Of a DNA stretch of 36,493 bases, positions 1 through 36,493 are shown piece after piece. The stretch is from the IMG/VR virus record IMGVR_UViG_3300005096_000006, positions 1 to 36,493 of that record. One strand, given 5' to 3'. Under the pieces are notes generated by a model, which was not told the DNA's origin, did no database searches, and saw nothing but the letters and a program-made list of their open reading frames with translations. This DNA is from a virus. Numbering within the stretch: the first letter of the stretch is position 1; each line of letters starts with the position of its first letter. A program made the translations under genes and the position numbers.

Positions 1-13
1 AAGGAGGCACAAA

Positions 14-274
14 ATGAAGAAACAACTTAATTTCCCCGTCCCGCTGGAGATGTGGGAGGGGCTGGTAACCCGGGCACAGGCTCTCACCAGGGAGCAGGGG
101 AGAACAGTCTCCCTTGCCTTCCTCATCCGGCGTGCCATCCAGGACAGCCTGGACATGGAGCGGGTTCTGTGTCCGGAATGCAATTCAGTATTCCTCGCCC
201 CGGAAGGGTGGCAATGCTGTCCGGTATGCGGGGTTGCCGTCGGGGCAACTGCCGAGGATTTTATTGTTGATTGA
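14..274 (+). CDS. small RHH-like protein with C-terminal zinc ribbon
   Basis: 86 residues. The ATG follows AAGGAGG at 1-7. Residues about 3-50 have the pattern of a ribbon-helix-helix DNA-binding domain: a short beta-strand (QLNFPVPLEMWEGL), a helix, a turn, then a second helix (AFLIRRAIQDSLD). Residues about 53-75 carry two Cys pairs, CPEC and CPVC (preceded by another Cys), as in a zinc ribbon. The combination suggests a small DNA-binding regulator. The window starts just before this gene, so its promoter and any upstream operon members are not visible. The protein may instead be a structural Zn protein; the fold call rests on pattern only. Confidence 0.6.
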   Translation: MKKQLNFPVPLEMWEGLVTRAQALTREQGRTVSLAFLIRRAIQDSLDMERVLCPECNSVFLAPEGWQCCPVCGVAVGATAEDFIVD

Positions 275-287
275 AAGGGAGGAAGAA

Positions 288-476
288 ATGAGAAATATTT
301 TTGTAGGCATAAACGAAAGTAAAAACCTGGAAGAGTTAAAAACAACAGTTAATAAACTAACAGATAGATACCTAATCCCTGAAAATAGCTTAGACAACAT
401 AAAGTTAGTGCTGGAACAGATAATAGATAAAGCTCTGGACACTGCTTTTGTGTTAGGTGTAGAAGCAATAGAATAA
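288..476 (+). CDS. small hypothetical protein
   Basis: 62 residues starting at an ATG 13 bases after the previous stop, with AAGGGAGGAAG just upstream. An open frame continues upstream, but the strong ribosome binding site fixes this start. The product is mostly helical by composition (NLEELKTTVNKLTDRY, IKLVLEQIIDKALD) and has no recognisable motif. It is the last gene before a + strand terminator, so it probably shares a transcript with the zinc-ribbon gene. Function unknown. Confidence 0.6.
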   Translation: MRNIFVGINESKNLEELKTTVNKLTDRYLIPENSLDNIKLVLEQIIDKALDTAFVLGVEAIE

Positions 477-485
477 GCCCACTAT

Positions 486-513
486 CCCCGCTGGCGTTGC
501 TGGCGGGGGTTTT
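486..513 (+). terminator. intrinsic terminator of the left + strand operon
   Basis: CCCCGC at 486-491 pairs with GCGGGG at 503-508 across an 11-base loop, followed by two further bases and TTTT at 510-513. It lies ten bases after the stop of the upstream + gene and directly before the 3' end of the convergent - strand gene, the expected place for a terminator. Confidence 0.75.
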
Positions 514-720
514 CTATTCCAGCCACATTTCTATCTTTCTGATTATCTCCGCCCTCGGGATAAGGTAGTGTGCATGTGGGTGGGGTTGCACTACTTCAAT
601 TTTCCCCTCATCAATCCACCTGCGAATTGTCCTGATATGCCTGCCGAAAATCCGTGCAACCTCTCGGGTGGAATAGAACTCACGCCGTAATCGCCGTTTG
701 TCTATCGCCTTTGGCTTCAC
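514..720 (-). CDS. excisionase/MerR-type HTH protein
   Basis: 68 residues. Residues 16-60 read YSTREVARIFGRHIRTIRRW followed by I-x-E-G-K-I and a short beta wing (HAHYLIPRAEII). This is the winged helix-turn-helix of excisionase and MerR-like DNA-binding proteins (HTH_17 family): a helix with STREVA, a recognition helix RTIRRWI, and a wing ending in P-R-x-E-I. The start is GTG, overlapping the upstream stop as GTGA, with GGGGAGGAT before it. It is the last gene of the - strand replication operon. It could be an excisionase, but no integrase or att site is visible, so a transcriptional role is equally likely. Confidence 0.75.
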   Translation of the reverse strand: MKPKAIDKRRLRREFYSTREVARIFGRHIRTIRRWIDEGKIEVVQPHPHAHYLIPRAEIIRKIEMWLE

Positions 721-1154
721 ACATCCTCCCCTTTCTTTTTCACCGGTTTGTGGCGTATCTCCGCTCGTTTTTTCTTAGTCAAGCTCAAGGCTTCCCGTTG
801 CTCTATCAATACCATTTTAAGGCGAGCTAAAGCCTCTTCCAACCCTTTTGGTAGAGGTAGCCCAAAACCCTTATAAAACTTCTCCATTTGCCTTAAAAAC
901 CGATAGTGCGAAATATTCGTCCCATAAACCCATAAATCTACCCTATCATCCTTAATCCCTAAATTATACTGTAAACACCTATTCACTGTCTCCACTTCCC
1001 AGGGAGTAAATAATTTTTCTATCTCCCCCTCAATCCGCTGATATATCTCATACTCAAAATCAACCTGCGCAAGCCTATTATGCACCCGGTTATAAACTAA
1101 CCCCTTGAACGGATTTTTATTATGATAAATAACTCTTAACTCTTTCAAATCCAT
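717..1154 (-). CDS. hypothetical protein of the replication operon
   Basis: 145 residues, translationally coupled on both sides: its ATG overlaps the initiator stop (TAATG) and its stop overlaps the downstream GTG. Residues 1-110 look like an alpha-helical domain with many aromatic and charged residues (DLWVYGTNISHYRFLRQMEKFYKGFG). The C-terminus (about 118-145) is strongly basic, with KKKRAEIRHKPVKKKGED, suggesting nucleic-acid contact. No Walker motif is present, so it is not a DnaC/IstB-type helicase loader. Its place directly behind a replication initiator suggests a replication accessory protein, but that is context only. Confidence 0.6.
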   Translation of the reverse strand: MDLKELRVIYHNKNPFKGLVYNRVHNRLAQVDFEYEIYQRIEGEIEKLFTPWEVETVNRCLQYNLGIKDDRVDLWVYGTNISHYRFLRQMEKFYKGFGLPLPKGLEEALARLKMVLIEQREALSLTKKKRAEIRHKPVKKKGEDV

Positions 1155-2068
1155 TATTCTTCCTCCCTCTTAAACTCTACCAAAATCTCCGGTGAATATT
1201 TTACACACGTCTCAAGCGTCCAGTCCAAGTTTTTTGTTTTTAACCTCGCCGCTGTCCGGTAAAGTAGGGATAAAGTAAAAACTATATCCTCATTACCAAT
1301 ACTATACATCTGCGAGGCACTCTTAGAAAAACGCTTGAAATTTATCCTATCCCACGCTTTTTCGTTCACGCCGTAATCATCTACAAACCGCTTTAATTGT
1401 TTATAGAACTCAACAATAATCTGCGTAGGAGTAAAGCTGTTAGATTTCTTCTTCCCTAACCGGTTAAGCATATCCATGAAGTATTGTATCTTTCGTTCAG
1501 AGAAGAAGTAGTTATATTCGTCCGTAAAGTAAGGCGAAGCCATCACTTGTTTTTCAAGATTTTCCAAACTCAAACCTCCCGCTTTTTTAGAAGCGGGACT
1601 ATATATATTATTCTTTACATTCTTATCATTCTTTACATTATTGTTTGTGGTTAGTGGTTGGTTGGTGGTTGGTTGGTGGTTGGTTGGTGGTTGGTTAGAT
1701 TGTTGGTTAGGTTGGGTGGTTTTTGGTGGTTTAATAGGTTTATTACCGCCTTGATACCTATCATAATTTAAGATTGTGATAAGGGTAAATCTCTTGGTTG
1801 ATTTGATGGTTAAAAAATTAGAAATTTGTAAATGTTTTAGGGCAGTCCTGATATTTTGCTGGCTGAGGCCGGTTTCTAAAGAGAGTTTTTTCCTTCCGGT
1901 TAATACCTGGCCTCGTTTAATTTTTATTATTTGACCGTTTATAAGTAATTCTCTATCTTTATGATTAGCTTGAAGAAGTAAATGGATAGCCAGGTGGCAA
2001 GTGAGAGGATTTTTGTAAAAAGCTGTCTCAGTAATTTTTCTCCATAACCTAATATACCCCCTATCCAT
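1154..2068 (-). CDS. replication initiator (phage O / DnaD-like)
   Basis: 304 residues. The N-terminal 105 residues have the form of a phage replisome-organiser winged helix: GYIRLWRKI, then ITETAFYKNP, a tract around IKRGQVLTGRKKLSLETGL, the recognition helix SQQNIRTALKHLQ, and a wing TLITILNYDRYQ. Residues about 108-155 form a low-complexity Pro/Thr/Asn/Gln linker. Residues about 170-304 are helical and may be the DnaD-like C-terminal domain (EFYKQLKRFVDDYG, SLLYRTAARLKTKNLDW). The linker is encoded by tandem DNA repeats that may form the origin (1578-1697), as in the lambda O gene. It overlaps both neighbours by TAATG junctions. Initiator identity is fairly sure; the C-terminal domain assignment is tentative. 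Confidence 0.75.
   Translation of the reverse strand: MDRGYIRLWRKITETAFYKNPLTCHLAIHLLLQANHKDRELLINGQIIKIKRGQVLTGRKKLSLETGLSQQNIRTALKHLQISNFLTIKSTKRFTLITILNYDRYQGGNKPIKPPKTTQPNQQSNQPPTNHQPTTNQPLTTNNNVKNDKNVKNNIYSPASKKAGGLSLENLEKQVMASPYFTDEYNYFFSERKIQYFMDMLNRLGKKKSNSFTPTQIIVEFYKQLKRFVDDYGVNEKAWDRINFKRFSKSASQMYSIGNEDIVFTLSLLYRTAARLKTKNLDWTLETCVKYSPEILVEFKREEE
1578..1697. repeat. candidate replication origin inside the initiator gene
   Basis: Three elements lie side by side within the linker-coding part of the initiator gene. A perfect hairpin pairs CCCGCTT (1578-1584) with AAGCGGG (1591-1597) over a 6-base loop. An AT-rich stretch at 1598-1655 contains two 18-base repeats starting TTCTTTACATT (1611 and 1629). 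An 11-base unit GGTTGGTTGGT is repeated three times in tandem (1656-1688), plus 8 bases of a fourth copy (1689-1696). Iterons and AT-rich DNA inside an O-type initiator gene match the lambda and lactococcal phage origin layout. The origin call is inference; the repeats are directly visible. Confidence 0.55.
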
Positions 2069-2253
2069 TATTCCCCCTGATTATCTATTTCGTCCTTTCT
2101 GGTGAGTAGTTCTTTGATGGTTTTTGTGTTGAGGCATTTTTTACATATCCCGTAATCATTCCCCCACGCACCCACGGCGACCCCTACTACAATACAAGAG
2201 GGCTTTTCACAGAAGATACACCGCTTGATATAAAACTCTTCGTAAGCGTTCAT
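2068..2253 (-). CDS. small Cys-rich (zinc-finger-like) protein
   Basis: 61 residues with two Cys pairs, CIFC at about 12-15 and CKKC at about 37-40, plus one more Cys, arranged like a short treble-clef or zinc-ribbon fold. It is the first gene of the - strand replication operon, starts at an ATG after AAGGAGGGG, and its stop overlaps the initiator start (TAATG). The ribosome binding site lies directly downstream of the poly-U tract of the leader hairpin, so translation and leader folding may interact. The function is unknown. Confidence 0.65.
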   Translation of the reverse strand: MNAYEEFYIKRCIFCEKPSCIVVGVAVGAWGNDYGICKKCLNTKTIKELLTRKDEIDNQGE

Positions 2254-2264
2254 ATCCCCTCCTT

Positions 2265-2368
2265 AAAAAAATAACAGGGGTAGTGAATGGACAGTGTCTC
2301 CCGGATTGGGAGAAAAAAGAACACTACCCCCGTTAGATTTTGCCGAAAGGAAATTATCACTGTCCATT
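2265..2368 (-). promoter_or_regulatory. attenuator-like leader with two interlocked inverted repeats
   Basis: In - strand RNA order: an 11-base arm B1 (AATGGACAGTG, complement of 2358-2368), arm A1 (complement of 2322-2334, AACGGGGGTAGTG), a 6-bp hairpin (2297-2302 with 2308-2313, loop GGATT on the + strand), arm B2 (2286-2296, perfect complement of B1), and arm A2 (2273-2285, pairs with A1 in 12 of 13 positions). One base (2272) then separates A2 from seven U (2265-2271) and the next gene's ribosome binding site. A1:A2 plus U7 is a terminator stem. B1:B2 interlocks with it, so the two can form a pseudoknot or compete. B1 sits at the predicted transcription start. Confidence 0.7.
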
Positions 2369-2374
2369 ACTTAC

Positions 2375-2403
2375 ACTCTACCACAACCAAAAACCCTTGT
2401 CAA
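2375..2403 (-). promoter_or_regulatory. sigma70-like promoter for the replication operon
   Basis: On the - strand, a perfect -35 TTGACA (2398-2403) is followed by a 17-base spacer and TAGAGT (2375-2380), matching four of six bases of the -10 consensus. The predicted start is about 2368, at the first base of leader arm B1. It overlaps the gap just downstream of the repressor gene, so the replication genes have their own promoter and are not only read through from the repressor. Confidence 0.65.
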
Positions 2404-2406
2404 GCC

Positions 2407-2598
2407 CTACTTAAAGAATATCTCAGGGTCAAGTTGAAAGGCTTTAATGATTTTCCGTAGGTTTTTGTAGTTAGGCTTCCGGTTGCCCTGTTCCCATCTA
2501 CAGACCAGGGACTCCGAAACCCCCACCCGCCTTCCAAACTCGGCTTGAGATAATCTTAGTGAGAGCCGAACCTTTTTGATTACATCTTTCAATTCCAT
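2407..2598 (-). CDS. XRE-family repressor (Cro/CI type)
   Basis: 63 residues, essentially a single Cro/CI helix-turn-helix: IKKVRLSLRLSQAEFGRRVG then VSESLVCRWEQGNRKP and NLRKIIKAFQ. The SQAEFGRRVGVSESLVCRWEQG segment (about 17-38) is the canonical HTH_3 motif. There is no LexA/CI-type protease domain, so induction would not be by RecA-stimulated self-cleavage. No ribosome binding site precedes the ATG and the promoter places the transcript start at or next to it, so the mRNA is probably leaderless, like lambda cI from pRM. It lies back to back with the + strand early operon, the position of a lysogeny repressor. Confidence 0.85.
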   Translation of the reverse strand: MELKDVIKKVRLSLRLSQAEFGRRVGVSESLVCRWEQGNRKPNYKNLRKIIKAFQLDPEIFFK

Positions 2599-2603
2599 AC
2601 TTC

Positions 2604-2632
2604 ATAATATAACCCCTGTTCCAAGTTGTCAA
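2604..2632 (-). promoter_or_regulatory. repressor promoter giving a probably leaderless mRNA
   Basis: - strand TTGACA (2627-2632), 17-base spacer, TATTAT (2604-2609; five of six consensus bases). The expected +1 is about 2597, next to the ATG at 2596-2598. The spacer contains AACAGGGGTT (complement of 2611-2620), nine bases of which (AACAGGGGT) recur in leader arm A2, so it may be an operator. Confidence 0.75.
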
Positions 2633-2711
2633 GTGCAAAAAACGGATAAAAAGGGCAAGAAAATTCTTAAACCGCAGTGCTGAAAGGGCGGATAAGTTTA
2701 CCCGAAAAGGC

Positions 2712-2740
2712 TTGACAAAAAAAGAACTATATGTTAATAT
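2712..2740 (+). promoter_or_regulatory. early + strand promoter
   Basis: TTGACA (2712-2717), 17-base spacer, TAATAT (2735-2740) with TG one base upstream (2732-2733), an extended -10. It faces away from the repressor promoter and drives the long + strand operon from 2762. CGGATAA occurs twice between the two promoters (about 2640 and 2689), in AACGGATAA and GGCGGATAA contexts, and could be a regulator site. Confidence 0.7.
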
Positions 2741-2761
2741 GGGGTATGATGGAGGTTGATA

Positions 2762-3193
2762 ATGAGAGAGATAAAATTTCGGGCTTGGGATAAAAAGAAT
2801 AAGATTATGTGCCAGGTTTGGGATATAGGTTGGAAAGCTTGGAGAGAAGGTAGCCCTATAAATTATGTAAGAGTCTGGAATACCAAGAGTGATGGCACAT
2901 ATGAATTATTAGAGCATGAGTGTATTCTTCTTCAATATACTGGTTGTAAGGATAAAAACGGTAAAGAGATTTATGAAGGGGATATTTTAGAAGGAACTAC
3001 CTATAAAGAACCCATAGTGCAAAAAACAGCTAAAAGGTGTATTGGGATGGTAAAAATTATTCCTGATAAATTGTGGGTAAAATGGCAACTCCCTAAAAAT
3101 TTTGGCACATATCCTTATTTAAGTGATAGAGATATAGAAATTATCGGCAACATTTATGAGAACCCGGAATTACTGGAGGGTACTAATGGGTAA
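2762..3193 (+). CDS. YopX family protein
   Basis: 143 residues. It begins MREIKFRAWDK and contains LLQYTGCKDKNGKEIYEGDI (about 60-80), then a C-terminal IEIIGNIYENPELL. These are the signature segments of the YopX family of small phage proteins. The biochemical role of the family is unknown; it is typical of early regions of low-GC Gram-positive phages. The ATG at 2762 lies 6 bases after GGAGG (2751-2755), so the earlier TTG is not the start. It is the first gene of the + strand early operon. A second copy lies at 12759-13169, near the operon end. Confidence 0.85.
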   Translation: MREIKFRAWDKKNKIMCQVWDIGWKAWREGSPINYVRVWNTKSDGTYELLEHECILLQYTGCKDKNGKEIYEGDILEGTTYKEPIVQKTAKRCIGMVKIIPDKLWVKWQLPKNFGTYPYLSDRDIEIIGNIYENPELLEGTNG

Positions 3194-3386
3194 CAAAATC
3201 CAAGAGAAGATACGTAAACAGATGATACTTATTAGGAAAGCATTAGGGCTTTCCCAGGCGGAGTTTGCGGAACGGCTGGGAATAAGCCAAGAGATGGTTT
3301 CGCAGATAGAAAAAGGGAAGAAAAACATTTCTTTTGACCTGGTGGAAAAACTGCGGAACGTTTTCGGAGCGAGGATAAGGTTATAA
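3186..3386 (+). CDS. XRE-family HTH regulator (Cro-like position)
   Basis: 66 residues. Residues 6-60 form a Cro/CI helix-turn-helix: MILIRKALGLSQAEFAERLG, then ISQEMVSQIEKGKKNIS and LVEKLRNVFG. The ATG at 3186 overlaps the end of the YopX gene and follows GGAGGG, so the longer frame starting at 3156 is not used. As a short HTH protein early in the operon opposite the repressor, it occupies the place of a lambda-type Cro. That role is inferred from position. Confidence 0.8.
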   Translation: MGNKIQEKIRKQMILIRKALGLSQAEFAERLGISQEMVSQIEKGKKNISFDLVEKLRNVFGARIRL

Positions 3387-3396
3387 GGAGGGTGTG

Positions 3397-3675
3397 ATGT
3401 TACCAGAAGAAAAAGAAACAATAATAAACTGGACAGATGCAGACGATTTTGCGGTGGTTTATTCGTGCCACAAAAGAATATGGACAAGGATGGAGAAGTT
3501 TGGAATAAAGCCTGTCCGTGTTTCAAGAAGTAGGAATGGAAGGGTGGACGGGAAAGAATACCACGTTCCCAAAAAGTGGATTAAAATTTCCCGACCTCGC
3601 AGGGTGAGTGAAGAACAAAAGTTAAGAAGTAAGAAACGTATGGAGAGGTTGTGGAGAGATGGAAAACTTAAATAG
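3397..3675 (+). CDS. conserved early phage protein, basic
   Basis: 92 residues. A start at ATG 3397 is preferred over GTG 3394 because AAGGAGGG ends at 3392. Residues about 10-60 contain WTDADDFAVVYSCHKRIW, MEKFGIKPVRVSRSRNG and YHVPKKWIKI, suggesting a compact domain that ends in a beta hairpin. The C-terminal 30 residues are highly basic (RPRRVSEEQKLRSKKRMERL), consistent with nucleic-acid binding. No named family recognised. The gene directly follows the Cro-like regulator. Confidence 0.65.
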   Translation: MLPEEKETIINWTDADDFAVVYSCHKRIWTRMEKFGIKPVRVSRSRNGRVDGKEYHVPKKWIKISRPRRVSEEQKLRSKKRMERLWRDGKLK

Positions 3676-3786
3676 GAAAATTTATTTTCTAACAAAAGAG
3701 TTTTTACACCTAAAATATTTTACCCGACTACTAATACTTATTTTAGATTTTAATTCCAGTTTTATGTTATGGAGACGGAGTTTTTC

Positions 3787-3906
3787 ATGTTAGAACTGAT
3801 ATTTTGGTGGATTTTGGAAAGCCTTTTTGCCACCTTCTGTATAGTGATAGAAGAAGGCTGGCAGGGAGTGGGTGAAAGGTTCGTAAAGTTCTGGAGGGCG
3901 ATATGA
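3787..3906 (+). CDS. 39-residue membrane miniprotein
   Basis: A short frame from ATG 3787 to TGA 3906, with CGGAG upstream. The product starts MLELIFWWILESLFATFCIVI, one membrane helix, followed by a polar amphipathic tail (EEGWQGVGERFVKFWRAI). Its stop overlaps the next start as ATGA. It is the first of three coupled genes encoding N-terminal membrane segments. Function unknown. The 111 bases before it (3676-3786) hold no gene that I can see. Confidence 0.5.
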   Translation: MLELIFWWILESLFATFCIVIEEGWQGVGERFVKFWRAI

Positions 3907-4001
3907 GTATATTTGAAGGGATTGTCCTGTGGATAGTGGGAACATTCGGGTTAATTTTCGGGATAGTTACTATCCTGGAAAGTTTCGGGAGGAAGAGATG
4001 A
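3903..4001 (+). CDS. 32-residue membrane miniprotein
   Basis: ATG 3903 overlaps the previous stop (ATGA) and its own TGA (3999) overlaps the next ATG, again ATGA. The product is almost only a membrane helix (IVLWIVGTFGLIFGIVTIL) with a basic end (ESFGRKR). GGAGGGCG just upstream serves as ribosome binding site. Coupling on both sides argues that it is translated despite its length. Function unknown. Confidence 0.5.
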   Translation: MSIFEGIVLWIVGTFGLIFGIVTILESFGRKR

Positions 4002-4579
4002 ATTTATTGGGTATTATGTTGGTAGGTATTATAATATTTTGGCAATTTAGTAGAGAGCGGTTAAGAAGAGAAGTGCGTTTTTATAGAGGTTATGACTGTA
4101 TTACTTTTGAATGTATTTTTGGTTCAAAAAAGTGTATACCTGGGCATGGTGGCTCGCATGGTAAACACGGAGTAGAAATAGCATTTTATGTGAAGGGTAA
4201 AAAAGGAGCTGTCCAATTCAAATTATCCACCGGATGGCTTCCTTACTATAAAAACGTTTCAAACTGTTTTAATATTCCTGTATTTTCCCCTCTACCAATA
4301 GATTTAGGGTATCATTCTTATACTCCGCAATATAAAGGGCAGCCTTCCTTTTCTCCAGGACGATGTACAGTTTTAAGAGGGAGGAGATGTTATTATGATG
4401 GCTCCGGGACGCAAGCAGAGGATGCCTATTATATCCTTGTAAATAGAGGAGAAGAAGCATTATGGGAATTTTTAGAGGCTTATTACTATTCAATTTTTTA
4501 TAGTAAGCCCTATCCTGAGATTAAGCACTATCCCAAACCGTTAAGGGAAGGAGGAGGTAATGATAAACAAAAAGATTAA
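3998..4579 (+). CDS. conserved phage protein with N-terminal membrane anchor
   Basis: 193 residues from ATG 3998, preceded by GGGAGGAAG and coupled to the previous stop. Residues 2-17 (NLLGIMLVGIIIFWQF) form a membrane segment. The rest is a soluble domain with YRGYDCITFECIFG, PGHGGSHGKHGVEIAFYVKG, AVQFKLSTGWLP, DLGYHSYTPQYKGQ and RCYYDGSGTQAEDAYYILV. This pattern is typical of a conserved phage protein of unknown function; the membrane anchor is not a feature I associate with that family. Conserved Cys, His and Tyr residues could make a metal or active site, but that is untested. Confidence 0.7.
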   Translation: MNLLGIMLVGIIIFWQFSRERLRREVRFYRGYDCITFECIFGSKKCIPGHGGSHGKHGVEIAFYVKGKKGAVQFKLSTGWLPYYKNVSNCFNIPVFSPLPIDLGYHSYTPQYKGQPSFSPGRCTVLRGRRCYYDGSGTQAEDAYYILVNRGEEALWEFLEAYYYSIFYSKPYPEIKHYPKPLREGGGNDKQKD

Positions 4580-4775
4580 AGATATGACCAAAGAAGAGTA
4601 TGAACTTTTTAAGGAGCAGGAATACGAAGCTCTCAAACGGCGGGCTCAACAGATTGTTGATAAGCTGAATGAGGGTAGTGTGGTAACGGCTGGGAGCATG
4701 GCTCTGTGGCTTTATCAGGAGATTGAAAAACATATGATGCCACGTCAAATGAGGGAGGAGTGGGAAGATGATTAA
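4560..4775 (+). CDS. small helical hypothetical protein
   Basis: 71 residues, ATG after GGAGGAGG, overlapping the end of the previous gene by 20 bases. The protein is strongly charged and helical (MTKEEYELFKEQEYEALKRRAQQIVDKLNEG), possibly a short coiled coil, with a second helix around VTAGSMALWLYQEIEKHM. No recognised domain. It is coupled to the zinc-ribbon gene that follows. Confidence 0.6.
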   Translation: MINKKIKDMTKEEYELFKEQEYEALKRRAQQIVDKLNEGSVVTAGSMALWLYQEIEKHMMPRQMREEWEDD

Positions 4776-4962
4776 TGAAAGGGCACTCTACTACATCGGC
4801 TTGAAGGAAAATCCCCGCTCCCCATATGACTGCTCGGATGATTTATGCCCTGATTGTGGCGAGGAATTGGAGGAGTTGTTGCCCTCGCACTGGGCTTATT
4901 TTTGGTGTCCGGAGTGTAGGAGGTATTTCGATGATTTTAAGAAGGAGATAAAAGATGTTTGA
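4768..4962 (+). CDS. small zinc-ribbon protein
   Basis: 64 residues with two Cys pairs, CPDC (about 28-31) and CPEC (about 47-50), plus an additional upstream Cys, forming a rubredoxin-type zinc ribbon: DLCPDCGEELEE then YFWCPECRRYFDD. It overlaps the upstream and downstream genes by 8 bases each, so the three are translated together. Its position just before the exonuclease suggests a small partner of the recombination module, but this is only context. Confidence 0.65.
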   Translation: MINERALYYIGLKENPRSPYDCSDDLCPDCGEELEELLPSHWAYFWCPECRRYFDDFKKEIKDV

Positions 4963-5707
4963 AATTCAGCTTAACGAAGCCTCGCACCGGTATTTTTACG
5001 AGGAAGCGGGGAAGAAGATATACCTGCCCTCAGTAACAACCATAATAAATATTTTGGACAAACCTGCCTTATTGTTCTGGCATGTAAAGCAGACCGTTGC
5101 CTACATCGGGCAACACCTGCCGGAACTGCGGGCAGAGGATTTAACGAAAGAAAAAGCCCTGGAAATCCTTGGTAAGGCTAAGGAGTATGCTAAGGAATTA
5201 GCCCAGGAGCAGGCGGACATCGGGAAGAAAATCCATGATTTAATCCATCTGCACCTTTTAGGGGAAAAGATAGACTTAAGCGTGGAAGATGAAAAAGTGC
5301 AGGCCGGCTTTCTGGCCTTCCTTTCCTGGCTAAACGAACATGAATTTGAGCCCCTGGCAATGGAAAAGATTATCTACCATCCAGAGTATATGTATGCGGG
5401 GAAATTGGACGTGGCTGGTATTCTGGATGGGGAGCTGGCAATTATGGATTGGAAGTCAAGTAATGGGATTTATCTGGAGCATTATTTGCAGTTATCGGCT
5501 TATGTTAAGGCTTATCAGGCAATGGAGAATAAGCCGGTTAAGAAGGCTTTTATCATCCACCTGGGGAAAGAGGATGGAAGTTTTATGGCTTACGAAATGA
5601 AGGATATTGAAACGCCGTTCTCGCTGTTCCTTTCCTGCCTGAATATCTACAACGGTAAGAAGCAGATACAGAAGAATATCAAGGAGGTAAAGAGTGTTCA
5701 CAATTAA
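4955..5707 (+). CDS. PD-(D/E)XK exonuclease (RecB/Cas4-like)
   Basis: 250 residues. Motifs of the RecB/Cas4-like PD-(D/E)XK nuclease superfamily appear in order: ADIGKKIHDLIHLH (about 88-101, the G-x-x-x-H helix), YAGKLDVAGIL (about 148-158, catalytic Asp), AIMDWKSSNG (about 163-172; D-x-K) and YLEHYLQLSAYVKAY (about 174-188, the Q-x-x-x-Y helix). Such enzymes make 3' single-stranded ends for an annealing protein. The RecT-like gene lies two genes downstream, so the pair probably forms a phage recombination system like RecE/RecT. Overlaps both neighbours. Confidence 0.85.
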   Translation: MFEIQLNEASHRYFYEEAGKKIYLPSVTTIINILDKPALLFWHVKQTVAYIGQHLPELRAEDLTKEKALEILGKAKEYAKELAQEQADIGKKIHDLIHLHLLGEKIDLSVEDEKVQAGFLAFLSWLNEHEFEPLAMEKIIYHPEYMYAGKLDVAGILDGELAIMDWKSSNGIYLEHYLQLSAYVKAYQAMENKPVKKAFIIHLGKEDGSFMAYEMKDIETPFSLFLSCLNIYNGKKQIQKNIKEVKSVHN

Positions 5708-5903
5708 GAAAACTGATTTTAAGGAGATTAGAATACAGAAGAAAGAGTATAAAGGGTTTGAATATATAGACATACGAACGTTCTACAAGGACAAAGAAAC
5801 AGGGGAATGGAAGTATAGTAAACAGGGGGTAACAATCAAACCCTCGCAGATTGATGATTTAATAGAGGCTCTGTTTGAGCTAAAGGAGGGTGAAAATGGG
5901 TAA
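5694..5903 (+). CDS. PC4-like ssDNA-binding protein
   Basis: 69 residues from a GTG (5694) after AAGGAGG; it overlaps the exonuclease end by 14 bases. The sequence IRIQKKEYKGFEYIDIRTFY-x-D-K-x-x-G-E-W-K-x-S-K-Q-G-V-T-I-K-P-S-Q-I-D-D-L-I-E-A-L matches the transcriptional coactivator p15/PC4 fold: a beta sheet, a K-x-G turn and one C-terminal helix. Members bind single-stranded DNA as dimers. Between an exonuclease and an annealing protein it probably protects or hands over single strands; a transcription role is also possible. Confidence 0.75.
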   Translation: MFTIKKTDFKEIRIQKKEYKGFEYIDIRTFYKDKETGEWKYSKQGVTIKPSQIDDLIEALFELKEGENG

Positions 5904-7017
5904 GGGTAAGGAGTTGGTAAAAGCTGAAATGGCAGTGCAGACTTATGATGTTGATAAAGCCTTGAAGTTGGAAAAGATTGCCGAGAAACTGTTAAAAGGT
6001 GGGTTGTTCCCTCAATTAAAAAATAAAGAGGGAGTATTCACTGTTATAGAGTTTGGGTATGAGCTTGGGATACCTCCAGTGGTGGCATTGCAAAACATGG
6101 CGATTATCAAAGGTAAGATTGTCATGGAAGGCAAGCTCATGCTGGCACAGTATATTAAGGCTGGAGGGAAGTTTGAGGTAAAGGAAAGGACAAAAGAGCG
6201 GTGCGAGATTTACTGGGAATACAAAGGCAATAAAGGAACTACGGTTTTTACCAAACAGGACGCTCAAAGGATTGGACTGCTAAGTAAGGATAACTGGCGT
6301 AATTATCCAGAAGAGATGATTTACTGGCGTAATGTAGCTAAGGGGATAAGAGCTTACGCTCCTGATGTAATTATGGCATATACGCCTGATGAAATTACTG
6401 GAGGGGAGATTATTACTATTAACCAGGTAGCCGAAACCCCGCTCCCTAAAGAAGCCAAGATTACCGAAGATTTGCAGGTGCAGGAGGCGGAGGTTACCGA
6501 AGAACCTAAGGAAGATGAAGCTAAGAAAGCTAAGCTGATTAAACTAATTCACACCCTAATATCTACCAAAAAAGTGCCTGATAAACTTTATCGTGATTTC
6601 CTGAAAGAGAACTTCAACGGGCGAAAATCATCTACTGAGTTAAACAATGAGGAGCTGGGGCTTGTAGCAGACTGGCTTGACGAACTGCCGGAAGCAACGG
6701 AAGAACCGGAATTAAAGGCAGTAAAACCGGAAGAAAAGCCTTTGCCAGAAGAATGCTTTGAAGACGACAAGGTAAAAGTGTATATCGCTCCCCAGTTTGA
6801 TAAGGATGGTAATCCTGTCCCTTCCCTGTGGTTTGAGAAACTGCCAGGGCTGGGTGAGGAATGGGTAACAGGCGGGACGGTCTGTGTCTCGGAGATACTT
6901 TCACAACACCCTAAAATCGCTAAGCCTTATCTAACAATGGTGGTAAGACCGAGATTGCCCGAGAAGTTTCAGGAGATACTGGATGATGTAATAGGGAGAG
7001 TGAAAAATGGGAAATAA
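5896..7017 (+). CDS. recT: RecT-like single-strand annealing protein, long C-terminus
   Basis: 373 residues from ATG 5896, which lies 5 bases after AAAGGAGGG (5882-5890); the earlier in-frame GTG overlaps that site. Residues 20-180 match the RecT-family core: FTVIEFGYELGIPPVVALQNM, IIKGKIVMEGKLMLA, FTKQDAQRIGLLSKDNWRNYP, MIYWRNVAKGIRAYAPDVI, YTPDEI. The protein pairs complementary strands in phage recombination. After an acidic linker (about 190-215) there is an extra region of some 150 residues, with a segment VKVYIAPQFDKDGNPVPSLWF near 295-315 that looks like a small separate domain. Its role is unknown; it could recruit a host SSB or the PC4-like neighbour. Confidence 0.8.
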   Translation: MGKGKELVKAEMAVQTYDVDKALKLEKIAEKLLKGGLFPQLKNKEGVFTVIEFGYELGIPPVVALQNMAIIKGKIVMEGKLMLAQYIKAGGKFEVKERTKERCEIYWEYKGNKGTTVFTKQDAQRIGLLSKDNWRNYPEEMIYWRNVAKGIRAYAPDVIMAYTPDEITGGEIITINQVAETPLPKEAKITEDLQVQEAEVTEEPKEDEAKKAKLIKLIHTLISTKKVPDKLYRDFLKENFNGRKSSTELNNEELGLVADWLDELPEATEEPELKAVKPEEKPLPEECFEDDKVKVYIAPQFDKDGNPVPSLWFEKLPGLGEEWVTGGTVCVSEILSQHPKIAKPYLTMVVRPRLPEKFQEILDDVIGRVKNGK

Positions 7018-7351
7018 AGGGAACTACTACAAGCTGAAAACAAAAAAGTGGTTTAAGGAAAAAGGGTATGCCTGCGAATACCTTGAAAAATTACAACGGA
7101 TAGTGGTTAAGGATAAGAAGAAAAATAAAAGCAAAGTGATATTTATCAAAAAGGACGTGTGGGGAGCTGATGGAGTGGCAATGAACGGGGAGGAGATTAT
7201 CTTCTGGAATAGTAAACTCGGAGATAAGAACATCGCAGAGGGCTTAAAGGAGTTTGCGAAATATCCCTACCCCAAAAACGTCCGGCGGTGGTTAGTGGTG
7301 TGGGAGGTTAGAAAACGTGAACCTGAAATAGTGGAGGTAGAGTATGAGTAA
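7007..7351 (+). CDS. small basic protein, possible nuclease fold
   Basis: 114 residues, start coupled to the RecT gene end. The middle part reads RIVVKDKKKNKSKVIFIKKDVWGADGVAMNGEEIIFWNSK, which resembles the D ... beta-strand ... E/Q-x-K core of small PD-(D/E)XK or Holliday-junction-resolvase-like proteins, with D-x-x-G-A-D-G-V-A in the place of the catalytic Asp. The final strand, IIFWNSK, has Asn where Glu or Gln would be expected, so activity is doubtful. The C-terminus RRWLVVWEVRKREPEIVEVE is a typical closing strand. The fold call is low confidence; the location in a recombination module supports it. Confidence 0.5.
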   Translation: MGNKGNYYKLKTKKWFKEKGYACEYLEKLQRIVVKDKKKNKSKVIFIKKDVWGADGVAMNGEEIIFWNSKLGDKNIAEGLKEFAKYPYPKNVRRWLVVWEVRKREPEIVEVEYE

Positions 7352-7679
7352 TGCAGATGTTATTCTGGAGATACCGTATATCCCGCCTATAAAAAAGACT
7401 GACTGGGATATACCGATACAGGAGCGGTGGCACAGGGAGATAGAGCTTCAAAGAATATGGAACGGCATAATCCAAAAAGCTGTGGATAAGGTGGGGAAGC
7501 CGGTAACAGAATGCCGGAAAGCCTATATCGAAGTGATGACACCCAATGAGGAAGACCGGAACCTGGATTTTGTGGTTAAGGGGTTGAAGGCTCGCCGGGT
7601 GATTAGCGATAAGGCAGAGGTAAGCTACTGGCGGGTGGTAGAGAAGAAGAAAGGGTTAAGGGTTTACTTATGGAGGTAG
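7344..7679 (+). CDS. RusA-like Holliday junction resolvase (divergent)
   Basis: 111 residues. The start EIPYIPPIKKTDWDIP is like the RusA N-terminal strand. Residues about 68-106 read NEEDRNLDFVVKGLKARRVISDKAEVSYWRVVEKKKGLRVYL, which fits the RusA signature D-x-D-N-x-x-K-x-x-D-x-L with a later D-D before the closing strand. Here the spacing is kept (EDRNLD, then ISDKAEV), but one Asp of the usual second pair is replaced. RusA resolves recombination junctions in lambdoid and Gram-positive phages, matching the recombination genes upstream. Overlaps the previous and following genes. Confidence 0.55.
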   Translation: MSNADVILEIPYIPPIKKTDWDIPIQERWHREIELQRIWNGIIQKAVDKVGKPVTECRKAYIEVMTPNEEDRNLDFVVKGLKARRVISDKAEVSYWRVVEKKKGLRVYLWR

Positions 7680-7681
7680 TG

Positions 7682-8089
7682 ATGGATAAAAAACTTATCA
7701 AAATGTTTGAGAAGGCGGAGGAGATACAGGAAAATGCCCCTGAGATGTTAACTAAGTTTATGGCTTATGAAAGAGATAAGGTGATAATAAGCAGTAAGGG
7801 TAATTATTTTATAAGACCAAGAAATCATAGTATCCCTGCACCTTTTTATATTAGTCCTGTTATTTGGCTACCAACCCAGGAGCAGTTGCAGAAGATGGTT
7901 AAACGACAAACTCCTCAAATGTTAGTAAGTGATTTCGCTACATTTGAATGGGGCAGATTTTACCGAATACACGAAAAACCTTACTATATGGAATTTACCT
8001 CGATGAACCAGTTATGGCTGGCTTTTGTGATGTGGGAGAAGTATAAAAAAGTTTGGAACGAGGATAAGGAAGAATGGGAAAAGGTTTAA
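7682..8089 (+). CDS. conserved early phage protein
   Basis: 135 residues from ATG 7682, five bases after GGAGG (7672-7676); an earlier ATG at 7670 includes the ribosome binding site itself. The sequence contains WLPTQEQLQKMV (about 62-73), FATFEWGRFYRI, and LWLAFVMWEKYKKVWNEDKEEWEKV at the end. The latter resembles a segment seen in many early proteins of low-GC phages whose function is unknown. It ends overlapping the next start. Confidence 0.65.
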   Translation: MDKKLIKMFEKAEEIQENAPEMLTKFMAYERDKVIISSKGNYFIRPRNHSIPAPFYISPVIWLPTQEQLQKMVKRQTPQMLVSDFATFEWGRFYRIHEKPYYMEFTSMNQLWLAFVMWEKYKKVWNEDKEEWEKV

Positions 8090-8391
8090 TCACCCTGAAA
8101 CTGCGAGGGCAACCGGTGCGGATTGACCCCGTGAACTACCGGCTGTATATCAAAATCCACAAGCCCCAGGATGGTAAATTCTCGCTTAACGATAAGATAC
8201 GAGGCTACCTGGCACAGGGGTATAAGGCGGTGGTGGATGTTGACGGGAAAATCCTCACGCTAAACTTTATGACGCCGGTGTTGTTTAGGGAAAAGGTAAA
8301 GTCAAAGTTTCCCGATGCTCCACCCTGGTATCGGTTCTGGTATGCGATACCTGGGGAGCGGGAAGAACAAGGGAGGTTGTTTAATGGATAA
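8074..8391 (+). CDS. hypothetical protein
   Basis: 105 residues, start overlapping the previous gene by 16 bases. It begins with a beta-rich segment, LITLKLRGQPVRIDPVNYRLYIKIHK, followed by a tract with FSLNDKIRGYLAQGYKAVVDVDG and a C-terminal WYRFWYAIPGEREEQGRLF. No cysteine pairs or nuclease motifs. It may be a small beta-barrel or SH3-like protein, but I do not recognise it. The gene ends within the start of the next one. Confidence 0.6.
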   Translation: MGKGLITLKLRGQPVRIDPVNYRLYIKIHKPQDGKFSLNDKIRGYLAQGYKAVVDVDGKILTLNFMTPVLFREKVKSKFPDAPPWYRFWYAIPGEREEQGRLFNG

Positions 8392-8872
8392 GGAAAGGAT
8401 TACAGAGGAAATGAAAATTCATGATGAGTGGTACTCACAGGTAGAATCAATGACTATGGAAAAATTGCCAGAGTTCTTGCGACATTTAACAGAAGATTAC
8501 ATACATGATTATGGGACTATTGTCCATGCTCTCACCGCTGGCGCAATTGCAACACTCTGGGCAATGAATAAGACTGAAGAGGGAGGCATAACAGGATTTC
8601 AAGCAGGTTGTATAATGTGGGAATTTATTAGGAAATGGATGCGACTTAACTCCCCTTTACGGCTGGTGGATTATGAGAAGATGCTCTATCCTCAGTATAA
8701 AGACCGATTTGAGAAGATAATCTCAAGGGGCGTGTGGGAATGGATACAGAAAGAAGCTAAGAAAAAACTAAGAGAGAGTGATAGGAGATATATTCATCCA
8801 GACGTAAAGCAACATTGGGAAGATATTGTAGCAGGGGAAGTGCCTTTTGGGTTTAAGGTAAGCAAAGATTGA
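8384..8872 (+). CDS. conserved phage protein (TIVHAL ... GFQAG type)
   Basis: 162 residues from ATG 8384 (after GGGAGG), overlapping the previous stop. It contains IHDYGTIVHALTAGAIATLWAMN (about 47-68), GGITGFQAGCIMWEFIRKWM (about 72-92) and LVDYEKMLYPQYKDRFEKII. These blocks match a conserved family of phage proteins of unknown function that commonly sits in early operons of Firmicutes phages. The alpha-helical hydrophobic core could be membrane-associated, but charged residues interrupt it. No catalytic motif is seen. Confidence 0.7.
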   Translation: MDKERITEEMKIHDEWYSQVESMTMEKLPEFLRHLTEDYIHDYGTIVHALTAGAIATLWAMNKTEEGGITGFQAGCIMWEFIRKWMRLNSPLRLVDYEKMLYPQYKDRFEKIISRGVWEWIQKEAKKKLRESDRRYIHPDVKQHWEDIVAGEVPFGFKVSKD

Positions 8873-8884
8873 AAGGAGGTAGTT

Positions 8885-9370
8885 TTGAGTAAGATAAGAA
8901 TAAAAAAATCACCAACTGCTGATACAAGAATATATGATTGGAGAAAAGTTAGTAAGGAACAGTTGCTAGAGAGCAGTGTTTTACATATTCAAGACGTAGC
9001 AAAAGGGCTCATGTTATTGGCAGATTTATTGATGGAAAAGGCAAAAAAACATGATTTTACAAAAATAGAGGAGATAGAAGAATTTTATAGGGACTTTAGG
9101 ACAGGTTTTAAGAGAAAAGAATGGTGGAGGCTTCATCAACAGGAAGAACGACACCATTTCACTACTAAGAAATATATTCCTAAAGATATAAATTTACTTG
9201 ATATCTTGGAACAGATTGTAGACGGGGTAATGGCAGGATTAGCAAGGAGTGGTAAATACAGGTATGAACCTATAGATGATAAGCTTTTAAAGAAAGCATA
9301 CAAAAATACGGTGAAACTCTTAATAAATGCTGTCAAGGTAGAAGTTAAAGAAAACCATACAAGGAGGTAG
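8885..9370 (+). CDS. DUF5662-like conserved phage protein
   Basis: 161 residues starting at TTG 8885, justified by AAAGGAGG (8873-8880) immediately upstream. It holds KAKKHDFTKIEEIEEFYRDF (about 52-71), an H-D-x-x-K pattern, KEWWRLHQQEERHHFT (about 78-93) and LLDILEQIVDGVMAGLARSG (about 104-123). The H-D ... H-H arrangement and helical content resemble DUF5662 and related HD-like proteins, which may bind metal. Activity is unknown. The stop TAG overlaps the ribosome binding site of the next gene, the same layout as its own start. Confidence 0.65.
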   Translation: MSKIRIKKSPTADTRIYDWRKVSKEQLLESSVLHIQDVAKGLMLLADLLMEKAKKHDFTKIEEIEEFYRDFRTGFKRKEWWRLHQQEERHHFTTKKYIPKDINLLDILEQIVDGVMAGLARSGKYRYEPIDDKLLKKAYKNTVKLLINAVKVEVKENHTRR

Positions 9371-9372
9371 TT

Positions 9373-9561
9373 TTGAAGGGGTATGTTGTTATGGGATTAT
9401 AGAAGAGTATGGATATTGTCTGTGGAGAAAAGGTTGTAAAAACGGTTAAGTTATCTGACTCTTATGACGGCTTAGTTGGGGTGTTGCTCGTTTTCAATGA
9501 TATGGAAAAAGCTAAGGAATGGGCGGGCAACGATAAAGATATTTTAACAATAGAATACTAA
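9373..9561 (+). pseudogene. small gene interrupted by an in-frame TAG
   Basis: From TTG 9373 the frame reads MKGYVVMGL, then TAG at 9400-9402, then KSMDIVCGEKVVKTVKLS to a TAA at 9559-9561. The frame after TAG is open for 50 codons from ATG 9409. The upstream segment AGGAGGTAGTTTTGA is nearly identical to the one that starts the 8885 gene, so TTG 9373 is a genuine-looking start. The gene may carry a nonsense mutation, be read through, or be expressed from ATG 9409 alone, which lacks a strong ribosome binding site. Full product would be 62 codons. Function unknown. Confidence 0.55.
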
Positions 9562-9575
9562 TATGGAGGTGGGGT

Positions 9576-9707
9576 ATGAAAATCATAGTCTGGAAGGACG
9601 GCACTTACAAGCCGGTGCCTGATAATGCCAGCTGGGAATATGAGAATGACCCTGACTGGCTGGTTACTATTCCGGTGGAGGAATTAAAGGAGGATAGTGA
9701 TGTTTGA
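9576..9707 (+). CDS. 43-residue acidic hypothetical protein
   Basis: A short frame from ATG 9576, with GGAGGTGGGG upstream, to TGA 9707, overlapping the next start at 9700. The product starts MKIIVWKDGTYKPVPDNASW and is acidic towards the end (PDWLVTIPVEELKEDSDV). It resembles the short 'MKIIVWKDG' proteins that phages encode in early operons. No function can be assigned. Confidence 0.6.
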   Translation: MKIIVWKDGTYKPVPDNASWEYENDPDWLVTIPVEELKEDSDV

Positions 9708-10131
9708 CCCTAAAAAAGAAGTGCCGAGCTTGGAGTTGTGTAAAAGATTAAAAGAGCTTGGCTTTCCGCAGGATGGGGGAGGGTGGTATTGGGAGATATG
9801 GCTGGATGTAGATGGAACAGGAGAAGAGGTAAAATTAGAATATCATAAAGATGAATATGTTCTTGATACTAAGTATGTAAAATTTATCAAAGCCCCTACC
9901 TGCCGAGAAATAGGGGGATGGTTATGGGTAGGGCTGGGAACTTTTCGGACTCTTAAAGAGGGAAACAAGCAATATTTATGTGATGATTTTTTGAGAGGAA
10001 TTAGAGATGTTACAGTGCCTAAAATTTATGCTGATACCGAACCCAATGCTGACGCAAAGATGTTGGTATGGTTAGTTAAAAATGGGCATGTTAAGTTTGA
10101 GGAAGGGAAGGATGATAACGAAAGGAGGTAA
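9700..10131 (+). CDS. conserved early phage protein
   Basis: 143 residues from ATG 9700, five bases after AAAGGAGG; an in-frame GTG at 9697 is the alternative. Conserved-looking blocks are PSLELCKRLKELGFPQDGGGWYW (about 7-29), APTCREIGGWLW (about 65-76) and a C-terminal ADTEPNADAKMLVWLVKNGHVKF (about 110-132). This pattern recurs in phage proteins without known function. Its C-terminal helix-strand could be a dimerisation element. It overlaps the upstream small gene. Confidence 0.7.
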   Translation: MFDPKKEVPSLELCKRLKELGFPQDGGGWYWEIWLDVDGTGEEVKLEYHKDEYVLDTKYVKFIKAPTCREIGGWLWVGLGTFRTLKEGNKQYLCDDFLRGIRDVTVPKIYADTEPNADAKMLVWLVKNGHVKFEEGKDDNERR

Positions 10132-10133
10132 AT

Positions 10134-10307
10134 ATGGATTCTGGTTTAGGAAAGATGGTTGAAATTAATGCTGAAGTGGCAAAAGAGTTTGATGATAAGG
10201 GGGTAAATTATTTTAGGGTAGGTGAGATTATTGAGATAAAAGGTTCACGTTTTAAGATTACTAAGATTACACCCAAAAAGCTAATTTTAAGAATTTTACC
10301 TAAATAA
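10134..10307 (+). CDS. 57-residue beta-rich hypothetical protein
   Basis: ATG 10134 follows AAAGGAGG in the tail of the previous gene. The protein, MDSGLGKMVEINAEVAKEFD ..., ends with RVGEIIEIKGSRFKITKITPKKLILRILPK, a short beta-barrel-like segment reminiscent of small KOW/SH3-like domains that contact nucleic acids. It is basic at its end. Assignment uncertain. An ORF track with a 60-residue floor would miss it; the ribosome binding site and tight spacing support it. Confidence 0.6.
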   Translation: MDSGLGKMVEINAEVAKEFDDKGVNYFRVGEIIEIKGSRFKITKITPKKLILRILPK

Positions 10308-10312
10308 CGAGA

Positions 10313-10600
10313 ATGAAAATAATGGCTACAGAAGCTGAGATAGAAAAGGTTGTGAATAATTTAATTAGGTCTCTTTATATGGGTGGAAAATTTAGCGGAA
10401 AGGTCAGCAGGGAAAAACTGGAAGAATTGAATCTTGAAGATGAGCCTGTAAATTGGGATAGTTTACGATGTGTGGAAGCATCAATGAGGTATGTGGTAAT
10501 AGTAGAGGAAGCCTCGCCGGATGCCTACAAGTTTAAGGCGTGGATGAAGAGAGAGTTGAAAAGCCGTGGCTACGATGTGGAGGTAGTAACGGAATGGTAG
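10313..10600 (+). CDS. hypothetical protein
   Basis: 95 residues from ATG 10313 or, possibly, ATG 10322 (MATEAEIEKVVNNL). No clear ribosome binding site precedes either; only a weak ACGAGA precedes the first. The middle part MRYVVIVEEASPDAYKFKAWMKRELKSRGYDVEVVTEW shows a beta-alpha-beta pattern. The N-terminal half is helical and charged. No family recognised. It lies directly before the DUF5131 gene, which starts 9 bases after its stop. Confidence 0.55.
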   Translation: MKIMATEAEIEKVVNNLIRSLYMGGKFSGKVSREKLEELNLEDEPVNWDSLRCVEASMRYVVIVEEASPDAYKFKAWMKRELKSRGYDVEVVTEW

Positions 10601-10608
10601 GAGGGGAA

Positions 10609-11343
10609 ATGAAGAAAATCTCTAAAACCAAAATTGAGTGGGCGGATTATGTATGGAATCCAGTATGGGGCTGTTTGAATAATTGTCCTTACTGTTATGC
10701 AAGAAGGATAGCGAGGAGGTTTGCTGGGGTAATTGCCAAAAAAGAATTTGAGGGTATTTTTAACCGCAGACAGGCAGAGATGTGGGCTGAGAGGCTCGCA
10801 TTTCAATTAAGAGAATTTATTCCTACTTGGCTTGAAGATAGCTTTAAGCGGCAATTCCCTAAAAAACCCTCTCGCATTTTTGTAGGGTCTATGTCTGAAA
10901 TCTATTTTTGGGAAAAGATGTGGGTAGAGGATGTTTTACGTATAATAGAAAAATACCCTCAGCATACATTTATGTTCCTAACCAAATTCCCCGAAGTTTA
11001 CAGCAGATATAAATTCCCTAAAAATTGTTGGTTGGGGGTTACCGTTACTAATGAAAAAGAGGGGATTAAGATAATTCATCTGTGGGGTAATGCAACCCTG
11101 GAGCATGAATTTAATCAGTTATTTGTCTCATTTGAGCCGTTATTAAGTGAGATAAATTATGATTTGAAGGGTATAGACTGGATTATCCTCGGGGCGCAAA
11201 CCAATCCGTATAAACCACCCAGGCGGGAATGGGTGGAGAATATAGTAGAAGAGGCTAAGAAGCATGGCATCCCCGTGTTTCTCAAGCCTAATCTATACCG
11301 TGCTTACCCAGACCTGCCAAAATTACAGGAGGTGCCGGAATGA
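10609..11343 (+). CDS. DUF5131 (phage Gp37/Gp68) protein, radical-SAM-like
   Basis: 244 residues from ATG 10609, four bases after AGGAGG (10599-10604). The N-terminus KTKIEWADYVWNPVWGCLNNCPYCYARRIARRF contains C-x3-C-x2-C (about 20-27), the cluster-binding arrangement of radical SAM-like proteins and the hallmark of the DUF5131 / Gp37-Gp68 family. Further family-like segments are RIFVGSMSEIYFW (about 83-95), HTFMFLTKFPEVY, WLGVTVTNEKEG and a C-terminal WIILGAQTNPYKPPRREWVENIVEEAKKHGIPVFLKPNL. The family is common in phages; its chemistry is not established. Possibly modifies nucleic acid or protein. Overlaps the next gene by 4 bases. Confidence 0.85.
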   Translation: MKKISKTKIEWADYVWNPVWGCLNNCPYCYARRIARRFAGVIAKKEFEGIFNRRQAEMWAERLAFQLREFIPTWLEDSFKRQFPKKPSRIFVGSMSEIYFWEKMWVEDVLRIIEKYPQHTFMFLTKFPEVYSRYKFPKNCWLGVTVTNEKEGIKIIHLWGNATLEHEFNQLFVSFEPLLSEINYDLKGIDWIILGAQTNPYKPPRREWVENIVEEAKKHGIPVFLKPNLYRAYPDLPKLQEVPE

Positions 11344-11558
11344 GTAAGATATGGTTTTGGGATATGTGGAGGAGATGGGAGGAAGATGTTGATGATGGTA
11401 TCTTGGTAGAAAGGACTAAACAAGGCTTAAAAGAATTCCCTCAAGTATTATGTGTAGAAATGTTATCCAAAATCTTCCCTGGCTTAAAATCCGCTATCAA
11501 GCGAGCAAAAGGCAAGCCCTTCTGGGTGGAGATTGAAGTTAAGAAATGGGGGGTGTGA
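11340..11558 (+). CDS. small hypothetical protein
   Basis: 72 residues, ATG overlapping the DUF5131 stop (ATGA). Aromatic and basic N-terminus (MSKIWFWDMWRRWEEDVDDG), then a helix VERTKQGLKEFPQVLCVEMLSKIFPGLKSAIKRA and a closing strand PFWVEIEVKKWGV. The tight coupling suggests it works with the DUF5131 protein, but there is no direct evidence. Not recognised. Confidence 0.55.
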   Translation: MSKIWFWDMWRRWEEDVDDGILVERTKQGLKEFPQVLCVEMLSKIFPGLKSAIKRAKGKPFWVEIEVKKWGV

Positions 11559-11559
11559 T

Positions 11560-11814
11560 ATGAAATTAGATATTATTGGAAGGGTTGATAATCTAAGGCG
11601 TGATTTCTATGCAAAACATGGAATTCCCCCTAATACTGTGTTCTTACCACCCAAAATCCGTAAAATCTTAAGGCGAGCTATAAAAGAATTTGCTTCTACA
11701 TGCGAACAAGATGTCCTTTCTTATGATGAGACTCTACTCGGTATGAAAATAAGAACGTCAGATAAGTTTGGTGTAGCTTTATTGTTGGAGGGGAAGGAGG
11801 TAAGCGATGATTGA
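11560..11814 (+). CDS. small hypothetical protein
   Basis: 84 residues from ATG 11560; an in-frame TTG at 11533 lies inside the previous gene and has no binding site. GGGGGGTG upstream serves the ATG. Sequence MKLDIIGRVDNLRRDFYAKHG, then a helix PPKIRKILRRAIKEFAS and a beta hairpin LLGMKIRTSDKFGVALLLEG. The beta-hairpin end resembles other early proteins of this phage that bind ligands or nucleic acids, but no family call is possible. Confidence 0.55.
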   Translation: MKLDIIGRVDNLRRDFYAKHGIPPNTVFLPPKIRKILRRAIKEFASTCEQDVLSYDETLLGMKIRTSDKFGVALLLEGKEVSDD

Positions 11815-12040
11815 ATATAGAGTTTATAGGGTAGAAGTAGAGACTACAAACGCCTTAAAAGATACTTTCGCAATTAGGCACCCTGAAGGCAAAAATGAGT
11901 ATTATGATTGCGAAGAGGGAGTGATTTATGTTTTTACAAATAACCCCAGTGAAATTTTTGAAAAGTTAGGGGCAGACAACGTGAAAAGCATTGAATATGT
12001 GGGGGTTGGGTATTTATTAGAAGAGAAAGGAGGTAAATGA
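11807..12040 (+). CDS. small hypothetical protein
   Basis: 77 residues, overlapping the previous gene by 8 bases, with AAGGAGGTAAG upstream. A beta-rich start (MIEYRVYRVEVETTNALKD) is followed by a short segment with CEEGVIYVFTNNPSEIFEKLGADNVKSIEYVGVGYLL. The alternation of strand-helix-strand suggests a small alpha-beta domain. Stop TGA 12038-12040 overlaps the next start. Unknown function. Confidence 0.55.
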   Translation: MIEYRVYRVEVETTNALKDTFAIRHPEGKNEYYDCEEGVIYVFTNNPSEIFEKLGADNVKSIEYVGVGYLLEEKGGK

Positions 12041-12210
12041 TGATTGAAGGTAACCCGGTGTGGAATGTTAAGTTAAAGGGAGGGTTAACCGGTGGAGTTA
12101 AAATTCCTGAACGGGAGGCAAAGGAGGATATTAAATCCCTCAAAGAAGCGGTGCGAGAGTTGCAAGATAAAATAGAAAAAATATTAGACTACCTGGGGGT
12201 GGAGTTATGA
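12037..12210 (+). CDS. 57-residue coiled-coil protein
   Basis: ATG ATG at 12037-12042, after AAAGGAGGTAA, to TGA 12210. The first half is Gly-rich and beta-like (VWNVKLKGGLTGGVKIPE). The second half is a predicted coiled coil (REAKEDIKSLKEAVRELQDKIEKILDYLG) with hydrophobic residues at heptad positions. It overlaps the neighbours on both sides by 4 bases (ATGA). Too short for the usual 60-residue ORF cutoff. Likely an oligomerising accessory protein; role unknown. Confidence 0.55.
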   Translation: MMIEGNPVWNVKLKGGLTGGVKIPEREAKEDIKSLKEAVRELQDKIEKILDYLGVEL

Positions 12211-12545
12211 TTAAGGTTTATATAAGCCAACCTGGCTATTCTGGGAGAATAAGTATCGCTGTAGTAGATGAAAGAAATGGTAAAAGGTATCTTGCTAAAC
12301 CTGTAGAACTTGAGTTTGAGGAGATGGAGGAAGAGAAAGACTATTTGCCCACATTCCAATTACCACGCATGATGGGGGAAATGTTTTTACAGGCATTTGC
12401 TGAGGCTTTAGATGAGGTAAACGTCAAAACTGAAAAGGATGCGAAAATAGCGGGAGTGTTAGAGGCAACCAGGTTGCATTTAGAGGATATGAGAAGGTTA
12501 GTATTCCGGGGTAGGTTAATCCCGGATGATAAGGAGGTAAGATGA
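12207..12545 (+). CDS. small hypothetical protein
   Basis: 112 residues, starting in ATGA overlap with the previous gene. A beta start (MIKVYISQPGYSGRISIAVVDE) is followed by a long acidic helix (VELEFEEMEEEKDYL) and another (AFAEALDEVNVKTEKDAKIAGVLEATRLHLEDMRRLVF). The last bases carry AAGGAGGTAAG for the next gene. Family not recognised; it may pair with the coiled-coil protein upstream. Confidence 0.55.
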   Translation: MIKVYISQPGYSGRISIAVVDERNGKRYLAKPVELEFEEMEEEKDYLPTFQLPRMMGEMFLQAFAEALDEVNVKTEKDAKIAGVLEATRLHLEDMRRLVFRGRLIPDDKEVR

Positions 12546-12772
12546 AAAACGAAACTTGGGTTTATGAAACAAAATGCCGGAGATGTGGTAAATTAAATGG
12601 CTGGCTATTCAATCCATATGGGGATATACCGACCGAGGAGGAAATAAATTTTCATAGGATTATTCACGATGGGAATCCGTTTAGGATTGTTTTTTGCGAA
12701 CATTGCGAAATGCAGACACGGCAAGAATGGGTTGCGATTTATAAGAAAGGAGAAGAAAATGCGAGAGATTAA
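12542..12772 (+). CDS. small zinc-binding protein
   Basis: 76 residues with two Cys pairs, CRRC (about 11-14) and CEHC (about 55-58), plus two further Cys/His candidates (FHRIIHD). The spacing suggests a zinc ribbon or treble clef, with the loop between pairs about 40 residues long. The ATG follows AAGGAGGTAAG in the previous gene's tail. It overlaps the second YopX gene by 14 bases. Unknown function. Confidence 0.6.
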   Translation: MKNETWVYETKCRRCGKLNGWLFNPYGDIPTEEEINFHRIIHDGNPFRIVFCEHCEMQTRQEWVAIYKKGEENARD

Positions 12773-13169
12773 GTTTCGTGGAAAACGCAAAGATAATGGG
12801 GAGTGGGTTGTTGGGTATCTTGTAGATATTGAAGGGTATTTTTTTATTTTAGTTCCTGGAAAATCAACCGAAATAATATACTCTCCCACTATTGGTATCA
12901 GAGGTAATTGGCACGAAGTAATCCCCGAGACAGTTGGGCAGTTTACGGGGCTCAAGGATAAGAACGGGAAGGAGATTTATGAAGGAGATATTGTGCGTTG
13001 TTATGGTGGAACAAATTACAATGGAGTATGGGAATATAATCGAATAGTAATTGTAAGTCTTGACAACCCCAATATTTTGATGTCAATATACGAAGCGGAA
13101 TACCTAAAAATTATCGGCAACATCCATGATAACCCTGAACTGATGGAGGGGAAGAATGAAAACCATTAA
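12759..13169 (+). CDS. YopX family protein, second copy
   Basis: 136 residues from ATG 12759, behind AAGGAGAAG. It begins MREIKFRGKRKDNGEWVVGYL, then IIYSPTIGIRGNWHEVIPETVGQFTGLKDKNGKEIYEGDIV (about 47-87) and ends YLKIIGNIHDNPELMEG. This is the more typical YopX form; the first copy at 2762 has a divergent N-terminal half. The two may serve different partners, or one came from a different phage by module exchange. Role unknown. Confidence 0.9.
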   Translation: MREIKFRGKRKDNGEWVVGYLVDIEGYFFILVPGKSTEIIYSPTIGIRGNWHEVIPETVGQFTGLKDKNGKEIYEGDIVRCYGGTNYNGVWEYNRIVIVSLDNPNILMSIYEAEYLKIIGNIHDNPELMEGKNENH

Positions 13170-13344
13170 GGCGGTTAAGTGTGCAGATAGCTGGCACGTT
13201 GAGCTAATCAGAACGTTTTGCCTTACCACAGAACAAGGAGTTGAAGAGTTTATTAGGGAGGAAGGGTTAGAGATTACTTATAGAAATGAGTCTAAGATTG
13301 TAGCTTACCCTCCCCTAAAACATAAAAGACAATCCGGCAAATAG
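13156..13344 (+). CDS. small hypothetical protein, end of the early operon
   Basis: 62 residues, overlapping the second YopX gene. MKTIKAVKCADSWHVELIRTF and a basic, Pro-rich end (KIVAYPPLKHKRQSGK). The frame ends at 13344 inside the convergent - strand gene, a 30-base antisense overlap. The last gene of the + strand block. A hairpin at 13341-13367 may mark the transcript end but lacks a T run. Confidence 0.5.
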   Translation: MKTIKAVKCADSWHVELIRTFCLTTEQGVEEFIREEGLEITYRNESKIVAYPPLKHKRQSGK

Positions 13345-13926
13345 CCCAGGAGCTTGAACCTGGCTATCTAACACCATCCCACCACCTATTACTCCTTTAA
13401 CACTCTGCGTGAAATAATACCCCGCTCCTACCCCCAAAAACGGCCTCTGTGTAGCAATTAAATCACCGGTAAGCCTCTGCCACTTAATCACCTGAAAATC
13501 TGCACCAATGCCCTGATTGGTGGCTGTAACGCCAAGCCTGGGGGCAAAAAGGGATGTAGCGTTAGAAACCACTAAACTTTCAATTTCGGGCTTACTGCCG
13601 AGGTAATCATACTCTCGCCGGACAAGGGTAATTTTCAACGGGGTAGATTGCTTAACGCTTTTCTTAACTTCTTTAGGGTTTAAGGTAACCTCCACCACTT
13701 CCTTAGCCCCAGGCACTTTAACCGTAGTTTTATTAAAAACCTTCTTCTGTGCCTTTACCCAGCCTTCTGGAGTAATAGAGCTTATCCCTGCCTGCCTTCC
13801 CTGGTGATAGATATACAAACTCCAGCCTACCAGGGAAAGCAAGCCAAGGATAATAAGAGTATTAGGTATGTGGCTTAGAACCCTGCTCCAAAAAAACTTC
13901 CCGAACGGGTTAAAATACTCTTTCAT
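13315..13926 (-). CDS. membrane protein with barrel-like C-terminus
   Basis: 203 residues. One membrane helix at about 21-45 (PNTLIILGLLSLVGWSLYIYH). The region after it is soluble and charged, rich in Lys and Val. The last 45 residues alternate in a beta pattern and end GVIGGGMVLDSQVQAPGLFAGLSFMF, i.e. with an aromatic terminus like an outer-membrane strand. Together these could make a spanin-like or fibre-anchor protein. It follows the small membrane proteins that are likely lysis functions, and is the last gene of the late transcript. Not a recognised family; a periplasm-spanning role is an inference. Confidence 0.55.
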   Translation of the reverse strand: MKEYFNPFGKFFWSRVLSHIPNTLIILGLLSLVGWSLYIYHQGRQAGISSITPEGWVKAQKKVFNKTTVKVPGAKEVVEVTLNPKEVKKSVKQSTPLKITLVRREYDYLGSKPEIESLVVSNATSLFAPRLGVTATNQGIGADFQVIKWQRLTGDLIATQRPFLGVGAGYYFTQSVKGVIGGGMVLDSQVQAPGLFAGLSFMF

Positions 13927-14033
13927 TTCTTCGGCTTATCAACCTTCAGCCACTTGTTACGCCAGGCAACGTTCCAGGACACTATCGCTCCTACCAGAAC
14001 CCCAATCACGAACCCGATAATCGCATAAAACAT
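13923..14033 (-). CDS. 36-residue membrane miniprotein (holin-like)
   Basis: ATG 14033 with a very strong AGGAGGTGAT upstream; its TGA overlaps the start of the next gene (ATGA). MFYAIIGFVIGVLVGAIVSW is a single membrane helix with GxxxG-like packing, followed by a basic tail (NKWLKVDKPKK). Such single-helix proteins at the end of a late operon can be pinholins or spanin parts. Too short for the usual ORF cutoffs, but the strong binding site makes it convincing. Confidence 0.6.
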   Translation of the reverse strand: MFYAIIGFVIGVLVGAIVSWNVAWRNKWLKVDKPKK

Positions 14034-14037
14034 AATA

Positions 14038-14226
14038 TCACCTCCTAATATCTTCTGCCAGGCCAATCTCCGCTTTTACCAATGCAGAGATTGCCTTAAT
14101 CAATAACTCCTCTTTCTCCTTAGTGAAAATTCTGGCAAAGTGTTCCTTGCCTGAGTTTTTCAACACAATATAGTCGCTGTATTCATTGAACAAGTCCCTA
14201 ATTAACACATCTACATGATTACTCAT
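14038..14226 (-). CDS. small helical hypothetical protein
   Basis: 62 residues, coupled to the upstream gene (ATGA). Sequence MSNHVDVLIRDLFNEYSDYI, then FTKEKEELLIKAISALVKAEIGLAEDIRR, a helical protein with no membrane segment. It sits between a coiled-coil membrane protein and a membrane miniprotein, so may help assembly of the lysis complex. Not recognised. Confidence 0.6.
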   Translation of the reverse strand: MSNHVDVLIRDLFNEYSDYIVLKNSGKEHFARIFTKEKEELLIKAISALVKAEIGLAEDIRR

Positions 14227-14477
14227 TTACCAAGTAGCCTCCAAATTCCCACTGCCACACTTGCTCCCGTAGCTATAATCCCCAAAAGCCTATAAGTAAA
14301 AGCATGATGTTTTTCGTGGCTACCCCTCCAGCCTTCTAATTTAGCAATGTTTTTAGTGTTATTATCTATTTTGCCAATCATAGCTTTGATTTCTTTAGTT
14401 GACGCCTCATACCTTTTCATAAATTGCTCCCACTCCCCCAAAAAATGCTGCAATAAATCACGTGTGCTTTCACTCAT
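14223..14477 (-). CDS. XhlA/holin-associated-like coiled-coil membrane protein
   Basis: 84 residues from ATG 14477, whose sequence overlaps the previous stop (ATGA) and is preceded by AAGGAGAAAGAT; the longer TTG start includes that site. Residues 5-50 form a coiled coil (EWEQFMKRYEASTKEIKAMIGKIDNNTKNIAKLE), then a hinge and a C-terminal membrane helix (YRLLGIIATGASVAVGIWRLLG). This is the XhlA layout, a holin partner with cytosolic coiled coil and C-terminal anchor. No endolysin is found near it. Assignment by architecture only. Confidence 0.55.
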   Translation of the reverse strand: MSESTRDLLQHFLGEWEQFMKRYEASTKEIKAMIGKIDNNTKNIAKLEGWRGSHEKHHAFTYRLLGIIATGASVAVGIWRLLGK

Positions 14478-14797
14478 ATCTTTCTCCTTTCCCAATCAAT
14501 ACTTGAGCCCCCTTTCCGTGTCCAAGTCTTGCTGGAAGCTGTTTTATTAGTCCAGGAAGCCCCCGATATACCCTTCTTAACCCAACCCTGTGAGGAGGAA
14601 ACTTCCACGCTATCCACTAACCTTAATCTCTCATAAGGGATAACTATATTCTCCCCCTCACCAAACGAAAGCGTCTCCACTAAAACTATCTGTGGCACAT
14701 AGGTAAGATTAAAATTAACATGCGTTGCAGTAGGGGGGGTATAGGCTTCTACCCCGAAATTAACATTATCTCCTGCAGGTGGGGTGTATAACGGCAT
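14474..14797 (-). CDS. tail-associated protein with YTPP repeats
   Basis: 107 residues from ATG 14797 (GGCGGAGGTAG upstream; the ATG overlaps the previous TAA). The N-terminal part repeats a pattern, YTPPAGDNVNF then YTPPTATHVNFNL (about 4-32), that many phage tail and fibre proteins carry. The remainder is Ser, Gly and Trp rich (SSQGWVKKGISGASW...). It follows the large adhesin-like gene and probably belongs to the same appendage. Confidence 0.6.
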   Translation of the reverse strand: MPLYTPPAGDNVNFGVEAYTPPTATHVNFNLTYVPQIVLVETLSFGEGENIVIPYERLRLVDSVEVSSSQGWVKKGISGASWTNKTASSKTWTRKGGSSIDWERRKI

Positions 14798-16401
14798 TAT
14801 ATATCTACCTCCGCCGGTGTTATAGCCCAATGACTATCAGCCCGATATTTCTGCCCGCCTGTCTCATACTCCACGCATACATGGTAAGTTTTACTACTGT
14901 CCAGCTTACTGAAATAATAATCTCCATTAACATCTGTAGTGGTGGTATCTACCACGGAGTCAGTAGTGCGGTCTATAAGATAGAGTTTTGCTCCCTGCAC
15001 TCCTACCCCATCTTTAAGAACCTTCCCAGAAATCCGTAAATCCTTAGTAGTGAAAGAAGTTTCTGCACTATAACTGCTCCACAAAGGTGAAGAATTATCA
15101 TCCTTATACCTAACATGCCAGTAATAAGTAGTTGCAGGGTCTAACGCAGATGGAAGCGTGATAGAGGTTAGATTAGTGGTATCTTCGCCACTATCAAAAA
15201 CCGGTGAGGAATAATCTCCGCTTACCGTGGTTATCTGCCACTGAGAAGCTGCATGTCCATCACCATCGGGGTCGGAAAAGGCACTTGCTTGCAGTGTCGG
15301 AGTTAGAGAAACATTAGTTGCCCCATTAGCCGGTGAGGAATTAGTTGGTGTAGCTGGTGGTTGGTTATTTGTCTCCTGAGCCCCAATACTGTAAAAAGTG
15401 GACGGGGAATTACCATTGTTGTAAGTAGTAGCAATCCAATCAGAGGAGCGTTCCACCTTTGATACCTGCACTTCGTCAATATCCCCTTGGCAAACTCGTG
15501 TATAGTCAGGAGACCAGTTAAGAGTAGCTCCGTAAAGTAAGTCATACCAAGTGTCTGTCCACGCATCAGTAGGAACAGCATTACTGCTTGCAGCTTCTAC
15601 GCCATTAACGTAAGCCTTGAACGATGTGGAATTTCTTGTAATAGCTAAATGAGCCCAATTACCAAAATCAGTAAAGGCTGGGGTAAGGCTAATCGCACCC
15701 AGCCAAGCCACATCAATTTGCACATCAAGATAACTGTTATTGCCACCAGGATATGCAATATAAAAATCATTCCCACCATCTCTTATAACCACAAAATGTT
15801 GAGCGTTGGATGACTTCGGGAAATTAACCCAACATGACATAGTAGCTTGCGTCAAGCCAGTTAAAAGTGAAGTTGTCCCTGAGACAGTAATATAAGTAGA
15901 ATTATCTACTCCATCAAAACTTTGTGCTTTGCCAAAGTTCCCAGTAGTTTCTATTGGTTTATTAGCAGCAGCTTTAGTCCCGTTATATCCATTAGATGTG
16001 CTATCTGCTACATGGGAAGTATCTGGGTCATCTTTCATGTGGGTTACTATCAAGAAATTGCTGTCCCAGGTAGAAGTATCGTTAGTTTCAGAAGCAGAAG
16101 CATTACCGTAATAAATATAAAAATCGGTGTTAGTAGAGGAGGAAAGAGAGGGGGCTTTGAAATGCAGCTCCCCTGTCTGTCCAGAGGTATCTATTGAAAC
16201 TAATTCACGAGATAGCTTAGTAGTGCCGTCAGAAGAAGTTACTACTATATCCGAGCCATCGGTTTTTACATTGGAAAAGAAATCAGAGCCTGCATCGGCT
16301 AAATCTACATAGACAGGGAAGTCGGTCAAATCGGCACTTACCTTGGTATAGTCAACTGTAACCTTTTTCCGGTATTGCCAATTAGAATTATACCAAGCCA
16401 T
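14797..16401 (-). CDS. modular fibre/adhesin: DUF2341, LamG-like, FN3-like, Cna-like
   Basis: 534 residues. In order: a DUF2341-like module (about 1-110; NSNWQYRKKVTVDYTKV, FPVYVDLADA, DFYIYYGNASASE), a concanavalin/LamG-like jelly roll (about 115-345; QSFDGVDNSTYITVSG, NWAHLAITRNSTSFKAYVNG), a fibronectin-like module (about 349-455; PATPTNSSPANGATNVSLTP, TTYYWHVRYKDDNSSP) and a carboxypeptidase-regulatory-like beta sandwich (about 456-534; ISGKVLKDGVGVQGAKLYLI, DVNGDYYFSKL). The package is typical of surface adhesion proteins. Likely a host-receptor or polysaccharide-binding fibre. No fibre N-terminal anchor is obvious. Confidence 0.8.
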   Translation of the reverse strand: MAWYNSNWQYRKKVTVDYTKVSADLTDFPVYVDLADAGSDFFSNVKTDGSDIVVTSSDGTTKLSRELVSIDTSGQTGELHFKAPSLSSSTNTDFYIYYGNASASETNDTSTWDSNFLIVTHMKDDPDTSHVADSTSNGYNGTKAAANKPIETTGNFGKAQSFDGVDNSTYITVSGTTSLLTGLTQATMSCWVNFPKSSNAQHFVVIRDGGNDFYIAYPGGNNSYLDVQIDVAWLGAISLTPAFTDFGNWAHLAITRNSTSFKAYVNGVEAASSNAVPTDAWTDTWYDLLYGATLNWSPDYTRVCQGDIDEVQVSKVERSSDWIATTYNNGNSPSTFYSIGAQETNNQPPATPTNSSPANGATNVSLTPTLQASAFSDPDGDGHAASQWQITTVSGDYSSPVFDSGEDTTNLTSITLPSALDPATTYYWHVRYKDDNSSPLWSSYSAETSFTTKDLRISGKVLKDGVGVQGAKLYLIDRTTDSVVDTTTTDVNGDYYFSKLDSSKTYHVCVEYETGGQKYRADSHWAITPAEVDI

Positions 16402-16410
16402 ATCTTACCC

Positions 16411-16845
16411 CTATACTATAAACTCATGTGCCAATCCTGTGCCTTTTGGATAAACCAGAGCCCGTTTCTCAACTATCCCACCGGATTGCCGGATATAAAT
16501 CCTCACTATCGCAGAGGCAGGATTTTCAGAAGCTCGCTCAACTATTGCCCCTACAATTACACCGGCTTTAATCTTGTTATCAAGGTAGGAAGTAACCTGC
16601 GAGGCAAAAGTGGTAGCCGGTGCCGGAGTATCGGTAGGGTCGGAATTAAGCCAGTAAGCTGCCTCATTCGCTGTGCCCTCATTCTCCACGTAGAACCCAA
16701 CATTCTTCCGCACCATTCTATCGCCCTGCCGGTCATAAACCCCGACAATATACCAGTTAATCCCGTCCTCTGTCCTCTGCTTCTCCGGTGTCCGCACCTT
16801 ATGAAACTTCTGAGTAAGTTTCGTTAATAGTTCCTGCTTAGTCAT
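16411..16845 (-). CDS. virion appendage protein, unknown
   Basis: 144 residues, ATG after AAAAGGAGGGAGAG. Beta-rich: INWYIVGVYDRQGDRMVRKNV, then GVIVGAIVERASENPASAIVRIYI and ALVYPKGTGLAHEFIV. A helical N-terminus (KQELLTKLTQKFHKV) precedes this. Position between a tail-fibre-like gene and the LamG adhesin implies a connector or baseplate-type role. No family recognised. Confidence 0.55.
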   Translation of the reverse strand: MTKQELLTKLTQKFHKVRTPEKQRTEDGINWYIVGVYDRQGDRMVRKNVGFYVENEGTANEAAYWLNSDPTDTPAPATTFASQVTSYLDNKIKAGVIVGAIVERASENPASAIVRIYIRQSGGIVEKRALVYPKGTGLAHEFIV

Positions 16846-16858
16846 CTCTCCCTCCTTT

Positions 16859-17317
16859 TCAAGTTGTAGCCTGCACCTTTACAATCAATTCCAGGGTATC
16901 CCCTGCGTCCCAATCCTTGTATTTACTCCCGGTTAAAATCCTGCAAAGCATATACCCACCAGAGGCAGCATTAAATATTCCTACCTCTTCTATGGTCTCC
17001 TGCCCGCTGTATCCAGAAAACACACGGGTGAAAACAAGGGTATCATTAGTTTTAGTGGTGGTCTCACGGCTAATGGTGGCCTTCTCCCGATGGGTCTCAT
17101 TTTTCAGGGTAGTATCACCGGCAACTGGTGAGGTATTATCAGTCCCAATTGCCATGTAAGCAAAGGCGGAATCAAGCCCACCCAAAACTGCCGTAACACC
17201 ATCAAGCCCGTTATCAACAATTAAATCCCCATCTTTGCACCCGAACAAATCCCCTCGCCTCTCTACAAGCTTACCGTTGATATAAACCTCAAGCCCGTGC
17301 TTAAATTTTAATCCCAT
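16859..17317 (-). CDS. tail-fibre-like beta protein
   Basis: 152 residues, ATG after GGGAGGTAGAT. Contains AYMAIGTDNTSPVAGDTTLKNETHREKAT (about 53-81), then TLVFTRVFSGYSGQETIEEVGIFNAASGGYMLCR (about 93-126). The GTG...TSPVAGDTTL...EVGIFNA...G pattern is common in phage tail appendage proteins. It is transcribed with the other fibre genes. Confidence 0.65.
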   Translation of the reverse strand: MGLKFKHGLEVYINGKLVERRGDLFGCKDGDLIVDNGLDGVTAVLGGLDSAFAYMAIGTDNTSPVAGDTTLKNETHREKATISRETTTKTNDTLVFTRVFSGYSGQETIEEVGIFNAASGGYMLCRILTGSKYKDWDAGDTLELIVKVQATT

Positions 17318-17319
17318 AT

Positions 17320-20300
17320 CTACCTCCCACCTCTTGGCTGATAAACTCTTTTAGTTTCCTTGTAAACATCTTCCCGTATTGCTTTTGGCACTTTAGTTTC
17401 ATGTAATAACCATCTATGTGTTCTTATGTATTGCAATAACTCTTTATACTCTTTCGCATTGGGGTCATCTTTTTTAGCTTTTTTCAACCTGCCTTCAACA
17501 ATCCTTTGAAGCGTTCTCCAATTGAATAATCTGTTTTCAATTTGTTCCTTTGTAGGTTTTACAGGGCTTTTTTGTAATTTCTGGGTCACTCTCTCAAACC
17601 CTTTTTTATCGCCTGTTATTTGCCATTGTATAAAATTAGTCTCTAAATCTGCTAATAACTGATTTACCTCCCGCTGTAACTTAGCCTCCTTAGCATATAC
17701 CCGTGCTTTTTTGCCTCTTTCTAAGTCTATCTCTCTAATGCCAAGTGCCCGCTTCAAATCAAAAGAGCCCCCCAATATCCACTTACCAAAAACATCCCCA
17801 GGTTCAAGCATTCGTGTGGCACGTATATATTGCCCATAAGGAGCAAGTAAGCTACTTAAAATAAACTCTGCAATAAACTTCTTTTCTTGCTTTGTCCCCT
17901 TAAATCGTTCAGGAACGATAGAAGTTTTGAAGAATGGATGTTTACCAGTCATTAACCCTCTTATTACTTGAATCATAGGGTTTAACAATGCTGCTATTTG
18001 TAAAGGTGCAGCCAACCCAGTGTCTTTCAATTGCTGTAAAGCAGCTTCCTTTATTGTCATATCTCCTGCTCTAACTTTAGTTATTTTGGCTGGTATTTTA
18101 TCCAACCCAAACCACTTAAGAGCCATATCAAGTGGAGTTTGGAATGCTATTATTATAGGCTTCCCATCTTTAGTAAGAAAACCTGTGTTTATATGCGGGT
18201 AATAAAGATACCAATCAGGGAGATTTTCCTCTATTTTCTTCCTATCCCCAGTATTATTCCATACCCACATAGCAGCTAAAGGAATGCCAAATTTAGCAAA
18301 ACTCTTTAGTGGGAATTTAGTAAAGTATTTATACCAATTCCTCGCATTATAATCATAGAAGGTAATAAATGGTGTTAAAGCCCCCCTTAAAAACCTTCTA
18401 TTTTGTGGTGTTACTGCACCATAATCAACAGTAAATTCCCGTGCCACTTTACCAGCTGCATTTATAGGGTCTAACCCTGATACATCTATTGCACCAGATT
18501 TAATATTTTCCCCTCTTTCTATCCTCTCTAAATCCGTTATAAATTTAGCTAACCGTAAAACTCTTTCTCTACTTACAGACAACTTTTCCCACCATTCCAT
18601 AAAAATATTCAATGGGTTATATTTTGCCAGAGGATTTTTGAATTTATCTAATACATTGCTCTCTGGTAAAATCCCCGCTTCACGCATGAAATATGTAGTA
18701 TCAACTCTATTTTCTTTAGCCAATTGCATTAGACGTTTTTGTTCAGGCGTCCACTTTGATGGTGGAGTAACAATAAGTTTCATAGCCCTGCCAATATTTG
18801 TAAATGCCTTTGGGTCTGTCCTATAAAGATTAACTGCATCACCGATAAAGTTATTCAACTGAAAAGGTAACCCTGCAAAATCTAAAGTAATGCGCTTCCA
18901 CGCAGAAGTAGCGCTTATCAGGTCGTACAATAGACCTAAATCCCCTGCTGGAGTCTTGAATCTTAGTAAGTCATCAGCAATTTCCCTGGGGAGTAAATAC
19001 ACCCGATGGGGTCTGCCTAATGCCACAGTTTCACTTATAGGCTTACCACCACGCTTACCCGCAAGTTCAGTAAACTCTTTAAGTGTCATATTTGCTTCTA
19101 CTGCCTGGTTAAACAATGATTCATTTATTGTTGATGCTGGATATATCTGACTACCTGGTTCAGCTTGTATTGCCTTATACTCTTTATCTTTTATTGTATA
19201 TAATCTATTTGGCATGGGAGTTTTACTTTCTCCAAAAAGTGCCTCTTTTTCGGCATCAGATAATTTTGGCAATACATCATTCTTATTCATTTGGTAGGCA
19301 ATAAAATCATCTACTTTGTTATCTAAAAATACTTTTGTTAAATGTGCTTGCATAACATCAAGATAGTTCATATCAATATCTCTAATACTACCAGCTCTTT
19401 TCTTCATATACGGTCTATATGCTGTCTTTAATCTTTTAGGCAATCCTACCCAATCTCCCCACGGTGGTTCATAATCTAATACACGGTGTGGGTAATAAAA
19501 TTGCCTTCCTTCACCTTCTGCTTTTCCACGCTTAACCAAATCACTCCAGATAGCTCGCATAAATTCAAAGTGTTTATCTACTGCCTTTTTCACTTTAGGG
19601 GAAGCAGATGCTTTTAACTTAATTAACTCTTTCTTAACTTCTTCTGCTGTTACTCCACGAGGGATAGGTTTACCTTGCTCCGCAGTCTCTTTCAAATCTT
19701 CTAAGGCTACAATTTTCCTAAAGGTATGATAATCTTCTTTACTCAAATCCCCAATAATGCCATAAATGGCTTTTTCAGCATCAAGCCGGGCATCAACAGG
19801 GCTATCAATAAATTTCCTTACATCATTGCGATACTCAGGATAATTTTTAACGTTTGACTTAAACACAAGCAAATTTCTGAATTTATTCTTTATGTCTATG
19901 GTTTTAGCTTTGAATTGGTGCATTGCAGTCAACGGCGTTCTTGTAACATTAACAATTTGCCTTACCCTATGGTTTTGTATCTCTGGCGTTTCTTTCCCTA
20001 CTTTTACCTTAAATGGTAGAATTACCTTTCCTGCTTGACGTTCTTTATGAAGATTTTCCGCAACATCATTGGCATTGCGTTCAATAATCGCCGTTAAATC
20101 AGACTGGCTTACCTCTTGCTCCCTCAACGCCTCCAGTGGCACTCCCTCTTTCTTAATCACATCTTTATAAATCTCAGGGGTCTTTTGCCCCTCCTCAATT
20201 ATCGGTGGTAGCTTCCCCTCAGCCTTAGCTTTTCGCAAAGTCTCCTGGATACGCTTTTCAACGCTTGAGATTACATCTGGTTTAGGTTTACTAAATCCAA

Positions 20301-21999
20301 AATCCCTTAAAATTTTCACTTTTAACTCTTCTGTAAATGGTTTCCCTAACTTACGGTAAGTTTCCTCATAAAATTTAATTACCTTATTTGGGTCAGAGTA
20401 AACTTTTGTAACTTTATTTAATAGTTGGTCTGTTTGTTTTGGTGAGAAAACTACCTGTCCGACAAATGGGTCTCTATAAACTAATTTATAATCAGAATAA
20501 TTAGACTTTATTGCTTTTAATTCAGAAGCCAATTTATTGAAAGTTACCTTACCATATCGCTTACCATTATCATATATAATTGTTACCTCTTTCTTAGGAG
20601 AAAGGATACTTCGCTTGGCTACCCATTGCATTAAATCTTTTTTGGTTTTGGGTAACCTTTCCCTCCCCTTAACAGGCTTCTCAAACTTCCCTTTAATCTC
20701 GGTTAATTTAGCCTTAATCTTCTCAGGGGTAGCCTGCTCCATAGGTAGGTAAGCAGTAGATTTACTGGTGGGTTCATTGAACACCACGTAAGCCTTCTTA
20801 TCATCTATCTTTTGAATGCCCTTCCACTCCCCGCCAGCTTTCTCCACCATTGCTTTTAGCTTATCCTCGGCAGGTGGTGCTTTCACTTCGGGGCTTACTT
20901 TGGGAGCTGTAGTCTTAATCCACTTATTAGCCCTTACCAAATCCTCATTGCTCAGGCTACTTATTCTTCCCCAGGGAGTGTATTTATCCCCGTAGGTTTT
21001 GAGAAGTTCCTGGCGAATTTTAAGCTCTGGTTTAATTGTAGTTGGAGGAGTTTTTGAAACGCCTATCTTGCCTTTTGGTATTACAAGTTTTTTAGCCTTA
21101 AGGTATCTTATGGCTTCTCTTTCCAGGGTAGTTCCTTTAGCAAATTTAATTAAATCATCTTTATGCACCCTTAAAGGCTCTTTTAACTTACCTGCTTTCC
21201 CTAACTTATTTGCCAGCTCTTCTAAAGTCTTTTTAAGTAACCCCTGCTTAGCAAGTGAAGCAGTTGCATTTAGAATAGCTATATCTGCAATACTTTCAGC
21301 AAGATTACTGGCTATTTTTAACGGAGTGGGGGTTGTTTTGGGTAACAACTCCGAAAGCATGTGTAGCTCAAGCGGAGAGTATTTACCGCCCTTTTTTGCT
21401 CTATAAATAATATTCTTAACCTGGTTTATCCCCTCAAAAAATAATGGAGCAAAGAAGTTTCCAGTCATTATTGCAGGAGCATATAGGGCTCTCCCCATAA
21501 CATTATTAAGCCGTTTTTGAGCGTCTTGTAATTCTGCCAACCCCTTTTCTCCATAAACTTTTTTCAACAAAGGTTTAACTTGCAGTGATACTCTATAACT
21601 CCATTCTGGTAACCCTGGTTTTGGAACACGCTCCCAATCTATCTTTTCCCCTGGTCTTGGGGCTCTTATCTCAGGTGTTACTTTCTCCTGTGCGGGTAAT
21701 GGCTCTATTGGAGCAGGAACAGGTGTAGGTATATCATAACCCTCTGGCACTTGGGGTGGTGTGTAGGCAGTTTCTGGAGTAATTTCAGGTCTTTTAAGTG
21801 TGTCTCGCAAAGCCTTGCCAAAGAATTGAAGCGGTGAGATTTGTGCCCGTTCCTGCTTCACCTGCTCTATCTGTTGAGCTAATCCACGCTTTTTCTGTTC
21901 CTTTAGAAGTTCCTTATCAATGCTGTTCCAATCTATCTTACCACCACTTACTGAGGTTATGTCCCCACTATCAATAGCGTCCCAATTGATTTTACCCAT
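17320..21999 (-). CDS. giant internal virion / polyvalent protein with LPD38-like domain
   Basis: 1559 residues, by far the largest gene here. The first ~120 residues are a repeat-bearing linker (KINWDAID, KIDWNSID, KIDWERVP). The middle is Lys/Glu-rich with many short motifs. The last third holds REFTVDYGAVTPQNRRFLRGALTPFITFYDYNARNW and AFQTPLDMALKWFG (about residues 1185-1290), which resemble the large-polyvalent-protein-associated domain LPD38. A helix-rich, highly charged tail follows. Such proteins are packed in the capsid and ejected with the DNA. Any enzymatic domain in the middle (for example an RNA polymerase, protease or transglycosylase) is not recognisable by eye. Confidence 0.7.
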   Translation of the reverse strand: MGKINWDAIDSGDITSVSGGKIDWNSIDKELLKEQKKRGLAQQIEQVKQERAQISPLQFFGKALRDTLKRPEITPETAYTPPQVPEGYDIPTPVPAPIEPLPAQEKVTPEIRAPRPGEKIDWERVPKPGLPEWSYRVSLQVKPLLKKVYGEKGLAELQDAQKRLNNVMGRALYAPAIMTGNFFAPLFFEGINQVKNIIYRAKKGGKYSPLELHMLSELLPKTTPTPLKIASNLAESIADIAILNATASLAKQGLLKKTLEELANKLGKAGKLKEPLRVHKDDLIKFAKGTTLEREAIRYLKAKKLVIPKGKIGVSKTPPTTIKPELKIRQELLKTYGDKYTPWGRISSLSNEDLVRANKWIKTTAPKVSPEVKAPPAEDKLKAMVEKAGGEWKGIQKIDDKKAYVVFNEPTSKSTAYLPMEQATPEKIKAKLTEIKGKFEKPVKGRERLPKTKKDLMQWVAKRSILSPKKEVTIIYDNGKRYGKVTFNKLASELKAIKSNYSDYKLVYRDPFVGQVVFSPKQTDQLLNKVTKVYSDPNKVIKFYEETYRKLGKPFTEELKVKILRDFGFSKPKPDVISSVEKRIQETLRKAKAEGKLPPIIEEGQKTPEIYKDVIKKEGVPLEALREQEVSQSDLTAIIERNANDVAENLHKERQAGKVILPFKVKVGKETPEIQNHRVRQIVNVTRTPLTAMHQFKAKTIDIKNKFRNLLVFKSNVKNYPEYRNDVRKFIDSPVDARLDAEKAIYGIIGDLSKEDYHTFRKIVALEDLKETAEQGKPIPRGVTAEEVKKELIKLKASASPKVKKAVDKHFEFMRAIWSDLVKRGKAEGEGRQFYYPHRVLDYEPPWGDWVGLPKRLKTAYRPYMKKRAGSIRDIDMNYLDVMQAHLTKVFLDNKVDDFIAYQMNKNDVLPKLSDAEKEALFGESKTPMPNRLYTIKDKEYKAIQAEPGSQIYPASTINESLFNQAVEANMTLKEFTELAGKRGGKPISETVALGRPHRVYLLPREIADDLLRFKTPAGDLGLLYDLISATSAWKRITLDFAGLPFQLNNFIGDAVNLYRTDPKAFTNIGRAMKLIVTPPSKWTPEQKRLMQLAKENRVDTTYFMREAGILPESNVLDKFKNPLAKYNPLNIFMEWWEKLSVSRERVLRLAKFITDLERIERGENIKSGAIDVSGLDPINAAGKVAREFTVDYGAVTPQNRRFLRGALTPFITFYDYNARNWYKYFTKFPLKSFAKFGIPLAAMWVWNNTGDRKKIEENLPDWYLYYPHINTGFLTKDGKPIIIAFQTPLDMALKWFGLDKIPAKITKVRAGDMTIKEAALQQLKDTGLAAPLQIAALLNPMIQVIRGLMTGKHPFFKTSIVPERFKGTKQEKKFIAEFILSSLLAPYGQYIRATRMLEPGDVFGKWILGGSFDLKRALGIREIDLERGKKARVYAKEAKLQREVNQLLADLETNFIQWQITGDKKGFERVTQKLQKSPVKPTKEQIENRLFNWRTLQRIVEGRLKKAKKDDPNAKEYKELLQYIRTHRWLLHETKVPKAIREDVYKETKRVYQPRGGR

Positions 22000-22991
22000 T
22001 ATCTATTCCTCAATAAATCTAATAAATCCTGTAAAGGCTCTTCATCACCATACCGCCTTCTTAAGAAAGAATCCCACTCAGGGTAAGTAGTAGATAAAAT
22101 TTCATAAGCCCGCTCTTTAGTAAGCAATCCTTTCTTAACCCGCTTTTCAGCTTCTTTCAGGTCGTCAATAAAATCCTTCCTTCGCTTAGCTTGCAACTTT
22201 TGATAAGGGGTAAGGTCTCTTGGCTGTGGCTGTTTCGGCTCTTTAATAAACCCCTTGGCCCTTAAAACCGCTCTCTCAGCCTCATTAAGAGCGGGTCGTT
22301 TTTGCTCAACAATGGGGATATTCTGGAATTGTGGGGTAATCCCCCCAACATCAAGTGGTAAGTTTCTAACCTGTGGAGTAGCCGGCATCATCATCTTTTC
22401 CAAAGCACTCCTCTTAAGCCGTTCCTCAATACTTTCCTGCTTCTGTGGTTCCGGTGCTTCTGCAATAACTTCCGCCTGCCCTGTTACTGGATTGATTTTG
22501 TATAGCTTATTGCCAAGCTCCCTTATTATCCCCTTAGCCGGCTGTGGTAGCTTACCGGTAGCAATAAACAATGCCCGCTTTTCCCCGGTTAATCCTAACC
22601 TGTCAGCCATATCCCCCCTCTGCTTCATTTCCAATTTATTTTGCAGTAAAGGCACGGCTAAAGCATTAGCCAGCTTACTCTGCATAGGAGTAGGCATAGA
22701 AGGCGGGAGATTAGGATTAAAAATATCAAATGCACGCTTCCATATTGGCCTATTAGCCTGCTCTTCTTGCCCTGCTCCAATTTGGGGAATAACCCCAGCC
22801 TCTTGAAAAATCTGCTTAAGCAGGTTCTGCTCCGCTCTCTTTTGTCTTTCAGCCTCTATCAAACCCAGTATATTTGCCAGAGCATTAGCTGCCATAGCTC
22901 CCTGTGGCACTGGGGAAGGGTCATAAGTAAGGCCACCCATAGAGGCAGGCGGAGTCCCTGCTATTCTCAAACTTGTTGGTAATCCATTCAT
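21999..22991 (-). CDS. internal virion/ejection-type protein
   Basis: 330 residues, overlapping the giant gene by TAATG. The N-terminal 60 residues are Ala/Met/Gly rich (QGAMAANALANILGLIEAERQKRAEQNLLKQIF). Long Pro/Gln/Lys stretches follow. The C-terminal 70 residues form charged helices (YQKLQAKRRKDFIDDLKEAEKRVKKGLLTKERAYEIL). The composition and place next to other capsid-interior proteins suggest an ejection protein of the P22 gp7/gp20/gp16 or T7 gp14/gp15/gp16 kind. No direct homology can be named. Confidence 0.55.
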   Translation of the reverse strand: MNGLPTSLRIAGTPPASMGGLTYDPSPVPQGAMAANALANILGLIEAERQKRAEQNLLKQIFQEAGVIPQIGAGQEEQANRPIWKRAFDIFNPNLPPSMPTPMQSKLANALAVPLLQNKLEMKQRGDMADRLGLTGEKRALFIATGKLPQPAKGIIRELGNKLYKINPVTGQAEVIAEAPEPQKQESIEERLKRSALEKMMMPATPQVRNLPLDVGGITPQFQNIPIVEQKRPALNEAERAVLRAKGFIKEPKQPQPRDLTPYQKLQAKRRKDFIDDLKEAEKRVKKGLLTKERAYEILSTTYPEWDSFLRRRYGDEEPLQDLLDLLRNR

Positions 22992-23004
22992 ACTAAACCC
23001 TCCT

Positions 23005-23805
23005 TCACGGGAATAAAAGCCCTCCTAACTGTGAGCCTACTCCATACCCAAGCGATGGCTGCCCCATCATACCACCAAACAATGCCCCACCTAACCCACC
23101 TAAAGCACTACCCCATCCAGAATGCCTTCTACGATATACAGGGTAATGCCACGGAGCATATCCCAGTAATGTGCTTGCCAGGCTTGACTGCATAGTGTAA
23201 GGCCATGATTGGCTTCTAAGCCACTCTTCCATCTGCTTATCAAGTTTTGCCTGCTCCAACATCCTTGGTAAAGCCCCATACCTAAACCCATAAGCTGCCT
23301 GGGTGTATGGGATTTGTTGGATTGATGGTATCATCCCAAGCTCGCTTACCATCCTCCCTCTTTCCCTTTCCTGCAAGCCCCCCAAAATCTGTGCTAATCC
23401 GGTTGAAGTTCTTGCCCTTAATGTTGCCTCTTGCATAGCTGAGGGGGTTCCGTATAAAGTGCCACCCTTCAACGCTCTTCTTCTTAACCTGTTAATACTC
23501 TCCTGCTCTTCCCTCAAAGCCCCTTCACGCAAAGAGCGGTAATAAGGGGATTTATATGCGTCATAGCCACCGCCTAAAGTCTTTCCAATCTCTCCCTTAG
23601 CCAAATCATACAGCCCAGTATCGCCCAGTAATGCCTGCAACCGGCTATATGCAGTCTGTTCCAGCCCACTCATAGGGGCAACAGTCTCCCCTCCATACGG
23701 CTGATAAGGAGTATTTATCCACTTCAACATCCAATTCCTTATCTCCTTTTGCCAGGGAGTTTCTAAAAGTTTAGGTTTAACCTTCTTCTTTTTCTGCTGT
23801 CCCAT
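23005..23805 (-). CDS. internal virion/DNA-transfer protein
   Basis: 266 residues. N-terminus very basic (GQQKKKKVKPKLLETPWQKEI), then YQPYGGETVAPMSGLEQTAYSRLQ (about 37-60), a segment like those of podovirus ejection proteins. Residues 100-190 are Arg- and Leu-rich helices. The last 60 residues are Gly rich (GSALGGLGGALFGGMMGQ), a membrane-active composition. ATG overlaps the GNAT gene end by 29 bases. Ejection role inferred from composition and context. Confidence 0.6.
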   Translation of the reverse strand: MGQQKKKKVKPKLLETPWQKEIRNWMLKWINTPYQPYGGETVAPMSGLEQTAYSRLQALLGDTGLYDLAKGEIGKTLGGGYDAYKSPYYRSLREGALREEQESINRLRRRALKGGTLYGTPSAMQEATLRARTSTGLAQILGGLQERERGRMVSELGMIPSIQQIPYTQAAYGFRYGALPRMLEQAKLDKQMEEWLRSQSWPYTMQSSLASTLLGYAPWHYPVYRRRHSGWGSALGGLGGALFGGMMGQPSLGYGVGSQLGGLLFP

Positions 23806-24241
23806 TTTTACCCTCCTCCTCTAAAATTTTACTCATAATAATCGCCTCATTTTTGAACCCATACTTTCTGAGTATAGCCCGTTCCTTTGTAAGGGTAGTA
23901 TATCCAGATACCTTGTTAAGTTTAAGCTCACGTGCATAATCTTCCACCCTTCGCAATAACTTCTTGCCAACATCCCCTTTGGCATGTTTATCAACCCAGG
24001 CTAAATCAATAAAAAGCTCCAGCTTCCCGGAGATTAAATTCTCTGATACGGAGCAGATTGTAAACCCTTCTATCTTCTGGTTGTCTATATACGCAAAAAC
24101 CTTAATCTGCTCATTGTCAAAATTGTCTATGAGATAGTGAAAGAAATCATCTGCGGTATATCCCAGCTTCCCGAAAACACCGGTATCAACCAGCCGAGAA
24201 ATCCGCCATAATATTTCATAATTCTTAACTTCAACTACCAC
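23777..24241 (-). CDS. GNAT-type N-acetyltransferase
   Basis: 154 residues, GTG start (GGTAGTT after it; AAGGAGATTGTCAA before). The GNAT core is visible: FAYIDNQKIEGFTICSVSE (beta 2-4), KLELFIDLAWVDKHAKGDVGKKLLRRVEDYARELK (the beta 4 / helix 3 segment, with a pyrophosphate-binding-like loop HAKGDVGKKL) and VSGYTTLTKERAILRKYGFKNEAIIMSKIL. It would transfer acetyl from acetyl-CoA to an amine. Position among structural genes is unusual; it may acetylate virion or host proteins. Overlaps the genes on both sides. Confidence 0.75.
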   Translation of the reverse strand: MVVEVKNYEILWRISRLVDTGVFGKLGYTADDFFHYLIDNFDNEQIKVFAYIDNQKIEGFTICSVSENLISGKLELFIDLAWVDKHAKGDVGKKLLRRVEDYARELKLNKVSGYTTLTKERAILRKYGFKNEAIIMSKILEEEGKNGTAEKEEG

Positions 24242-24383
24242 TTGACAATCTCCTTAAATCTTCATAAACATTCAAATGTTCCTCTCGCAACTGCTCAAGC
24301 AACGCCTTCAAAAATTCCCTCAGCTTCTCAAAATCATCTATATTCTCCGGGTCTGGCAGGAAAATCATCTTTGGTGTTTTCAT
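24231..24383 (-). CDS. 50-residue helical protein
   Basis: ATG 24383 overlaps the nozzle gene stop (TAATG) and the frame runs to TGA 24231, overlapping the GTG of the GNAT gene. Product MKTPKMIFLPDPENIDDFEK, then LREFLKALLEQLREEHLNVYEDLRRLSSGS, mostly helical with a C-terminal coiled-coil-like stretch. Its last bases contain AAGGAG for the GNAT gene. Too short for usual cutoffs but locked by both overlaps. Confidence 0.6.
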   Translation of the reverse strand: MKTPKMIFLPDPENIDDFEKLREFLKALLEQLREEHLNVYEDLRRLSSGS

Positions 24384-26185
24384 TATCTATCCCCCACTAT
24401 ATCACTCCAGAAAATTATCCCTAATAACCTAAAGAAACTTTCCGAAGAAAACTTAAACTTAAAAACTTTAGCCAATACATCCACCGGAAGCTCCTTGGAA
24501 ATTATACCCTGTTTACCAGTCTCTGTTAAATCAATACTCCCCAGGCTTTGCCATGTATCCTCATTATCACGTTTAACATAAATATTCATAGTACCGGTAG
24601 TTTCTGCCTCTACCCATACCTGCATTCTTGTTAATCTTTTATAGAACGGCAAGCCTTTTTTACCTTCCAGGTCAGACTCCAATACAATGTATGCTTCATA
24701 ATCACTGCCAAGGTCATTATTATCTGCATTCAACCGGTAAATCTTGCCAGTATATCCGCCGGCTATATCAATTGGATAGCCACTGCTACCCTCTGTATAT
24801 TTCCAATCCGGCCAATCCCAATCAGACCAATTGGAGTAAGGCAAGTCCGCCCAGCTTAACGTTGACTCCTGAATATACCAGCCAAGGCAGGAAATCTCCA
24901 TATCCATGCTACCCCAGTTATTGTTTATATAGTCAAGGTCGTAAATCAAAACCTTGTTCAAGTTATCAGAAGTCCCATAAGGGATAGCAAAGAGAATGTG
25001 ATTGTATTTCTCTATGTAAAAACTTTGTATAAGCCCTTCTTTGTTCACATTGATATTACCCACAATATCGTCAATATTATCTGAAATTCTCCTGGCTACC
25101 ATTCCATCAAACACCTTAAAGCTCCTATCAGAAGCCCAAAAGTAAACCCTATCATTCTTGGTAATAATAGAGTAAGGAGCAACCGTCCCCTCAGAATCCA
25201 ACACCAGGTTTTTATTAAATATATCCGCAGTTTCAACATCCCACGCCCTGATAATTGCCTCATCCTTAAACAGTATTAAAGCCCCCCTCAACGTGGCAAA
25301 TCCCTGGAAAACTCCATCCCCTTCGTAAAGGGTCATATATCCAGAATCCGAGCCGGAGCTTGTTCCCCAATCGGTTTCATCGCCTATTCCGCTCCACCTA
25401 ATCCTAAATGGATATTCCTGCCCGCTCTCTATTGTATAGCCCAATAAAACCCTTTGATTGTAAGAGTAAACATATCGTGCTTTATAAGGACAGGTAAGGT
25501 CTTGCACCTGCCCTGAGCCCGTCCAGATTATAATATTATCCCTACCCCTATTAGTAGCAATCAGCTTTTCATTAAAATTGGTGAAGCTCCAGTAATCATC
25601 TTCACCACCGCTGAATGTTTTGCGTATTGCATAAACATCCCCACCAGAAGGGACAGAATAACCACTTGGCAAAGTCCCTGAGCAGGTAAGGGAATCCCCA
25701 CTATCAACGCTTAAAATTTCATACCATGTGTCATCAGAAGTATATGGAGAGGAAGCACTGCTAAGCCTGATAAAATCACCAGCTTTTACATTGGAAGATA
25801 AATCCTCACCAGAAGGTAAAAGGAAGGTTAAGCTAAAAGACCCCCCTGAATTTTGCGTAGCGTCTGTTATTACACCCTCTTTATAAATCTTATTGATAAA
25901 TACAAACCTATCGTTAGTAACATCTCTGTAAGCAATATCTCTTTTCGTAAAGACTACCAACCATTTTTCACTTGTGCTTGGCTTCTCATAATAATAGAGA
26001 TTAAGAATTGTATCCGGGAAACTGTAACTAAACTCTTCCCGCCTCTTCTTCACCCGCCATACTTCCCCTTTCTGGAAGAAGCAATCTTTTACATCTGAGG
26101 CATAGGCTTCTTTAAGGAGAATACTATTTATGTCTAACTTTAACCCTAATGTGGGTGAAAATATCCCGTAAGGTTTAGTCGCCAC
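24383..26185 (-). CDS. tail nozzle / stabilisation protein (P22 gp10 / T7 gp12 type)
   Basis: 600 residues. Repeated beta-propeller-like strands run through the middle: LIATNRGRDNIIIWTGSGQV, FRIRWSGIGDETDWGTSSGSD, TLRGALILFKDEAIIRAWDVE, APYSIITKNDRVYFWASDRSF, KYNHILFAIPYGTSDN. The end has a separate beta sandwich (RMQVWVEAETTGTMNIYVKRDNEDTW). Length, strand pattern and location between fibre and ejection genes fit the tail nozzle or DNA-stabilisation proteins of podoviruses. Assignment by architecture; no specific family can be confirmed by eye. Confidence 0.7.
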   Translation of the reverse strand: MATKPYGIFSPTLGLKLDINSILLKEAYASDVKDCFFQKGEVWRVKKRREEFSYSFPDTILNLYYYEKPSTSEKWLVVFTKRDIAYRDVTNDRFVFINKIYKEGVITDATQNSGGSFSLTFLLPSGEDLSSNVKAGDFIRLSSASSPYTSDDTWYEILSVDSGDSLTCSGTLPSGYSVPSGGDVYAIRKTFSGGEDDYWSFTNFNEKLIATNRGRDNIIIWTGSGQVQDLTCPYKARYVYSYNQRVLLGYTIESGQEYPFRIRWSGIGDETDWGTSSGSDSGYMTLYEGDGVFQGFATLRGALILFKDEAIIRAWDVETADIFNKNLVLDSEGTVAPYSIITKNDRVYFWASDRSFKVFDGMVARRISDNIDDIVGNINVNKEGLIQSFYIEKYNHILFAIPYGTSDNLNKVLIYDLDYINNNWGSMDMEISCLGWYIQESTLSWADLPYSNWSDWDWPDWKYTEGSSGYPIDIAGGYTGKIYRLNADNNDLGSDYEAYIVLESDLEGKKGLPFYKRLTRMQVWVEAETTGTMNIYVKRDNEDTWQSLGSIDLTETGKQGIISKELPVDVLAKVFKFKFSSESFFRLLGIIFWSDIVGDR

Positions 26186-26188
26186 GGA

Positions 26189-26512
26189 TTAAACTCCTTT
26201 CCCTATCCATTTCCCTTCTTTTTTCAGCTCCCTAATGGCAATCTCTCGCAATTTCTGCCTGATTAACCTGTTCATCAAAACCTTTTTGTTTACAGTCTCA
26301 TCTTCATTATCTACCTCAGATTGAGCCCGCCTAACTATCTTCCCATTAACCACCTTGGCATACTTTGACAAATGCTTGCCCATCCTTACCAACGGGTAAT
26401 CCCTAACTCTGCCAGGTATATGCAAAATATCCTGCCCTTGCTCAACAACGAAATCATTCTTATCTCCATAGGAAAGAATTCTTCCTGTTTTTTTATCATA
26501 CAAAACAAACAT
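26189..26512 (-). CDS. small tail-region protein
   Basis: 107 residues, ATG after AGGAGGAGAAG. MFVLYDKKTGRILSYGDKND is a beta start, then ILHIPGRVRDYPLVRMGKHLSKYAKV, and a basic helical end (LMNRLIRQKLREIAIRELKKEGKWIG). Fits a small adaptor in the tail. Not recognised. Confidence 0.55.
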   Translation of the reverse strand: MFVLYDKKTGRILSYGDKNDFVVEQGQDILHIPGRVRDYPLVRMGKHLSKYAKVVNGKIVRRAQSEVDNEDETVNKKVLMNRLIRQKLREIAIRELKKEGKWIGKGV

Positions 26513-26521
26513 CTTCTCCTC

Positions 26522-27313
26522 CTATTTCCAGGCTAAAACCCTACAGTATCCATCTGTAAGGTCGCCATAATTAGAGTCCACTACACCTGCACCTGACGGT
26601 TCTATATATCCGGAAGCAGTGTGAAAATAAATATAAGTGTCATCAAAACCGAGTCCCTCTAAGCCTTTATAAACTCCATCATAGTGAAACTCCCATAGAA
26701 AATTCTTACCACTGCCATCACTATTTATATCAAAAAGCAATACTACGTTAATAGGTTTTTGCCCTAAACCATGGGAAAGCTTATAAACTGTGTCCTTAGT
26801 AACAGCGAACCACCCACTATCATAGTCTGGAGCAGATGCATCATCCACATACTTTTTAGGAGCAAATTCTTCATCTGCGGTTGGAGCAGTATAGGTTTCT
26901 ATTTTGGGGTAATCACTAAAAGTTTTTACTCCTGCAATTGTCTGAGCAGTAGTGAGCTTAACGAATACATCAGGAATTTCAGCTTCAACAACATTTAACT
27001 TTCCACCAGTAGTAAGCTGTTTAATATTCCCGCTATCATCCCGCCAGAAAAGCTCTGTTACCCCACTTATAGATTTAGTGTAGAGAACCCCTATATCTGT
27101 CTCTGCCAATTCATCCGAAGTCTGTTTAATAAGCCTAACCCGCTTATGTTTACCAATATTGCTTTCTCCGGTTTCATCTGAAACAAACTTATGGTCTTCC
27201 GCCAGCCGTTCCCTAATAGCCTGCTTAAAATCTCTTATCCTCTGTGCCCCAAGAGAAGGGCTTTCACCCGTATCAGGTGGTGAACTTTCATCCCAATTCT
27301 TAACAAAAGCCAT
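26522..27313 (-). CDS. tail fibre protein
   Basis: 263 residues from ATG 27313 (GGAGGGGAAA upstream; the longer frame includes the binding site). The N-terminus, FVKNWDESSPPDTGESPSLGAQRIRDFKQAIRERLAEDHKF, matches the short N-terminal tail-fibre segment found in many phage tail fibres. Then come a helical linker with TSDELAETDIGVLYTK, a collar-like segment (TTAQTIAGVKTFSDYPKI) and beta-rich head domain (GSGKNFLWEFHYDGVYKG, GFDDTYIYFHTASGYI). Probably binds the host surface. Confidence 0.75.
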   Translation of the reverse strand: MAFVKNWDESSPPDTGESPSLGAQRIRDFKQAIRERLAEDHKFVSDETGESNIGKHKRVRLIKQTSDELAETDIGVLYTKSISGVTELFWRDDSGNIKQLTTGGKLNVVEAEIPDVFVKLTTAQTIAGVKTFSDYPKIETYTAPTADEEFAPKKYVDDASAPDYDSGWFAVTKDTVYKLSHGLGQKPINVVLLFDINSDGSGKNFLWEFHYDGVYKGLEGLGFDDTYIYFHTASGYIEPSGAGVVDSNYGDLTDGYCRVLAWK

Positions 27314-27324
27314 TTTCCCCTCCT

Positions 27325-27939
27325 TCAAATATCATTGTAAGCAACCTGGTTAACAGGAAATCTGTATAGTTTTTTCAACTTCCTAACCGCATCCTGGTAA
27401 AGGGACAGGTGTGCCTTAGCCGCCGTGTTCCCTGCCTGCCCTTTTGACTCATACAGCTTAAAACAACACCCTTCAATAAGTGCCTCTTCAAAAATGTCCG
27501 GCAATACTATATTATCTGGGTCATTTATAACTGATGTAACAAATAGCGTTACTGTGTATTGAGCGTCAGGTGTTGGGTAAAGATACAGAATCCCATCATA
27601 AACCACAAAATACTCTGGCTCTCCCCAATTTGATTGGGTTTCATCAGCAATCGCTTCCTGATACGCCTCAAAGTTAGCAAACTCTATCATGGGCTCATTA
27701 TCATCAATCTTCCCAAAAAGCACCGTCCTAAAATACTCTGTGGCATTATCAGAAGAAAAATCATCTATAATATAGCTTGCCTGACCTGCAACCGTGCTTG
27801 TATAAACCTCTCGCTTCAAAAATGGGAAATCAATAGTTAAATCAAGAAGTATCGCTTTAATCAGGCTGTCAATGCTTGTCTCTGCCCTACCAGTGCGAGA
27901 ATTAACCTCAGAAAGAATATTCGCTTTACTTATTGCCAT
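27325..27939 (-). CDS. head-tail connector / adaptor
   Basis: 204 residues from ATG 27939 (AAGGAGAAGTTG upstream). Helical start AISKANILSEVNSRTGRAETSIDSLIKAILLDLTIDFPFLKRE, then beta segments with YEPT-like strands (WGEPEYFVVYDGILYLYPTPDAQYTVTLFV) and a helical end (EALIEGCCFKLYESKGQAGNTAAKAHLSLYQDAVRKLKKLYRF). This alpha-beta-alpha architecture with FPFL and 'LYLYPTP' matches gp4/gp11-type adaptors that bridge portal and tail. Overlaps the methyltransferase-glycosyltransferase gene by 14 bases. Confidence 0.65.
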   Translation of the reverse strand: MAISKANILSEVNSRTGRAETSIDSLIKAILLDLTIDFPFLKREVYTSTVAGQASYIIDDFSSDNATEYFRTVLFGKIDDNEPMIEFANFEAYQEAIADETQSNWGEPEYFVVYDGILYLYPTPDAQYTVTLFVTSVINDPDNIVLPDIFEEALIEGCCFKLYESKGQAGNTAAKAHLSLYQDAVRKLKKLYRFPVNQVAYNDI

Positions 27940-29095
27940 CAACTTCTCCTTTCAGCTTTCTGGAAGCCTGGGTATGTAAAATAACTGGGTTTTTAACATG
28001 TGCAGGTAAGCTCCCGTCATGCCTGATAATCGCACAATATTCAACCGGCAGATGATAAATCTTTAACTTATCCTCCCACCGTTTAAGTGCTTTTTCCATA
28101 TTCCTCTGCTCCCAGTCAATATTCCGGTTATTCTCTTCAATCCAATCCCTCAAAAATGCAATAGCCTTATCATTGTAATTCACCCATAAAGTGCCACTCA
28201 ACGCCTCTACCTTATCCCCCTTCATACCTCGCCATTGCAAATACCAGTCAAGCGGGTGATAGGCAAAATCGTAATTAACAAGAGAGCTAAACAATTTGGG
28301 ATATTTAAGTATCCTGGCATCAGCATCAACAAACACTACCGGCTTTTTATGCTTTAGCAACTGCTGTAAGATAAAGGTCGCCTTGTAATGCGTATTTCTC
28401 TGCCAACCACCGAGATTATCTATCCCTTTAACATCGTAAGGCAGGTCAAGGTCTATTAAAGTTTTAATCAACCCTTCTGCTTCCTTCTGGTATCCTGTGC
28501 CCTTGGTGTAGTAAGAGATGATAATGTAATCCGCCTTCTCGTAAATAAACACTCCAACATCTCCCCTAATGCCTTTATAAGCATAGGTTTTAGCAGGTCT
28601 AAGAGAAAGGTTTATAAGCTCGCTGGCTGTCCAGGTGGATTTGTGGGACTCATAAGGATTGTTGGCTACTATCTTATTCCCCAGCCAATCACCAAGCGGG
28701 ATAGAAAGAATAAACTTCTTTTTTGCCTTGCTAAGCAGTTTATTAAGCGTGTCAATAGCCGTTCTTTTGCCGATATGCTCTATCACATCACCAGCAATAA
28801 TTAAATCATAAGCCGGTAATGAGTCAACTATCCCAGAAATATCACCAATAAAAACATTATCATAAATCACGCTTACCCAGGGGAACTTTTTCACATAATC
28901 CGCAAAAATTTCCACTCCATCAATTTTAATTTTCCACTCGGCAGGGAAAACCCTGTCATTATGGGTCTCTAAAAATTCACGTGCCAGGAAACCCCACTTG
29001 CCAAAGCCAATGCCAACATCAAGAATAGTCTCCGGCTTAGCAGTAATAATCTCGCCAACGATAGTGCTAAGGTGTTGGTGCATACTGCTTGGCAT
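27926..29095 (-). CDS. SAM methyltransferase-glycosyltransferase fusion
   Basis: 389 residues. Residues 20-150 are a Rossmann methyltransferase: ILDVGIGFGKWGFLAREF (motif I), GVEIFADYVKKF, YDLIIAGDVIEHIGK (motif IV), KKKFILSIPLG. Residues about 190-389 look like a nucleotide-sugar-using transferase: IISYYTKGTGYQKEAEGLIK, KPVVFVDADARILKYPKLF (a D-A-D motif at the metal site), YHPLDWYLQWRG, SGTLWVNYNDKAIAFLRDW, IIRHDGSLPAHVKNPVILHTQ. One polypeptide therefore may methylate a sugar and transfer it. Such a fusion in a capsid-to-connector gap is unusual. No signal peptide. Start after AAGGAGATTTAGGT. Confidence 0.75.
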   Translation of the reverse strand: MPSSMHQHLSTIVGEIITAKPETILDVGIGFGKWGFLAREFLETHNDRVFPAEWKIKIDGVEIFADYVKKFPWVSVIYDNVFIGDISGIVDSLPAYDLIIAGDVIEHIGKRTAIDTLNKLLSKAKKKFILSIPLGDWLGNKIVANNPYESHKSTWTASELINLSLRPAKTYAYKGIRGDVGVFIYEKADYIIISYYTKGTGYQKEAEGLIKTLIDLDLPYDVKGIDNLGGWQRNTHYKATFILQQLLKHKKPVVFVDADARILKYPKLFSSLVNYDFAYHPLDWYLQWRGMKGDKVEALSGTLWVNYNDKAIAFLRDWIEENNRNIDWEQRNMEKALKRWEDKLKIYHLPVEYCAIIRHDGSLPAHVKNPVILHTQASRKLKGEVDGNK

Positions 29096-29097
29096 AC

Positions 29098-29733
29098 CTA
29101 AATCTCCTTATAAGGGATTATCCCATTTAACCGGCTTATAGATGAACAACTATACACTTTAACCCAAGGACGTGTTTTCAAAATTGATAATGCGGTAAAA
29201 AACATTTTGTAATATTCTTCAAGCTTGTCCTGGAACTTTGGCTTACTTTCGCCATATCCACCATGAAAATGTGTATCATTACCTGCACACTTCAAGTCTA
29301 TCCCCAATAAGTAAATAGGCGAATACCGCATAATCACTGCAAACTGTAAAGCACAGAACCCACTATTCCCGCCATTCCTGAAATCACTAAACCTAAACCC
29401 TATACCTGCGGTCTTATGGCTTTTAACCACCACGTCAAAATCCTGTAATTCATACTTCAAGTTAAAGCGGGTATCAACCGGGGAATTGTTCTCAAACTTG
29501 ATATACCCATTATCCATATTAAGCACGAATACCTTATCAGCACTGTAAAATGGAGCGGGCTTATTCTCAATCTTTCGCAAGAATGTGTAATCCATAGTGA
29601 TAAACACATCTGCATGGGGAACGAAAAATATTGCCTTGTTAACTGCAATAACCCTCTTACCACGCAATTTATTCTTAAAGTCAAACCCCCTCAACGAAGC
29701 ACCACCACCAACAATATAAACGCTATTATCCAT
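29098..29733 (-). CDS. sugar-transferase-like protein, paralogue of 29726-30352
   Basis: 211 residues. Opening YIVGGGASLRGFDFKNKLRGKRVIAVNKAIFFVPHADVFITMDYTF has a G-G-G-x-S-L-x-G-F-D-F nucleotide-binding-like loop, as in DUF115/MptE-like and CST-type sialyltransferase folds (G-N-G-P-S-L). Later NGGNSGFCALQFAVIMRYSPIYLLGIDLKCAGNDTHFHGGY (about 116-158) and YSCSSISRLNGI. The downstream methyltransferase-glycosyltransferase suggests surface or virion glycan synthesis. Reaction not known. It shares these segments with the next gene, so both came from a duplication or a common source. Overlaps that gene by 8 bases. Confidence 0.65.
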   Translation of the reverse strand: MDNSVYIVGGGASLRGFDFKNKLRGKRVIAVNKAIFFVPHADVFITMDYTFLRKIENKPAPFYSADKVFVLNMDNGYIKFENNSPVDTRFNLKYELQDFDVVVKSHKTAGIGFRFSDFRNGGNSGFCALQFAVIMRYSPIYLLGIDLKCAGNDTHFHGGYGESKPKFQDKLEEYYKMFFTALSILKTRPWVKVYSCSSISRLNGIIPYKEI

Positions 29734-30352
29734 AGTAAAACAACTTCCTAACCCGTTCTTTCTCTGCCGGTATATCCACTACCTGTTTATCTCGCAAAAC
29801 CTCATCAATGGAAACTTTAGGGAATTGGGTCAACCTGGATATTGGAGAGCAGTTATAGATATAGCCATATTGGTTATACACATCAAAATACTTAATCCCA
29901 CGCAGGAAAGTCTCTTCTTTCTGCCCGCTTTTGTTAACCAGGTCATCACCGTAAAAATGCCCACCTTCCTTCCCAAAGCAACAATCATAACCCAGCAGAT
30001 AAATTGGCTTATACCCCAAAGCAATCGCAAGAGATAAAGCAATCAACCCGGTTAGGTAACGATGATATAACCCTTTACCAACTCCATTCTCCCCGTTAAA
30101 TACCCCGCTAATCTCATAACCGAGAACGTCTTTGTAAGCAGGTGTGATATTGTGCTTATGGGTAAGTTTTACACAGTTAAGTGCGTCAATCTCTTTTTTG
30201 TGCTTTGGGTAAATATCAATATCACTCCACACTAAAATCGTGGGCTCATAATACTTGAACACAAAGTTTATTCCTATGCTTACCTCACCATCAAGGCGAT
30301 GGAAATCAAACCCTTTCAGGCTACTTCCCCCGGCTATTATAAACGCTCTCAT
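29726..30352 (-). CDS. sugar-transferase-like protein, second paralogue
   Basis: 208 residues. Starts MRAFIIAGGSSLKGFDFHRLDGEVSIGINFVFKYYEPTILVWSDIDIYP and later has YHRYLTGLIALSLAIALGYKPIYLLGYDCCFGKEGGHFYGDDL and IYNCSPISRLTQF. The blocks match the neighbour at 29098: a G-G-x-S-L-x-G-F-D-F loop, a D-x-D after a strand, a PIYLLG-x-D strand, an H-F-x-G segment and C-S-x-I-S-R-L near the end. No ribosome binding site lies before the ATG (the upstream bases are CCCCCC and ACCATAAAA), and a 10-bp hairpin sits 10 bases upstream. Role: sugar or lipid-linked glycan transfer, inferred. Confidence 0.65.
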   Translation of the reverse strand: MRAFIIAGGSSLKGFDFHRLDGEVSIGINFVFKYYEPTILVWSDIDIYPKHKKEIDALNCVKLTHKHNITPAYKDVLGYEISGVFNGENGVGKGLYHRYLTGLIALSLAIALGYKPIYLLGYDCCFGKEGGHFYGDDLVNKSGQKEETFLRGIKYFDVYNQYGYIYNCSPISRLTQFPKVSIDEVLRDKQVVDIPAEKERVRKLFYYG

Positions 30353-30361
30353 TTTTATGGT

Positions 30362-30397
30362 GGGGGGAAGGAGAAAGGAGGCGAAAACCTTCCCCCC
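30362..30397 (-). ncRNA. hairpin between capsid gene and transferase gene
   Basis: GGGGGGAAGG at 30362-30371 and CCTTCCCCCC at 30388-30397 are perfect complements (10 bp) around a 16-base loop. On the - strand the stem is followed by ACCATAAAA and the ATG of the next gene, so there is no U tract. The loop carries GGAGG on the + strand and its complement (anti-SD like) on the - strand. It could be a weak terminator, an RNase site, or a translation brake for the unusual, site-less start at 30352. Confidence 0.5.
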
Positions 30398-30412
30398 TCC
30401 CCCATTCCATCT

Positions 30413-31354
30413 TTAACTGTCAGGTGTATAACCAACATCAATAGTGTAAACGCCAAAGTCTTCACTATTGAATTGGCACTTCCCCACACCAAGTATCATG
30501 TCAACTGCAACGCCTGGTATTCTCTCGTAGTCAAAGAGTTTTTCATACCAGCTTGGATACTGCCCCCACGCTAACAACCCAGCCTGCGCACCCAGCAGAA
30601 GACACCTGGCTACATTACCAGACTGCAACAGCTCACTTCTGTCGTATTCATGGAGAACTACACCGTCAAGTATCCCCAGCGCACCGGAGAATATCGGGTT
30701 TTTGTTCCCACGAATATTGGCATAGAGCTGTGCATTCTTCCACTCACTGTCTTCCTTAAGCGCTTTTACGGCATAAGTGTGTGCAAGCAGTACGTAGTGG
30801 TCAGCTCCATCAATCTTAACCGGCCTAATCTTGGGAGAGGCCAGGATAGCCTGCCTCTTTATCTGCCGGATTAGTGCCGGGGTAAGAGTGGTGGAACTCT
30901 TATCCAGGTGACGATTGGTTGACGGAGATGTCGCAAGGGTGGTAGCAGTAAGCTTTTCCAGCTTCTCAGCCAGCCACTCTTTCAGAGCATCTTTCATTTC
31001 GGTTCTCAGGTCAAACGCCGGTCTCTGCAGGTCAAGCTTAGACCGTGCCCTTACTGAGTGCCCGTATTCCGTCAACTCTACCCCGTAATCGTAGAAAGTA
31101 AGAGACTCTTCGTTACCTTCAAGGGTTATACCGGTCTGAGAACTCTGGCCGGAGCCAGTAAGCCTCATACGGAGCCCTATGGTAATCTTGTCTCCCTTTT
31201 CCTTGTTCAAGTCGGTTTTAACCTGGATAATGCTGTCATCGCTCTTACCCATGAACTTGGTAAGGAAAATGTCCCGCATAGCTTCTTTGAAAAGCTTTGC
31301 AGACCATATTTTCCTGGTTAGTGCATCATTTTTTGCAAAAGAAGTTTCAGCCAT
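30413..31354 (-). CDS. major capsid protein, N4-gp56 family
   Basis: 313 residues, ATG after TTAGGAGGTGAG. Family-like segments: TRKIWSAKLFKEAMRDIFLTKFMG (about 13-36), IIQVKTDLNKEKGDKITIGLRMRLTG, VELTEYGHSVRARSKLDLQRPAFDLRTEMKDAL, LIRQIKRQAILASPKIRPVKIDGADHYVLLAHTYAVKALK, then IFSGALGILDGVVLHEYDR and VAVDMILGVGKCQF near the end. These match the N4-gp56-type capsid proteins (HK97-fold). The scaffold gene precedes it in transcription, the usual order. Confidence 0.8.
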   Translation of the reverse strand: MAETSFAKNDALTRKIWSAKLFKEAMRDIFLTKFMGKSDDSIIQVKTDLNKEKGDKITIGLRMRLTGSGQSSQTGITLEGNEESLTFYDYGVELTEYGHSVRARSKLDLQRPAFDLRTEMKDALKEWLAEKLEKLTATTLATSPSTNRHLDKSSTTLTPALIRQIKRQAILASPKIRPVKIDGADHYVLLAHTYAVKALKEDSEWKNAQLYANIRGNKNPIFSGALGILDGVVLHEYDRSELLQSGNVARCLLLGAQAGLLAWGQYPSWYEKLFDYERIPGVAVDMILGVGKCQFNSEDFGVYTIDVGYTPDS

Positions 31355-31366
31355 TTAACTCACCTC

Positions 31367-32095
31367 CTAAGTCTGTCGTGCTAATTTGTCCAACTCCTCA
31401 TCAGATAGCTTGAGCAGGTCATCAATAGACGCATTTCCCATGCTCACGCCTCCACCGCCTTTAGAACTTCCTACCCCAGTGCGAGGCTTTGGAGAGGTCA
31501 TCTTTGAGATAACATCACCCGCTGCCTGCTTCTGGAGCAATTCCCGTAACTTGGGATGAGTTAGCCCCAACCGGTATGCCTCTTCCGCAGGGTCTCTCGC
31601 TGCAAGCACTGCCTGCTTATACCCAGGATTGGACTTTGCCAATTCCTCAAAAGCAGACAACACTTTGTCATAAGACAGGTCTTCTCCAACCTTCTCTGGA
31701 GAATATTTTTCCCTTGCCTTCTCTTCTGACATGGCCAGCTTTTCAGAAAGAATCTGAGCCCGCAAGGACTGAATCTCGGATAAGAGAGCCTGAGATTTCT
31801 CCTCCACAGTTTTCTCCACCAAGGTTTTTACTTCCGGTAGTGAGCCCGTAAACTCATCCTCGGAAATATCTGGTTCGGTGGAGGACTGCCCCAGCTCTGC
31901 AATCAAGCTCTCCAACTCCTCAATCCTACTCTTGAGAGAAGTTAAATCCTCCTCAGCAAGATGCCTGCGTTCCCGTTCCTTCTGCAAGTCAGCCAACAGC
32001 CCTTTAACCTGCTTCTCTAACTCATCCTGTTGAACCTGCGGAGTAGGTTCATTACCGCCTGTTGCCTCTTGTTCCAGAATTTCTTGCTCCGCCAT
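31367..32095 (-). CDS. scaffolding protein
   Basis: 242 residues, ATG after AGGAGGTGCGTA. Very acidic and helical with long coiled coils: DELEKQVKGLLADLQKERERRHLAEEDLTSLKSRIEELESLIAEL (about 24-68), ALLSEIQSLRAQILSEKLAMSEEKAREKY (about 103-131). Then a Gly/Ser-rich tail segment (RTGVGSSKGGGGVSMG) and a final acidic helix (IDDLLKLSDEELDKLARQ). This is the standard form of a capsid scaffold. It precedes the capsid gene. Confidence 0.8.
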   Translation of the reverse strand: MAEQEILEQEATGGNEPTPQVQQDELEKQVKGLLADLQKERERRHLAEEDLTSLKSRIEELESLIAELGQSSTEPDISEDEFTGSLPEVKTLVEKTVEEKSQALLSEIQSLRAQILSEKLAMSEEKAREKYSPEKVGEDLSYDKVLSAFEELAKSNPGYKQAVLAARDPAEEAYRLGLTHPKLRELLQKQAAGDVISKMTSPKPRTGVGSSKGGGGVSMGNASIDDLLKLSDEELDKLARQT

Positions 32096-32113
32096 TACGC
32101 ACCTCCTATTTTA

Positions 32114-32185
32114 CCTCTCGGGTCGGGAGAGGAAGTCTGCCAACTAACCCCTGGCAGTTTGGGGATACCCTGCTTCCTTACAGGG
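32114..32185 (-). ncRNA. three tandem hairpins between portal and scaffold genes
   Basis: In the 99-base gap between the portal and scaffold genes: CCTCTC (32114-32119) pairs with GAGAGG (32127-32132), loop 7; CTGCCA (32137-32142) with TGGCAG (32152-32157), loop 9; CCCTG (32168-32172) with CAGGG (32181-32185), loop 8. All stems are perfect in both strands. No U tract follows, so they are not simple terminators. They may stabilise or process the scaffold-capsid mRNA, whose products are needed in higher amounts than portal. Confidence 0.55.
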
Positions 32186-32194
32186 CAAATTTTA

Positions 32195-33961
32195 CTATTG
32201 TCCTGGTAGACGTCCACCAACATTCTCCCATTCTGCTTCCTGGGGAATACCTCCCTGCATTGCCTGTGCCTGCTTAATCTTTGCAAGCATTTCTTCTTTC
32301 CCAGGTAAGTCTGAATACTCTAACAATAACTCCGGCGGTATTGGCAAGCCCGCCTTAACCGCATCAAGCAACATGTAGAAATTGGACAACCTCACCGTTG
32401 GAGAAGTCGCCCTGGTAGTCAGTGTAATGCTATATTTCCCAACTTTTCTGTTCTTGATAAGGGCAAGGTCAGCATCAATGTTTTTCTCTTCAACAATCGC
32501 CATAATCTCCTCATCACTCAATATATCGGTCTTCCTGATAAACTCTAACAATGTTTCACCCAGCACTTTTTGCGTATGCCGGAAGTTATCAAAAATCACC
32601 TCTGTGGTTATTAACCCATGCTCTTTTCTCAAAAGCATTGCCCTGCCACTCTCCCCACGTTCAGGAGTATAACCTAACAAGTCAGCATTAACCCCGGAAA
32701 TCTTTTTTAAGTCATCCTCAGCCAACCGCTCAAGCGTTATATGCCCAGCACTTAACTGGGAGGGTTCAATCCGGTAAATTCCCTTACCTAACCCATACCC
32801 ACGCTTTGCTTTAACATACACCCCTGGTGCAGAACCCATCTTTTGCATTTTTAGCTCTTCTTCCGGGTCTAAGGCGTCTTCATCCACTATCCAGCCGGAA
32901 TTAGCAGAAGTGTTAAGATGGTGCAATGCCTGGCTCCTTCTCTTGTTAACTTCCTTCTGCGGGTCTATCAAATCATCTGTTTCACCCTTAACATACCCAT
33001 CTATCCAATCAGGGCAGAACCTAACCAGCGGGAATCTATTAACCCCGTTAAACGGGTCTTTTATATCCTGCAAAATCACCTTGCCAACAACAGTAGTAAG
33101 CCTTAACACCGGGACAGTAACATATCTAATCTCAGCCCTAAGATTTGCCTGTGCGGAAAGTTTTAGTATTTTGTTTATCTTGGCTTCCGAAACCTCGGAA
33201 ATATCTATCAGGTCATTTTGGGTAATTAAAAACTTCTTAGTCTCATACTCTCTCCACCAGAATTCTTTCACCAGGTAGCGATATTTCCCGTAATCAGTCT
33301 CCTGCAGATTATCGCTATCTTTGTAATCGTCTGTCTCAACCCCTATTCTCTGCCTCTCAAAGGTCGGGACTGTCGCTAACCCAGCAGTAAGCTCTTTTTT
33401 CTTCTCAGGGAACTTACTCTCTATCTCTTCCTTCACTGCCCAGTAACACCGGATAATAAACTTTGCGTCTGATAAGTCATACCTGGAAGAGGTCGGGTCT
33501 TCGTAAATCATCAAGGGTGATTGTCTGGCAATAATCAAATCTCCGGTAATTGGGTCATCTGTGTAATCCACATCCAGGGCAATCCAGCCTTTCCCGGAGA
33601 TAATGCCGTCCAGGAAAGTAGCCGAAAGCTCCCAGTCTGCATTACTGGCATCGTATAGATATTTCAGCAACTCGGTAAACACTTCTGCCAGCTTTGCCAT
33701 CCCGCCTCTCCTGGCAAGCACCCTTTGCTCTTCCCTATTCTGCCTCTGGTAGCCGGAAAGATTACGGATTATCGGACGGATTTTGTTGAAGGTTAAAGCC
33801 GGCTTCTTCTGCCTCTTAAGTGCCTCTAAGTCTGCACTATCCCACTGGTACTCACCACCACGAACAAACTTGTAATTCCTTTCCGCCCGCTCTCGCCAAT
33901 CCGCCCACTCTGACTCTGCCGTCTGCCAGAAGTCCTGTAGCGTAGAAATTACATCACCCAT
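32195..33961 (-). CDS. portal protein, P22-like
   Basis: 588 residues. It begins ISTLQDFWQTAESEWADWRERAERNYKFVRGGEYQWD and then KPALTFNKIRPIIRNLSGYQRQNREE, the characteristic P22-type portal opening. Later segments include YLYDASNADWELSATFLDGIISGKGWIALDVDY, ISPLMIYEDPTSSRYDLSDAKF-type strands, and a helical C-terminus (PTVRLSNFYMLLDAVKAGLPIPPELLLEYSDLPGKEEML). It forms the DNA entry ring. Located after the terminase and followed by scaffold, the canonical order. Confidence 0.85.
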   Translation of the reverse strand: MGDVISTLQDFWQTAESEWADWRERAERNYKFVRGGEYQWDSADLEALKRQKKPALTFNKIRPIIRNLSGYQRQNREEQRVLARRGGMAKLAEVFTELLKYLYDASNADWELSATFLDGIISGKGWIALDVDYTDDPITGDLIIARQSPLMIYEDPTSSRYDLSDAKFIIRCYWAVKEEIESKFPEKKKELTAGLATVPTFERQRIGVETDDYKDSDNLQETDYGKYRYLVKEFWWREYETKKFLITQNDLIDISEVSEAKINKILKLSAQANLRAEIRYVTVPVLRLTTVVGKVILQDIKDPFNGVNRFPLVRFCPDWIDGYVKGETDDLIDPQKEVNKRRSQALHHLNTSANSGWIVDEDALDPEEELKMQKMGSAPGVYVKAKRGYGLGKGIYRIEPSQLSAGHITLERLAEDDLKKISGVNADLLGYTPERGESGRAMLLRKEHGLITTEVIFDNFRHTQKVLGETLLEFIRKTDILSDEEIMAIVEEKNIDADLALIKNRKVGKYSITLTTRATSPTVRLSNFYMLLDAVKAGLPIPPELLLEYSDLPGKEEMLAKIKQAQAMQGGIPQEAEWENVGGRLPGQ

Positions 33962-33962
33962 T

Positions 33963-34217
33963 TTAACTCAACACTCCTTCAAGCCTGGATTTAACTTTAT
34001 GCTTCTTCCCTGAGAATCTTTTCAAGGTTTTGGCTAACACCAGGCGTTTCAAAAACAATCGGTCTCTTTTACTCAGCTTCCCCTTCTTAGCTTTCTCCCG
34101 AAGCTTTTTTATGTTCTTCAAAATCAAGCTACGAGGGATTTTCTCGCCCTCTTCTATCCCTAACATCCTGTGCAACCCACCAGGGTTTTTAATTGCCTCT
34201 TGTATCCATTTAGCCAT
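33963..34217 (-). CDS. small basic protein between terminase and portal
   Basis: 84 residues from ATG 34217, after GGGGGTGTAGA; the open frame extends upstream into the terminase but the binding site fixes the start. MAKWIQEAIKNPGGLHRMLGIEEGEKIPRSLI and a highly basic helical tail (KKLREKAKKGKLSKRDRLFLKRLVLAKTLKRF). The opening resembles the small 'KWIQKAIKKPGALH' proteins that podovirus gene clusters carry near portal genes. Function unknown; a DNA-binding role in packaging is plausible. Confidence 0.65.
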   Translation of the reverse strand: MAKWIQEAIKNPGGLHRMLGIEEGEKIPRSLILKNIKKLREKAKKGKLSKRDRLFLKRLVLAKTLKRFSGKKHKVKSRLEGVLS

Positions 34218-34218
34218 T

Positions 34219-35595
34219 CTACACCCCCATAAACGAATAATTTGTGTCCCAGGAGTCTTTCCACTCCCTATACCCATCACGCTTTTTAGCCTGCACCGGT
34301 CGGGCAAACTGCAACGTGTATAAACCCATAATATATGCGTCTGCCCTGTCTGGACTCCTACCGCCCAGTTTTTTCTTCACTTCATCTTTCGGCTCAACTA
34401 AAATCTTCCCGTTTCTGATTTGATACTCCACGCTCGATAACTGCCTGACCAGCTCCTCATCACGGACTGAACCAGCAAGCGTAACATCGCCAATCTGAAA
34501 TCTTTTCCCTGCCTCCCACCACATCTGGGCACGGAGATTGTAGTATTGCTCAGGAACATTCTCACGTGAAGCCGCCTGTATATCTAACACTCTCTCCTTG
34601 AACTCTTTCAACCGGTCAACTATCCCAACACCGACACCGATGCCATCTACGCCAATAATGTCAACATCTCGCTCCCTGGCATAGATATGCAACCTTCCTG
34701 CAACTTCCATGGTGTCTATTCTCCCGAATATCCAGCGTTCTTTTATCTCCGTGTTCTCCATGTAGTAGATAACGCTTTCATCATCGCCCTTCTCAGTAGC
34801 AGGGTCGCAGACAAGTATTTTTCTTAACTCAGGATGGATAAATGTCCTGGTCAAAGCAGACTCTATAAACCTTCTCGGAATGATAACATTGGCATTTTCC
34901 AGCTCATCCCATGAACCCTCAAGGTATGCTCTCAACAACTCAGGCCTGTGTGAAAATGCGTCTTGCAGGGTTTTAACGTAGCTTTCAGGGAGATAAGGGT
35001 TGTCGGAGGGTAACGCCTGGATAAACACCTTTTCGGGAGACTGGGAATTGATAAACTCTTCTTTCAACCAGCACTGAGCGGGGTTGGCAGTCCACAAGCC
35101 GGTATATCGTGGATACTGCCCGTTCACGGTCAAACGCAGTGTCCCCCTCAACAACCCTGCATCATCACGAGAAATCTCTTCGGCCTGGTCAACGAAGAAG
35201 AACGCAAACTCGGCAGAATTGAATTTGCTAATCATTTCCCTATCATCAAACCCGCCGTAAAGTATTTTTACCCTATCCCCGATGACAATCTCTTTTCTCT
35301 GCTCATTCAAGTGATACATGTGTGCCGGTATCATGCGTTTCCAGGTCTCAAGGGTAGTCTTGTTGAAGTCAACCGCCCTCTTCCGCCCCATGAAGCCAAC
35401 AGCCACGGGGTATTTGGAAGGTTGAACCTGGCACTGCTTCGCTATCTCTATCGCACGCACTAAACTCCAGTAACACCCGAACACGCTTTTCCCGCCCCCT
35501 TTTGCTCCGCCGTAAAGCACTTCCCGAACAGCAGGGTCTTGCAGTGCCCTGAAACACATTGTCTGCTTCGGAGTTAATTCTATCTTTATGCCCAT
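34219..35595 (-). CDS. terminase large subunit
   Basis: 458 residues. Walker A GAKGGGKS at 30-37; Walker B-like FAFFFVDQAEE at 130-140; nuclease-type Asp in LVCDPATEKGDDES at about 264; a second acidic segment IIGVDGIGVGVGIVDRL near 310; SPDRADAYIMGL near 428. It cuts and pumps the concatemeric DNA into the prohead. The start ATG 35595 has no good ribosome binding site and follows a 415-base repeat-rich spacer. The stop lies next to the small basic gene. Confidence 0.9.
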   Translation of the reverse strand: MGIKIELTPKQTMCFRALQDPAVREVLYGGAKGGGKSVFGCYWSLVRAIEIAKQCQVQPSKYPVAVGFMGRKRAVDFNKTTLETWKRMIPAHMYHLNEQRKEIVIGDRVKILYGGFDDREMISKFNSAEFAFFFVDQAEEISRDDAGLLRGTLRLTVNGQYPRYTGLWTANPAQCWLKEEFINSQSPEKVFIQALPSDNPYLPESYVKTLQDAFSHRPELLRAYLEGSWDELENANVIIPRRFIESALTRTFIHPELRKILVCDPATEKGDDESVIYYMENTEIKERWIFGRIDTMEVAGRLHIYARERDVDIIGVDGIGVGVGIVDRLKEFKERVLDIQAASRENVPEQYYNLRAQMWWEAGKRFQIGDVTLAGSVRDEELVRQLSSVEYQIRNGKILVEPKDEVKKKLGGRSPDRADAYIMGLYTLQFARPVQAKKRDGYREWKDSWDTNYSFMGV

Positions 35596-36010
35596 ATTAC
35601 TGCTATATTATTATAATTATTAAAAATATACTGTCTGTCTGATATACTGTTAGACTGTCTGACAGTTATACTGTTATACTTGCAAGCCAAACTTAACAAC
35701 GCCTCAGCATAACGTTTTAATACTAAACCGCAATGCGTCAAGGTAATTTTTAATAGCGAGGCTATTTGAGGCCTTAAACGGGCTATTTTTAAGTTTTTAT
35801 GACTAAATTTAACTAATAATTTTACTAAATCGCATGCCTGCAAAGTTATTGCAAAAAACGCTTGTTTTTGGGGTATACAATCATATAGGGTAGGAAGAGA
35901 AATCCTCACCACGGGGCTATTTGATAGCTTAAACGGGAAATTATGGGGGTATCTTTGAGTGGTTTTTAAGGCAGGTTTTAAGCTCGTGGTTGAATTTTTT
36001 TTGAAAACCT
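35596..36010. repeat. repeat-rich spacer between the terminase genes (pac/cos candidate)
   Basis: A 415-base region without a convincing gene. TATACTGT occurs three times at 35627, 35643 and 35667 (spacing 16 and 24 bases, both multiples of eight), with a perfect 13-base palindrome ACTGTCTGACAGT at 35654-35666. Two 23-base direct repeats, both GGCTATTTGA-NNN-CTTAAACGGG, lie at 35760-35782 and 35915-35937 (20 of 23 identical). GGCTATTT also recurs at 35781. Iterons plus direct repeats next to a terminase gene suggest a DNA packaging or binding site. The 142-codon open frame here has atypical composition and is not called. Confidence 0.6.
35610..35637 (-). promoter_or_regulatory. weak candidate promoter for the terminase gene
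   Basis: - strand TATAAT (35610-35615) with a four-of-six -35 CAGACA (35632-35637) and a 16-base spacer. The start would lie about 8-10 bases before the terminase ATG. The element overlaps the first TATACTGT repeat, so a protein binding the iterons could control it. Confidence is low because AT-rich DNA gives chance matches. Confidence 0.35.
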
Positions 36011-36268
36011 TCACTTTTCCCCCTCTTTATCTTCTCCGGCAAGCACTACTTCAACACTGAGGTCTTTTGTAATCTCTGTAGGCTTGCCTCTTTCAAGCGA
36101 GAGTATGTGATGTAAATCCCTCATTGCTCTTACTTTTCCTGTTAATCCTGCTCTGAGTATATCTTCAGGACTAATATTTCTCTCTATCTCTGATAGTCTT
36201 TTTGCTATTCTTGACTCTATATCTTGTAATAAAGATTCTAAATCTTCTTGTAATTCTTGATTGCTCAT
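36011..36268 (-). CDS. terminase small subunit candidate
   Basis: 85 residues. A coiled-coil-like start (QELQEDLESLLQDIESRIAKRLSEIERNI) is followed by SPEDILRAGLTGKVRAMRDLHHILSLERGKPTEI and an acidic tail. The segment K-x-x-x-A-M-R-D-L-H-x-I-L-S-L-x-R-G-K-P-T-E-I resembles the end of many small terminases, in which a helix with a conserved G-x-P-T-E-I follows the oligomerisation region. No clear helix-turn-helix is seen. Position, one repeat spacer before the large subunit, supports the call. The start has only a weak AAGAG upstream. Confidence 0.55.
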   Translation of the reverse strand: MSNQELQEDLESLLQDIESRIAKRLSEIERNISPEDILRAGLTGKVRAMRDLHHILSLERGKPTEITKDLSVEVVLAGEDKEGEK

Positions 36269-36493
36269 ACTCTTTTATACTTTATCTCTTAATATTCTGT
36301 CTATACCCTTTTGTCCTATTTTGTCTTTTCTTACTAACTTTATAGCAATAAAATAAATAGTTATACAGAGAGCTTGTTAATATTATCTTTGCAGAAAGTA
36401 TATCTATTATATATTTTTTATACTTTAGTTTTTATAGCTTTTACTGTCTTACTGTTATTTTATTTTATAGACAGTTAGTCTGATAGTTTTATT
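36269..36493. other. AT-rich end region without a gene
   Basis: No coding frame is visible. TTTTATACTTTA-like sequences occur at about 36274-36285 and 36414-36426, and AAAGTATA (36395-36402) is complementary to TATACTTT (36419-36426). TTACTGTCTTACTGTTAT (36441-36458) and ACAGTTAGTCTGATAG (36471-36486) recall the iteron motif of the terminase spacer. On the - strand a weak TTAACA with TTTATT 17 bases downstream could be the late promoter. The window ends here, so the region may continue. Confidence 0.4.

Follow-up and report, generated by a model that had tools for sequence, protein, structure and literature searches.

Two interlocked helices in a phage leader that is probably an RNA switch or small RNA timing the turn-on of replication genes

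The leader and its genomic surroundings

The window (the whole stretch of DNA analysed, 36,493 nucleotides) is an uncultured phage contig of ~36.5 kb from IMG/VR (IMGVR_UViG_3300005096_000006) that encodes a P22-type portal and a Terminase_3 large subunit. Two operons diverge from ~2600-2756. The plus-strand operon carries a YopX-like gene, the HTH gene P0005, a RecT-like gene and others; the minus-strand operon runs from P0003 through the leader, P0001 and P0002 to the terminase and structural genes, across the contig ends. The same minus-strand genes follow one another in unbroken succession in a related contig, IMGVR_UViG_3300028399_000020 (L002, which holds the related leader, and L019, L101, L102, L105 and L118 are stretches thereof). 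P0003 (2407-2598, minus strand, 63 aa), the first gene of its operon, encodes an HTH protein of the Cro/CI type (Pfam HTH_3, E 3.6e-12), and the promoter scan placed its promoter, TTGACA-17-TATTAT, at 2632-2604 on the same strand. In both phages its ATG lies ~6 nt past the -10 without a Shine-Dalgarno sequence (2598-2632 in the window), and for this reason we read the P0003 mRNA as probably leaderless; the lambda cI mRNA made from pRM is a leaderless mRNA with which it can be compared. The first gene downstream of the leader, P0001 (2068-2253, minus strand, 61 aa), had no match in the family searches, and P0002 (1154-2068, minus strand) encodes a DnaD-like helicase loader or replication initiation protein (PHROG 2514, E 8.6e-33).

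The leader, ~104 bases on the minus strand, is situated between the Cro/CI-type HTH gene and the DnaD-like replication operon. The promoter scan, together with conservation in L002, assigned it a promoter of its own of the sigma-70 type (2375-2403, minus strand), with TTGACA at 2403-2398, a 17-nt spacer and TG-n-TAGAGT at 2380-2375. The predicted +1 falls at or adjoining 2368, the seventh base after the -10, and arm B1 (AATGGACAGTG / AAUGGACAGUG, 2358-2368) begins there, as an earlier note on this DNA had proposed. B1 is followed by a 22-nt linker, L1 (2336-2357), whose conserved UUCCUUU block is a predicted partner of the Shine-Dalgarno sequence, and by arm A1 (UAACGGGGGUAGUG, 2322-2335), the 5' side of a terminator stem. 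Folding and comparison then defined an inner hairpin (UCUCCC-AAUCC-GGGAGA, 2297-2313) that abuts arm B2 without a spacer, arm B2 itself (CACTGTCCATT / CACUGUCCAUU, 2286-2296), the partner of B1, which likewise abuts A2, and arm A2 (CACUACCCCUGUUA, 2272-2285), the 3' side of the terminator stem. A U7 tract (2265-2271), the predicted termination site, directly precedes the Shine-Dalgarno sequence of P0001 (AAGGAGGGG, 2256-2264), whose ATG is at 2253; all of these features are on the minus strand. Counted along the transcript from 0 at 2368, B1 occupies 0-10, A1 33-46 (after the 22-nt linker), the hairpin 55-71 (after an 8-nt linker), B2 72-82, A2 83-96 and U7 97-103, before the Shine-Dalgarno sequence and the AUG. 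Every part named in the earlier note was thus recovered, in the order and at the place it gave.

Helix B (B1:B2) consists of 11 Watson-Crick pairs out of 11, the perfect pairing that had been claimed. In helix A (A1:A2) the 13-base core of A1 (AACGGGGGTAGTG, 2334-2322) faces CACTACCCCTGTT (2285-2273) with 12 Watson-Crick pairs, in line with the original count of 12 of 13, plus one G-U, and an extra U-A pair (2335/2272) brings the stem to 14. A G+C-rich stem of 14 pairs (13 in L002) followed by U7 (in L002 by UACUUUUUC, a weaker U-tract) fits an intrinsic terminator, apart from the loop: at 36-37 nt, holding the hairpin and B2, it exceeds the short loops of such terminators, and a simple terminator scan with loops of 3-8 did not report it. 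Scanning for the arrangement as a whole (a stem of 12 or more pairs next to a U-tract, interlocked with 11 or more exact pairs) returned exactly one site in the window, the leader; the other loci, 0.9 Mb in all, gave a hit in the related contig alone, and no interlocked pair of the same strength occurred on either strand in 20 Markov shuffles.

Between the divergent promoters lie two copies of TTATCCG (2643-2649 and 2689-2695), 46 bp apart, which are kept in position and sequence in L002 and are absent at the leader promoter. Judged by sequence, this pair is a better candidate for a repressor operator than the arms of the leader.

Conservation of the leader in a related phage

All conservation figures compare two sequences, the window and L002. 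The HTH protein of L002 is 84% identical to P0003 and the leader DNA shows ~80% identity. At the leader promoter the two phages agree in both hexamers and in the TGG preceding the -10, and the spacer has diverged. Within the leader, B1 and B2 of L002 read AATGGAGAGTG and CACTCTCCATT, a double change from C:G to G:C; A1 is the same as in the window, A2 carries a C-to-U and a U-to-C change, each opposite a G so that pairing is kept, and the inner hairpin has a single change from U-A to U-G. All 30 pairs are therefore kept and none is broken, with one two-sided change (in B) and three one-sided, wobble-compatible changes (two in A, one in the hairpin). Of the 60 paired columns 5 carry a substitution, of the 36 unpaired ones 10, and when the same five were dealt randomly over the paired columns all pairs stayed intact in 0.87% of trials. 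Slid controls gave 40-52% pairing, and a shuffle control (236/500) is powerless with two rows. The spacings also agree: L1 measures 22 nt in the window and 23 nt in L002 and L2 8 and 9 nt, and in both phages there are 0 nt between hairpin and B2 and between B2 and A2.

These comparisons support pairing of both helices at the RNA level, and the pseudoknot-capable terminator that had been proposed before the replication genes keeps both of its helices in the relative. The covariation that the earlier note had proposed looking for in related phages was found, in one relative and without a broken pair among the 30; the two-sided change in B is one single event between two sequences, and as covariation support it is thin. 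Since the related phage keeps the fold by matching base changes, we regard the leader as a probably genuine RNA element, a switch or small RNA that times the turn-on of the replication genes.

Protein scans of IMG/VR started from the complete replication protein or its C-terminal half, and also from the next gene, from the terminase or from the HTH gene; together with two DNA-pattern scans there, they found the leader in one further contig only. The remaining pattern matches in IMG/VR, and those in GTDB genomes, lacked the leader structure. Relatives at ~40-50% terminase identity showed no homologous leader, and most of those contigs end near the terminase. A host search that ran a terminase profile against about 1000 genomes from three phyla gave nothing close, the phage collection contained no similar DNA, and the plasmid collection gave short matches inside the replication gene only, with the leader unmatched.

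Folding, possible function and rival explanations

In the transcript the helices are interlocked in the order B1-A1-B2-A2, and pair-preserving changes in both helices, in two sequences, give the thin covariation support that a pseudoknot calls for. The earlier note had spoken of two mutually constraining pairings; the interlocking holds, but mutual exclusion does not, because the four arms share no bases (B2 ends where A2 starts) and the rough energy allows both helices. The shared arm through which classical (pT181/trp) attenuators exclude one of two pairings is lacking here, so the leader is no classical either/or attenuator, and B and A could coexist as a pseudoknot. In nested folding, the B fold has the minimum energy until the RNA reaches ~93 nt (-28.0; L002 -29.1), and the terminator fold is best once A2 has emerged (-32.2 at 96 nt and -35.1 at 104; L002 -36.8). 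A rough, hand-made energy sum for the pseudoknot, calculated without a real loop model, amounts to -45 kcal/mol in the window and -43 kcal/mol in L002. Loop lengths and this sum would allow both helices simultaneously, in which case switching would be kinetic or would need a bound factor. Hairpin, B2, A2 and the U-tract form a continuous 3' strand in the window and a nearly continuous one in L002; with zero spacers, this one strand would carry a single stack of the hairpin, B and A, joined in the window by the U-tract, and the 5' end would be buried.

We give about even chances to the reading that the leader is an intrinsic-terminator attenuator that gates the replication operon and yields, on termination, a compact RNA of ~104 nt. 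The RNA would start at B1, which would pair with B2 as soon as B2 emerges; A2 would then pair with A1 and halt RNA polymerase at the U-tract, leaving an RNA of ~104 nt in which hairpin, B, A and U-tract are stacked as a pseudoknot around a buried 5' end. The replication genes would be expressed by read-through, either as leakage or in response to an antitermination signal, and the attenuator would also precede the packaging and structural genes further down the operon. What is read directly from the sequences is that the arms exist and are conserved, one compensatory change included, that the promoter hexamers are kept in two phages, and how the genes are ordered; termination, coexistence of B and A, an effect of B on termination or stability, and regulated read-through are what we infer from them. 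We identified no antiterminator, ligand, bound factor or antisense partner for the leader. In the read-through RNA the UUCCUUU block of L1 is predicted to pair with the Shine-Dalgarno sequence in both phages, and a second, translational layer of control is possible, albeit weakly supported because the pairing register differs between the phages.

More tentatively, the transcript's first 11 bases may enter the loop of the terminator and stack end to end with its stem, which would make the leader a distinct class of phage terminator switch, in which the state of the 5' end (free, or bound by a ribosome, a protein or another RNA) decides whether transcription terminates, or how long the terminated RNA lasts, ahead of the replication genes. 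If confirmed, a phage replication operon would be gated independently of protein or through a sensed factor, by an unusual element whose terminator loop is filled by the transcript's own 5' end; this would offer a compact and testable RNA part, and a new place to seek lysis-lysogeny control based on RNA and not on repressors.

Alternatively, and with a smaller chance that we still take seriously, the locus could be a small-RNA gene whose stable, pseudoknotted product of ~104 nt acts in trans, be its target an mRNA of the phage or the host or, in the manner of P4 immunity, the leader it comes from, with attenuation as a by-product or with both roles combined as in Gifsy-1 IsrK. The leader has its own promoter and terminator, both conserved, and this promoter, as it lacks the TTATCCG repeats, may stay active under repression. 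Pairing is predicted to begin with the very first base of the RNA, whose exposed CU-rich linkers could reach Shine-Dalgarno sites. IsrK offers a precedent, since its read-through mRNA is translationally silent (PMC4825925), and here the Shine-Dalgarno sequence of the read-through RNA is predicted to be paired too. Against a role in trans, no exact complementarity of at least 12 nt to other parts of the phage was found.

The simple alternative raised in the earlier note, a plain terminator of the HTH gene with basal read-through whose B1 and B2 are DNA operator copies at the second promoter, has become improbable. The terminator does lie just downstream of the HTH gene, B1 overlaps the +1, the arms resemble each other, and a symmetric change in both arms would also be expected of two operator copies. 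However, B changed in step in both arms, yet neither P0003 nor P0005 differs between the phages in its recognition helix; that these helices and the TTATCCG pair remain unchanged while B changes favours RNA pairing over DNA operators. Moreover, the changes in the A stem are one-sided and of G-U types, which preserves RNA and not DNA symmetry, the spacing from hairpin to B2 to A2 is exactly 0/0 in both phages, and arms B and A recur elsewhere, the divergent promoter region included, at chance level only.

A translated leader peptide, with ribosomes trailing the polymerase and preventing termination as in pyrBI-type attenuation, is very unlikely: its frame, which would run leaderless from an AUG in B1 at or adjoining the +1 through A1, B2 and A2 to a UAA before the Shine-Dalgarno sequence, has 34 and 35 open codons in the two phages and a shared stop position, and the neighbouring HTH gene is also apparently leaderless, but such a frame stays open in shuffles with probabilities of 0.35 and 0.25, has no Shine-Dalgarno sequence of its own, and is shifted midway by indels, which together with 4 non-synonymous changes among the 6 changed codons of the first 17 indicate that no peptide is conserved, and a gene for a conserved peptide was rejected on these grounds.

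Relation to known leaders and exchange of the downstream genes

In lambda, nutR-tR1 lies between cro and the replication genes, and by gene order P0003 would hold the position of cro and the leader that of nutR-tR1. The same setting, with a cro-type gene on one side and the replication genes of an early operon on the other, recalls HK022 put, where an early-operon terminator must be passed for downstream expression (PMC9378689). Unlike in lambda and HK022, the terminator of the leader is an intrinsic stem with a U-tract, to which a separate promoter and an interlocked 5' arm belong; we identified neither boxA/boxB nor a put-like pair of stem-loops nor an N-like protein for this phage.

Rfam gave no match at or above the gathering threshold. 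The earlier note knew of no named phage RNA switch with this order; there are partial likenesses to IsrK, P4 and pT181. IsrK of Gifsy-1 is a phage RNA with its own promoter and terminator that exists as a short RNA or as a read-through operon mRNA with a paired ribosome site (PMC4825925). The leader likewise has its own promoter and terminator, a predicted choice between short RNA and read-through, and a predicted paired Shine-Dalgarno sequence; it differs in having no sequence match to IsrK and no identified orf45-, anrP- or antQ-like genes. It is also pseudoknot-capable, and a pseudoknot is not among the features of IsrK described in PMC4825925. In P4 immunity (CI RNA, seqA/seqC), complementary segments cause premature termination in the untranslated leader of a replication operon (PMC4825925). 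Our leader also precedes a replication operon and has complementary segments, but the RNA of P4 is processed and has two targets in trans, whereas here the complementary arms lie in one 104-nt RNA that would end in an intrinsic terminator. In the repC-type control of pT181/pIP501, an attenuator just upstream of the replication gene has a terminator overlapping the ribosome-site region (PMC5703833); a pre-emptor competes for a terminator arm, with a counter-transcript flipping the switch. The leader would share the attenuator ahead of replication genes and the terminator next to the ribosome site; it differs in its disjoint arms and in having no plus-strand promoter-like site inside it or within ~300 bases upstream (none at 1966-2578), and an attenuator driven by an antisense counter-transcript of the pT181 type was rejected since there is no promoter for it.

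The leader appears, from its sequence, to be a variant of phage leader attenuation or of a small RNA in which the defining features of IsrK, P4 and pT181 that we tested are not found. In H-type pseudoknot expression platforms such as preQ1-I riboswitches, a pseudoknot near the 5' end stands beside a terminator; unlike there, the leader has no known ligand pocket, its B and A have no base in common, and B2-A2 takes the place of A1-B2 as the continuous strand.

DNA similarity between the window and L002 stops at 2258, directly after the leader. The gene that follows in L002 is a different, RepO-like one, and the window has P0001 and another replication N-domain. With a different gene after the leader and the end of similarity at 2258, the leader travels with the regulatory cassette, as a portable module that remains linked to the HTH gene although the genes behind it differ, and this argues against its being a replication origin or belonging to P0001. 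The exchanged region itself (1154-2258) is a recombination mosaic, in which P0001 and the N-domain of the replication protein differ and the C-domain is common to both phages (88% identical). Inside the replication gene we noted iteron-like repeats, TGGTTGGTGGT at 1648-1731 of the window and TATCAAAAAAGATA at 2812-2975 of L002, which are probable replication origins. The leader as a replication origin was rejected, since the exchange took in the part of that gene with these repeats and left the leader in place. On the plus strand, a YopX-family gene (2756-3193) separates the promoter from P0005 in the window; it is absent from L002, where P0005 directly follows the promoter.
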